Assembly (NCBI GenBank): GCA_017415715.1
Contig: JAFQFD010000022.1
Span: 1 to 46,248, forward strand
Source: Bacteroidales bacterium
Lineage (GTDB): Bacteria > Bacteroidota > Bacteroidia > Bacteroidales > UBA932
Length of the DNA: 46,248 nucleotides
Reading direction: 5' to 3'
Positions 1-46,248 of the stretch are shown one piece after another. Made by a program: the position numbers and the translations under genes. Below the pieces are notes generated by a model. The model was not told where the DNA came from and did not search any database. It saw only the letters and a program-made list of their open reading frames with translations. The number at the start of each line of letters is the position of its first letter. The stretch's first letter is position 1.

Positions 1-804
1 ACCGTTCATATTCTCATTGGCTCCACGTTCCCAAGAATGGAATGGCTTACAAAAATAGAAAGAAATTTCCAATTTCTCCGCTATTTCCTGATGTTTTGCA
101 AATTCTTTTCCATTGTCTGCCGTTATTGTATGTATCAAGTCCTTTATAGGCTGCAACGCTTCGATGGTTTTCAAGGCTAGTGGGGCGGCATCTTTCCCCG
201 AAAGCTTGCGGATCCATACCTTGGAGGTAAGCCTGTCGTTGATGGTAACAAGTGCTCCTTTATGGTTGCTTCCTATAACTGTATCTATTTCCAAGTCTCC
301 AAACCGTTCCTTTAAGTCAACTATTGCAGGACGTTCTTCTATATCCACACGATTGGGGATATATCCTCTTCCTGCAAGTGAATTCCCACGTTTGTTGTAT
401 TTCTTCCCTTTTCGACGAAGGTACTGGTACAGAGTACCTTTCTTGCGTTTGTCTTCCCATATCCAACGATACATCGTCTCATGGGAGACCATGGCAAATC
501 CTTCCACATTGCTGCGTCCCTTTATTTGTTCAGGACTATAACCTTCTTCCAATAAGGAAACAACCGTATCCTTCATTTCTTTCGTGAAGACAGGTTTGCG
601 TCCACGCAGCTTCAAGCGTGTCTCGTATTTACGTTGGGCAAGGTCATAGTTATATGTACCATTTCTCATGTCACAGTTCTTGCGTAACTCACGACTGATG
701 GTGCTTGTGCTAACACCTATGGCCTTGGCTATATATTTTCTACTCTTTCCTTCTTGTAACATCAAAGAAATTCCATATCTTTGCTCTCGGGTTAAGTGTT
801 TCAT
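1..804 (-). CDS. IS30-family transposase, C-terminus cut by window edge
   Basis: This is a DDE transposase that cuts and joins IS ends. The reading frame is open from the ATG at 804 to base 1, giving 268 residues with no stop or frameshift. Residues 1-60 are a helix-turn-helix for binding the IS ends (MKHLTREQRYG, then SRKYIAKAIGVSTSTISREL). The catalytic core shows D174 in EIDTVIGSNHKGA, D230 in TADNGKEF and E264 in SWERGANENMNG, the IS30 family signature. Family members are usually 310-330 residues, so about 50 C-terminal residues should lie left of the window. All three acidic residues are present, so the visible part looks active. No cargo gene is seen beside it. The assignment to IS30 is firm; the exact IS name is not known. 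Confidence 0.93.
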   Translation of the reverse strand, partial: MKHLTREQRYGISLMLQEGKSRKYIAKAIGVSTSTISRELRKNCDMRNGTYNYDLAQRKYETRLKLRGRKPVFTKEMKDTVVSLLEEGYSPEQIKGRSNVEGFAMVSHETMYRWIWEDKRKKGTLYQYLRRKGKKYNKRGNSLAGRGYIPNRVDIEERPAIVDLKERFGDLEIDTVIGSNHKGALVTINDRLTSKVWIRKLSGKDAAPLALKTIEALQPIKDLIHTITADNGKEFAKHQEIAEKLEISFYFCKPFHSWERGANENMNG

Positions 805-955
805 CTTTACAACTGATTTCGGTAGGAGGTTTGACGGAGTAAAGTAAGCACTTTTATCCCATTCAGTAGAGCAAGGGAGGAAATTTTCCTCTCTGCTCAC
901 TGAAATTATCTCAAACCGACAATTCCGTTGCATTTATTAGTTGAATTTTCGATAC
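805..955. mobile_element. IS30 element non-coding end (terminal region)
   Basis: The 150 bp upstream of the transposase ATG should contain the outer end of the element. Read on the minus strand it begins near 953 with AAAATTCAACTAATAAATGC, which has the look of an IS30 terminal inverted repeat. The partner end lies outside the window, so the boundary is an estimate. No target duplication can be tested. Confidence 0.4.
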
Positions 956-1007
956 TTAAACAAACAGCATTCAAATTTTAGATCACAACATAAACCAGAA
1001 AGACCAT

Positions 1008-2552
1008 ATGAAGACACCTAGACAACTTTGGAGATTATGCTTCGTCGCCATATTGGCAATCGCAATGATGCCTGCTCAGCTTCAGGCGCAATCGGAAATT
1101 CCAAAACTCAAAGCACCTACAAGAAAACTGAGGACAGCTTTCAGCAAAGTTGTGGCTCAGTATCAAATGAAGTACAACTACACGTACGCTTTGGAGGAGA
1201 CCAAAGCCCGCTACGCAACGGTAATGGCTAAGGTCCCGGAGGAAATGGCAGCGGCAAATTGGTTCATGGCAGAAATGACTGAGAATCTGAAGCAGTGGGA
1301 TGAGAATTTCATCTGGCTGCTAAAGGCCGAGGCATCGCTGAAACCGACCGATCATTTCTTCGGTACCCTGACTCATTCCAGACTTGCATGGAGCTACTAT
1401 CTCGGACGAGGATGTGAGCGTGACGAAGAGAGGGCCTTGGAACACTTCATCAAGTCGTATGAGTACGACAATGTAAGAGGTGCCTACGGATTGGGCGAAG
1501 TGTATCTGCATGGTCTCTGTATCGGAAGCAGCAACTATCTGCTGGCTCTTGACTATTTTGAACAATCAGTACACAATCAGCAGAGGTGGCCGATCATCTA
1601 TGCGATAGAGTACTATCTCAACGGCAAGGAACACAACACCGTCACCGATGAAGCGTGGGAGACGTTTCTGACAGGATATAAATTGTATATGATAGACTCA
1701 AAGCCAAAAGAGGCGATCCCATATTTCGAAAGTGCATGCTATATGGGCTTCATACCTGCATATGAATATCTTGCCGATCTTCACCTGAAATACGAGGGTA
1801 TCCCTACGGCTATCCAAACAATCCTGCCAGCTTCTAATGCAGGCTACGCTCCTGCCCTTCACCAGCATGGATACTATCTAATGCGCAGAACATATGGTAA
1901 AGTCGGACAGTGGGCCGATATGAATAAGGCAGCAGATCTGATCGGTCAGGCTGCCAGCATGGGTTACCCTGTGTCACAGATGACCTTGGGAGAAATGTAT
2001 GCCAAAGGATATGGCACTACAATCATGATTGATTGGGATGAGTCACTGAAGTGGTATGAGGCTGCAGTAAGAAACGGCGAACCTGCCGCCAAGGAAGGCA
2101 GGAATCTGGCTCTGAAAGAAGTCAAGAAAAGGCAATATGAAGCGATCGCCAGTGAGATTGAGAATCTTTCATATTCCATTTCAGAAATCATAGACCACTA
2201 TAGTGAGGACCAATCAGCCGGTATTACATACAGCAGGAGCAATAATTCTGACGTCGGTGGCGAATCTTCTTATGTGAATGAAGCAGAAGTCCGCAGACAT
2301 AGAAAGTTCTTTGATGGATACGCAGCAAGTGCAAAGTCGTGGCTCAACACCTATGCTGAAGCCGTGGCAGAAAAAGAAACAGCCAAGGATCAATTGGCCT
2401 TAAACCATGCCCAAGACAAGCTAAGACGCGCCGAAGAACGCTTGGAGTCATTTCTAAGATCAATGGAGCACCATCGACAGCAGGCTGAGCACAACGGCGG
2501 CAGTATTCCTACACATGATATAGAATTGACAATTAGGGAGTTAATGGATTAA
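1008..2552 (+). CDS. secreted Sel1-repeat (TPR-like) protein with C-terminal coiled coil
   Basis: The function is unknown. Residues 1-28 form a signal peptide (charged MKTPRQLWR, hydrophobic core, ALQAQ-type end), so the protein is exported. The middle holds helical repeats of the Sel1 type: around 115-190 (AWSYYLGRGCERDEERALEHF, then AYGLGEVYLHGL) and around 300-355 (LGEMYAKGYGTT, LKWYEAAVRNGEPAA). Such repeats normally hold protein partners. Residues about 440-500 are rich in Glu, Lys, Arg and Ala in heptads, a likely coiled coil. The gene stands alone between the IS end and a decayed region, and no clear TAnnTTTG box precedes it. Start chosen at the ATG that gives the signal peptide. Confidence 0.8.
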   Translation: MKTPRQLWRLCFVAILAIAMMPAQLQAQSEIPKLKAPTRKLRTAFSKVVAQYQMKYNYTYALEETKARYATVMAKVPEEMAAANWFMAEMTENLKQWDENFIWLLKAEASLKPTDHFFGTLTHSRLAWSYYLGRGCERDEERALEHFIKSYEYDNVRGAYGLGEVYLHGLCIGSSNYLLALDYFEQSVHNQQRWPIIYAIEYYLNGKEHNTVTDEAWETFLTGYKLYMIDSKPKEAIPYFESACYMGFIPAYEYLADLHLKYEGIPTAIQTILPASNAGYAPALHQHGYYLMRRTYGKVGQWADMNKAADLIGQAASMGYPVSQMTLGEMYAKGYGTTIMIDWDESLKWYEAAVRNGEPAAKEGRNLALKEVKKRQYEAIASEIENLSYSISEIIDHYSEDQSAGITYSRSNNSDVGGESSYVNEAEVRRHRKFFDGYAASAKSWLNTYAEAVAEKETAKDQLALNHAQDKLRRAEERLESFLRSMEHHRQQAEHNGGSIPTHDIELTIRELMD

Positions 2553-2721
2553 TCCCATCTTAAATTACTACCGAAATCGAGAAATCAATTAAATCAAGTG
2601 ATCTGATTCTGGACTGCCCGATGACTTATTCATATACATATATAAATCTATCTTGAACTTATGAAAGTATCTTTTAAGCAACTTACAGGCATCTTGAAGC
2701 TTATGGCATCACTGTATCCGG

Positions 2722-2930
2722 CTAGCCACGTCTGACCAGACCGGTCAGAGCTGATATTTCATTGAAGACATTGTCCATGTCCTCCTGGAAATGGAACGAA
2801 TGGGTGTCGTACTTGTTGTCCTCAAGGGATAGCCGTTGGCTATACACTTGTCATATCAGTGACACTGCAGCGGCGCACGTAAAGTCGGAATTGTTTGGCC
2901 TCTTAATTTCTGATATCAGAAAAATTGATT
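2722..2930 (-). pseudogene. coding remnant with in-frame stop, family unknown
   Basis: On the minus strand one frame reads ISEIKRPNNSDFTCAAAV, then a TGA at 2853-2851, then YSQRLSLEDNKYDTHSFHFQ and on to a TAG at 2724-2722, ending in ALTGLVRRG. The composition is protein-like and acidic/aromatic rather than random. There is no ATG start and no upstream partner, so it looks like the C-terminal end of a deleted gene, perhaps lost during IS activity nearby. I do not recognise the family. It could be a chance open stretch. Confidence 0.35.
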
Positions 2931-2937
2931 AGATTTG
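2930..2937 (+). promoter_or_regulatory. Bacteroidales -7 promoter box (TAGATTTG)
   Basis: It matches the TAnnTTTG consensus and lies 33 bp before the ATG of the broken mini-lipoprotein. No clear -33 TTG is seen at the usual distance. Confidence 0.4.
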
Positions 2938-2969
2938 TAAGGGCCCGCAAAAATCAGAACTAAATGAAT

Positions 2970-3103
2970 ATGAAAGACTTCTTCCCCTCATGCTGATGGC
3001 ATGCATGGCGCTGTCATCATGCGGTCTGCTCAATCTTGTAACCGCAAATCTGGTCAAGACAGTGGACCTGATATTCATTATAATGCGAATCAATGACATG
3101 TAA
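2970..3103 (+). pseudogene. mini-lipoprotein frameshifted by one base
   Basis: From 2979 onward the frame reads LLPLMLMACMALSSCGLLN and continues to a TAA at 3101-3103, with a classic lipobox (LSSC) near residue 15. The ATG at 2970 is in another frame and reads MKDFFPSC then stop. Adding one A in the run ATGAAAGACTT would restore MKRLLPLMLMACMALSSCG, a normal lipoprotein signal. The intact product would be about 44 residues with a hydrophobic tail. Either this is a recent one-base deletion, or an assembly error in a homopolymer, or a slippery A-tract. The in-frame ATG at 2990 would leave a signal with no positive charge. A TAnnTTTG box upstream supports a real former gene. Confidence 0.55.
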
Positions 3104-3196
3104 AAACCATAGTCAGCGCATCATGAATACAGATGAAAGACCTAAGACACCCACCTGCAGAATGCTGGGCGAGTCCGGAACATCGCGAGTTGTCTT

Positions 3197-6166
3197 TCAT
3201 AGTTTATTCATGTAACACAGATAACGGAGTCCTACCCTTGGCCACTTGAACCCGAGTTTCTTGAGTTCATTGACCGTAAAGTCGTTGTTTATAGGAACAT
3301 CCCTCGACACCGCTGCCATCGAATTGTAGAATCCCAGCACAGCAACATCTCTGTCGTCTTTGCAAGCCTTAAGTTTCCTTTCAAAATCACACTGCGATAC
3401 TTCCTTGACTCTGAAAGCATACTTCCTGCTCAATGTCTTGATAGTACATGTGCGCGGGTTATAAAGGTGATACACATTGTTCACCTTCTTGTGGAAGCAC
3501 AATATGACGAACGCCTCGGCACAGGCATCTACCTGGGTATAGTCGATTGTATAATCTGCTATCCGCTCTCCGTACACACCTACTTTCAAAAGTCCCTTGC
3601 AACGCTGTACAAAGCCGTTTGTGTGTGCATTTATCTGGAATTTTCCATCATATGTCCTCCATGTCAGATTGCCGATACGATAGATGTTTGCCATAAGTCC
3701 TTCAGCCCTTGCCTGGAGGACAAGCTCTTCTGCCTTATATTTTGAATGGATATATACATTCTGCATGTACTTCTGACCGATATTCAGACAGAATTCATCA
3801 AACTTGGCATCTGGAGATGTCTGCTCGACTGTTCCTGATCCGCTGACACTTGCCGTCGATGTGTGATGAAGAATCGCTCTGGCATCCTTACAGAAGTCAA
3901 TGACATTTTTAGTGCCCAACACATTGGTACGTTCAAAATCCTCGTAATGTCCGGCATGATTTACTCTCGCTGCAGTATGAATGACCATGTCCACTTTGCC
4001 GACCAGCTTGGCGTACATCTCATCGTCAAGTCCGAACCGCGGCTTCTCTATATCACCCTCTACAACTATATGTTTGAATCTGTATTTCTCTTTAGGGAAA
4101 TAATACTCTATGATGCGGTTCAGCTTCAGATTGTCCCTTACGAGGCAAATGACCGTTACGTCCTTGCCATTTAATTCTCTTAGTATGTGAGAGCCCAAGA
4201 AACCTGTTGCGCCAGTCAGGAGAATGCATTTAGGATCATGATGCGTATCGCGATTTGCATTTTGACTCATCAGTTCATTGACATTTACCTCATCATTGCC
4301 TATAGATTTACGCTCAAGTGACGAAAGATGCATTTCCAGCAATTCAACAGTTGGATTCGTATATATATCCTGCGCCTGCACGCCTATAATCTGAGCTGCC
4401 TGCATAGCTGCAAGACTGTCACCTCCAACATCAAAGAAGTCATCCTTTATGCTCAAATGCGTACGTCCAAGTATTTCCTCAAACGCATCAACGATCTTTA
4501 TCTGCATCGGTGTAGTAGGTGGCGTATATTCAGCCGAATTATTCTGAATCAACTGCTCAACCATCTCGAATGCTTCCTTTCTTCTGATCTTCAGTGTAGT
4601 CGTTTTAGGAAATTCCCTTGAAATGAAGTCGTATTTTACGATCCTTTTATATGAAGGAAGATATTTATTGACTTCATTCAGACCCTTCTTGATATGATTG
4701 ATAACACTTGAATCATTGATATCGACAGGCTGGATTGCAGCGCATATCTTGCCTTTTCTTTCATATACCATGACATCCTTGACTCCGTCAATTGTCATGA
4801 CATGTATTTCAAGTTCTTCCGGATATATGTTCTTTCCGTTTGCAAGAATGATGAGATTCTTTCTTCTGCCTGTAACATACAGGTATCCGTCTTCATCCAG
4901 ATGTCCCAGATCGCCTGTGCGAAACCATCCGTCAGCCATGAACACCTCTGATGTGGCTTCAGGATTCTTGTAATATCCCAACATGACACAATCACCTTTG
5001 ACGATGATTTCCTGATCTTCAATCTTTACCTCCATGCGTGAAATCGGCTTTCCTACAGACCCTAAGCGATTTGCTCTTGGATAGTTAGTCGCTACTAAAG
5101 GAGCGCACTCGGTAAGTCCATAACCCTGATATATATGTACACCAAGCATGTCAAATGTTTCCGCAACTTCAAGACGCAGAGCGGCTCCTCCAACAACGAT
5201 GCTGGATAGATTTCCTCCGAACTTTTCAAATACGCTCTTGTACAGCTTTCTCCTGATATCAATATTGAAACGCTTGAGCGTTTTATGAAGTTTTACTGCG
5301 ATTGCAACCTTGCGTCTGTTTTCCGGTGATTCTAATCCATCCCTGATCTTTTTGTGGAATGCCTCAGCAATCGTAGGGACGACAAGGATGATTGAAGGCT
5401 TGAAAGTGTTGATATTGGAGACAATGTTTTCAAGACGATCGTTGATACAGATTGTAATTCCACGACACAGCATTCCTAGGTGTCCTATCGTGAGTTCATA
5501 AGTATGATGGATAGGCAACACAGACAATGCGACAGGAGGGCAAGTGATATTCTCAAGAATATTCATCGTGTAATATTCAGACATATTGGCAGTGATATTC
5601 TTTTGAGTGAGCATCACTCCCTTGCTGACTCCTGTCGTTCCTGACGTGAAAAGTATTTCAGAAAGTTCTTCGGGATTGATCTTTGGTAGTGATACTGATG
5701 GGGTCTGAAGTATTTCCAGAAAATCATTACCATCTAATCGGACTACCTCGATCTTCCGTATTTCATCTTGTTCGACAACCTGCAAAAGATCTTCAAATTC
5801 ACTTGAACTGAACACAATGTCGACGTCACCCAGGTCAAAGATATTAAGAATCTCATGTCTTGAAAGCATCTTGTCGATTGGAAGAACAACGTTTCCGCTG
5901 CATGTAATACCTAGGAAAGTTGTAACCCAATGATAGCTGGTTGAGCCAACGATGGCTATGTGTTTGCCGTAATAGCCCTTATTCACCATCCATGAAGCAA
6001 TAGCCTTGACATCACGCGTAAGTTCAGAATATGTCTTGTCAACTATCAGCTCATTGACAAAATACCTGTATGCGACTCGATTGCAATATTCCCTGTCGAT
6101 TTCATCAAGGAACATCTGCAGATCGGTCAATTTATGCAGATTTGTGATAAATTCTTCCATAGTCAA
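3197..6166 (-). CDS. adenylation/carrier/thioester-reductase enzyme (carboxylic-acid-reductase-like)
   Basis: It is predicted to activate a carboxylic acid with ATP, load it on its own phosphopantetheine arm and release it as an aldehyde or alcohol with NAD(P)H. Domain order: AMP-binding, about 1-535 (A3 loop FTSGTTGVSKGV at 173-184; YGLTE at 349-353; GWFRTGDLG at 413-421; GRRKNLIILANGKN at 433-446; TTTLKIRRKE near 522-531 likely carries the catalytic Lys); carrier domain, about 555-620 (GGDSL, attachment Ser584); reductase of the short-chain dehydrogenase type, about 645-989 (GATGFLG at 652-658, TSTAS at 769-773, Tyr805-x3-Lys809). The LPIHHTYE motif at 217-224 resembles long-chain acyl-CoA synthetases, so a fatty or aryl acid is more likely than an amino acid. 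There is no condensation domain and no partner enzyme or phosphopantetheinyl transferase nearby. A structured RNA lies in front. Substrate is inferred only. Confidence 0.85.
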   Translation of the reverse strand: MTMEEFITNLHKLTDLQMFLDEIDREYCNRVAYRYFVNELIVDKTYSELTRDVKAIASWMVNKGYYGKHIAIVGSTSYHWVTTFLGITCSGNVVLPIDKMLSRHEILNIFDLGDVDIVFSSSEFEDLLQVVEQDEIRKIEVVRLDGNDFLEILQTPSVSLPKINPEELSEILFTSGTTGVSKGVMLTQKNITANMSEYYTMNILENITCPPVALSVLPIHHTYELTIGHLGMLCRGITICINDRLENIVSNINTFKPSIILVVPTIAEAFHKKIRDGLESPENRRKVAIAVKLHKTLKRFNIDIRRKLYKSVFEKFGGNLSSIVVGGAALRLEVAETFDMLGVHIYQGYGLTECAPLVATNYPRANRLGSVGKPISRMEVKIEDQEIIVKGDCVMLGYYKNPEATSEVFMADGWFRTGDLGHLDEDGYLYVTGRRKNLIILANGKNIYPEELEIHVMTIDGVKDVMVYERKGKICAAIQPVDINDSSVINHIKKGLNEVNKYLPSYKRIVKYDFISREFPKTTTLKIRRKEAFEMVEQLIQNNSAEYTPPTTPMQIKIVDAFEEILGRTHLSIKDDFFDVGGDSLAAMQAAQIIGVQAQDIYTNPTVELLEMHLSSLERKSIGNDEVNVNELMSQNANRDTHHDPKCILLTGATGFLGSHILRELNGKDVTVICLVRDNLKLNRIIEYYFPKEKYRFKHIVVEGDIEKPRFGLDDEMYAKLVGKVDMVIHTAARVNHAGHYEDFERTNVLGTKNVIDFCKDARAILHHTSTASVSGSGTVEQTSPDAKFDEFCLNIGQKYMQNVYIHSKYKAEELVLQARAEGLMANIYRIGNLTWRTYDGKFQINAHTNGFVQRCKGLLKVGVYGERIADYTIDYTQVDACAEAFVILCFHKKVNNVYHLYNPRTCTIKTLSRKYAFRVKEVSQCDFERKLKACKDDRDVAVLGFYNSMAAVSRDVPINNDFTVNELKKLGFKWPRVGLRYLCYMNKL

Positions 6167-6239
6167 GCGTCATTTTACTTCTTTGTAGTATAATTACGTA
6201 TTTTAGTTAGACATTAGAGTCTGTAAAATGGCGGGTATA

Positions 6240-6430
6240 AAAAAAATGTAGAACCACTGCCACACCGCTATCAAGGTTCACCACAAACCTTACTCACAAG
6301 TGGAGTGATTCTACATAATCGTAGATACACTTCACCCATTCGTGAGTAGTTCAAGCCATAGTCCTTTTATCTGAGGTGGTGATTCTGATAGCGGTTTAGG
6401 CTGATATGTATCGAGGCATTAAGCCTCACT
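6240..6430 (-). ncRNA. 191-nt structured RNA, 6S-like rod or leader of the reductase gene
   Basis: A promoter ends at 6435 and an 8-T run on the minus strand lies at 6246-6239, so the RNA would be about 191 nt, the usual size of 6S RNA. It folds as one long rod. The closing helix pairs 6386-6395 with 6264-6273 (10 perfect pairs); further helices pair 6376-6381 with 6279-6284, 6342-6347 with 6292-6297, and a terminal 17-pair helix 6323-6339 with 6300-6316 (three mismatches, some G-U). Large asymmetric internal loops resemble the 6S bubble. A GAGGC/GCCTC hairpin sits at the 5' end. Strand 6305-6314 can instead pair with 6248-6257 just before the T run, making a terminator. It could therefore be an independent 6S-type RNA or an attenuator of the downstream reductase gene. 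Neither identity is proven. Confidence 0.6.
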
Positions 6431-6434
6431 ACTG

Positions 6435-6464
6435 CAAAGGTAGTTATTTTTATAACAATAGCAA
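6435..6464 (-). promoter_or_regulatory. promoter of the structured RNA
   Basis: On the minus strand TTG (6464-6462) is followed after 19 bp by TACCTTTG (6442-6435), the full Bacteroidales promoter. Transcription should start near 6430. Confidence 0.75.
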
Positions 6465-6552
6465 TTTATCGAATAAATACTGATTTGGATAAATGAAACT
6501 TAAAAATTATATTTGGTGCAAATAGTATATAATCACGTATTTTCAAAAAATT

Positions 6553-6582
6553 TTGTGTAGTGTGAAAAAATCACTACTTTTG
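6553..6582 (+). promoter_or_regulatory. promoter of the SRP RNA
   Basis: TTG at 6553-6555, 19 bp spacer, then TACTTTTG at 6575-6582. The first base of the RNA helix is six bases further on. Confidence 0.8.
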
Positions 6583-6587
6583 CACTT

Positions 6588-6684
6588 GGGTAAGTCTTAC
6601 ACGACCAGCTCCCTCCAAACTCCCCCAGGACTTGACCGTAGCAAGGGTAGGAGGTCGTAGCGGTGCGATGTAATCAGCTTACCC
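6588..6684 (+). ncRNA. ffs: signal recognition particle RNA (4.5S type)
   Basis: This RNA binds Ffh and guides ribosomes making membrane proteins to FtsY. The molecule is a 97-nt rod: GGGTAAG at the 5' end pairs with CTTACCC at the 3' end, and GACC(A)GCTCCC with the GGGTAGGAGGTC side. The conserved Ffh-binding loops CAGG (6625-6628) and AGCA (6639-6642) face each other around a short tip. The tip is ACUUGACCGU, so the usual GGAA cap is replaced by a UGAC-like one. It is the small type without an Alu domain. A consensus promoter precedes it and a T run follows. Confidence 0.9.
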
Positions 6685-6690
6685 TTTTTT
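6676..6690 (+). terminator. SRP RNA terminator
   Basis: The 3' arm of the rod (AGCTTACCC) runs directly into TTTTTT at 6685-6690, so the RNA itself acts as the terminator hairpin. Confidence 0.65.
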
Positions 6691-6868
6691 CGTTTATAAT
6701 CTCCAAAGGCCCATTCGGACCTCAAAATTCATCCTTTGGCACAATCATTGAGAGATGCCCGACCGGAAGTATTTCCCATATACTTCCGTTATGATGACGA
6801 TAGTACTTTTCCTGCATTGTCGCGTCATATATATAAAACTATAACAGCTACACTTAACAAACAGACTG

Positions 6869-9763
6869 ATGAAACGGACCGTCTTCCTGTTGTGCCTGAT
6901 TTTATTATCGGCACTTTCCCTACATGCGCAAGTCATATCCTATGACATGATCCAGCGCAACATGAACATCAATGTAAAACTCACGCTCAAGGATGCGAAG
7001 ACATCCGAGCCTATCAGCTGGGCCTCCGTGTATCTCATTCCCCAGGGAGACACGACCATCACCCACTTCGCCCTCTCTGACGACAAGGGCGATGTCGAGC
7101 TGAAAGATGTTCCGACCGGCAAGTACGAGCTCAACGCCGAAATGATCGGCTACCTTCCCCACAAGAAAGTATACACATTCAAGAAATGGCAGGAAGATCT
7201 GGGCATCATAAAGATGGAAGAAAATGCCGAATATCTTGACGCAGCAACCGTATCTGCTGCGGGAAACGCCATAATGGTAAAACAGGACACCATAATATAT
7301 AATGCGTCATCATTCAAAGTCGGAGAGAATGACATGCTCGCAGACTTGCTGAAGAAGATGCCAGGAGTGGAAGTCGGAAACGACGGAAGCGTGACCGTAA
7401 ACGGAGAGAAGGTCGACAAGATCACCGTCGGAGGCAAGACATTCTTCTTCGACGACCCGACTGCAGCTCTCTCGAATCTTCCGGCAAAGATCGTAGACAA
7501 GATCAAGGTGGTGGACAAGAACAAGGAGGCAGCGGAGTTCAGCGGCGTTGCGACGCAGGATGACAAGGAGAAGGTAATGGATGTCGAATTGAAGGACGAG
7601 TACAGCAAGGGCTGGTTCGGAAACGCCAAGCTCGGAGGAGGCGCGACGCTTACTCCGAAGACCGACGACAAGCTCATAGACGACCGAGGCTTGCTGTATA
7701 ACGGCAATGCCATGGTCAGCGGATATACCGAAAAAGACCAGGTCGTATTCATAGGAAACGCATTCAATGCGACAGAACCCGGGTCCCAGACTTTCATGGT
7801 ATATGGATTGGGTGACATGGACAGCGACTTTGCCGCGATGCGCGGAATCAACAGCTCGGCACAGGCCGGCGCCAACTACAGCACAGAAAGGATAAAGGGA
7901 TTTGAAACCACGCTTTCCGCCAACTACAAGAACAACGCGAAGGATGCAGCCACCCGCTCAGCCAGGACATCTTATCAGAACGACGGGCAGGATCTTTATA
8001 CAGATGCCGCGTACGACGGATTCGGAAACGAAAACTCCGTGAGCATCAACATGGAACTCAAGAAGAAGGACACCAAGAAATTCATGCTGCATTTCGTCCC
8101 GGCTTTCAAGTACAGCGACTCCAGGGTGAACAGTTCCAATACCTCAAGGACATACTCTGAAGAAGGCGACTTGAACAGTTCAACTTCATCAGTCTCAAGC
8201 CATTCCAAAGGTCTTATAGCTTCAGGATGGCTGGACGCAGGCATTAAGGATCTTGGAAAGAAGAGAAGAAGCCTCACAATGGACATGAGCTATGAATTCG
8301 CTGACAGGAACGGCACCAGGACAGAACTGTCTGAAATCATCTATGGAGGATACCCTACGCAGAAAGACCTGCTGTATCGGAATTCGAGCGGAAGGCAGAA
8401 TATCGAAGGTACGATTGCATATGTAGAACCTTTCGGCGAAAAATGGGCGCTCCAGACAATGTTGTCCAGCGCTTTCTACACAAACAGCAACATCAAGAAC
8501 GCCTTCAATCCTGACGGGACAGCTAACGATTATTATACATCGACTGCCACAAACAGGATGCTGCAGGAAAGAGCAACACTCTTATTGCAATACAACAACG
8601 ACACACTCAATGTTCAGGCTGGTCTCAACGTTGACATATTCAATAATGAAGTACATGCAAGACAACGTGGCGTGGAAACCGTTACAGGAAAAGACGAGTG
8701 GCTGCTGAACTGGTCGCCATTTGCGGCGTTGAGATACAAGAAGGACAGCCACAACTTCAGATTCTATTACAGCGGATATGTAAATCCTGTGACCGGCAGC
8801 ACGATAACTCCGAATCTGGACATATCCGATCCGATACAGATCAAGGCCGGAAACATTTACCTGAAGCCTGGGTTTGACAATCACTTCAGCGCCACATATT
8901 CGATGAACGACAGAGAGACATTCTCGTTCCTGAATGTAAATCTCTATGGAAGTCTCGGCACAAACAGCAGGGTTGACGCAACATGGTTTGATGACACAGG
9001 AGTCCGCTATTCCATCCCGGTCAATTCAAAGAAACCGGTCAGCACGACATCGCTTTATGTGTCATACAACATTCCAATAGGCAAAGAAAGGAAGTTTACA
9101 TTCAGCACATATGGCTGGGGCACTTTCCAGACAAGCGCAGGATATCAGGCCAAAGGAAGGCTTGAGGGACTTGACCTGCAGAATTTCGATTACGGAAAAT
9201 TCATGGAAGGTTTCTGGGGAGATGCTTCAGGAAACAGATTCTACAGCGGCGAAAGCGGATTCAGCGAAAGCCGCACCAACACATACAACTGGGGGCTTCA
9301 GGCATCGCTTAAATACTCCATAGACAAGCTTGACGCGACGCTGTCTGCACAGACAGGCAACCGCATCAGCAAGTATTCACTCGACCCTGATGCAAATGTG
9401 AACAACTGGGCAAGCAATGTCGGAATCGACCTGATATACTCCCCAGGCAAGGAATGGGAGATCAAGACTGACTTCAGATATCTGTTCTATAACGGATACA
9501 CTGCCGGCTATGGAGACCCGGAATGGAGATGGAATCTTGGAGTGAGCAAGACCATAAAGTCTGTGACTCTGTCGCTGAAGGCTGCGGACCTGCTCAATCA
9601 GACCAAGAGCCTTCAGCGCACGACAACTGCCGAATATATGGAAGATGTCTACTCAAGAGTGCTGGGACGCTATTTCCTCTTCGGAGTATCATTCAACTTC
9701 GGCAAGATGAATTCAAAAAAGAACAGCCGCGTCGAGAACGCGATGTGGCGTGGCATGTGGTAA
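6869..9763 (+). CDS. TonB-receptor-like outer-membrane beta-barrel protein
   Basis: This is an outer-membrane protein of the kind that moves large substrates or binds ligands. Residues 1-21 are a signal peptide (MKRTVFLLCLILLSALSLHAQ). Residues about 35-115 form a carboxypeptidase-regulatory-like beta sandwich (DAKTSEPISWASVYLIPQGD, then LKDVPTGKYELNAEMIGY), common at the front of Bacteroidetes receptors. Residues about 125-235 are plug-like (VKQDTIIYNASSFKVGEND, MPGVEVGNDGSVTVNGEKV). The rest is a barrel of the OMP_b-brl_3 type, ending in aromatic beta strands. No SusD partner is present, so glycan import by a SusCD pair is not indicated. A small lipoprotein gene follows after 18 bp and is probably co-transcribed. 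Substrate unknown. The start is the only ATG that gives the signal peptide. Confidence 0.88.
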   Translation: MKRTVFLLCLILLSALSLHAQVISYDMIQRNMNINVKLTLKDAKTSEPISWASVYLIPQGDTTITHFALSDDKGDVELKDVPTGKYELNAEMIGYLPHKKVYTFKKWQEDLGIIKMEENAEYLDAATVSAAGNAIMVKQDTIIYNASSFKVGENDMLADLLKKMPGVEVGNDGSVTVNGEKVDKITVGGKTFFFDDPTAALSNLPAKIVDKIKVVDKNKEAAEFSGVATQDDKEKVMDVELKDEYSKGWFGNAKLGGGATLTPKTDDKLIDDRGLLYNGNAMVSGYTEKDQVVFIGNAFNATEPGSQTFMVYGLGDMDSDFAAMRGINSSAQAGANYSTERIKGFETTLSANYKNNAKDAATRSARTSYQNDGQDLYTDAAYDGFGNENSVSINMELKKKDTKKFMLHFVPAFKYSDSRVNSSNTSRTYSEEGDLNSSTSSVSSHSKGLIASGWLDAGIKDLGKKRRSLTMDMSYEFADRNGTRTELSEIIYGGYPTQKDLLYRNSSGRQNIEGTIAYVEPFGEKWALQTMLSSAFYTNSNIKNAFNPDGTANDYYTSTATNRMLQERATLLLQYNNDTLNVQAGLNVDIFNNEVHARQRGVETVTGKDEWLLNWSPFAALRYKKDSHNFRFYYSGYVNPVTGSTITPNLDISDPIQIKAGNIYLKPGFDNHFSATYSMNDRETFSFLNVNLYGSLGTNSRVDATWFDDTGVRYSIPVNSKKPVSTTSLYVSYNIPIGKERKFTFSTYGWGTFQTSAGYQAKGRLEGLDLQNFDYGKFMEGFWGDASGNRFYSGESGFSESRTNTYNWGLQASLKYSIDKLDATLSAQTGNRISKYSLDPDANVNNWASNVGIDLIYSPGKEWEIKTDFRYLFYNGYTAGYGDPEWRWNLGVSKTIKSVTLSLKAADLLNQTKSLQRTTTAEYMEDVYSRVLGRYFLFGVSFNFGKMNSKKNSRVENAMWRGMW

Positions 9764-9781
9764 AATATAACTTTATAAAAT

Positions 9782-10153
9782 ATGAAACGAATATTGACAA
9801 TCATCTTTGCAGCGATAGCAATCGCTGCGTGCGGACCGGACGAAGAGGTCCGCTTCAACGAGGAGGCCATTGCAGGCACTCAGTGGGAAGGAACCTTCCA
9901 GAAGGTCCAGAACAACCTGGCCAAGGAGGTCTATGACATAAAGATAACCTTCGGCGACGGCGGAGCAGGATCCGTGACTCTCAAGAAGAACGGAGGCTTC
10001 AAGGTGACCAATGACATACGATGGGAGGCAGACGATAAGACCATATCATTCGAGACGCCGGAGATTGCAGGAAAGTGGACCGTGAAGAACTACAACGGCA
10101 AGACCATGTCACTTTCATCCTCTGTCGGGTATATGACCCTTGGCATCCTGTAA
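9782..10153 (+). CDS. small lipoprotein, lipocalin-like fold possible
   Basis: The protein has 123 residues. MKRILTIIFAAIAIAACGPD is a lipoprotein signal with lipobox IAAC, so it is anchored through Cys17. The mature part alternates beta-strand patterns (GTQWEGTFQ, YDIKITFGD, GSVTLKKNGGF, ISFETPEIAGKWTVK), the layout of small Bacteroidetes lipocalin-like lipoproteins. It follows the barrel gene by 18 bp and is closed by a terminator, so the two form one unit and may work together at the outer membrane. No specific function can be read from the sequence. Confidence 0.75.
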   Translation: MKRILTIIFAAIAIAACGPDEEVRFNEEAIAGTQWEGTFQKVQNNLAKEVYDIKITFGDGGAGSVTLKKNGGFKVTNDIRWEADDKTISFETPEIAGKWTVKNYNGKTMSLSSSVGYMTLGIL

Positions 10154-10175
10154 AGACATCTGGATGCATAACGAC

Positions 10176-10213
10176 ATCCCGAAAGTCAGACAAAAAGACT
10201 TTCGGGATTTTTT
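10176..10213 (+). terminator. rho-independent terminator after the small lipoprotein
   Basis: A perfect 12-bp stem (10176-10187 with 10197-10208, arm ATCCCGAAAGTC) with a 9-base loop is followed by a T run. Confidence 0.9.
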
Positions 10214-10215
10214 AT

Positions 10216-10223
10216 TATTTTTG
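10216..10223 (+). promoter_or_regulatory. -7 box TATTTTTG for the CotH-like gene
   Basis: It matches TAnnTTTG, sits right after the terminator T run and 26 bp before the ATG at 10249. No TTG at -33. Confidence 0.5.
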
Positions 10224-10248
10224 CGCTCTGAAAAATAAGGAACAGACC

Positions 10249-11775
10249 ATGAAGAAGATATTCATAGCCATACTTTGTGCGCTTGCAATTGCAGGATGCG
10301 GAGACATTGACAGATATCCCGGAGCCGATGAATATGCTCCAGGAGAAGGAACAGAACAGGAACCCGGAACCGACCCGGAACCTGAGCCGGGTACAGATCC
10401 GGAGCCGGAGCCGGAACCGGAGCCAAGCCCTGATATGTATGAGCCATTCACCACAGCCACTCTTGGACATGCTGGAATTTCATACATATGGGACGAGAAC
10501 GTCATTCCTGAAATCACTGTGACAGTGTCTGTTGACGAATGGAATAAGTTCCTCGCTGCATATGACCAGAATCCAAACAACAAGGACTACTTCCATTGCG
10601 ACGTCACATATAAGAAAGGAAGCGAAGTCACCAATATAACAGATGCCGGCATACGACTCAGAGGCAACACCTCACGCCGCAGGCCTGAAGCGCACCGCAA
10701 TGACGGCAAGCATGTTACCAACGGAGCTGATTGGCAGCACTGCCATTTCGGCATCAATCTGCGCAAGTTCAACAAGGACAGCAATCACGAAATCCAGGGC
10801 ATCAGAAAGTTCAACCTCAAATGGTTCAAGGATGATGCATGCTACGTCCGCGAGGTCTTCTGCTACGACCTTTTCCGCCGTGCAGGTATCTGGACTGCAG
10901 CTTTCGATGTATACTGTCGTCTATGGATCCATGTTGAGGGCGACTCGAAGCCTGCATACTATGGTGTATACGAAATGATCGAGCCATACGATGACAAATA
11001 TGTGCAGAAACGCAAGCAGTGGTTCGGAACTGATGACGGAAACCTCTGGAAGTGCAGCTATGATTCACATGGTCCTGCAGACCTGAGCAATCCGGACGCA
11101 AACATGGCGTTGGACAACGACAAGGATGACTTCACATACGAGCTCAAGGAATACGGAGAGAGTTTCTCTTCAGCAAAGGCGCAGCTCCAGGACTTCATAA
11201 AGAAGATCAACGGAAAGTCACATGGTACGCATGGTGATAGTTTCTATACATGGATCAAGCAGGTCTGCGATGTTGAATTGCTTATGAGGACATATGCTGT
11301 CAACGTTGCGGTAGGCATGTGGGACGACATGTGGAACAACGGAAACAACTACTATCTCTATTTCTCCACCAGCGATCTGTATGACTATAAAGTCTTCTTC
11401 ATCCCATATGACTACGACAACACTCTGGGCACCGCCAACTGCTACGACCCCGCAAAGCAGGATCCATACAATTGGGGAGACAGAGGCGTCCTCATGGAAA
11501 GGATGATGGAATATGAGGAATTCAGAAACATCTACCGCGATGAGCTCAAGAGACTTGTAGATCCTGCAAACGGACTTATGGACACAGAGTCTGCAAGAGC
11601 AAGGATTCTCGACTGGCAGGCAAAGATCAAGGACTACATAAAGAATGACACAGGTGAGGACATGGAGATCAAAGACCAGCCTGCAGGATGGGGAAGCTGG
11701 GGAGATTACAACCTGATGTCAACTGACAACAACTATTTCACAGAGAAGGCCAAGACAATAAACAGTCTGCGATAA
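10249..11775 (+). CDS. CotH-kinase-like lipoprotein with Pro-Glu linker
   Basis: The start is set at 10249 because MKKIFIAILCALAIAGCGD is a lipoprotein signal (lipobox ending at Cys17) and the promoter and terminator lie just upstream; the open frame extends further left, but into the terminator. Residues about 30-62 are a Pro-Glu repeat linker that holds the domain off the membrane. The rest matches the CotH fold: IRLRGNTSRR near residue 135, then a His- and Lys-rich stretch, FNLKWFKDDACYVREVF, YGVYEMIEPYDDKY, and FFIPYDYDNTLGTANC. CotH proteins of spores are atypical kinases that phosphorylate coat proteins; bacterial relatives in Bacteroidetes are often cell-surface proteins of unknown target, so kinase activity here is inference. 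The gene has its own promoter and terminator and is a single-gene unit. Confidence 0.82.
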   Translation: MKKIFIAILCALAIAGCGDIDRYPGADEYAPGEGTEQEPGTDPEPEPGTDPEPEPEPEPSPDMYEPFTTATLGHAGISYIWDENVIPEITVTVSVDEWNKFLAAYDQNPNNKDYFHCDVTYKKGSEVTNITDAGIRLRGNTSRRRPEAHRNDGKHVTNGADWQHCHFGINLRKFNKDSNHEIQGIRKFNLKWFKDDACYVREVFCYDLFRRAGIWTAAFDVYCRLWIHVEGDSKPAYYGVYEMIEPYDDKYVQKRKQWFGTDDGNLWKCSYDSHGPADLSNPDANMALDNDKDDFTYELKEYGESFSSAKAQLQDFIKKINGKSHGTHGDSFYTWIKQVCDVELLMRTYAVNVAVGMWDDMWNNGNNYYLYFSTSDLYDYKVFFIPYDYDNTLGTANCYDPAKQDPYNWGDRGVLMERMMEYEEFRNIYRDELKRLVDPANGLMDTESARARILDWQAKIKDYIKNDTGEDMEIKDQPAGWGSWGDYNLMSTDNNYFTEKAKTINSLR

Positions 11776-11798
11776 ACAGCAGAAAATTCTTATATTTA

Positions 11799-11837
11799 AC
11801 GGCTATGTGCTATGATTTTGCACATAGTCGTTTTATT
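11799..11837 (+). terminator. terminator after the CotH-like gene
   Basis: The stem GGCTATGTGC / GCACATAGTC (11801-11810 with 11820-11829, one G-T pair) is followed by TTTTATTTTT. Confidence 0.8.
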
Positions 11838-11841
11838 TTTG
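11834..11841 (+). promoter_or_regulatory. -7 box TATTTTTG for the helicase gene
   Basis: It matches TAnnTTTG, overlaps the terminator T run and lies 51 bp before the helicase ATG. No well-spaced -33 TTG. Confidence 0.4.
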
Positions 11842-11892
11842 TAACATAATAGACTGACCATTGTAATATACTAATCTATATACATTGAGCGA

Positions 11893-14064
11893 ATGGACTT
11901 GAGAGGACTTAACGAGCAGCAGATCGAGGCTGTAAAGGCGACAGAAGGACGCGTGAGGATCATCGCCGGGGCGGGATCCGGAAAGACGCGTGTCCTGGCA
12001 TACAGATACGCATATCTTGTGGACGAACTGGGCATAGACCCGGGCAACATATTGTGTCTGACATTCACCAACAAGGCAGCCCAGGAGATGAGGAACAGGA
12101 TAAACCACCTCATCGGAGGCGAGCATGCCAGCGACTTCATATGCACGATACATTCGTTCTGCGTCAAGTTCCTGAGGGAGGAGATATTCAGGCTCGGCTA
12201 TCCGAAGACCTTCCAGATCCTTGACGAGGAGGATATGAAGGCCATAGCCAAGGAAGCGCACGAGGAGCATGGCGTAGACAGGAAAGAATCGACCGTAGAG
12301 AGATTCCTCAAAGCGTTCTACAAGATCAAGGCATTCAGCGGGTATTCATATATCACAGAGTTTCTCCTGACAGGGGCTTCTCTGGAAATTGACGATGACA
12401 CTCGCAAATACATCACTGATACATATCCGGAGAAGACATACGAGCTCTTCAAAAGCACGCTCGTGAGGCAGAGAAAATATCTGTCGCTTGACTTCGAGGA
12501 CCTCATCGGATTCACCTTGTATATCCTCGATGCTTTCCCTGAGGTAAGGGAAAAGTGGCAACGCAAGATGAATTATGTGATGGTGGACGAGGTTCAGGAC
12601 TGCAATTCGCGTGACTGGGAGATATACGAGACGCTCAGCGCGCATCATGGCAATCTGTTCCTAGTCGGAGACCCTGACCAGACCATCTACGAATGGAGAG
12701 GAGCGCATCTGGAGAAATTCCTGCACTGCGCCCCTGGTACAGACATAATCATGGCGCAGAACTACCGTTCCACTTCAACCATCCTTGATGCCGCCAACTC
12801 CATCATCGAGAACAACGACATGAGGATAAAGAAGGATCTCTATACAAGGAATGCGACAGGAGACACGATCATTCATTTCCACGGAAAGGACGACAGACAG
12901 GAGGCTGACTGGATATCATCAAGGATATTGAAGATGCAGAATCGTGGAGCGTCGCTTTCGGATTTTGCTGTTCTGGTGAGATCGGCATACCTTACCAGAT
13001 CCATAGAGCAATCATTCCTCAGAAACAAGATCAGTTATGTGATATGGGGAGGCGTGCGGTTCTTCGAGAGAAAGGAGATAAAGGACGCACTCAGCTACCT
13101 TCGTCTTGTGGCGTTTGACGACGACTTGTCATTCAAGAGGATTGTCAATGTGCCGTCAAGAAAGATCGGAACCAGATCCATCGAGCAGATATCCAAGGTC
13201 GCAGGAGAGAAAGGATGCAGCCTTTTTGAGGCATTGAGGGCGCTCAGCACCACGAAAGCCTTTGCAAAGGAACCCGTGCTGAAATTCATCGAACTCATTG
13301 ACACTGCAAGGAGTCTCGCAGATGACATGTCCATAAGCAATCTTCTGGAATACCTTCTGGCCAACAGCGGGCTGAATGAACTATATCGCAATGACGAGGA
13401 AGAAGAAAGACTCGAAAACCTCAACGAACTGATCCAGTCCATCAAGACATACGAACAGGATCACAAAGAAGATGAAGTCAGCCTTGTAGGCTACCTTCAG
13501 GACATTGCTTTATACACCAATGCCGATTATGGCAAAGACAAGAACAATGTCAAAGTGATGACAATCCACCAGAGCAAGGGATTAGAGTTCCCATATGTAT
13601 TCATATCTGGCCTGAGCGAGGGCATCATGCCCAACAAGCGAAGCGTCAGGGAAAGGAAGAAAAAGGCAATGGAGGAAGAGAGAAGACTGATGTATGTCGC
13701 TGTGACAAGGGCAGAAAAGAGACTTTTCCTTACAGAGTCAGAAGGATATTCAGTGCAGGGATCATTCGACAAGGTTCCGTCCCGATTCATCAGGGAGATA
13801 AAGCAGAACCTGTTCGTGACAGAAGGTCATATGGACGAAAGCCTGTGGAACAGGGCATCGACATTCAGCAGGTCTATGGACCTTGAATGCGGACTCGTAG
13901 CATTGCCTCCGAAAGCGTCATTCAACGAGGGAGACGAAGTCGGGCACCATGTCTTCGGCAACGGAATCATCCGCAGGATCTATGACGACGGCGAATATTG
14001 TGAGGTCGAATTCTTCGAAAAGGGAGTGAGAAGCCTTAAGGCAGACAAACTCTATCGGGTATAG
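11893..14064 (+). CDS. UvrD/PcrA-type superfamily 1 DNA helicase
   Basis: This is a 3'-5' ATP-driven DNA helicase for repair and replication restart. All SF1 motifs are visible: Q-motif LNEQQ at 6-10, Walker A AGAGSGKT at 25-32, Walker B DEVQD near 233-237, VGDPDQTIYEWRGA motif III, QNYRST motif IV, VMTIHQSKGLEFPYV motif V, and YVAVTRAEKRL motif VI. The last 45 residues (GDEVGHHVFGNGIIRRIYDD and on) form the Tudor-like domain found at the end of UvrD and PcrA, which binds RNA polymerase in those proteins. At 723 residues it is of normal length. The gene ends inside the convergent M64 peptidase gene (13 bp overlap). Which of UvrD, PcrA or Rep it replaces cannot be decided from one window. Confidence 0.93.
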   Translation: MDLRGLNEQQIEAVKATEGRVRIIAGAGSGKTRVLAYRYAYLVDELGIDPGNILCLTFTNKAAQEMRNRINHLIGGEHASDFICTIHSFCVKFLREEIFRLGYPKTFQILDEEDMKAIAKEAHEEHGVDRKESTVERFLKAFYKIKAFSGYSYITEFLLTGASLEIDDDTRKYITDTYPEKTYELFKSTLVRQRKYLSLDFEDLIGFTLYILDAFPEVREKWQRKMNYVMVDEVQDCNSRDWEIYETLSAHHGNLFLVGDPDQTIYEWRGAHLEKFLHCAPGTDIIMAQNYRSTSTILDAANSIIENNDMRIKKDLYTRNATGDTIIHFHGKDDRQEADWISSRILKMQNRGASLSDFAVLVRSAYLTRSIEQSFLRNKISYVIWGGVRFFERKEIKDALSYLRLVAFDDDLSFKRIVNVPSRKIGTRSIEQISKVAGEKGCSLFEALRALSTTKAFAKEPVLKFIELIDTARSLADDMSISNLLEYLLANSGLNELYRNDEEEERLENLNELIQSIKTYEQDHKEDEVSLVGYLQDIALYTNADYGKDKNNVKVMTIHQSKGLEFPYVFISGLSEGIMPNKRSVRERKKKAMEEERRLMYVAVTRAEKRLFLTESEGYSVQGSFDKVPSRFIREIKQNLFVTEGHMDESLWNRASTFSRSMDLECGLVALPPKASFNEGDEVGHHVFGNGIIRRIYDDGEYCEVEFFEKGVRSLKADKLYRV

Positions 14065-15263
14065 AACTCTATGACGCGGCCGATGGCCCTCTGGCATACA
14101 GGGCAGAAGGTCTCGGCCCTGTTTGTATGCATGCGACAGTCCTCCGAGCCTCTATATACGCCCTTTGACTGATATCCGGCGCCTTCAAGAAGCTGTGCCT
14201 GGCCGGCATTCAGCATGTCCTTCCACTTCGACTCAAAGTCAAAGAGGGTTGTTATGTTCTGCTCCCATGGCTCGCAGTCCGGATAGTAATACTCCACATA
14301 CTGGTCATCATAGTAATACTCATCAGCAAGTCCGGCGAAACTGTGTCCGAATTCGTGCACCACTACCGGCTTGAATGCAGGATGGTGAGCAGTTGTCAAA
14401 GTATACGAATTATATATGCCTCCGCCGCCATAAGTATCTGTATTTGCGAGGATTACAATATGCTCATATGGTATGCCACATAGCTTGTCATGCATGTTCT
14501 TCAGCCGCAGCGTCGTGAGGTAACGGTCCATGTAGAAGGTATTGAAATGTGCCTTCAACGCAGTATCCTTCCACTTCCCTTCTCCCGGCACGCTGACACC
14601 GCTGTCATTCGACTCCAGAGCCACTGCCACGAAATTGAACATGTCCTTATATTGTCCGAAAGGCTGATGAGCCAGGATCGCGTCCATAGCGATACGGGCA
14701 TCATTGTAAAATATATCGGACTCCTCTGCCGTATAACCTTCTGCAACTATCGCCACGTCAATCTTGTCTTCGGGCGATCCGCTCTTCAGGAGATATTCGT
14801 GCTGCGGAACCTGCGGAGTGATTTTCCTTATCAGGATATCATCCGGTTCCACGAGATGGGTAAGCGATGCGGCCGTATTTCCCCAGAAATCATACAGTTC
14901 CACCCTGACCCTCGCCTTTGATTGAGGCATCGGCATAAGGAAGACGTTCTCAAAAGACTTACGCACCCTGGTCGCCTCTTCGGTGGTCTGCCACTCCTGG
15001 AAAAGGGTCGAGAACGACTGGCGATAGAGCACATCCCCGCTCGCTTCATCCGTCAACGATATCTGCCCGTTGCCGCGCACCGGCACCTCGTCAAGATTGA
15101 CGCGGCGCCCTGCCCATCCGTCAAAGCACGACATCTCGTCGAGAGAAATCTCGACAGACTTGTCAGTCCCGGAAAAGATATAATCCACTCTGAGAGTCTT
15201 GTCCTGTGCACAAAGGCACACGTACATAAATAATGATACTGTCAGCAGAATAGTTTGACGCAT
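14052..15263 (-). CDS. secreted M64 (IgA-protease family) metallopeptidase
   Basis: This is a zinc peptidase exported by a signal peptide (MRQTILLTVSLFMYVCLCAQ, 1-20). The N-terminal 130 residues form the beta-rich M64 pre-domain. The catalytic domain begins with KIDVAIVAEGYTAEE and carries HEFGHSFAGLADEYY, with the zinc histidines at 303 and 307, Glu304 as the base and an acidic third ligand in LADE. A Cys-rich tail (DCEPWEQ, EDCRMH, FCPVC) may hold disulfides. The founding member, from Clostridium ramosum, cleaves human IgA; most Bacteroidales relatives have no known substrate, so IgA is only a possibility. The gene overlaps the helicase gene tail to tail. It lies 5 bp after the FAD oxidoreductase gene on the same strand. 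Confidence 0.88.
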   Translation of the reverse strand: MRQTILLTVSLFMYVCLCAQDKTLRVDYIFSGTDKSVEISLDEMSCFDGWAGRRVNLDEVPVRGNGQISLTDEASGDVLYRQSFSTLFQEWQTTEEATRVRKSFENVFLMPMPQSKARVRVELYDFWGNTAASLTHLVEPDDILIRKITPQVPQHEYLLKSGSPEDKIDVAIVAEGYTAEESDIFYNDARIAMDAILAHQPFGQYKDMFNFVAVALESNDSGVSVPGEGKWKDTALKAHFNTFYMDRYLTTLRLKNMHDKLCGIPYEHIVILANTDTYGGGGIYNSYTLTTAHHPAFKPVVVHEFGHSFAGLADEYYYDDQYVEYYYPDCEPWEQNITTLFDFESKWKDMLNAGQAQLLEGAGYQSKGVYRGSEDCRMHTNRAETFCPVCQRAIGRVIEFYTR

Positions 15264-15268
15264 AAAAA

Positions 15269-16807
15269 TTATATTTTAGAGGCACAGTTGATGCCGTCGA
15301 GGGCCGAGGACACGATGCCTCCGGCGTAGCCTGCACCTTCGCCGCATGGGTAGAGGCCGGCAATCTCGATGTGTTCAAAAGTTTCAGGGTCACGCGGTAT
15401 GCGGACCGGAGACGATGTGCGGGACTCGACCCCGAGGAGGAGCGCATCGTTGGTATAGTAACCGTGCATCTTCTTGTTTCCGATCTCCGGGAATGCATAT
15501 TTGAGTCTCAGCGAGACATGCTCAGGGAGCATTTCGTGAAGCGGAGCGTTTACAGCGCCCGGATGGTATGAGGTCTGCGGGAGGCCGCTTGAAGGTATGC
15601 GGCGGCAGAAGTCCATCATTCTCTGCGCAGGTGCCTTCAATGAACCCGTATATTCGAACATCTTCCTTTCGATATCCTTCTGGAACTGAAGGAGGGCGAG
15701 AGGGCCATATTGGGCATATTCAGGAAAATCCTCCGGCTCGATCTGTACCACAACTCCAGAGTTTGCCCACTTGGAGTTACGCTGTGAGTTTGACATACCA
15801 TTGAGGACAAGTTCTCCTGAAGCAGTCGCCGCAGGTACAAGGATTCCGCCCGGACACATGCAGAATGAGAAAACTCCCCTGTCAAGGACCTGGGTCACGA
15901 AAGAGTACTCTGCCGTCGGCATGTATGGCTGATACTTGCCATGATACTGGATCTTGTTGATCAGCGACTGAGGATGCTCGACACGAACTCCGAGGGCAAA
16001 TCCTTTCGCCTGGATGGCCCAGCCCTTGCGATCAAACATCTCGTAGATATCGCGTGCGGAGTGACCTGTGGCAAGGATCACCTTGCGTGATGTGTAAATG
16101 ACAGAAGCACCGTTGACCTCAACGTCAAACTGGCCGTCCGGACGTCTGGTAATGTCGGTAACTCGTGAATTGAAATGGTATTCGCCTCCATGCTCGATTA
16201 TGCATTTGCGTATGTTCTCAACAACAATCGGAAGCTTGTCGCTGCCGATGTGCGGATGCGCGTCTATGAGGATGGACGGGTCAGCGCCGAAGCGCACAAG
16301 CTGATGGAGGACTTCACGGATGTCTCCCCTCTTTGATGAACGCGTATATAGCTTTCCGTCTGAGAATGTACCTGCGCCTCCTTCACCGAAGCAATAGTTG
16401 GAATCAGGGTCTACAACTCCCTCCGTCGAGAGCTTTGCCATGTCGAACTTACGCTGGTGCACATCCTTTCCACGCTCAAGGATTACAGGCTTGAGACCTT
16501 TCATCAGGAGTCGCAGAGCGGCGAACATGCCGGCAGGACCTGCTCCGATGATGACTACCGGCTCTGCAGACGACACATCTTTGTATTCCTCCAGGACATA
16601 TTCCGGCATAACCTCTTCAGGCTTATACACCTCCACTTTATATCGATATAGGATATCGTTGCGTGCATCTATGGAACGACGCACGATCCTGTATTTAAGC
16701 TGCTGCCTGATCTTCGGAGAGACGCCAAGGGCCTTCACAGCAGCTGTCTGGATTTCGTCTGCAGTGAGCTCTTTGCCAAGTTTGCAGGTTACTTCTATTT
16801 CTTTCAT
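15269..16807 (-). CDS. NAD(P)/FAD-dependent oxidoreductase (COG2509-type)
   Basis: This cytoplasmic flavoprotein belongs to the family of uncharacterised FAD-dependent dehydrogenases. Start set at 16807 (MKEIEVTCKLGKELT): the longer open frame to 16930 would run through the REP-like repeat and into tsaD. N-terminal residues 1-75 form a small alpha/beta domain typical of the family. The FAD-binding loop is VVIIGAGPAGMFAALRL with ERGKD at the end of the second strand; CFGEGGAGTFSDGKL, ILATGHSARDIYEMF and the C-terminal GLYPCGEGAGYAGGIVSSAL are the other family signatures. The Cys in FSFCMCPGG may be near the flavin. Substrate unknown. It follows tsaD by 43 bp on the same strand and may share its transcript. 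Confidence 0.85.
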   Translation of the reverse strand: MKEIEVTCKLGKELTADEIQTAAVKALGVSPKIRQQLKYRIVRRSIDARNDILYRYKVEVYKPEEVMPEYVLEEYKDVSSAEPVVIIGAGPAGMFAALRLLMKGLKPVILERGKDVHQRKFDMAKLSTEGVVDPDSNYCFGEGGAGTFSDGKLYTRSSKRGDIREVLHQLVRFGADPSILIDAHPHIGSDKLPIVVENIRKCIIEHGGEYHFNSRVTDITRRPDGQFDVEVNGASVIYTSRKVILATGHSARDIYEMFDRKGWAIQAKGFALGVRVEHPQSLINKIQYHGKYQPYMPTAEYSFVTQVLDRGVFSFCMCPGGILVPAATASGELVLNGMSNSQRNSKWANSGVVVQIEPEDFPEYAQYGPLALLQFQKDIERKMFEYTGSLKAPAQRMMDFCRRIPSSGLPQTSYHPGAVNAPLHEMLPEHVSLRLKYAFPEIGNKKMHGYYTNDALLLGVESRTSSPVRIPRDPETFEHIEIAGLYPCGEGAGYAGGIVSSALDGINCASKI

Positions 16808-16819
16808 TGTTGATATTTT

Positions 16820-16846
16820 AGATTTCTCGACTTCGCTCGAAATGAC
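16820..16846. repeat. REP-like palindromic repeat, copy 1
   Basis: AGATTTCTCGACTTCGCTCG followed by AAATGACA. The core CGACTTCGCTCG can form a small hairpin. The unit recurs in three other gaps of this window. Confidence 0.7.
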
Positions 16847-16850
16847 AGAA

Positions 16851-17873
16851 TCAGAATTCGGCGAGGCGGGATACCGGTGCGACATCAAGCGAGGCGCGCT
16901 CGCCGTTCTGATAATGGAACCATCCTGCAATTGCTATCATCGCAGCATTGTCTGTGGTGAACTTGAACTCCGGCAGGAATGTCGTCCAGCCGCGCTTGCG
17001 TCCCTCCTCTTCGATACGGGCGCGCAACCCGCTGTTGGCCGACACACCGCCTCCTATGGTGATCTGCTTTATGCCTGTATGCTTTGCCGCCTTTATCAGC
17101 TTGTCCATGAGGATGTCTATGAGCGCCTTCTGGAAGCTTGCGCATATGTCTGCCTTGTTCTTCTCCATGAATTCCGGATCAATTGCCATCTGGTCACGGA
17201 CAAAATAGAGAAGCGAGGTCTTTATGCCGCTGAAACTGTAGTCAAATCCAGGAATATGCGGCTTTGCGAACTTGTATTTCAAAGGATCTCCCTCCTTTGC
17301 AAGACGGTCTACAATCGGTCCGCCAGGATATCCGAGGCCCATCATCTTTGAGCATTTGTCAAATGCTTCTCCGACTGCATCATCGATGGTCTGGCCCAGG
17401 ATTTCATATTCAAGAGGACTGTTTACACGTACGATCTGAGAATTGCCTCCCGACACGAGCAGACACAGATACGGGAACTCCGGCTGACGGTTTTCACCGT
17501 CATACTGCTTGATGAAGTTGGCCAGGATATGGCCCTGAAGATGATTCACCTCGACCAGAGGCTTGTCAAGTGCCATGGCAAGGCCCTTTGCGAAAGATGT
17601 TCCCACCAAAAGGGAGCCGAGCAGTCCGGGACCGCGTGTAAAAGCGATAGCCGTAATATCGGACGGCTTGATGCCTGCACGTGTAATCGCTTCACTTACA
17701 ACCGGTACTATATTCACTTGATGTGCTCTTGAAGCAAGTTCCGGAATCACTCCTCCATATGCTTTGTGAACATCCTGGCTGGCCAGAACGTTGGACAGGA
17801 GATAGCCGTCCTTGATGACCGCCGCAGAGGTGTCGTCGCATGATGATTCGATTCCAAGTATTATGTCTGCCAT
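16851..17873 (-). CDS. tsaD: tRNA N6-adenosine threonylcarbamoyltransferase
   Basis: TsaD transfers the threonylcarbamoyl group from TC-AMP to A37 of tRNAs reading ANN codons, working with TsaB and TsaE in the cytoplasm. The 340-residue protein begins MADIILGIESSCDDTSAAV, the ASKHA phosphate-1 motif. The metal ligands are His111 and His115 in NHLQGHILANF; the nucleotide loops LLVSGGNSQIV and ITIGGGVSANSGLR follow, and FTTDNAAMIA near the C-terminus supplies the last metal Asp. The gene diverges from tamB, as is usual in Bacteroidales. Its promoter appears to be the minus-strand TATTTTTG at 17974-17967, giving a leader of nearly 90 nt that contains a REP-like repeat. mtaB, which modifies the product base further, lies 6 kb away on the other strand. 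Confidence 0.96.
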   Translation of the reverse strand: MADIILGIESSCDDTSAAVIKDGYLLSNVLASQDVHKAYGGVIPELASRAHQVNIVPVVSEAITRAGIKPSDITAIAFTRGPGLLGSLLVGTSFAKGLAMALDKPLVEVNHLQGHILANFIKQYDGENRQPEFPYLCLLVSGGNSQIVRVNSPLEYEILGQTIDDAVGEAFDKCSKMMGLGYPGGPIVDRLAKEGDPLKYKFAKPHIPGFDYSFSGIKTSLLYFVRDQMAIDPEFMEKNKADICASFQKALIDILMDKLIKAAKHTGIKQITIGGGVSANSGLRARIEEEGRKRGWTTFLPEFKFTTDNAAMIAIAGWFHYQNGERASLDVAPVSRLAEF

Positions 17874-17896
17874 ATTTGGTTCATTTTTCGTTATTC

Positions 17897-17932
17897 AGAT
17901 CTCTCGGCTTCCTACGGTCGCTCGAGATGACA
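17897..17932. repeat. REP-like palindromic repeat, copy 2
   Basis: AGATCTCTCGGCTTCCTACG followed by GTCGCTCGAGATGACA: the same frame as copy 1 with a longer loop. It lies in the tsaD leader. Confidence 0.65.
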
Positions 17933-17966
17933 ATCAGGCATATTATATGCTTTGCATATCCGGGGG

Positions 17967-18005
17967 CAAAAATACGGATTTTATCCGATATTTTTACTAT
18001 TTTTG
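17967..18005. promoter_or_regulatory. divergent tsaD/tamB promoters in an inverted repeat
   Basis: Minus-strand TATTTTTG (17974-17967) drives tsaD and plus-strand TATTTTTG (17998-18005) drives tamB. The outer arms are inverted copies (GCAAAAATA and TATTTTTGC), and an inner hairpin pairs CGGAT with ATCCG. Neither box has a normal -33 TTG. Confidence 0.6.
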
Positions 18006-18034
18006 CAAGTTGGAGAAATAAAACCTTTATAGTT

Positions 18035-21000
18035 ATCAAGCAGGCACTGAAAATAATCTGGCTTATTCTGGTCGCAGTCACATCTGTCGTACTGGCTCTG
18101 GTCCTTGCGGTCCAGACGCCGGCCGTGCAGACCCGTATTGCAGACAAGGCCGTGAAGGTGCTGAGCGAAAAGATCAACGGCGACATCACATTCGAAAGGA
18201 TCCACTTCAAGCCGTTCACCACTCTCGTGCTCAAGAATGTCGTGATAACCGACAAGGAACCGTTCCAGGATCCGACAGACTCCACAGCCGCACAGGTCGA
18301 CACTTTCTTCCGAGCACAATACATAATCGTAAACATGACCCTCAAGAGCCTGACAGGCCACGAGGGACTGCATTTCGACAAGGCAAAGATAACTGATGCC
18401 GAGATGAACCTCGTATTGGAAGACTGCCTGACTGACGACGACGGCAAGACCGACAATCTTTCAAGAATATTCCGTCTGACCAAGCCGGAAGTGAAAAAGA
18501 AAAGCGACAAAGAGCTGTTCCACTTGAAACGGGTCGCCATAGACGACTTCACTTTCAGGATGAAGAACTATTCGTCCGACAAGACACCATACTATGGAGG
18601 CATAAGCTGGAACGACCTTGACATTGACATCAGCGAGCTCAGAGCCAGCGAGCTTCAGTTCAAGGGAGGCGTCATGTCAGGAGAGGTCGACAAGCTGGCA
18701 TTCACCGAAAAGGCCGGCTTCGTCTGCCAAAGTCTCACGGGAAGAGCTACCGTCGGCAACGGAAAGACCATAGTCGAGGACTTGAAGCTCAAGGACCCAT
18801 GGTCCGACATCGACATTCCACTCTACATGATGAGCTATGACGGCATCGAATCATTCAAGGACTACATCGCCCTGGTAAGGATGGACGCCGAGCTACGTCA
18901 GAGCATCGTCGACTTCAGGACCATAGAATTCTTTGCGCCACAGCTTGAGGGCAACAGGCTCAGGGTGAACGTAAAGTCCGGCAAGTTCTTCGGCACCGTT
19001 GATGATTTCTTTGTGGAAAACATGGACGTTTCATCGGAAGCAGGAGGCTTTGCCGGCATCATCAACGGAAGGATGACAGGCATCCCTGAGATCGAAAGCA
19101 CCGTCATAGACGCAAGGGTCAGGAACTTCTCCTTGACGAGCAAAGGCCTTGGCACATTTGTCAGCGAATGGATGAAAGAGGGAGAGCTTGATCTTTCCAG
19201 GTTTGCACCCGGCACGACCTTCAAGCTGACCGCGCATGCCCACGGCCTGCTCAATAACATGAATGTCGATGCAGACATCAGGTCTGCCATCGGCAGCCTC
19301 CAAAGCGACATAACTCTGCAGGACATCCTGACAGAAGGCAAGCAGACAGGAATATCGGGAACCGTAAGGACCGACAATCTGAACGTCGGCAAGGTCATCG
19401 GAACAGATCTCCTAGGAGAAACCTCGCTTATAGCCATTGCAGACGTAAAGCTGCCGGAAGACGGCATCCCTATGAGTGCAGTGATCGACTCTCTCAATGT
19501 CGACAAAATGCACATCTACGGATATGACTATACTCAGATTTCCGGTGACGGAGACCTGTCGAAGGACGGTTTCGACGGAAGGATAACATGCAACGACCCT
19601 AACCTGAACTTCATGTTCCACGGACGTTTCGGCCTCTCCCCGAGGACAAGCAACACGATATATAAGTTCTATGCCATCGTAGGCCACGCGAACCTCAACG
19701 CAATGAACATAGACAAGAGGGGCAAGTCGGAGATCAGTCTCAGGACATCCGCCGACTTCAGGAGGACCAGCAAGGGAGACATCTATGGAGACATCAGCAT
19801 AGGAAACATCATTCTTGAGAATGCCAAGGGCAAGTCTGACATAGGAGAAGTGAAACTCACCTCCGTCAACAGGAACGACACATACAGGATGTGGCTGAAG
19901 TCAGAATTCGCCAATGGAACATACACAGGAACGGCTCCTGTGACCGATTTCATCAAAGACCTCGGCAACATCACGCTCAAGAGGGAGATCCCGGCGCTCT
20001 TCACGGACGCCACATATGAATGGAACGGCAACAGATATAACCTGGACTTCGACTTCGTCAACATGCAAAGCGTCCTGGACTTTGCCTTGCCTGGAATGTA
20101 CATAGCCCAGAACACGACTTTGAGCACCAGGATAAACGACAGAGGCAGACTGACAGGAAGCCTCACTTCGCAGCGCATAGCCTTCGGCACTCAGTACATC
20201 AAAGACCTCACGCTTGACTTCAACAATAACGACGACAGTTTCAACGGAGAGCTGCGTGGTGAAGCTATGGAGATTGCATCGTTGCAGCTGTATGACAACA
20301 GTCTGCGAATCCTTGCCAACGACAACCATATCGGACTTGGATATACATACGACAACCAGAGCGAGCTGGAAAACAGAGGCGAATTCTTCGTTCATGGAGA
20401 CCTTGCCAGAGAGTCAGACGGACTTAATCTGGACGTGAACATACTCCCGTCAATGATCTACCTCAACTCAAGGGAGTGGCGCATACAGCCTTCACACATG
20501 AGAGTAAACGGCGACGGAGTGGATGTGACGTCAGTCGAATTCATCAGCGACGGACAGAGCATAGACATATCGGGAAGAGTGTCCAAGACAAAACAGGATA
20601 CGCTTACGCTCAACCTCAACAGATTCGACATATCTGTCATCAACCCGCTTCTCGGAAGCGATTTCGGTCTCAAGGGAGCAGCGACAGGAAGAGCGCAACT
20701 GACCTCGCCTCTGAAGACGAAAGGTCTGCTCGCCGACATCCTGTGCGACTCTACATACCTTGCCGGCAAGCCGCTGGGCACAGTCACGCTTGCAAGCAAA
20801 TGGGACGAGGATTTCGACAGGTTTGACATTGACGTCAGGAACGAGCTCAATGGCACGAGCAACATAGAAGCGACCGGCAAGCTGACTCCAAAGACGAAGT
20901 CGCTGGAGGCAACTGCAAGGTTGAACAGACTGGACGTAGGATATGTGGAACCTGTCCTGAAGGAGATATTCAGCGACATGGAAGGATACATATCCGGTGA

Positions 21001-22573
21001 AGTCAGCATAGATGGTCCTCTGAATGCATTCGAAATCAGCAGCAACGGCACAAGGCTGGATGATGGAATGCTGAGGATTGCATATACCAATGTCCCATAT
21101 TACGCTGACGGAACGTTCCACCTGGACCAGACCGGAGTCTATTTCGATGACATAAAAGTCAGAGACAGATACACCGGGGCGGGCACAGTCGGTGGAAGCA
21201 TCAACTGGAACAATTTCAAGGACATCTACTTCGACACAAGGATCAAAGTCAACGAAATAGAAGGAATAGACCTGAACGAAAAGCAGGGAGAATCCTTCTA
21301 TGGAAACATATTCGGAACCGGAAATGTATCAATAACAGGTCCGATAAACTCTCTCGTCCTCAATGTCGACGCAGTTACGGCGAAGACAGGAGAGTTGCAT
21401 ATCCCGATAGCCTCGGCCACCACTTCTGGAAGCTCCGACCTGCTGAAGTTCACAGAAATCCAGCAGGAAGTGTTCATAGACCCATACGAGGTGATGATCA
21501 GCAAGTTGAATACGAAGAGCACTTCTGCAAACGACTTCCTCGTAAACCTCCACATCAATGCCAATCCGGACGTGACAGCATTCGTGGAGATCGACAAGGC
21601 GTCCGGCCATATGATATCCGGTCGTGGAAACGGAACACTTGAGCTCGTAGCCAATGAAGACCTGTTCACCATCAACGGAGACTACACGCTGACTGGCGGA
21701 AACTACAAATTCGTGGCTCTGGGTCTCGTAAACAGGGATTTTGAGATCCAGGACGGAAGTTCTGTGACATTCAACGGAGACCTCATGGAGACATCTCTCG
21801 ACATCGACGCCCTTTACAAGACAAAGGCATCGCTCTCCACACTGATATCCGACACGACATCCGTCGCAAACAGAAGAACCGTGGAATGTGGAATCAGCAT
21901 CACCGACAAGCTTGCCAACCCTCGCCTGGGATTCTCTATCGAGATTCCAGAGCTTGACCCTACCATCAAGTCAAGAGTAGAGAGTGCGCTCAGCACTGAA
22001 GACAAGGTGCAGAAGCAGTTCCTTTCGATACTTCTGTCAAACAGCTTCCTTCCTGACGAGCAGTCCGGCATCTTCAACAACTCGACAATGCTCTACTCCA
22101 ATGTCGCCGAGCTCATGTCCAACCAGCTAAGCAACATACTGCAGAAACTGAACATACCTGTCGACCTGGGACTGAACTATCAACCTAACGAGAAGGGCAA
22201 CGATGTGTTCGACGTGGCGGTATCGACCCAGATGTTCAACAACAGGGTCGTGGTGAACGGAAGCGTGGGCAACAAGCAATACAGCTCGGGAGGACAGACC
22301 GACGTGGTCGGCGACCTGGACATAGAGATCAAGCTCGACAGGTCCGGAGCGTTCCGTCTTAACCTGTTCTCACACTCTGCTGACACATATACGAATTACC
22401 TTGACAACTCTCAGAGAAACGGCGTGGGTCTGACCTACCAGACCGAGTTCAACAGTCTTGGACAGTTCTTCAAGAACATATTCTCAAGCAAGAAGAAGAG
22501 GCAGGAAGCCAGGAGACTTGAGGAACAGGCCATGATCGATGGAGAGAAGGTCACCATTAAGATAACAGAATGA
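18035..22573 (+). CDS. tamB: TamB-like translocation/assembly module protein
   Basis: TamB proteins are large inner-membrane-anchored, periplasm-spanning beta-helical proteins involved in outer-membrane protein assembly or phospholipid transport. The N-terminus has one membrane helix (KIIWLILVAVTSVVLALVLA). AsmA-like beta repeats follow for over 1000 residues, and the C-terminal 300 residues carry the TamB (DUF490) domain, including SILLSNSFLPDEQSG, ISNILQKLN-type amphipathic stretch and DLDIEIKLDRSGAFRLNLFS. The start is a problem. The promoter box ends at 18005, and no ATG, GTG or TTG occurs in frame between it and the membrane helix. ATC at 18035 gives (M)KQALKIIWL, the most natural N-terminus; ATA at 18029 and CTG at 18047 are alternatives. 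An in-frame ATG at 17930 needs transcription from further upstream. Coding assignment is firm, start uncertain. Confidence 0.88.
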   Translation: MKQALKIIWLILVAVTSVVLALVLAVQTPAVQTRIADKAVKVLSEKINGDITFERIHFKPFTTLVLKNVVITDKEPFQDPTDSTAAQVDTFFRAQYIIVNMTLKSLTGHEGLHFDKAKITDAEMNLVLEDCLTDDDGKTDNLSRIFRLTKPEVKKKSDKELFHLKRVAIDDFTFRMKNYSSDKTPYYGGISWNDLDIDISELRASELQFKGGVMSGEVDKLAFTEKAGFVCQSLTGRATVGNGKTIVEDLKLKDPWSDIDIPLYMMSYDGIESFKDYIALVRMDAELRQSIVDFRTIEFFAPQLEGNRLRVNVKSGKFFGTVDDFFVENMDVSSEAGGFAGIINGRMTGIPEIESTVIDARVRNFSLTSKGLGTFVSEWMKEGELDLSRFAPGTTFKLTAHAHGLLNNMNVDADIRSAIGSLQSDITLQDILTEGKQTGISGTVRTDNLNVGKVIGTDLLGETSLIAIADVKLPEDGIPMSAVIDSLNVDKMHIYGYDYTQISGDGDLSKDGFDGRITCNDPNLNFMFHGRFGLSPRTSNTIYKFYAIVGHANLNAMNIDKRGKSEISLRTSADFRRTSKGDIYGDISIGNIILENAKGKSDIGEVKLTSVNRNDTYRMWLKSEFANGTYTGTAPVTDFIKDLGNITLKREIPALFTDATYEWNGNRYNLDFDFVNMQSVLDFALPGMYIAQNTTLSTRINDRGRLTGSLTSQRIAFGTQYIKDLTLDFNNNDDSFNGELRGEAMEIASLQLYDNSLRILANDNHIGLGYTYDNQSELENRGEFFVHGDLARESDGLNLDVNILPSMIYLNSREWRIQPSHMRVNGDGVDVTSVEFISDGQSIDISGRVSKTKQDTLTLNLNRFDISVINPLLGSDFGLKGAATGRAQLTSPLKTKGLLADILCDSTYLAGKPLGTVTLASKWDEDFDRFDIDVRNELNGTSNIEATGKLTPKTKSLEATARLNRLDVGYVEPVLKEIFSDMEGYISGEVSIDGPLNAFEISSNGTRLDDGMLRIAYTNVPYYADGTFHLDQTGVYFDDIKVRDRYTGAGTVGGSINWNNFKDIYFDTRIKVNEIEGIDLNEKQGESFYGNIFGTGNVSITGPINSLVLNVDAVTAKTGELHIPIASATTSGSSDLLKFTEIQQEVFIDPYEVMISKLNTKSTSANDFLVNLHINANPDVTAFVEIDKASGHMISGRGNGTLELVANEDLFTINGDYTLTGGNYKFVALGLVNRDFEIQDGSSVTFNGDLMETSLDIDALYKTKASLSTLISDTTSVANRRTVECGISITDKLANPRLGFSIEIPELDPTIKSRVESALSTEDKVQKQFLSILLSNSFLPDEQSGIFNNSTMLYSNVAELMSNQLSNILQKLNIPVDLGLNYQPNEKGNDVFDVAVSTQMFNNRVVVNGSVGNKQYSSGGQTDVVGDLDIEIKLDRSGAFRLNLFSHSADTYTNYLDNSQRNGVGLTYQTEFNSLGQFFKNIFSSKKKRQEARRLEEQAMIDGEKVTIKITE

Positions 22574-22574
22574 C

Positions 22575-23273
22575 ATGGGAAAACTATATCTGATACCGTC
22601 CCCTCTCGGGGAAAATGATCCTGCGGAAGTAATCCCCGCGCCGGTGCTGGCTTCACTTGAAGGTTTCAAGACCTTTGTCGTAGAGGAGGTCAGGACGGCA
22701 AGGCGCTACCTCTCGCGCGCAGGTCTGAAAGGCAAGATCGGAGAGCTCCGGTTCTTCGAGCTCAACGAGCACACCGACCAGGCAACTATCGAAGGATATC
22801 TGAAGCTGTTCGAAGCAGGAGATGTAGCGCTGATTTCGGAAGCGGGATTACCGGCAGTAGCCGATCCGGGAGCGCAACTGGTCGCTCTGGCGCACAGGCA
22901 CGGCATCGAGGTGGTCCCGGCCGTAGGACCGTCATCACTGATGCTGGCGCTGATGGCCTCGGGCCTGAACGGACAGTCTTTCGCGTTCTGCGGATATATT
23001 CCGGCGAAGACCGAAGAACGTCGCAGCAGGCTGCGCACGCTTGAGAAGGTGTCCGGACAGTTGAAGCAGACCCAGATCCTCATCGAAACGCCATACAGGA
23101 ACGATTCGCTGTTCGCGGATATCCTTGCTGTATGCAACGCTTCCACCAGGGTATGTGTGGCGGCCAACATCACAATGCCTGACGCATACATCAAGACAAA
23201 GAAGGTATCCGAATGGAAGAAGGAAGGCCTGACCATAGGCAAAAGGCCGTGCGTATTCCTGATATTGGCATAA
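22575..23273 (+). CDS. RsmI-like SAM-dependent methyltransferase (tetrapyrrole methylase fold)
   Basis: It resembles RsmI, which 2'-O-methylates C1402 of 16S rRNA. Visible family motifs are LYLIPSPLGEND at the N-terminus, VEEVRTARRYLSRAG, the SAM-site loop LISEAGLPAVADPGAQLV, VVPAVGPSSLMLALMASGL and FAFCGYIPAK. At 232 residues it lacks the small C-terminal domain of E. coli RsmI, as many Bacteroidetes relatives do; these are often annotated only as SAM-dependent methyltransferases. The gene starts one base after the tamB stop, so the two are co-transcribed and probably translationally coupled. No SD site is seen. The exact target base is inferred from family only. Confidence 0.85.
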   Translation: MGKLYLIPSPLGENDPAEVIPAPVLASLEGFKTFVVEEVRTARRYLSRAGLKGKIGELRFFELNEHTDQATIEGYLKLFEAGDVALISEAGLPAVADPGAQLVALAHRHGIEVVPAVGPSSLMLALMASGLNGQSFAFCGYIPAKTEERRSRLRTLEKVSGQLKQTQILIETPYRNDSLFADILAVCNASTRVCVAANITMPDAYIKTKKVSEWKKEGLTIGKRPCVFLILA

Positions 23274-23275
23274 GA

Positions 23276-23364
23276 CTGTCATTTGAACGAACTGTCAACA
23301 CTGTCATTTCGACTAAATATTTGAACACTGTCATTTCGACTGAGCGAAGCGAATGGAGAAATCT
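23276..23364. repeat. REP-like repeat, copy 3, with partial tandem copies
   Basis: The full unit is 23329-23364 (TGTCATTTCGACTGAGCGAA then GCGAATGGAGAAATCT), in reverse orientation to copy 1. Two partial copies of CTGTCATTT(C/G)(G/A)AC start at 23276 and 23301. The folB start codon lies inside the full unit. Confidence 0.7.
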
Positions 23365-23727
23365 AAAAACATAGGAACAATAGAACTGGAAGGCATGGAG
23401 TTCAAGGCATACCACGGATGCCTGGAGCGCGAGAAAGTTGTCGGAAACGACTTTGTCGTGGACTTCCGCGGGGAGATGGACATGTCTGCAGCTGCAGAAA
23501 GCGACGACCTGCGCGACGCTGTGAATTATGCAGAAATCTACGATGTCATAAAGGAGGAGATGGCAAAGCCTTCGGATCTGCTTGAGCATGTGACGGGGAG
23601 AATCGTGAAGGCGTTGGAAGAGAAATTCCCTCAGTTCATTTCGTTTTCAGTAAGGGTGTCGAAGAAGAGACCACCTGTAAGCGGAGTGGTCCAATGGTCC
23701 AGAATTACTATGTATCATGAGCATTAA
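23353..23727 (+). CDS. folB: dihydroneopterin aldolase
   Basis: FolB cleaves 7,8-dihydroneopterin to 6-hydroxymethyl-dihydropterin and glycolaldehyde in folate synthesis. The 124-residue protein shows the family pattern: IELEGMEFKAYHGCLEREKVVGN near the N-terminus (Tyr and Glu of the active site in AYHGCLERE), VVDFRGEMDM, DDLRDAVNYAEIYDVI, LLEHVTGRIV, and the C-terminal VRVSKKRPPVSG with the Lys conserved in the family. The start codon and the first residues (MEKSK) are encoded by a REP-like repeat, and the next ATG (23395) would remove the first beta strand. So the repeat is part of the gene. It overlaps mtaB by 11 bp. Confidence 0.92.
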   Translation: MEKSKNIGTIELEGMEFKAYHGCLEREKVVGNDFVVDFRGEMDMSAAAESDDLRDAVNYAEIYDVIKEEMAKPSDLLEHVTGRIVKALEEKFPQFISFSVRVSKKRPPVSGVVQWSRITMYHEH

Positions 23728-24970
23728 GATAGCATATATTACATTGGGGTGCAAGCTGAATTATGCTGAGACTTCCACTTACGAGAGAGAACTTTCGAAA
23801 GCGGGGTTTGAGGCTGTGCCATGGAGCAAGGGAGCAGATGTCTTCGTTGTGAACACATGCACTGTCACCGAGCATTCCGACAAGAAGAGCCGCAACATAA
23901 TAAGGAAACTGCATAGGCAGAATCCTCATGCAAAAATATTCGTGACAGGCTGTTCGGCACAGCTAAGACGAGAAGACTACGAAGCAATCGAAGGCGTCGC
24001 ACGCGTGTTCGGAGCCACAGAAAAGAGCCTGGTCGTACCATATATCATACAGAGCACGTCCGGGACTGACTGTTGCGGACACGACATCAGCATGTTCTTT
24101 CCTGCATATTCAAGCGGTGAAAGAACACGTTCATTCCTCAAGGTGCAGGACGGATGCGACTACAAATGTCACTACTGCACAGTGCCTTACGCACGTGGAG
24201 AAAGCAGGAACATTCCTATTGCAGACATAATCACGCAGGCGGAGGCTATTGCAGCAGAAGGAATCAAGGAGATCGTTCTTACCGGAGTGAACACAGGAGA
24301 CTTCGGAAAGTCCACAGGAGAGACATTCTTCGAGCTCATAAAGCAGCTCAATGATGTGGAAGGCATCGAGAGATATCGTATATCATCAATAGAGCCCAAC
24401 CTCCTGACCGAAGAGATGATTGACTGGATCGTGACCGGAACAAAGTTCCTCCCCCACTATCACATCCCTCTCCAGTCAGGATGCGATACCATCCTCAAGG
24501 AGATGGGACGCAGATACGACACAGCATCCTTTGCTCACAAGATACAGTATATCAGAGAAAAGACCGAAGTGCCGGGAGGTCCGAAGGTGTTCTTCGGTAT
24601 TGATGTCATTGTAGGATTCCCGGGAGAGACAGACGAGCTTTTCATGGAGACATATAGCTTCCTGAAGGACGTTGTGAAACCTGCATTCATACACATATTC
24701 CCTTACTCACGTCGTGCAGGCACTCCTGCAGCGGAAAGAAAGGATCAGGTGCAGGACAGCATCAAGACCAATAGAGTTCAAATGCTCGAAGAGCTGAGCG
24801 CCGCGCTGCATCAGGAGTTCATGGATGCCAACAAGGGAGTAGCAGAGAAAGTCCTCTTCGAAAGTACTGACAAGAACGGCATGATGGAAGGTTACACAGG
24901 CAATTACATAAGAGTATCAAGGCCATACGACCCCGAACTGATCGGCAAAATCGTAGACATAGTCATCTGA
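23717..24970 (+). CDS. mtaB: tRNA t6A37 methylthiotransferase
   Basis: MtaB is a radical-SAM enzyme with two Fe-S clusters that converts t6A37 to ms2t6A37 in tRNA. The N-terminal MTTase domain has the three cluster cysteines in TLGCKLNYAE (Cys12), VNTCTVTEHS and VTGCSAQ. The radical SAM domain carries CxxxCxxC as CDYKCHYC in FLKVQDGCDYKCHYCTVPYA, then SRNIPI. The C-terminal TRAM domain (KVLFESTDKNGMMEGYTGNY) binds tRNA. TLGCKLNYAET separates MtaB from MiaB and RimO. Length, 417 residues, is normal. tsaD, making its substrate, is in the same neighbourhood. Stop and the next start overlap as TGATG. Confidence 0.95.
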   Translation: MSIKIAYITLGCKLNYAETSTYERELSKAGFEAVPWSKGADVFVVNTCTVTEHSDKKSRNIIRKLHRQNPHAKIFVTGCSAQLRREDYEAIEGVARVFGATEKSLVVPYIIQSTSGTDCCGHDISMFFPAYSSGERTRSFLKVQDGCDYKCHYCTVPYARGESRNIPIADIITQAEAIAAEGIKEIVLTGVNTGDFGKSTGETFFELIKQLNDVEGIERYRISSIEPNLLTEEMIDWIVTGTKFLPHYHIPLQSGCDTILKEMGRRYDTASFAHKIQYIREKTEVPGGPKVFFGIDVIVGFPGETDELFMETYSFLKDVVKPAFIHIFPYSRRAGTPAAERKDQVQDSIKTNRVQMLEELSAALHQEFMDANKGVAEKVLFESTDKNGMMEGYTGNYIRVSRPYDPELIGKIVDIVI

Positions 24971-25824
24971 TGAGCAAGACAAAACTGACATTTCTTGGCA
25001 CCGGCACATCCCAGGGAGTGCCGATGATAGGCTGCGGATGCGAAGTATGCCGCAGCACGGACCCTCGTGACAAGAGGCTCAGGTCCAGCGTGCTCGTAGA
25101 GCATGAGGGTCTGATGATTCTGGTCGACGCCGGCCCGGACTTCCGACAGCAGATGCTGAGTGCCGGAGTGTCACACCTGGATGCCATACTCCTGACCCAC
25201 AACCATAAGGACCACACCGGAGGTCTGGACGACATCCGCGCCTTCAACTATCTGGAAAAGAAGGCCTCGGAAATCTATTGCGAGAAATATGTCGAGGATT
25301 CGCTCAGGATGGAATACGGATATGCATTTGCAGAGACGAAATATCCAGGTGCACCGGAATGGCATGTGCATAACATCGACAGCAATTCTTTCACCATAAG
25401 TGCAGGTGGGCCTTATGAGGTCCTGACATGGGAGCACGGGAAAGGATATATCCGGTCAATGGCCGGTGAGGATGAACCGGTGAGATCCGTGCAGATCGTC
25501 CCCATCAGGGGCATGCATTACAGACTGCCCGTCCTGGGCTTCCGTTTCGGAAACATAGCCTACTGTACCGACATGAACCATATTCCGGAATCAGAGTTCG
25601 AAAAGCTGCAGGGGCTCGACCATTTCGTAATAAACTGCGTGAAATACGGCAAGCATATCTCCCACTACTCTCTGGAGGAAGCTGTCGCAGTCGCACAGAA
25701 GGTCGGAGCCAAGCATTCATGGCTGACCCACCTGTCCCATCAGCTGCCTTGCCACTCGGAACTGGCCGCGGATCTTCCTGCCGGCATTCTTCCGGCATAT
25801 GACGGCCTGATCATCGAAGCATAG
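24970..25824 (+). CDS. PhnP-like MBL-fold metallohydrolase
   Basis: This cytoplasmic metallo-beta-lactamase-fold protein resembles PhnP, a phosphodiesterase on cyclic ribose phosphates. It begins LTFLGTGTSQGVPMIGCGCEVCR, where the Cys pair could bind a structural metal as in PhnP. The metal site is HNHKDH in ILLTHNHKDHTGGLDDI, with further ligands in RGMHYR, YCTDMNHI and the C-terminal WLTHLSHQLPCHSEL. At 284 residues it is near the usual 250-280. Overlap of one base with mtaB (TGATG) suggests coupling. There is no phosphonate operon here, so a phosphonate role is unlikely; substrate unknown. Confidence 0.85.
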   Translation: MSKTKLTFLGTGTSQGVPMIGCGCEVCRSTDPRDKRLRSSVLVEHEGLMILVDAGPDFRQQMLSAGVSHLDAILLTHNHKDHTGGLDDIRAFNYLEKKASEIYCEKYVEDSLRMEYGYAFAETKYPGAPEWHVHNIDSNSFTISAGGPYEVLTWEHGKGYIRSMAGEDEPVRSVQIVPIRGMHYRLPVLGFRFGNIAYCTDMNHIPESEFEKLQGLDHFVINCVKYGKHISHYSLEEAVAVAQKVGAKHSWLTHLSHQLPCHSELAADLPAGILPAYDGLIIEA

Positions 25825-25838
25825 GCTCAGTGGCGCTG

Positions 25839-25950
25839 ATGCATTCTTGCTTCTGTCCATGAAAACGGCACTTTTTGTGGACAAACCATGCATTTTTGTG
25901 CTTCTGTCCATGAAAACGGCCATTTCTATGGACAGCACATGCGTTTCCAT
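25839..25950 (+). repeat. tandem repeat, 2.2 units of about 50 bp with palindromes
   Basis: Units start at 25839, 25888 and 25939 with ATGCATT or ATGCGTT. Each full unit contains CTTCTGTCCATGAAAACGGC and then a matching arm: TGTCCA (25854-25859) with TGGACA (25878-25883), and CTGTCCAT (25903-25910) with ATGGACAG (25928-25935). There are too few units and no unique spacers, so this is not CRISPR. It lies between the MBL gene and blaI. Confidence 0.7.
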
Positions 25951-26028
25951 AGGAGTTTCAGTAGAAAAGACCAATCCTCGCAGAAAACCCCTCCCCAATC
26001 AGGGAACCGTTTCCAGATCTCACCTATA

Positions 26029-26066
26029 TCCGAAAAATTTTAGGAAGACTCCGAAAAGAATTAGGA
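26029..26066. promoter_or_regulatory. two candidate BlaI-type operators
   Basis: Two 17-bp imperfect palindromes, TCCGAAAAATTTTAGGA (26029-26045) and TCCGAAAAGAATTAGGA (26050-26066), start 21 bp apart, which is two helical turns. They lie directly upstream of the blaI promoter box. The arrangement suits a dimeric repressor such as the BlaI-family protein encoded just downstream; binding is inferred. Confidence 0.6.
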
Positions 26067-26083
26067 GTTATGATTTTTATTAC

Positions 26084-26091
26084 TATATTTG
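26084..26091 (+). promoter_or_regulatory. -7 box TATATTTG for the blaI operon
   Basis: It matches TAnnTTTG, 37 bp before the blaI ATG. The -33 region is occupied by the second operator-like palindrome. Confidence 0.6.
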
Positions 26092-26128
26092 CATTGTGAA
26101 GATTAATCCGACCTTAAAATAATCCGAA

Positions 26129-26488
26129 ATGAAACTCACTGTAAAAGAAGAAGAGATAATGACGATTTTCTGGGAACATGGCGAGATGTTCATAAGGGAT
26201 GTACTGAGTTTCATCCCGGAACCAAAGCCGAGCTATAACACGGTAGCGACACAGATCAAGTTCCTGGAAGACAAGGGGTTCCTGACCCGCAAACCGATTG
26301 CGAACACCTTCCTTTATGTTCCGGCGATCACTGAAAAGGAGTACAGCGGACAGACTATCGGAAATGTGGTCGCCCAGTACTACAACAACTCATACGCAAG
26401 TGTGGTCTCTCAGTTCGTAGAGGAAGAGAAGATGGATCTGGACGAACTGAAGGCTCTGATAGCGGAAATTGAAAACAGACGTAAATAG
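26129..26488 (+). CDS. BlaI/MecI-family transcriptional repressor
   Basis: The 119-residue winged-helix repressor begins MKLTVKEEEIMTIFWEHGEMF, the family's N-terminal helix. The recognition region is KPSYNTVATQIKFLEDKGFLTRK, with the characteristic NTV(A/T)T core. Residues about 70-119 form the dimer helix pair (SVVSQFVEEEKMDLDELKALIAEIE). BlaI repressors are inactivated when the partner M56 peptidase signals; that partner is the next gene, 8 bp downstream. Two candidate operators lie upstream, so the operon probably controls itself. No beta-lactamase gene is present, so the output is not antibiotic resistance as far as this window shows. Confidence 0.92.
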   Translation: MKLTVKEEEIMTIFWEHGEMFIRDVLSFIPEPKPSYNTVATQIKFLEDKGFLTRKPIANTFLYVPAITEKEYSGQTIGNVVAQYYNNSYASVVSQFVEEEKMDLDELKALIAEIENRRK

Positions 26489-26496
26489 ACTGCAAC

Positions 26497-28098
26497 ATGA
26501 ACGGCCTGATACTATATATAATAAAGAGTACACTGTACACAGCTGTATTCCAGTCTTTCTACCTGCTTGTGATGAGAAAGACGACATTCTTCCGTCTGAA
26601 CAGGGTGGTTTTCATCACAGGCACATTCCTGTGCATGTTCCTTCCTTTCATAAACATAGAAATGCCGGCTGAAACGATGACCGTCACTCCTATGGAAATG
26701 ATCGAAGCCGCAATCATATCAGACTCTCCGGCCGAGACTACTGCAGCCATCGAGCATGAGGTGCAGACCAACTGGACCGGTCTGGTGATGTTCAGCATCT
26801 TCCTTGTCGGAGCCGTCATATCTCTTTGCGTCACCACCATATCATATATAAGGATGAGCAGAATGATCAGGTCGGTGAGACCGGTCGAAGTGAACGGCAC
26901 CGAGGTCAGGATCGTTGACGCCGAAATCCCGTCATTCAGCTGGGGACGCCATATCGTGATAGGAAGAAAGGATATGGAAGAAAATCCGTCAATAATGACA
27001 CATGAACAGATGCACGTAAGGTGCAGACATTCGTTCGACCTTATGGCATACACGATAGTGACTACCCTACAGTGGTTCAATCCACTTGTATGGATATCAC
27101 GCACCGAGCTCAAGATGCTGCATGAATATGAAGCAGACGAGCATACAATCAAAAAAGGCATCGATGCAACCCAATATCAACTGCTTCTGGTGAAGAAAGC
27201 TGTGGGAGCGAAACGCTTCCAGTTGGCCAACGGCTTCAATCACTCGAAACTTAAAAACCGAATCACTATGATGCACAGGAACAAAACGAACAAATGGATG
27301 AGACTGGCATATTTACTTTGTATTCCGGTCCTCATCGGAGCGATGTGCTGCTGCGGACAGAACACCGAGAATGAGAGGATCGCAGAAGAGGCACAGACAC
27401 TGGTACAGCCAATCTCTGACGTACAGCCAGAGATCACTGAGGCAATTTCATTCCATCTTGCGGATGTAAGACCGACATTTCAGGGAGGCGATGAAAACAA
27501 CTTCTCGAAATGGGTCAACAGCAATCTGACATACCCTGCAGAAGCAGAGGAAAAGGGAGTCCAGGGCAGGGTAACTCTTTCGTTTACAGTCACATCGACT
27601 GGAAAGGTATGTGATGTAAAAGTGATCAGAGGAGTCGATCCGCTTCTTGACAACGAGGCTGTAAGAGTGGTTGAAATGTCACCTGACTGGACTCCGGGCA
27701 TGAAGGACGGCAAGCCTGTAGCTGTAACATATGTATTCCCTGTGATATTCCTGCAAAGGGACACAGACAAAAAGACCGAAGCCGTACCATTCCAGTTTGC
27801 GGATACAAAGCCGGGATTCAACGGCGGTGATGCCAATGAATTCAACAAATGGGTCGCACAACAGGTGGTCTATCCTGAAAACTGCAAGAAGGAAGGAATC
27901 GCAGGAAGAGTGACACTCTCATTCATTGTAAACGAAACCGGCAAGGTTTCCGACGTGAAGGTTCTCAGAGGAGTTCATGAAGATCTGGACAAGGAAGCGG
28001 TGAGAGTCGTAAGCTCATCTCCTGACTGGACTCCGGGACAGAAGGACGGAAAGGCAGTACCTGTAAAATACACATTCCCTGTAATATTCAGCCTCTGA
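26497..28098 (+). CDS. BlaR1-like M56 metallopeptidase fused to two TonB C-terminal domains
   Basis: This membrane zinc peptidase senses a signal and is expected to relieve repression by BlaI. Transmembrane helices are seen near 1-25, 30-55, 85-110 and about 265-285 (LAYLLCIPVLIGAMCC). The catalytic motif is HEQMH in IMTHEQMHVRCRH, with EYEADEHTI as the third ligand. Instead of a penicillin-binding sensor, the periplasmic part has two related TonB C-terminal domains (about 325-420 and 440-533): each has FNKWV/FSKWV, GVQGRVTLSFTV or GIAGRVTLSFIV, GKV(C/S)DVKV(I/L)RGV and SPDWTPG. TonB C-domains usually bind outer-membrane receptors, so the sensor may read the state of such proteins; this is inference. 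It overlaps the TPR gene by one base. Confidence 0.9.
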   Translation: MNGLILYIIKSTLYTAVFQSFYLLVMRKTTFFRLNRVVFITGTFLCMFLPFINIEMPAETMTVTPMEMIEAAIISDSPAETTAAIEHEVQTNWTGLVMFSIFLVGAVISLCVTTISYIRMSRMIRSVRPVEVNGTEVRIVDAEIPSFSWGRHIVIGRKDMEENPSIMTHEQMHVRCRHSFDLMAYTIVTTLQWFNPLVWISRTELKMLHEYEADEHTIKKGIDATQYQLLLVKKAVGAKRFQLANGFNHSKLKNRITMMHRNKTNKWMRLAYLLCIPVLIGAMCCCGQNTENERIAEEAQTLVQPISDVQPEITEAISFHLADVRPTFQGGDENNFSKWVNSNLTYPAEAEEKGVQGRVTLSFTVTSTGKVCDVKVIRGVDPLLDNEAVRVVEMSPDWTPGMKDGKPVAVTYVFPVIFLQRDTDKKTEAVPFQFADTKPGFNGGDANEFNKWVAQQVVYPENCKKEGIAGRVTLSFIVNETGKVSDVKVLRGVHEDLDKEAVRVVSSSPDWTPGQKDGKAVPVKYTFPVIFSL

Positions 28099-29291
28099 TG
28101 AAGACTCATATCCTCATAGCCGCAGCCTGCCTCCTCAGCTGCATCATCGGATACGGCCAGACAGACAGCACGGGCATAAGGACGAGGCAGTCTGTCGAGA
28201 ACGCCAGACAGCTCAGAAGACTATATAAGACGGACGAGGCTATCGACACCCTTATGGCAGCACTTCAGCACAACACCTCGGACATCGAGGTGTTGACTGA
28301 GCTGGCCGAATGTCACACTTCCGCCGGCAATACAGAAGAAGCAGCGGCATGGTGGACGATGCTTTCGGTCATGGATCCGGAAAACCTTCATTACCAGATA
28401 GCCCTCGCACAGCTTATGTACCGCGAAAAGGCTTACGAGGAATGCGTGGAGACATGCAGGAGGATCATTGCGAGAGACACCATCCCCAACATCCTCGCAA
28501 TGACGGCAGACGCATACAGATTTGCCGGCAAGGCAGACTCGGCATTGGTATATTACAACAGGTTTCTGAAGATCAAGCCGTTTCACGCAAGGACCATCAG
28601 CAAGAAAGCCGACATTCTGCTGGCTGCAAAAAAGTATGCGGAGGTATTGGAAATGACCAGCGCATTCCTTGAAGTCGAGCCGGACAACATGACTGTGCTG
28701 CCGATACACGGCCTGACTCTTCATCTCGGCAAGAAATACAGACAATCCCTGGAGACATTCGAAAAGCTCCATCACCTCGGAGACAGCACATACAGCACTC
28801 ACTACTATCTCGGTCTGAACCACTACATGATGGACAATATTCTCCAGGCCGAGAGGGAATTCGAAAAAGCATATCAGATAGACTCGTCAGACGTAAGGCT
28901 GGTATATCAGCTTGCCGACACCAAGAGCAGGAGGTACTATGGTACTGACCCCGAGGTGGAATATCTGTATGAAAGGGCCTTGCAAATGCTTGAGCCTGAC
29001 CCCATGATGATGCACAACATCTATGGAAGCCGAGCAATGTCATTCCATAGGGCGGAAGATTTCCGAACAGCGATCAGATATTACGAACAAAGCTATAGAT
29101 ACAACAGCAAGAACATATCCGCACTTTCATCGATCGGATACTGCTATGAACGCCTGAAAGAGTATGACAAGGCGCTTGAATATTACGGACGCTACCTCAT
29201 ACTGGGCAAGCCGGGAAGCAAGGGCTATCAGTTCGTGGAAGAAAGCATAGCCTTCATCAGGCAGGAAAAGTTCATGGAAGAGACAGAATGA
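28098..29291 (+). CDS. secreted TPR-repeat protein
   Basis: The protein has 397 residues. MKTHILIAAACLLSCIIGYGQTD is a signal peptide; the Cys at 15 could also be a lipobox (LLSC), though the following sequence is less typical. TPR units fill residues about 35-395, for example DTLMAALQHNTSDIEVLTEL, ALVYYNRFLKIKPFHARTIS, AEREFEKAYQIDSSDVRLVY and ALEYYGRYLILGKPGSKGYQ. TPR proteins are scaffolds. It is translationally coupled (TGATG) to the M56 gene, so it probably acts in the same periplasmic sensing system. It ends directly against the convergent recQ gene with no gap. Confidence 0.85.
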   Translation: MKTHILIAAACLLSCIIGYGQTDSTGIRTRQSVENARQLRRLYKTDEAIDTLMAALQHNTSDIEVLTELAECHTSAGNTEEAAAWWTMLSVMDPENLHYQIALAQLMYREKAYEECVETCRRIIARDTIPNILAMTADAYRFAGKADSALVYYNRFLKIKPFHARTISKKADILLAAKKYAEVLEMTSAFLEVEPDNMTVLPIHGLTLHLGKKYRQSLETFEKLHHLGDSTYSTHYYLGLNHYMMDNILQAEREFEKAYQIDSSDVRLVYQLADTKSRRYYGTDPEVEYLYERALQMLEPDPMMMHNIYGSRAMSFHRAEDFRTAIRYYEQSYRYNSKNISALSSIGYCYERLKEYDKALEYYGRYLILGKPGSKGYQFVEESIAFIRQEKFMEETE

Positions 29292-31169
29292 TCAGGCAAT
29301 CTGAGGTGGAGGCACTGTGCCCTCGTCAATCAGACGACGCAATACAGGAATAAGCTCCATCGGAATATCTTCCAACACATATACTCCTGACTTCTCATGA
29401 TTTATGAAAGTGGAAAGCCGAGCTGCCGCCTCAACAGGGCCGGCAGCTTTGCTTTTGGCTGCGCGGCAGATGTCGCATGTGCCGCAGTCTTCGCTTTCAG
29501 ACTGGCCGAAGTACTCCAGCAAGTATGCGCTTCGACATGTATCTTCCTCTGATATGTAATCAATCATCTTCTGGATCCTTCCCACACATGAATCCTTGAG
29601 CATCTCATATCGCTTCGGATCAAGATTGACATTCTTAGGACGCAGACGATCGTGGTGCAGGAATATCACTGTAGCATGGTCTGCCGGCACATATCTTATC
29701 GTATGCTCAAGAGACATCTTATATAGAAGTTGACGGAGCATAGGGACCGGCACGCCGACCTGCGAGGCCACATAGTCCTCGTCGATCGGAACGGGATATG
29801 AGAACACACCTGTGTATTTCCTCATCAGGATTTCAAGAAGCTGAGGCATCCTGCGGTCAGGGAACTCAATGTCATACAGATCATTACGGTCCACTGCAAT
29901 CTGTATCTTCGTTGATATGTCGACATCTTCAGACATGGTCCAATGCCCTGTCCTGTCGATATACATGATTGCATAATAAGCGGAAGAACGCTGGAGCTTG
30001 AAGTGACGACAGAATTCGTCAAGATCGAACTTCAGCTGCCTGCCGATCCCGGAATCATACGGGATGTCATAGAATATATGGACCTTGTGATATATGTCTT
30101 CAACATATTCAAGTGACGGGAACGAAACGGTCGCCAGCTGGCGCAGACGCTTTGTGTCGGAGCTGTTCCACAGCATCGCCGCAAAGCTGCGCTTCCCGTC
30201 TCGGCCTCCCCTTCCCGCCTCCTGGAAATAGGCTTCCGGACTGTCCGGCACGTCGAAATGAACGACAAATCGCACATCAGGCTTGTCGATACCCATACCG
30301 AACGCATTCGTGCAGACCATCACTCGTATGCGGTCTTCCTTCCATGCTGCCTGCCTGTCAGAGCGCGAAAGCGCGCCAAGGCCGGCATGGTAGAAAGAAG
30401 CCGATACGCCGTTTGACGACAGGAAAGCAGCAAGCTCTTCTGTCTTCTTCCGGCTGCGCACATAGACTATTCCAGTACCTTGGACTGAATTGCAGATATT
30501 CAGCAGCTGTCCCAGCTTGTCCTCGGTCCTGCGGACTATGTAAGAGAGATTAGGACGTTCGAAACCGCTCTTTATGAGACATCCGTCCTTGAAGCGAAGA
30601 CGCTCCATTATGTCCTCTGCGACCTTAGGGGTCGCAGTTGCCGTAAGAGCTATGACAGGGGCATCCACGATGTCCCTTAAATTGCCTATCTGCAGGTAGT
30701 CAGGTCTGAAGTCATATCCCCATTGAGAGATGCAATGCGCTTCGTCCACAACGATATAACTGACATTCATCTCCTGCACATAGCTCTGGAAAAGTCTCGT
30801 CCCCAGACGCTCAGGCGACACATACAGAAACTTGAAATCACCATAAAGGGCATTGTTGAGTGCCGTATCCACTTCCCTGCGTCCCATGCCAGCATTGATG
30901 CACAGGGCCCTTATGCCCCTGTCCGTAAGATTCTGCACCTGATCCTTCATCAGAGCAATCAGAGGTGTCACCACTATGGCTATGCCGTGACGGATCATTG
31001 CCGGGACCTGGAAACACACGGATTTTCCGCCTCCGGTGGGCAAAATGGCAAGCACGTCCCTCCCTTCCAACGCAGTCCGGACGATGTCCTCCTGCTTTGG
31101 CCGGAAGGAGTCGTAACCCCAGTATTCCTTCAGGACTTCAAGGGCCCTGTCGTTGCCTTTTCCGCTCAT
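29292..31169 (-). CDS. recQ: RecQ-family ATP-dependent DNA helicase
   Basis: RecQ unwinds DNA 3'-5' in recombination repair. Motifs: FRPKQEDIV motif 0 near 20, Walker A ILPTGGGKSVCF near 40-50, DEAHCISQWGYDFRPDY (motif II with the aromatic-rich loop) near 137, ALTATATP motif III, YVRSRKKTEELA motif IV, FGMGIDKPDVRFVVH motif V and QEAGRGGRDGKR motif VI. The RQC part has the four zinc cysteines in CRSAYLLEYFGQ and CGTCDIC. At 625 residues a full HRDC domain is not evident; the C-terminal 40 residues are short. Bacteroidales often carry several RecQ copies, so this may not be the main one. It is convergent with the TPR gene. Confidence 0.93.
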   Translation of the reverse strand: MSGKGNDRALEVLKEYWGYDSFRPKQEDIVRTALEGRDVLAILPTGGGKSVCFQVPAMIRHGIAIVVTPLIALMKDQVQNLTDRGIRALCINAGMGRREVDTALNNALYGDFKFLYVSPERLGTRLFQSYVQEMNVSYIVVDEAHCISQWGYDFRPDYLQIGNLRDIVDAPVIALTATATPKVAEDIMERLRFKDGCLIKSGFERPNLSYIVRRTEDKLGQLLNICNSVQGTGIVYVRSRKKTEELAAFLSSNGVSASFYHAGLGALSRSDRQAAWKEDRIRVMVCTNAFGMGIDKPDVRFVVHFDVPDSPEAYFQEAGRGGRDGKRSFAAMLWNSSDTKRLRQLATVSFPSLEYVEDIYHKVHIFYDIPYDSGIGRQLKFDLDEFCRHFKLQRSSAYYAIMYIDRTGHWTMSEDVDISTKIQIAVDRNDLYDIEFPDRRMPQLLEILMRKYTGVFSYPVPIDEDYVASQVGVPVPMLRQLLYKMSLEHTIRYVPADHATVIFLHHDRLRPKNVNLDPKRYEMLKDSCVGRIQKMIDYISEEDTCRSAYLLEYFGQSESEDCGTCDICRAAKSKAAGPVEAAARLSTFINHEKSGVYVLEDIPMELIPVLRRLIDEGTVPPPQIA

Positions 31170-31247
31170 TTCCTGTCCTTTTTGTCTTTCTCAAAAGAGA
31201 AGGCATGTATTGTGCAACAAATGTAATGATTTTATCAACGACACTGC

Positions 31248-31277
31248 TTGTCAAATGATAAAAAAAGTTTAATTTTG
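31248..31277 (+). promoter_or_regulatory. pckA promoter
   Basis: TTG at 31248-31250, 19 bp spacer, TAATTTTG at 31270-31277: a full consensus. The leader of about 40 nt is A/T rich. Confidence 0.8.
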
Positions 31278-31325
31278 CACGGATATAAACGAATTAGTTA
31301 AACCTTAAATATTTTTACAAAAATT

Positions 31326-32933
31326 ATGAGCACAATTGATTTGACCAAGTACGGTATTACCGACGTGAAGGAGATCCTTCACAACCCGTCTTATGAGGTT
31401 CTCTTCGCTGAGGAGACCGATCCAAGCCTCGAGGGATACGAGAAAGGCCAGCTTACAGAGCTTGATACCATCAACGTAATGACAGGTATCTACACAGGAC
31501 GTTCTCCTAAGGATAAGTTCTTCGTAATGAACGAGGCCAGCAAGGACACTGTATGGTGGACATCAGAGGAGTACAAGAACGACAACAAGCCTTGCTCTGA
31601 AGAAGCATGGGCTGACCTCCGCGCAAAGGCCATCAAGCAGCTCAACACAGCAAAGAAGCTCTATGTTGTAGACACATTCTGCGGTACCAACGAGGCTACA
31701 CGTCTTAAGGTACGTTTCATCATGGAGGTTGCATGGCAGGCACACTTCGTTACAAACATGTTCATCCGCCCTACAGCTGAGGAACTTGCAAACTACGGCG
31801 AGCCTGACTTCGTGTCTTTCAACGCAGCAAAGGCAAAGGTTGACAACTACAAGGAGCTCGGCCTCAACTCAGAGACTGCAACAGTATTCAACCTCAAGAG
31901 CAGCGAGCAGGTCATCCTCAACACTTGGTATGGCGGTGAGATGAAGAAGGGTATCTTCTCACTCATGAACTACTACAACCCGCTCAGGGGCATCGCTTCA
32001 ATGCACTGCTCTGCAAACACCAACATGGAGGGTACAAGCACAGCTATCTTCTTCGGTCTTTCAGGTACAGGTAAGACCACCCTTTCAACTGACCCTAAGC
32101 GTCTCCTCATCGGTGACGACGAGCACGGTTGGGATGACGAGGGCGTATTCAACTATGAGGGTGGATGCTACGCCAAGGTCATCAACCTCGACCCTGTTTC
32201 TGAGCCAGACATCTACAAGGCTATCCGCCGCAACGCTCTCCTCGAGAACGTAACCGTAGACGCAAACGGCAAGATCGACTTCGCTGACAAGAGCGTGACT
32301 GAGAACACTCGCGTTTCTTACCCTATCAACCACATCGACAACATCGCTGTTCCTTCAAAGGGTCCTCACGCACAGCAGGTAATCTTCCTTTCAGCTGACG
32401 CATTCGGAGTTCTCCCTCCAGTATCTATCCTCACTCCAGAGCAGACTCAGTACTACTTCCTTTCAGGATTTACTGCAAAGCTTGCTGGTACAGAGCGCGG
32501 CATCACTGAGCCAACTCCTACATTCTCAGCTTGCTTCGGCGCAGCATTCCTTTCACTCCACCCAACCAAGTATGGCGAGGAGCTCGTAAAGAGAATGGAG
32601 AAGGTTGGTGCTAAGGCATACCTCGTGAACACAGGATGGAACGGTACAGGAAAGCGTATCTCTATCAAGGATACAAGAGGAATCATCGACGCGATCCTCG
32701 ACGGTTCTATCGACAAGGCTCCTACAAAGCAGATCCCTTACTTCAACTTCACAGTTCCTACAGAACTCCCTGGTGTTGATCCAGCTATCCTCGACCCACG
32801 CGACACTTACGCTTGCGCATGCGAGTGGGAGGAGAAGGCAAAGGATCTCGCAGCTCGTTTCATCAAGAACTTCAACAAGTTCACTGGAAACGACCTCGGC
32901 AAGGCTCTCGTAGCAGCTGGTCCAAAGCTCTAA
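31326..32933 (+). CDS. pckA: ATP-dependent phosphoenolpyruvate carboxykinase
   Basis: PckA interconverts oxaloacetate and PEP with ATP/ADP. In fermenting Bacteroidales it runs toward oxaloacetate, fixing CO2 for succinate formation and gaining ATP. The 535-residue protein has the kinase P-loop [11 protein letters not shown] near 245-255, the metal site [20 protein letters not shown], and [12 protein letters not shown] and [12 protein letters not shown] loops typical of the ATP-type family. Codon use is more biased than in neighbouring genes (repeated CTC, AAG, GAG, TTC), a sign of high expression, which fits the consensus promoter and strong terminator around it. It is a single-gene unit. Confidence 0.97.
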
Positions 32934-32955
32934 TCGAAAGATAAAGCTCAAGATA

Positions 32956-32990
32956 AAAGCAGTCACTTCAACAGTGACTGCTTTTTTATT
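32956..32990 (+). terminator. pckA terminator
   Basis: GCAGTCACT (32959-32967) pairs with AGTGACTGC (32973-32981), loop TCAAC, then TTTTTT. Flanking A and T runs extend the stem, so it may serve the convergent gene too. Confidence 0.92.
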
Positions 32991-32994
32991 TAAA

Positions 32995-33882
32995 TCATTT
33001 AGAAATCTCCGAATGGCAGAGTACTGCGGCCGCCTCGTCAGGCAGGCATTCCAGTCCATATCCCGGGACGACGGTAATGACCTTCTCCACAGTCTTGTGC
33101 AATGCTGAAACGGAGGCACTGTCCCATCTCATGCATGAGCAGGCAGGCATAAGCGAAGCAAAGGACTGGAGAGGAGCGAAACGTGTGATCTTGTTGTATG
33201 GAGCCTGAGACAGACGTACCACCGCCTTGAGAGGCACGGATTCGTTCTTGTAGCACGGCGTCTTGCCGCTCCACGGAGTGCCATATACATATGCAAGTCC
33301 GTCTATCACTCTGATTACAGGATTGTCATCATTCAATAGCACAGATCCTTGTATATGCTTCAGCCAAAGACGGCTGTGCGTACTCTTTCCTGTGCCGCTG
33401 CGTCCGAGGAACATGTAGCCAAGACCATCATGTCTGATCACCGATGCATGTACCATCAAGGTCTGATATGGAGATGTGCAGAAGGTATAGAGCAGCATCA
33501 TGGCATTGCTAATGGCAAATTCTGCTATGCGTTCCGACGAAGAAGCCGGAATATACACCACGCTGTCAACGAAATCTGCAGATGTCTTAAGTATGCAGTC
33601 CGGGCGTTCCCTGGTGTATGAGAAACCGAAGCTGAACTTGCCGTCCTCATCCTCAAATATCCAGAAATAAGGTGCCTCGTCATTGAGGCATTCACGCACT
33701 TTGCCGGGAGTCGTCTCCTTCAAGGAACCGACTGTTGCAAGCCTCAGGGTAAAAAGCGTGTCCACATCAGAAGATGCGGCAAAAGGTTCATATGGTTTGA
33801 GGTATTCCTGTGCCGGAAAGCCATCTGGAAGGAGCACGCCAAAGGCATGTCCTGCTACTGCATATTTATATAAAGTCTCCAT
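32995..33882 (-). CDS. HPr-kinase-like P-loop protein (PqqD-associated type)
   Basis: Start set at 33882 (METLYKYAVAGHAFGVLL): the longer frame begins at 33912, inside the promoter palindrome and before the predicted start of transcription. The protein, 295 residues, resembles the C-terminal kinase part of HPr kinase and PEP carboxykinase. The Walker A loop is GRSGTGKSTHSRLW, with Lys166 as the nucleotide ligand, preceded by VHASVIRHDG, as in HprK-like enzymes; LLNDDNPVIR supplies the acidic metal site and GTPWSGKT a further loop. Residues 1-130 are a separate domain with no clear family. Such kinases sit beside PqqD-like and S24/S26 proteins in Bacteroidetes and some phosphorylate lasso peptides. 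The divergent neighbour is an S24/S26 peptidase; a PqqD homolog lies 5 kb away. Target unknown. Confidence 0.75.
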   Translation of the reverse strand: METLYKYAVAGHAFGVLLPDGFPAQEYLKPYEPFAASSDVDTLFTLRLATVGSLKETTPGKVRECLNDEAPYFWIFEDEDGKFSFGFSYTRERPDCILKTSADFVDSVVYIPASSSERIAEFAISNAMMLLYTFCTSPYQTLMVHASVIRHDGLGYMFLGRSGTGKSTHSRLWLKHIQGSVLLNDDNPVIRVIDGLAYVYGTPWSGKTPCYKNESVPLKAVVRLSQAPYNKITRFAPLQSFASLMPACSCMRWDSASVSALHKTVEKVITVVPGYGLECLPDEAAAVLCHSEISK

Positions 33883-33889
33883 ATGTCTT

Positions 33890-33928
33890 CCAAAGATAGC
33901 TATTTTTATCAAAAATAGCTATCTTTGG
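33890..33928. promoter_or_regulatory. perfect 39-bp palindrome holding two divergent -7 boxes
   Basis: Arms 33890-33907 and 33911-33928 are exact inverted copies of 18 bp with an ATC spacer. Each arm ends in a -7 box TATCTTTG: plus strand 33920-33927, minus strand 33898-33891. Transcription would start near 33933 and 33885. The minus-strand gene would be almost leaderless (ATG at 33882). The symmetry suggests one regulator or the two promoters excluding each other. Confidence 0.75.
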
Positions 33929-33944
33929 TTATCTATAAGAATAT

Positions 33945-34409
33945 ATGGGTACCATCACTAAGAATCAGGACATATTCATTGAGGAAGTCAAGAAGCTGAT
34001 TTCCGAAGGGCATTTTATAACCATTACAGCAAAGGGATATAGCATGAACCCTTTCATTGTACATTTACGAGATCAGGTCACATTAGGTCCATGGGAGGAT
34101 TCTGATATCAAAGAAGGCGTCGTAGTGCTTATAAAGGACGATAAAGGGAACTACCTCATGCACAGGATAATACATATAGAGGGGGATATACTTACTCTTA
34201 TGGGAGACGGAAACCTTGAACGCAAAGAGACGGCTTACGTGAAAGACATAGTGGGAGTGATGACGGCTGTGATAAAGAAAGGACGCCCTATCCCGGTCAC
34301 AAGCCTGAGATGGCGTCTCTATTCATGGATGTGGCACATGCTTACTCCTGTCCGCCGCTACCCTCTCGGACTGTGGCGCCGCCTGCATCCGCAGGAGCCG
34401 CTGCGTTAG
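33945..34409 (+). CDS. S24/S26-family peptidase with Ser-His pair
   Basis: The 154-residue protein has the signal-peptidase/LexA core. The nucleophile is Ser33 in TAKGYSMNPFI, and the second motif is LMHRIIHIEGD, where bacterial type I peptidases have Lys: His73 occupies that place, as in the ER/SipW-type enzymes. LTLMGDGNLERKE and DIVGVM follow. There is no N-terminal membrane anchor, only a C-terminal hydrophobic and basic stretch (LYSWMWHMLTPVRRY), so it may act in the cytoplasm or at the inner face. Paired with the HprK-like and PqqD-like proteins it could remove a leader peptide; that is inference. The leader is about 12 nt long. Its 3' end overlaps the convergent small gene by 68 bp. 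Confidence 0.8.
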   Translation: MGTITKNQDIFIEEVKKLISEGHFITITAKGYSMNPFIVHLRDQVTLGPWEDSDIKEGVVVLIKDDKGNYLMHRIIHIEGDILTLMGDGNLERKETAYVKDIVGVMTAVIKKGRPIPVTSLRWRLYSWMWHMLTPVRRYPLGLWRRLHPQEPLR

Positions 34410-34539
34410 CTTTCTGCTCCTGAAGCTTCTTGCGGTAGGCATCCATGCGCTTTTTCCACGCAATCTGTTTGGCGCGCTGCTCTTTGGCCTTACGGGCCTG
34501 AAGCGCCTCCATTTTCTTCTCGAGGTAGTTATCCGCCAT
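34342..34539 (-). CDS. small basic coiled-coil protein, function unknown
   Basis: The protein has 65 residues and begins MADNYLEKKMEALQARKAKE, a start also familiar from short uncharacterised Bacteroidales proteins. The first 45 residues are a highly charged helix rich in Lys, Glu, Gln and Ala; the tail (AAAPADAGGATVREGSGG) is disordered. Its ATG overlaps the stop of the mannose-1-phosphate guanylyltransferase gene (TAATG), so it is the coupled last gene of that unit. It runs 68 bp into the end of the convergent S24/S26 gene. No function can be assigned. Confidence 0.7.
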   Translation of the reverse strand: MADNYLEKKMEALQARKAKEQRAKQIAWKKRMDAYRKKLQEQKANAAAPADAGGATVREGSGGQE

Positions 34540-35579
34540 TATTTGATGTAATCTGTAATCTTCTGTTCATGGTCCTTTCGGCATATGAGCAGTCTGTCGC
34601 CATGCTGAGACACTATATAGCCTTCCAGACCCTGTATCACGACTTTGGACAAGCCGGGAGCATGTACGATGCAGTCAGTGCTGTCGATCATGCGGACATC
34701 CCCTCCTACTATTGCATTCCCATCGTCAGACTTTTCTTTCAAGGTCCAGAGAGAACCCCATGTACCGAGGTCACTCCATCCGAATTCTGCAGGCAAAGTA
34801 TAAATATTATCCGCCTTCTCCATCACGGCATAGTCAATGGATATCTTCTCGCAAGTCGGGAACAGTCTGGCCACCTCAGCCTTTTCATCTGAAGTACCGA
34901 AAGCCTTGGACATCTCGTCCATGACAGCAGCAAGGGACGGAGAATGACGACGAATCGCATCGTGGATCGTATCTACATTCCATACGAATATGCCGGCATT
35001 CCACAGATATGTACCTTCGTCCAGATATTGTTGGGCAACATCCTTGGAAGGCTTTTCGCGGAATGACTCGACCTTGCAGATTTCGCCGTCTTCCACAGGT
35101 CCTTCCTTTATATATCCATACCCGGTTTCCGGTCTTGTCGGGCATATGCCTACAGTCACAATAGTTGATTTATCTGCAGTGAATGCCAACGCTGCTGATA
35201 TGACTCGTCTGTACTCCTCAACATCAATGACAAGAGCATCAGACGGTGTCACTATGATATTAGCATCAGGATCCGTGTTTCGGATCTTCCAGCAAGCGTA
35301 TGCTATGCATGGTGCAGTATTCCTCGCCGCCGGTTCTTCCACGATGTGATCTAAAGGCAGATCCGGAAGCTGCTCTCTGACCAGAGAAGCATATTTTTCT
35401 CCGGTAACGACCCAAAAGTTTTCAATATGGCACAAAGGACGCAGACGATCGACTGTCATCTGTATCATTGTTCTTCCCAAGCCCATCACATCGACGAACT
35501 GCTTAGGCAGCTCTGCCGTGCTCATCGGCCAGAACCGGCTTCCGATGCCGCCGGCCATTATTACTACATGAGTGTTCAT
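34539..35579 (-). CDS. manC: mannose-1-phosphate guanylyltransferase
   Basis: It makes GDP-mannose from mannose-1-phosphate and GTP, the donor for capsule, LPS and GDP-fucose. Start set at 35579 (MNTHVVIMAGGIGSRFWPMS); the longer frame would overlap the aminotransferase gene. The nucleotide loop is AGGIGSRFWP with PKQF at the acceptor side, then TPSDALVID for metal and sugar, ETGYGYI and VESFREKPS, all typical. At 346 residues it has only the transferase domain and lacks the isomerase part of bifunctional ManC. It follows the aminotransferase gene by 1 bp and is followed by an overlapping small gene, so the three make one transcript. Confidence 0.93.
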   Translation of the reverse strand: MNTHVVIMAGGIGSRFWPMSTAELPKQFVDVMGLGRTMIQMTVDRLRPLCHIENFWVVTGEKYASLVREQLPDLPLDHIVEEPAARNTAPCIAYACWKIRNTDPDANIIVTPSDALVIDVEEYRRVISAALAFTADKSTIVTVGICPTRPETGYGYIKEGPVEDGEICKVESFREKPSKDVAQQYLDEGTYLWNAGIFVWNVDTIHDAIRRHSPSLAAVMDEMSKAFGTSDEKAEVARLFPTCEKISIDYAVMEKADNIYTLPAEFGWSDLGTWGSLWTLKEKSDDGNAIVGGDVRMIDSTDCIVHAPGLSKVVIQGLEGYIVSQHGDRLLICRKDHEQKITDYIK

Positions 35580-35580
35580 A

Positions 35581-36777
35581 TCATCCTCTGGAGTTGTAAG
35601 CCTCCAATGCTTTTTCAAGTATGAATATTGCCCTCTGCAGGTCCTCCTTCTTGAGGACATATGCGATGCGGACTTCGTCACGACCCATGCCCGGGGTCGA
35701 ATAGAAGCCGCATGCCGGTGCCATCATCACGGTCTCGCCTTCATAGTCGAAGTCCGACAGGCACCATGCGCAGAACTTCTCTGCGTCATCCACCGGGAGA
35801 CGTGCAACCGTATAGAACGCTCCCATAGGGATCGGAGAATATACTCCCGGGATCCTGTTGAGGCCATCAACAAGGCACTTTCTGCGCTCCACATACTCCT
35901 CATAGACCTCTGCCGCATATTCTTCCGTTCCTTCAATCGATGCTTCCGCAACGATCTGGCCGACAAGCGGCGGGCTCAGACGTGCCTGACAGAACTTCAT
36001 CACGGCATCGCGCACCGCAGTGTTCTTGGTGACAAGAGCACCGATCCTGATACCACACTCAGAATATCTCTTTGATACAGAATCAATAAGCACTACATTT
36101 TCTTCAACGCCTTCGAGATGACATGCCGAGATGTATGGCGAACCGGTATATATGAACTCCCTATACACTTCGTCTGAAAAGAGATAGAGGTCGTATTTCT
36201 TGACAAGGTCCCTGATCCTGTTCATCTCCGCACGGGTGTAAAGGTATCCGGTCGGGTTGTTAGGGTTGCAGATCAGGATCGCCTTGGTCCTTTCTGTTAT
36301 AAGTTCCTCGAATTTCTCCACAGACGGCAGGGCAAAACCCGTCTCTATCGTAGATGTGACACTTTTGATCACCGCACCGGCAGACACGGCAAACGCCATA
36401 TAATTGGCGTACGCCGGCTCGGGTACAATAATCTCATCCCCCGGATTAAGGCAGGCCAGGAAGGCGAAAAGCACCGCTTCCGAGCCTCCGCTTGTCACGA
36501 TCACATCGTCCGGAGTGAGATTGATGTTGTATCTTGAGTAATAGTCCACCAGCTTCTCTCTCAATGAGAGGAAGCCCTGGCTCGGACTGTATTCCAGGAC
36601 CTCCCTGCCCACATTATGCAAGGCGTCAAGCGCCTTCTGCGGAGTAGGGAGATCCGGCTGTCCGATGTTCAACTGATAGACTTTCACTCCCCTTGCCTTC
36701 GCTTCGTTGGCAAGAGGAGTAAGTTTTCTGATAGGTGACGAGGGCATTTCCTCGCCTCTGTGTGAAATTCCTGGCAT
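35581..36777 (-). CDS. class I/II pyridoxal-phosphate aminotransferase
   Basis: This aspartate-aminotransferase-fold enzyme has 398 residues. Landmarks are NIGQPDLPTP at the N-terminus, SPSQGFLSLREKLV, VTSGGSEAVLFAFLACLNPGDEI, CNPNNPTGYL (PLP-phosphate and Asn ligand), SDEVYREFIY (Asp and Tyr of the PLP ring) and SVSKRYSECGIRIG with the PLP Lys. The C-terminal VRIAYVLKKEDLQRAI carries the Arg that binds the substrate carboxylate. The start MPGISHRGEEMPSSPIRKL is usual for this Bacteroidetes subgroup. Substrate preference cannot be read out. It is 2 bp after the GH3 gene on the same strand. Confidence 0.9.
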   Translation of the reverse strand: MPGISHRGEEMPSSPIRKLTPLANEAKARGVKVYQLNIGQPDLPTPQKALDALHNVGREVLEYSPSQGFLSLREKLVDYYSRYNINLTPDDVIVTSGGSEAVLFAFLACLNPGDEIIVPEPAYANYMAFAVSAGAVIKSVTSTIETGFALPSVEKFEELITERTKAILICNPNNPTGYLYTRAEMNRIRDLVKKYDLYLFSDEVYREFIYTGSPYISACHLEGVEENVVLIDSVSKRYSECGIRIGALVTKNTAVRDAVMKFCQARLSPPLVGQIVAEASIEGTEEYAAEVYEEYVERRKCLVDGLNRIPGVYSPIPMGAFYTVARLPVDDAEKFCAWCLSDFDYEGETVMMAPACGFYSTPGMGRDEVRIAYVLKKEDLQRAIFILEKALEAYNSRG

Positions 36778-36779
36778 CG

Positions 36780-39101
36780 TTAATCAATATTAGGCTCGTC
36801 CCAGACGATGGTCTCCGTGCACTTGATCTGCTGGCTGAGGTCACCGACTGAAAGGATGAAGTCACCTTCCTCGATGGTCCACTTGCCATAGTAGTTCACA
36901 AATGCAAGGTCCTTGCCTGAAACTTCAAGCTCGACGGTCTTTGTCTCGCCCGGAGCGAGCTCGATCTTGTCGAATGCGCGCAGACGGCGAACGTCAGGAG
37001 TAGAGCTTGCATAAAGGTCTGATGAGAAGAGAAGAACGCTCTCCTTTCCTGCAACCTCACCTGTGTTGGTCACGTCAACTGTAACCTTGAGCACGTCGTC
37101 AGCAGTGAATTCCGCAGCTGACACTGTCATGTTCGAATATGCGAACTTTGTGTAGCTGAGTCCGTGTCCGAACGGCCACTGAACATCCATTACAGCATTG
37201 TAGTTGTACGTTCCGGACATTGTGCCCTGGTTTTCAGCCGGCTTGTAGTCATAAACGCCGAACTTGTTTGTGTATTTAGGATATGTGAATGGAAGCTTTG
37301 CGCTGAAGTTCTCCTCTCCGCAGAGAAGGGCAGCAAGCGCGTCGCCGCCGTAGTTACCTGGAAGAAGCACGTCAACAACTGCTGAAGCATAAGGCTCGAT
37401 GTCGTTGATGATGCGTGGACGACCCTCATTGAGGATGAGGATGAGCGGTCTGCCTGTTGCTGCAAGAGCTGCAACCAGGTCCTTCTGATTATCTGAAAGG
37501 TTGAGGTCCACATCATTTCCCGGAGTCTCGCAGTATGTGTTCTCACCGATGCATGCGATGATCACCTCGGCCTTGCGTGCAGCAGCCACAGCCTCTTTGA
37601 TGCCTGTAGCCTCATCGAACTGCCAGTTTGTACCGTTAAGGTCATACTCTACACCTGGTACATAAGACACATTGTCGAACTTCTGTGAGATGGCCTCATA
37701 TATTGTATTGTACTTGCCAGTGAACTCAGGTCTCGAAGCTCCATGGCCCTGCCATGTGTATGACCATCCGCCGTTGAGGGTACGCATAGAGTTTGCGTTA
37801 GGACCTGTAACGAGGATCTTGACATCCTTCTTGAGAGGAAGGATTCCGTTGTTCTTGAGGAGCACCTCTGACTCTACAGCCGCCTCGTATGCAAGCTTTG
37901 CATGAGCCTCGCCGCCGAATTCAGGATAGTCTGCAAGAAGGGTGTTAGGCTGGTCGAAGAGACCGAGGCGGAACTTCACGCGGAGGATGCGGCGCACAGC
38001 GTCATCAACGCGTGACATAGGAACTTCACCTTCCTTTACGAGAGCAATGAGGTCTTCTGTGAACTCGCAGTCATATGGAACCATAGACATGTCGATACCT
38101 GCATTGATGGCAAGCTTCACAGCCTCCTTCTTTGATGAAGCGACACGCTCACGTGTGTAAAGATTGTTGATGTCAGCCCAGTCTGTAACGATCATGCCGT
38201 CCCAGTTGAGCTCTTCCTTCACCCACTTTGTGAGGAGCTCTGTATTGCAATGGAATGGGATTCCGTTGTTGCTGCCCGAGTTGACCATGATTGTAAGGGC
38301 TCCTGCCTGCATAGCCTCCTTGAAAGGCTCGAAATGCTTCTCGCGGAGCTCAGATGCAGCAATTGAAGAAGGAGTGCGGTCCTGTCCTGTGACAGGGACA
38401 CCATATCCCATGAAATGCTTTGCACAGGCTGCGATGTTGTATGGTCCCACATGGTTAGGGTCATCACCCTGCATACCCTTGACCTCAGCCACAGCCATCT
38501 GCGCATTGACATAGGTATCCTCGCCGAAGCTTTCCCACATGCGTGGCCATTCAGGATTGCGGCCGAGGTCCATTGTTGGCGAGAAGGTCCAAGGGACGTT
38601 TGCAGCACGGCTCTCGTATGCTGTCACCTTACCCATGTTGTAAGCGTGGTCGCGGTTGAATGTAGCTGCGATATTGACTTCCTGTGGGAAGAGCGTACCG
38701 CCTGCAACATATGTCACTCCGTGGATGTGGTCAAGTCCGTAGAGCGTAGGGACTCCGCATGCCTCGATGGAGATGCGGTTGATCTCTGTAATGAATTCAT
38801 TATATCTCTCAGGTGTCTGAGCGATGTCACCAGGAGTATTGAGCACCGAGCCTATCTTGTAGTCTCTGAGTGCAGTCTCCCCTGCCTCTGTGATCTGGAT
38901 GCCATGCGCAACGGCTGTAGCATTGAGCTGGGTCATCTGACCTGCCTTTTCCTCGAGAGTCATGCCTTTGAGCACCTTCTCGATCTTTGCCTCGATGTCT
39001 TTGTCCTGAGGGATTGCCGGCTCGACTGAATTGCAGTTGCAACATGCGGAGAACGCGAATGCCGCAGAAGCCAGAGCGATGATTGTCTTGAGTGATTTCA
39101 T
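36780..39101 (-). CDS. glycoside hydrolase family 3 beta-glucosidase, lipoprotein
   Basis: It hydrolyses beta-linked glucosides (or related sugars) at the cell envelope. Start set at 39101 because MKSLKTIIALASAAFAFSAC is a lipoprotein signal and the promoter box lies at 39151-39144. Domains: the (beta/alpha)8 barrel with GLDHIHGV, DLGRNPEWPRMWESFGED, KHFMGYG, and the nucleophile Asp in GMIVTDWADI; the second domain with LLKNNGILPLKKD and VIIACIGENTYCETPGND; and a C-terminal fibronectin-III-like domain (VTVDVTNTGEVAGKESVLLF). That order matches BglX. It is the first gene of a run with the aminotransferase and manC, an unusual mix that may only share transcription. No SusCD pair is nearby. Confidence 0.93.
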   Translation of the reverse strand: MKSLKTIIALASAAFAFSACCNCNSVEPAIPQDKDIEAKIEKVLKGMTLEEKAGQMTQLNATAVAHGIQITEAGETALRDYKIGSVLNTPGDIAQTPERYNEFITEINRISIEACGVPTLYGLDHIHGVTYVAGGTLFPQEVNIAATFNRDHAYNMGKVTAYESRAANVPWTFSPTMDLGRNPEWPRMWESFGEDTYVNAQMAVAEVKGMQGDDPNHVGPYNIAACAKHFMGYGVPVTGQDRTPSSIAASELREKHFEPFKEAMQAGALTIMVNSGSNNGIPFHCNTELLTKWVKEELNWDGMIVTDWADINNLYTRERVASSKKEAVKLAINAGIDMSMVPYDCEFTEDLIALVKEGEVPMSRVDDAVRRILRVKFRLGLFDQPNTLLADYPEFGGEAHAKLAYEAAVESEVLLKNNGILPLKKDVKILVTGPNANSMRTLNGGWSYTWQGHGASRPEFTGKYNTIYEAISQKFDNVSYVPGVEYDLNGTNWQFDEATGIKEAVAAARKAEVIIACIGENTYCETPGNDVDLNLSDNQKDLVAALAATGRPLILILNEGRPRIINDIEPYASAVVDVLLPGNYGGDALAALLCGEENFSAKLPFTYPKYTNKFGVYDYKPAENQGTMSGTYNYNAVMDVQWPFGHGLSYTKFAYSNMTVSAAEFTADDVLKVTVDVTNTGEVAGKESVLLFSSDLYASSTPDVRRLRAFDKIELAPGETKTVELEVSGKDLAFVNYYGKWTIEEGDFILSVGDLSQQIKCTETIVWDEPNID

Positions 39102-39143
39102 AGAATATCGGTTATCAGTTAATACATTCTGGACATAATCATA

Positions 39144-39174
39144 CAAAAATAATTATTGTGGGGGAAATATGCAA
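39144..39174 (-). promoter_or_regulatory. promoter of the GH3 gene
   Basis: On the minus strand TTG (39174-39172), 20 bp, TATTTTTG (39151-39144). Start of transcription near 39138. Confidence 0.7.
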
Positions 39175-39182
39175 AATTTGAC

Positions 39183-39190
39183 TACATTTG
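39183..39190 (+). promoter_or_regulatory. -7 box TACATTTG for the PqqD-like gene
   Basis: It matches TAnnTTTG. The leader of about 40 nt contains a REP-like repeat. No spaced TTG. Confidence 0.55.
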
Positions 39191-39198
39191 TAATTGTA

Positions 39199-39226
39199 TA
39201 GATCCCTCGACAAGCTCGGGATGACA
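39199..39226. repeat. REP-like palindromic repeat, copy 4
   Basis: TAGATCCCTCGACAAGCTCG followed by GGATGACA; same orientation as copy 1, loop changed to ACAAGCT. It lies in the leader of the PqqD-like gene. Confidence 0.65.
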
Positions 39227-39234
39227 AAAAGGAT

Positions 39235-39501
39235 ATGAAGATAAAGAAAGGATTCGTACTCCGCGAAATGTGCGGAGAACATATAGTGACCGGAGAAGGT
39301 CTTGAAAACATCAATTTCAACAAGCTCATCACCCTCAATTCATCTGCCGCATTCCTGTGGCAGGAGGTTGTCGGCAAGGAGTTCACAGCCGAAGAAATGG
39401 CTCAGCTCCTCATCGACCGCTACGGGATCGACAAGGAGCTGGCATTTAAGGATTCTGAAGCTCTCTGCCAGGCCTGGATCAACGCAGGCATAGCAGAGTA
39501 G
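39235..39501 (+). CDS. PqqD-family protein
   Basis: The 88-residue protein has the PqqD/RiPP-recognition-element pattern: three beta strands (KKGFVLREMCGEHIVTGEG), then LNSSAAFLWQEVVGKEFTAEEMAQLL, where the hydrophobic LNxxAAFLW helix start is the hallmark, and a last helix (LCQAWINAGIAE). PqqD domains bind leader peptides of ribosomally made peptides and hand them to modifying enzymes. In Bacteroidetes, PqqD proteins often pair with an HprK-like kinase and an S24/S26 peptidase; both are encoded 5-6 kb upstream here, not adjacent. No precursor peptide or radical-SAM enzyme is next to it. Convergent with the FAD lipoprotein gene. Confidence 0.85.
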   Translation: MKIKKGFVLREMCGEHIVTGEGLENINFNKLITLNSSAAFLWQEVVGKEFTAEEMAQLLIDRYGIDKELAFKDSEALCQAWINAGIAE

Positions 39502-39506
39502 CCGCA

Positions 39507-41372
39507 TTATCTTAAATTTCCGTTAAAGTCTACATTGAACATCGAGAACGGGTCGAACGACGAGTCCATGACTACGGCGGCTTCGAGCCTGGTCACCACG
39601 CGGTCCTCATTATAGTCGGTAAGGCCTATATTGTTCCACCATTCCTCAGCTGCTGACGGTATAGGAGCTCCGAGGCCTCTGATTATGCCGAGAAGCTGGC
39701 CCACCTTTACAGGTCCGCTGCCAAGTCCGAGAGGGCCGTTGTAAAAGTCCTCAGGATGAACATCTTCCATCATCAGAGGGTCATCAGCCCGGAACCATGT
39801 CTGGTTCGCCCAGCCGACATTACGGCCTTCGCCGCGAAGGATTCCCGTCGCTCCTATCTTCTGGAGCGCGATAAAATGCCTATGGTCCTTCGGGAGGTCA
39901 AGATATGGCATTATATAGCATCCGGCCTTAAGAAGGGCAAGCTGCACCTTACGCACAGGCACTCTCCTTACTGTTCTGCCATCCAGCTGAGACAGTGCTG
40001 CGATAGCGCCGGCCGCCTGGCCGAGCTGCATGACCACCGGCTGCAGTCTTGTCGCACCATTGATGAGATTTGACACTGAGACAGACTTCTCCGCAACGAT
40101 GAGATTCTCCACATCACGCTGCTTCGGTATCAGGACGCCCATCGGCACATTAAATGACGGGATAGGATAGAAATGAAGGTCCGGAAGATTCTTCCAGTCA
40201 GGATGTCGGAAATGGTGATGGTCTACCGCATAGTCACCGACTGCTATGCCTGTCTTGTAGTAAGGATGCTTATAATCAAACGGCTTCGCTGCCGCATCCA
40301 GTGTAAAGAAAGCTTCTCCGACGATACGTCTTGACTCCCTGTGATATGGGATGAATGCAAGCCTGTCCTCGGTCGGAAATACATCATCAGCAAGTCCGAG
40401 ATTCTTCATTCCGAGTTCGGTCTGGATGAAATAAACGAATCCCATGGTGAAGTCTTTGGCCTTCTGATATGCGGCCTGCCTTTCCTCTCGCGTCATTTCT
40501 ATGGTATTGGCATAGTAATCATTACCATAGATCGGCCAGTTGATCATATACTTTCCATTAGGAGTCTTGCCATAGGTTATCATCATGTCCGGACTCCATA
40601 CAGTCTGACCGGTCTCTGCCTTGCCATCTTCGCGAAGAGATGCATTGGCATTGATCGCGCAATTATAGAATGGTGCAGGATCGTATCTCTCAGGCTTCTC
40701 AACGGTCATATCGGCATCAGGACCATAGTCCTTGAGCATAGCCACAAAGGTGAGATCCTGAATAACATCATTCGCCTCGGCTGGAGCGATTGACTCGCCG
40801 GTATCAGAAGCTGACTCCATACCGATCTTATAGTCAACACCACATGCCTTGGCCACATCTCCAAGCTCGGTTCCGTCTATAAGCACATTCGCTTCGACCT
40901 TGAATTTCCTGCCTTCTGCAGGCTTGAAGAGGACTATCCACTTGTCTTCTTGCTTTGCCACATCAAGCATGACTGTCTCCCGCCTTATCTCAAGCTTCTC
41001 ACAACCTGCAGCCATATTGGTCAGGATTTCCTGACCTACCTGCGGCTCGAAGTTTATATTGCTCACCCAACCGGTCTTGAGCGCCTCCCAACCTCCATAA
41101 CGCTGCGCAAGAGAGTCTGCAAACTCGCCGAAGATTCCGCTTCTGAGGTTATAGTTTCCGTCAACACAGCTCACTCCGGCCGCTGTCAGCATTCCGCCGA
41201 CCCACGGAGTCTCTTCGACTATCATTGCAGGAACACCCATCCTGGCACACTGGATGCCGGCGGAAATGCCGCTGGCTCCACCGCCTATGATCAACACATC
41301 AACCTGCTCTGTCTCCACGCATGAGGTCAATGCCGTCATGATGCACATTAACAACAATGCAGTTCTTTTCAT
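39507..41372 (-). CDS. FAD-dependent oxidoreductase lipoprotein
   Basis: The protein has 621 residues. MKRTALLLMCIMTALTSCVE is a lipoprotein signal (Cys18), so the enzyme is held in the envelope. The FAD-binding loop is VDVLIIGGGASGISAGIQCA at about 24-43, with VEETPWVGGMLTAAG for the ribose and the NVLIDGTELGDVAKACG motif. The layout matches the FAD_oxidored family (pfam12831) of Bacteroidetes, some of which are annotated as xanthan-lyase-like or glycan-related proteins. The C-terminus (WWNNIGLTDYNEDRVVTRLEAAVVMD) resembles an S-layer-homology-like end. The reaction is unknown. No good promoter box was found in the gap upstream. Confidence 0.82.
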   Translation of the reverse strand: MKRTALLLMCIMTALTSCVETEQVDVLIIGGGASGISAGIQCARMGVPAMIVEETPWVGGMLTAAGVSCVDGNYNLRSGIFGEFADSLAQRYGGWEALKTGWVSNINFEPQVGQEILTNMAAGCEKLEIRRETVMLDVAKQEDKWIVLFKPAEGRKFKVEANVLIDGTELGDVAKACGVDYKIGMESASDTGESIAPAEANDVIQDLTFVAMLKDYGPDADMTVEKPERYDPAPFYNCAINANASLREDGKAETGQTVWSPDMMITYGKTPNGKYMINWPIYGNDYYANTIEMTREERQAAYQKAKDFTMGFVYFIQTELGMKNLGLADDVFPTEDRLAFIPYHRESRRIVGEAFFTLDAAAKPFDYKHPYYKTGIAVGDYAVDHHHFRHPDWKNLPDLHFYPIPSFNVPMGVLIPKQRDVENLIVAEKSVSVSNLINGATRLQPVVMQLGQAAGAIAALSQLDGRTVRRVPVRKVQLALLKAGCYIMPYLDLPKDHRHFIALQKIGATGILRGEGRNVGWANQTWFRADDPLMMEDVHPEDFYNGPLGLGSGPVKVGQLLGIIRGLGAPIPSAAEEWWNNIGLTDYNEDRVVTRLEAAVVMDSSFDPFSMFNVDFNGNLR

Positions 41373-41535
41373 TTTGACAATATTATCTCTGTTAGTTATA
41401 ATTGCTTAATCATGTAAATTTAACATTAAAAAAAAGAAAAAATTATAAAAAACAGAAAAATCTGCCTGTTGTCTTTCGCCTGCCATGGAAAAACAACACC
41501 GTAACATTTGGATAAGATAAAAACAGACTGCAAAT

Positions 41536-41565
41536 TTGCCGATGAAGAAATAATGACTACATTTG
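41536..41565 (+). promoter_or_regulatory. promoter of the two small membrane-protein genes
   Basis: TTG at 41536-41538, 19 bp, TACATTTG at 41558-41565. The box ends one base before the ATG at 41567, which therefore cannot be the start codon of this transcript. Confidence 0.75.
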
Positions 41566-41581
41566 TATGGGGAAGGATAAC

Positions 41582-41785
41582 GTGAAAAGGATTCTGGTCT
41601 GGGAGAAGGTCGCAGACTTTCTGATGGATATTGCCAAGTATGTCCTGACGGCAGTTTTCATAACTACCGCTTTTGAAGACATCGGAGGAAACAGTTGGGT
41701 AAAATATGGATTATCGGCAGGTGGAGCCGGCATACTTTTAATATGGAGTTTATTACTATATCACTATAAAGGAAAGAAGTCATGA
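41582..41785 (+). CDS. small two-helix membrane protein (DUF6722-like)
   Basis: Start set at GTG 41582 (VKRILVWEKVADFLMDIAKY), because the ATG at 41567 precedes the predicted transcription start and because GGGGAAGGA, a rare clear Shine-Dalgarno-like stretch, lies just before the GTG. The 67-residue product has an amphipathic N-terminus and two membrane helices (YVLTAVFITTAF and GAGILLIWSLLLYHY) with a basic end. It resembles small DUF6722 proteins of Bacteroidales. Its stop overlaps the ATG of the next small gene (ATGA), so the two are coupled and may form a membrane pair. Confidence 0.7.
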   Translation: MKRILVWEKVADFLMDIAKYVLTAVFITTAFEDIGGNSWVKYGLSAGGAGILLIWSLLLYHYKGKKS

Positions 41786-41877
41786 TAGTTTATGGTATAG
41801 CGATGTGTGTCATAGGCATAATTGGCATAACATACACATTAATCACTAAAGACAAAGATATTATAGACAACGACTAA
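41782..41877 (+). CDS. 31-residue membrane micropeptide
   Basis: It reads MIVYGIAMCVIGIIGITYTL then ITKDKDIIDND, a single membrane helix with an acidic tail. It overlaps the previous gene by ATGA, and its stop codon lies inside the terminator palindrome. No family is known to me. The coupling and helix make it a likely real gene, below the size most gene finders report. Confidence 0.65.
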   Translation: MIVYGIAMCVIGIIGITYTLITKDKDIIDND

Positions 41878-41906
41878 GCAGCGCCGATCGGCGCTGCTTA
41901 GTCGTT
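41869..41906 (+). terminator. perfect 38-bp palindrome, likely terminator
   Basis: AACGACTAAGCAGCGCCGAT and its exact mirror form a stem of up to 17 pairs around GATC. The stop codon of the micropeptide is inside. The T run that follows is weak and delayed (TATTGATATTTTTTC), so termination is likely but not certain. Confidence 0.65.
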
Positions 41907-41963
41907 ATTGATATTTTTTCATTATTCCGGACGATAAAATTAAAATATTTTAATAATTATACG

Positions 41964-41971
41964 TACCTTTG
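41964..41971 (+). promoter_or_regulatory. -7 box TACCTTTG for the esterase operon
   Basis: It matches TAnnTTTG, 34 bp before the ATG at 42006. No TTG at -33. Confidence 0.6.
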
Positions 41972-42005
41972 TTATTTAGTACAAGACAATATAAATCATC
42001 TAAAT

Positions 42006-43118
42006 ATGCGTAAGACATTCTGCATTTTCATGGCCGTCCTCGGACTGGCCTCTTCCGCTGACCTTTCAGCAAAGAAAGCAAAGGAAATCATTGAGACACC
42101 GGCTTCTGACAGCCGCATCGAGTACACCGGACGCACACTTGTGAGCGGAGATGAAGTGGCCTACGACTGGAGCGGAGTATACTTCAGAGTCAAGTTCAAC
42201 GGTCCATACCTAGCAATGAAGTGTTCCGACACCAAGAACTGCTGGTTCAACCTCTGGGTGGACAAGGAGATGTCACCAAAGGCCGACAAGGTGTTCATGG
42301 TCGGTGCGACCGACACCCTCGTGGTGCTTGCTGAGGGACTCGGCAAGGGAGAGCACGAAGTGATCCTCCAGAAGAGGACTGAGGGCGAGCAGGGCCGCTT
42401 CACTGTGCACAAGTTCCTCACAGAGGGCGAAGTGCTCCAGGCTCAGGGCCGCAAGGAGAGACACATCGAGTTCATCGGCGACTCATACACCTGCGGATAC
42501 GGCACAGAGAGCGGAGACAAGAACGATCCGTTCCTTGCAGAGACCGAGAACTGCAACCTCACATACGCAGCCATCACTGCACGCTATTTCGGTGCCGACT
42601 TCAATCTCGTAAGCCACTCAGGCCAGGGCATCGCAAGAAACTATGACAACTTCGGCCCAGGATATCACATGCCGCACCGCTACACCCAGACATTCAACAC
42701 TGATAAAGAGACACTGTGGGATGCGTCAAAGGCAGCATACACTCCTGACATGGTCGTGATCTATCTCGGAACAAACGATTTTTCGACAAGCCAGCAGCCT
42801 AGCGAACTCAGCTTCAGGAACAATTACATCACCCTCCTCAAGAAAATAAAGGAGAACTACGGCGCTGACACCCCTATTCTGTGCATGGCATCTCCTGCCG
42901 ACCCATACCTGTATGACTACATCCGAAATGCCGTAGTTGTAAGCGGCCTCACAAATGTGGCATACATGGCAGTGTCTAACCAGGCTCACAACTACGAGGA
43001 CGACCTCGGAGCAAGCTGGCATCCTAACTACCAGGGACATATCAAGGTGGCGAGCTGCATGATCCCATACATCTCGACACTCACCGGTTGGAAGATGGAA
43101 GAAAAAGCATATAAGTAA
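42006..43118 (+). CDS. CE2-like SGNH/GDSL acetyl esterase, secreted
   Basis: It is expected to remove acetyl groups from polysaccharides outside the cytoplasm. Residues 1-22 are a signal peptide (MRKTFCIFMAVLGLASSADLS). Residues about 25-145 form the beta-sandwich domain of carbohydrate esterase family 2 (IEYTGRTLVSGDEVAYDWSG, WFNLWVDKE). The hydrolase domain has the Ser160 nucleophile in FIGDSYTCGYG, the GQG block in VSHSGQGIARNY, the GTND block in VIYLGTNDFSTS and the catalytic His339 in GASWHPNYQGH. That matches CE2 enzymes. It is the first gene of a three-gene run (gaps of 6 and 1 bp) whose last gene is a membrane acetyltransferase-like protein. Confidence 0.9.
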   Translation: MRKTFCIFMAVLGLASSADLSAKKAKEIIETPASDSRIEYTGRTLVSGDEVAYDWSGVYFRVKFNGPYLAMKCSDTKNCWFNLWVDKEMSPKADKVFMVGATDTLVVLAEGLGKGEHEVILQKRTEGEQGRFTVHKFLTEGEVLQAQGRKERHIEFIGDSYTCGYGTESGDKNDPFLAETENCNLTYAAITARYFGADFNLVSHSGQGIARNYDNFGPGYHMPHRYTQTFNTDKETLWDASKAAYTPDMVVIYLGTNDFSTSQQPSELSFRNNYITLLKKIKENYGADTPILCMASPADPYLYDYIRNAVVVSGLTNVAYMAVSNQAHNYEDDLGASWHPNYQGHIKVASCMIPYISTLTGWKMEEKAYK

Positions 43119-43124
43119 GACAAC

Positions 43125-44546
43125 ATGTTAAGAAGAATACTGACGACAGTCATTCTGGCAGCGACGGCCATAGCCGGCCTCTGCGCCAAGGACATCAAGG
43201 GCACAGTAAAGGACACCGAAGGCAAGGGAGTTGCCGGAGTTGTCGTGTCTGACGGACTGAACACCGTGCAGACCGACGCGAAAGGCCGTTTCAAGATGGC
43301 CGCTGACGAAGACAGCAGATTTGTATTCATCAGCACTCCTTCGGGATATGTATCATCGACGCTCGACGGCAAGACCCTTTTCTACAAGGAGATCAAGGAA
43401 GACGTAAAGAAATATGAGTTTGTCGTTGAGAAGAACTCCAAGGATGACACCAACCACAATGTCATCGTGATCGCAGACCCTCAGATCAGCGAGAGAAGCG
43501 AGCTTGCAGACCTTGCCAAGCAGGCTGACGATATGGCGGAGTTCGTAAAGGGAATGGACGGAGACTACACATTCGGCATCTGCCTTGGCGATATCGTTGG
43601 ATGGGACCACACCATCTATCCGGAATACAACCGCATCATGGCGAAGCCTGGCTTCGACTACAGATATGTAATAGGAAACCATGACATGACCAACTGGGGC
43701 CGTTCATACGAGACATCGATGAAGAACTATGAGGACATGTATGGTCCGGCATGGTATTCATTCAACGTCGGCAATGTTCACTATATCGTGATGAACGACA
43801 ATTTCTATGTGGGTCGCGATTACTTCTACATAGGATATCTGGACGAGAGGCAGCTCAGATGGCTTGAGCGAGACCTCTCATATGTCCCTCAGGGCAGCAG
43901 AGTGGTCGTTTCAATGCATATACAGACCACAAACGACAAGTCTGACCGCGACGCGTTCCAGTATGGAATCATAGGAGACAACCTCTGCAACAAGCCTGCA
44001 TTGTACAGCATGCTTGAGCCATACAAGGCTGTCATCCTCTCAGGCCATAGCCACACAGCCGACTTCGAGCAGATCAGCGAGAACATCTTCGAGATCAACG
44101 TGGCAGGATTCTGCGGAGCATGGTGGTGCGGCGAAGTCTGCATAGACGGAGCGCCGGCAGGCTACAAGATATTCGACATGGACGGCAACGACATGAAATG
44201 GATATACAAGGGATGCGGACATCCTCTGGACTATCAGATGAAGGTCTACACCGGTCTCGAAGAATATCCCGGACAGGTTGTAGCAAACATCTGGGATTTC
44301 GATCCATTGTGGAAAGTTGAATATTTCGAAGACGGAGTGAAGGTCTGCGACATGGAAAGGTTCAAGGCCCAGGACCCTCTTGCGAAAGAGCTTTACAAGG
44401 ATCCGTCAAGTCTCAAGAGGACATGGGTATATGCCGCACCGACAGAAAACATGTTCAAGGCCACGATCTCCGCTGAAGCAAAGTGCCTTGAAGTGCGCGT
44501 GACAGACCGTTTCGGAAGAGTATATACAAAGACAATCTCTAAATAA
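43125..44546 (+). CDS. secreted calcineurin-like phosphoesterase
   Basis: The protein has 473 residues with a signal peptide (MLRRILTTVILAATAIAGLCA). Residues about 22-100 are a beta-sandwich regulatory domain (DIKGTVKDTEGKGVAGVVVSDGL). The metallophosphoesterase core has DPQIS (Asp118), CLGDIVGWD, VIGNHDM, VVSMHIQT and SGHSHTADF, the five metal-binding blocks. The C-terminal region (WKVEYFEDGVKVCDMERFKA and LEVRVTDRFGRVYTK) is the calcineurin-like C-terminal beta domain. A secreted phosphodi- or monoesterase is likely; substrate unknown. Six bp after the esterase, so same operon. Confidence 0.9.
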   Translation: MLRRILTTVILAATAIAGLCAKDIKGTVKDTEGKGVAGVVVSDGLNTVQTDAKGRFKMAADEDSRFVFISTPSGYVSSTLDGKTLFYKEIKEDVKKYEFVVEKNSKDDTNHNVIVIADPQISERSELADLAKQADDMAEFVKGMDGDYTFGICLGDIVGWDHTIYPEYNRIMAKPGFDYRYVIGNHDMTNWGRSYETSMKNYEDMYGPAWYSFNVGNVHYIVMNDNFYVGRDYFYIGYLDERQLRWLERDLSYVPQGSRVVVSMHIQTTNDKSDRDAFQYGIIGDNLCNKPALYSMLEPYKAVILSGHSHTADFEQISENIFEINVAGFCGAWWCGEVCIDGAPAGYKIFDMDGNDMKWIYKGCGHPLDYQMKVYTGLEEYPGQVVANIWDFDPLWKVEYFEDGVKVCDMERFKAQDPLAKELYKDPSSLKRTWVYAAPTENMFKATISAEAKCLEVRVTDRFGRVYTKTISK

Positions 44547-44547
44547 C

Positions 44548-45933
44548 ATGACAGCACATACTCCCAGCAAGAGAATTGCTACCATAGACATACTCAGAGG
44601 CATCACGATCTTCGCGATGATCCTCTGCGCAAACATCGGATACAATTCTGATCTTCCGGCATGGATGTTCCACTGCCAGACTCCCCCGCCGACATACGCA
44701 TTCAATCCGGATGTTCCGGGCATCACCTGGGTGGACCTCGTGTTCCCGTTCTTCCTTTTCACTATGGGAGCGGCATTCCCGCTTGCAATGCGCAAGAGAC
44801 TGGATAACGGCGTCAGCCGATGGGAGGTCACAGGCAGCCTTTTCAGAAGGTGGCTGACACTGACCATCTTCGCCATCGTCCTCGGCAATGCATACGCAAA
44901 CGGCATGAGCACAAGACCTGCATGGATGATCCAGATATTCAACATCCTGCTCTGGGGCGTGATGTTCATGTCTCTGGTCAGGATTCCTGATGAGAAGAAA
45001 GGCAAGCTGGTAAACAATATCGGAATGTTCCTCCTGATTGTCATGGCTTATGTCCGCATCGACTTCTTCGGAGTCCCCCTCAACAGGTGGAGCAGCGACA
45101 TCATAATCATGATTCTCGCCAACATCGCCATCTGGGGCGGCCTGATCTGGATGTTCACCAAGGACAGTCTGAAGCTGCGCTGGCTCGTATTGTTCTTCAT
45201 TGCCGGCATCAAGGCAGTAAGTTCATATGCTCCTGAAGCATTGGCATGGGTCCCTCAGATGAGCTTCATCGGATGGTTCTTCAACTGGGCTTACCTGCAG
45301 TACCTCGTGATCGCACTTGCCGGCTCTATTGTTGGCGACATGCTTTTGACACAGAGCAGAAAGAATGAAACGGTCGATATTGACAACAACCACATTGCAG
45401 CAGGCATCATAGCACTGGTCGCCGCACTTGTTCAGCTCTGGGGCCTCTTCACAAGAAACGTACTCACGGATTTCATCATTTCAGGAGCCTTGGGAGTGTT
45501 CTTCGTAGCCCTGACCATCAAGCGCCGCAATGTAATGACCGACATCGGATATATAGGTTTTGCCCTCATGCTTGTCGGCATTGTCTTCGACCCGATCGAC
45601 GGCGGCATCACCAAGGACCATTGCAATCTGTCATACATGCTCACGACAAGCGGAATGACTGCCCTCACCGGAGCATTCATCCTCGCTCTCGAATTCAGAT
45701 GGCATATCAAGGGCCGCGGCCTGAGCGGCAGCGGCCAGAACCCAATGCTCGCCTATACGGTGACAAACTTCCTCACAGGACCTATACTTGCCCTCTGCGG
45801 CATCCTGCCATGGCTTGACAGGATAAGCGTCGGTTCGCCGTTCTGGGGCATGTTCCGAGGCCTGTTCATCACTCTGCTGATGGTAGCGGTCACATGCTTC
45901 TTTACCAAGAAGAAACTCTTCTGGAGGAGTTAA
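44548..45933 (+). CDS. DUF5009/HGSNAT-like membrane acyltransferase
   Basis: The protein has 461 residues and about ten to eleven membrane helices, with no cleavable signal. The start RIATIDILRGITIFAMILCANIG is the family's first helix (compare heparan-alpha-glucosaminide N-acetyltransferase), followed by WVDLVFPFFLFTMGAAFPLA. In the human enzyme, a cytoplasmic acetyl group is moved across the membrane to a sugar amine. In bacteria a similar role in acetylating envelope or imported sugars is inferred. It begins one base after the phosphoesterase stop. With an acetyl esterase in the same operon, the unit may handle acetylated glycans in both directions. Confidence 0.87.
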   Translation: MTAHTPSKRIATIDILRGITIFAMILCANIGYNSDLPAWMFHCQTPPPTYAFNPDVPGITWVDLVFPFFLFTMGAAFPLAMRKRLDNGVSRWEVTGSLFRRWLTLTIFAIVLGNAYANGMSTRPAWMIQIFNILLWGVMFMSLVRIPDEKKGKLVNNIGMFLLIVMAYVRIDFFGVPLNRWSSDIIIMILANIAIWGGLIWMFTKDSLKLRWLVLFFIAGIKAVSSYAPEALAWVPQMSFIGWFFNWAYLQYLVIALAGSIVGDMLLTQSRKNETVDIDNNHIAAGIIALVAALVQLWGLFTRNVLTDFIISGALGVFFVALTIKRRNVMTDIGYIGFALMLVGIVFDPIDGGITKDHCNLSYMLTTSGMTALTGAFILALEFRWHIKGRGLSGSGQNPMLAYTVTNFLTGPILALCGILPWLDRISVGSPFWGMFRGLFITLLMVAVTCFFTKKKLFWRS

Positions 45934-45935
45934 AG

Positions 45936-45969
45936 ACAAATGGAAGGGCCTAACGGTCCTTCCATTTGT
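45936..45969. terminator. bidirectional terminator between convergent genes
   Basis: A 15-bp stem (45936-45950 with 45955-45969, one G-T pair, loop TAAC) separates the acyltransferase and the DUF4434-like gene; TT runs flank it. The minus-strand stop codon is in the loop. Confidence 0.8.
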
Positions 45970-46248
45970 TTTCTATGCCGAAGTGTTCGCAGTAGCGGTC
46001 GTAGAGGTGACCGGCCTGGGAGTATTCCGAGTTCGGTGACATGAAGTGCGAGAACTCGAATGTTATCGCACCGTCCATTCCGGCCTTGCGGGCCATCTCC
46101 ATCTTCTGGAGGAGCTTCTCCCATTTGATAGGCAGGAAGCGGATCGGCATGTCGCGGTCAAACGACTCGAAATTTGTCCAGCATTTCATTCCGTATTTGT
46201 CAGCAAGCTTCTTATTGACAACGAGGTAGTCATACAATTCATGATAGT
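45950..46248 (-). CDS. DUF4434-like glycosidase, C-terminal part only
   Basis: The frame is open to the right edge (reading YHELYDYLVVNKKLADKYGM from 46246), so the N-terminus is missing; there is no start codon at 46237, where the codon is TTG in mid-gene. The visible 99 residues include CWTNFESFDRDMPIRFLPI, KMEMARKAGMDGAITFEFSH and NSEYSQAGHLYDRYC, the end of a TIM-barrel of the DUF4434 family, found in Bacteroidetes glycan loci. The Glu in NFESF and in FEFSH sit where barrel catalytic residues would be. Enzyme activity is inferred. Confidence 0.6.
   Translation of the reverse strand, partial: YHELYDYLVVNKKLADKYGMKCWTNFESFDRDMPIRFLPIKWEKLLQKMEMARKAGMDGAITFEFSHFMSPNSEYSQAGHLYDRYCEHFGIENKWKDR

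Follow-up and report, generated by a model that had tools for sequence, protein, structure and literature searches.

A conserved leader RNA of Bacteroidia with two exclusive folds, probably a transcription attenuator and apparently exchanged between unrelated genes

The leader and its surroundings

The window analysed here, a whole stretch of 46,248 nt from a Bacteroidales bacterium, contains a predicted leader RNA on the minus strand, located between the minus-strand gene of an A-T-R protein and a signal recognition particle RNA. The A-T-R protein, a reductase, has the Pfam domains AMP-binding, PP-binding, and NAD_binding_4; no NCBIfam model was above its cut-off among the best 25 of 115 matches. 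The features of the locus, in the order in which the minus strand is read, are as follows.

6581-6688, plus strand: signal recognition particle RNA (RF04183), an Rfam match, divergent from the leader
6509-6539, minus strand: 31-nt block, possible end of an element, identical in 31 of 31 positions to a block upstream of the copy in Bacteroides sp. GM023 (L081)
6462-6465, minus strand: ATTG, possible -33 element, with a 19-nt spacer to TACCTTTG
6435-6442, minus strand: promoter -7 element TACCTTTG, consensus TAnnTTTG, read from the sequence
6239-6430, minus strand: leader RNA of about 190 nt; predicted start placed by the promoter, predicted end by the U-run
6413-6427, minus strand: short 5' hairpin GAGGC/GCCUC, from the fold of the window
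6386-6395 (5' arm) and 6264-6273 (3' arm), minus strand: rod helix 1 (PB), 9 of 10 pairs with changes on both sides among 29 distinct sequences
6376-6382, minus strand: rod helix 2 (PC), 5' arm UCACCAC, pairs with 6278-6284
6278-6284, minus strand: rod helix 2 (PC), 3' arm GUGGUGA, pairs with 6376-6382
6342-6348 (5' arm) and 6291-6297 (3' arm), minus strand: rod helix 3 (PE), all 8 modelled pairs with changes on both sides
6321-6330, minus strand: 5' arm of the apical hairpin, partner of 6305-6314 in the rod state
6305-6314, minus strand: switch segment, partner of 6321-6330 (rod) or 6248-6257 (terminator)
6248-6257, minus strand: 3' arm of the terminator stem, directly 5' of the U-run; own pairing -23.4 kcal/mol in the window
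6239-6246, minus strand: eight Us of the terminator, read from the sequence
3197-6160, minus strand: A-T-R gene, 987 aa, ATG at 6160, 78 nt behind the modelled RNA

The promoter proposed in the first-pass annotation was recovered: TACCTTTG at 6442-6435 of the minus strand fits TAnnTTTG, which is stated as the -7 promoter consensus in PMC7366714. All pairings named earlier were also found in their places, including the perfect one of helix 1, whose arms 6386-6395 and 6264-6273 are exact reverse complements. The two exclusive partners claimed for 6305-6314, the second of them lying before the eight Us, are present in the sequence and conserved in relatives. This segment pairs at 8 of 10 positions with 6321-6330 and at all 10 with 6248-6257 if one G-U is counted. 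In the terminator fold, GUGGUGA (6278-6284) is situated around the loop of an internal AGGUU/AACCU hairpin. By eye, some of the other family members also have a 5' hairpin resembling GAGGC/GCCUC.

The minus strand from 6434 to 6240 had a folding energy of -70.3 kcal/mol vs. -47.0 ± 4.1 for shuffled sequences (z = -5.7), and none of 200 shuffles was as stable. The plus strand folded about equally well (-68.1 kcal/mol, z = -6.3), as expected, since the leader is an imperfect palindrome. The fold itself gives no answer, and the strand was assigned from the promoter and U-run, from the frame downstream, and from the direction in which the models match.

Searched against Rfam 15 at the gathering level, the whole window gave no match except the signal recognition particle RNA, and the leader region searched up to E = 10 gave chance matches only. 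Among the family members described below, the scan covered 35 of 36 (L128 was left out); nothing overlapped the RNA in the locus L063, in 13 member loci, or in 20 further loci. An Infernal comparison with 6S, Bacteroidales-1, and other Rfam families had been proposed earlier, and no family matched the leader. The models for 6S (RF00013), 6S-Flavo (RF01685), and Bacteroidales-1 (RF01693) had no match in the whole genome. The absence of RF01685 carries little weight, since the same search rang in none of 14 control genomes; RF01693 did ring in the control Bacteroides ihuae. Bacteroidales-1 RNA is likewise a structured RNA of Bacteroidales, with 179 model positions, but its model matches neither this genome nor the scanned member loci. 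Judged against Rfam 15 and the literature, the RNA family is apparently unnamed, although it may be listed among the 3161 candidate RNAs of PMC8040213.

Search for homologues and distribution of the family

Apart from the copy in the window itself, a DNA search of 150 relatives returned a single match, 24 nt long (in G100). The latter was rejected as a chance match: it lies before a tRNA, folds differently, and the covariance model was silent in that genome. Close relatives were uninformative because the element is sporadic and apparently mobile, and the refutation named in the first-pass annotation, no conservation of the helices in relatives, would have been misleading had it been applied to them alone. 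Copies were found farther away. A blastn search of phage records gave a match with 70% identity in MT838557, an unverified human-gut scaffold (L063), and scans with a core pattern turned up clear copies in Dysgonomonas sp. PF1-14, a Coprobacter MAG, Bacteroides sp. GM023, and Bacteroides fragilis Q1F2. The pattern scan of genome contigs produced 19 matches, of which four were kept (L070, L071, L081, and L085) and 15 were dropped by eye, since they showed no rod and, some 105 nt farther downstream, no GTGGTGA to pair with. The true loci in the viral pattern scans amounted to one of five matches, one of nine, none found, and one of one; the true locus was always L064, and the rest were mostly chance matches. 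L064 is not counted as a member, its RNA being identical in sequence to the Dysgonomonas copy L071. L078 (from a genome) and L065 (viral) had a loosely similar string without the rod and were dropped.

A covariance model built from three copies found the leader in 14 of 393 genomes of the order, the own genome included. A second model, trained on 18 copies, found it in seven of nine genomes of one genus and in seven of 395 genomes of the class, again including the own one; the searches of the 393 and 395 genomes were run with strict filters. With laxer filters, the second model applied to 38 chosen genomes recovered all 23 known positives and two of the 15 others, and four genomes had three leader copies each. 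One member from the one-genus search (L114) was missed in this laxer search. Covariance model R2, with a training set that included the window sequence itself, matches the window at 6239-6404 with 161 bits. The set analysed below comprises 36 members (35 distinct), 18 of which trained the second model; four matches of the laxer search (G554:C162, G390:C14, G556:C22, and G556:C1) lie outside it. The family comprises homologues across Bacteroidia.

Plasmid searches gave no match for one leader, a single 34-nt match outside the RNA for a second leader, and no match for the L081 protein. The model was also applied to 30 loci upstream of signal recognition particle RNA in the same genus (L003-L032), where it matched the own locus only and none of the 29 others, so this RNA is not a conserved neighbour of the leader; no match was found in L034 either. 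The small signal recognition particle RNA of Bacteroidales itself (window 6581-6688) was found in 72 of 81 genomes.

Conservation of both folds, the promoter, and a downstream frame

In the alignment of 30 members (29 distinct), both partners vary and yet remain paired in 35 of the 37 rod pairs; among 18 aligned members, changes on both sides were seen in 31 of 37 pairs. Paired cells made up 92.9% of the rod in the 30 rows, compared to 61.9% in shuffled and 31.4-51.5% in slid controls. Helix 2 was paired in 100% of cells, with changes on both sides in all seven pairs, and the apical hairpin (alignment helices 5-6) in 85.8% and 89.3% of cells. The alignment had been fitted to the rod structure, which favours the rod, but it was the three-copy model (built from closely similar copies) or its successor that had first picked out the divergent members.

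The test of the terminator was independent of the rod alignment: the 18 nt before the U-run were paired with apical arms. The mean stem energy was -20.2 kcal/mol with the member's own arm, -13.5 with the arms of other members, and -11.7 with shuffled tails. The own pairing surpassed at least 90% of the cross pairings in 27 of 35 members and all of them in 13. Poor scores of L106, L116, and L126 were counted against the attenuator, although in L116 and L126 the script had misplaced the U-run; L106 is itself weak. In a column test of the terminator stem, 54 cells changed on both sides vs. 27.5, and 71.3% of cells were paired vs. 62.1%. This falls far short of the result for the rod, one reason being that several rows had the apical arm misaligned. 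The U-run was interrupted in several members, e.g., in L071 and L081. The rod was the free optimum in the member folds examined, with the exception of L126, which did not fold as a rod. Both competing folds are thus shown to be conserved with compensatory changes, far beyond shuffled controls, which bears out the covariation check that had been suggested for homologous leaders.

The 100 nt preceding the modelled RNA contain TAnnTTTG in 32 of 36 members, compared to 3.5 expected. Frames of at least 60 aa that open with ATG on the same strand were equally frequent: in 32 of 36 members one begins 4-142 nt past the RNA, whereas the rate of such frames at random positions of the same loci, on either strand, was 30%. 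The members with no such frame in that range were L099, L108, L113, and L114; the downstream frame of L113 looks broken near its start. A stricter frame picker (at least 70 aa, first ATG after a stop, overlaps removed) left only 25 of 36 members with a frame downstream, missing frames that were otherwise shown, e.g., in L106 and L128. Some of the downstream frames, e.g., that of L126, may be false. The nearest upstream frame showed no bias, lying on the same strand in 10 cases and on the opposite strand in 19.

Downstream genes, leader exchange, and the attenuator reading

The proteins encoded behind the leader are unrelated. They include the A-T-R protein, a DUF4352 protein, TerB-like and LuxR-like proteins (both below threshold), and many proteins with no match in Pfam or NCBIfam. 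For 10 of the downstream proteins, PADLOC found nothing and NCBIfam gave three matches, each far below the cut-off. By a crude test of N-terminal hydrophobicity, 19 of 25 downstream proteins looked like exported or membrane proteins, compared to 40 of 112 other frames of the same loci, a comparison set that may include false frames. The genes do not share one downstream pathway, so no ligand can be guessed from them. Conversely, one protein family stands behind the differing leaders L081, L106, and L115; an HMM built from these LTPEYYTNWIGASFF proteins had no match in any of 325 class genomes, a set without a positive control.

Closely similar leaders were found before dissimilar genes. For L103 and L105 the identity is 95% over a stretch that begins 70 nt ahead of the modelled RNA and runs 13 nt past it; for L063 and L085 it is 87%, with the similarity stopping at the RNA; and the window and the copy of Bacteroides sp. 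GM023 are 88% identical from position -150 to 40 nt behind the RNA. Within each of these pairs the downstream genes were dissimilar by blastp. Twelve leader pairs were aligned in all. Two pairs with related genes stayed similar into the gene, and eight of the other 10 lost similarity before both start codons; the exceptions were L081/L070, where it runs 7 nt past the start, and L101/L108, where it runs 21 nt past the L101 start. The unit of promoter and leader therefore appears to be portable and to be swapped from gene to gene. L103 and L110, from two species of one genus (G540 and G641), share the leader together with an identical 113-aa downstream protein, their DNA being 98% identical over 1056 nt, which suggests a recent transfer.

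Two copies are associated with IS1595-type transposases, most member loci spanning only about 1.5 kb on each side. The GM023 copy (L081) lies 1.4 kb from such a transposase gene. The MT838557 copy (L063) is inside an element that has an IS1595-type transposase and whose terminal repeats agree in 33 of 34 positions. This element (L063:1555-4495), on a scaffold filed as phage, also has a 65-aa frame and encodes a protein of 184 aa that is hydrophobic over a stretch near its N-terminus. The 31-nt block at 6509-6539, which lies within the stretch shared by the window and the GM023 copy, was found, with up to three mismatches, in one of 150 genomes, the own one, and there was no second copy of it in the window. 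Behind the U-run of the window, the 40 nt at 6199-6238 still resemble the 5' region of the GM023 gene, as would result if the reductase gene had been placed behind a leader formerly attached to a different gene.

We consider the leader to be, with reasonable probability, a cis-acting two-state transcription leader, i.e., an attenuator, in an apparently portable unit with its promoter. It looks like a transcription attenuator because it combines a promoter, a gene on the same strand, and a conserved competitor of the terminator. The arrangement seen in the first-pass annotation (promoter, rod, exclusive terminator, U-run, and gene in the same direction) was supported and proved to be conserved across the class: the exclusive stems include a terminator with U-run, and the RNA has its own promoter in front and a same-strand gene behind.

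The first-pass annotation had also considered a 6S RNA. The 6S RNAs, including 6S-Flavo (RF01685) and 6S of B. thetaiotaomicron (PMC7366714), share with the leader a rod of about 190 nt, a Bacteroidales genome, and a vegetative-type promoter, and in the window a TAAGGUUUG string lies opposite a large bubble. Nevertheless, that this is the 6S RNA of the lineage is highly improbable. Neither 6S model matched the genome, and the leader, sporadic in the order, virtually restricted to the own copy among the 150 relatives, and present in up to three copies per genome, with varying neighbours, is not the lineage-wide core gene that 6S would be. No conserved promoter-mimicking central bubble was found either, its 5' side measuring 21-30 nt in 18 of 30 members and 7-13 nt in the other 12. 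We give as little credence to a riboswitch dedicated to the substrate or product of the reductase, although the leader does stand shortly before that gene. The acid or aldehyde of the reductase had been named as a possible ligand; this idea was not supported, as other members precede unrelated genes. In a search of 250 same-genus genomes at E 1e-60, 51 matched the reductase, all but the own genome and G301 in the ligase part only. The G301 protein, 74% identical and the only other full-length homologue found among these 250 genomes, has another gene directly upstream (TPR and LuxR-like by eye), and the leader was not found in this 83% complete genome. To judge from these neighbourhoods, the reductase is incidental to the leader.

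A free-standing small RNA acting in trans, with the U-run as its normal end and the gene as a travelling companion, would account for the own promoter and the strong terminator stem in nearly all members, for the rod, which alone would make a stable RNA, and for the four members without a nearby frame. This explanation is unlikely, as in the great majority of members a same-strand frame starts close behind the RNA, differing leaders precede one rare protein family, and the plain end of a small RNA needs no conserved competitor of the terminator. The same competition, together with the conserved promoter and U-run, points to an RNA and argues against a part of a mobile element whose palindrome would help it move, either in the form of folded single-stranded DNA or as an RNA of the element, and whose promoter would drive the cargo gene. 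The exchange of leaders between genes, the sporadic distribution, and the transposases near L063 and L081 with the terminal repeats around the former agree with such a part, yet the 31-nt block is single in the window, and we regard this origin as quite improbable. Integron attC sites, too, are long imperfect palindromes linked to the exchange of small cargo genes. The leader differs from them in having a promoter before it and a U-run behind it and in sitting at the front of a gene.

For the attenuator, the following mechanism can be proposed. In the rod state, the 5' arm of the terminator would be hidden, and RNA polymerase would run into the downstream gene; in the state with the terminator stem and U-run, transcription would stop before the gene. 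The choice between the two is presumably regulated. Since the folds examined, L126 excepted, settle on the rod as their free optimum, we take it as the probable default and ON state (read-through), and the terminator would need a trigger; the balance may be shifted by a factor that binds either the conserved 5' arm or the internal loop AA/ACCU. The unit is found in front of unrelated genes, of which many apparently code for exported proteins, and twice inside or near IS1595-type elements; in the window it now stands before the A-T-R gene.

Transcription attenuators and riboswitches with expression platforms, such as the trp-type leaders and the SAM- and TPP-type switches, normally remain with the pathway that they sense. 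The leader resembles them in being promoter-proximal, in having an exclusive antiterminator and a U-run terminator, and in having a gene directly behind. Unlike them, it has no known ligand or leader peptide, its single architecture stands before genes unrelated by pathway, and it apparently moves. A broader possibility, which we put forward tentatively, is a portable expression valve: one RNA switch, responding to a single cellular signal and carried by mobile elements across Bacteroidia, placed before unrelated exported accessory proteins. If so, newly acquired genes would fall under ready-made common control. A conserved leader with two states, passed around among unrelated accessory genes whose products are often exported, would give the mobile cargo of Bacteroidia, a major group of the gut, a general means of control. 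As nearly identical leaders precede different genes, the switch is directly testable.

In one member locus, a second RNA occupies the place of the gene. DUF805 RNA (RF03081), labelled cis-regulatory in Rfam, has a copy directly behind the leader of L108 (L108:1723-1790, 55.9 bits). It is short, differs from the leader in structure, and has no overlap with it. It begins 73 nt behind the leader, where a gene would usually start, and two leader-type RNAs are arranged there in series.
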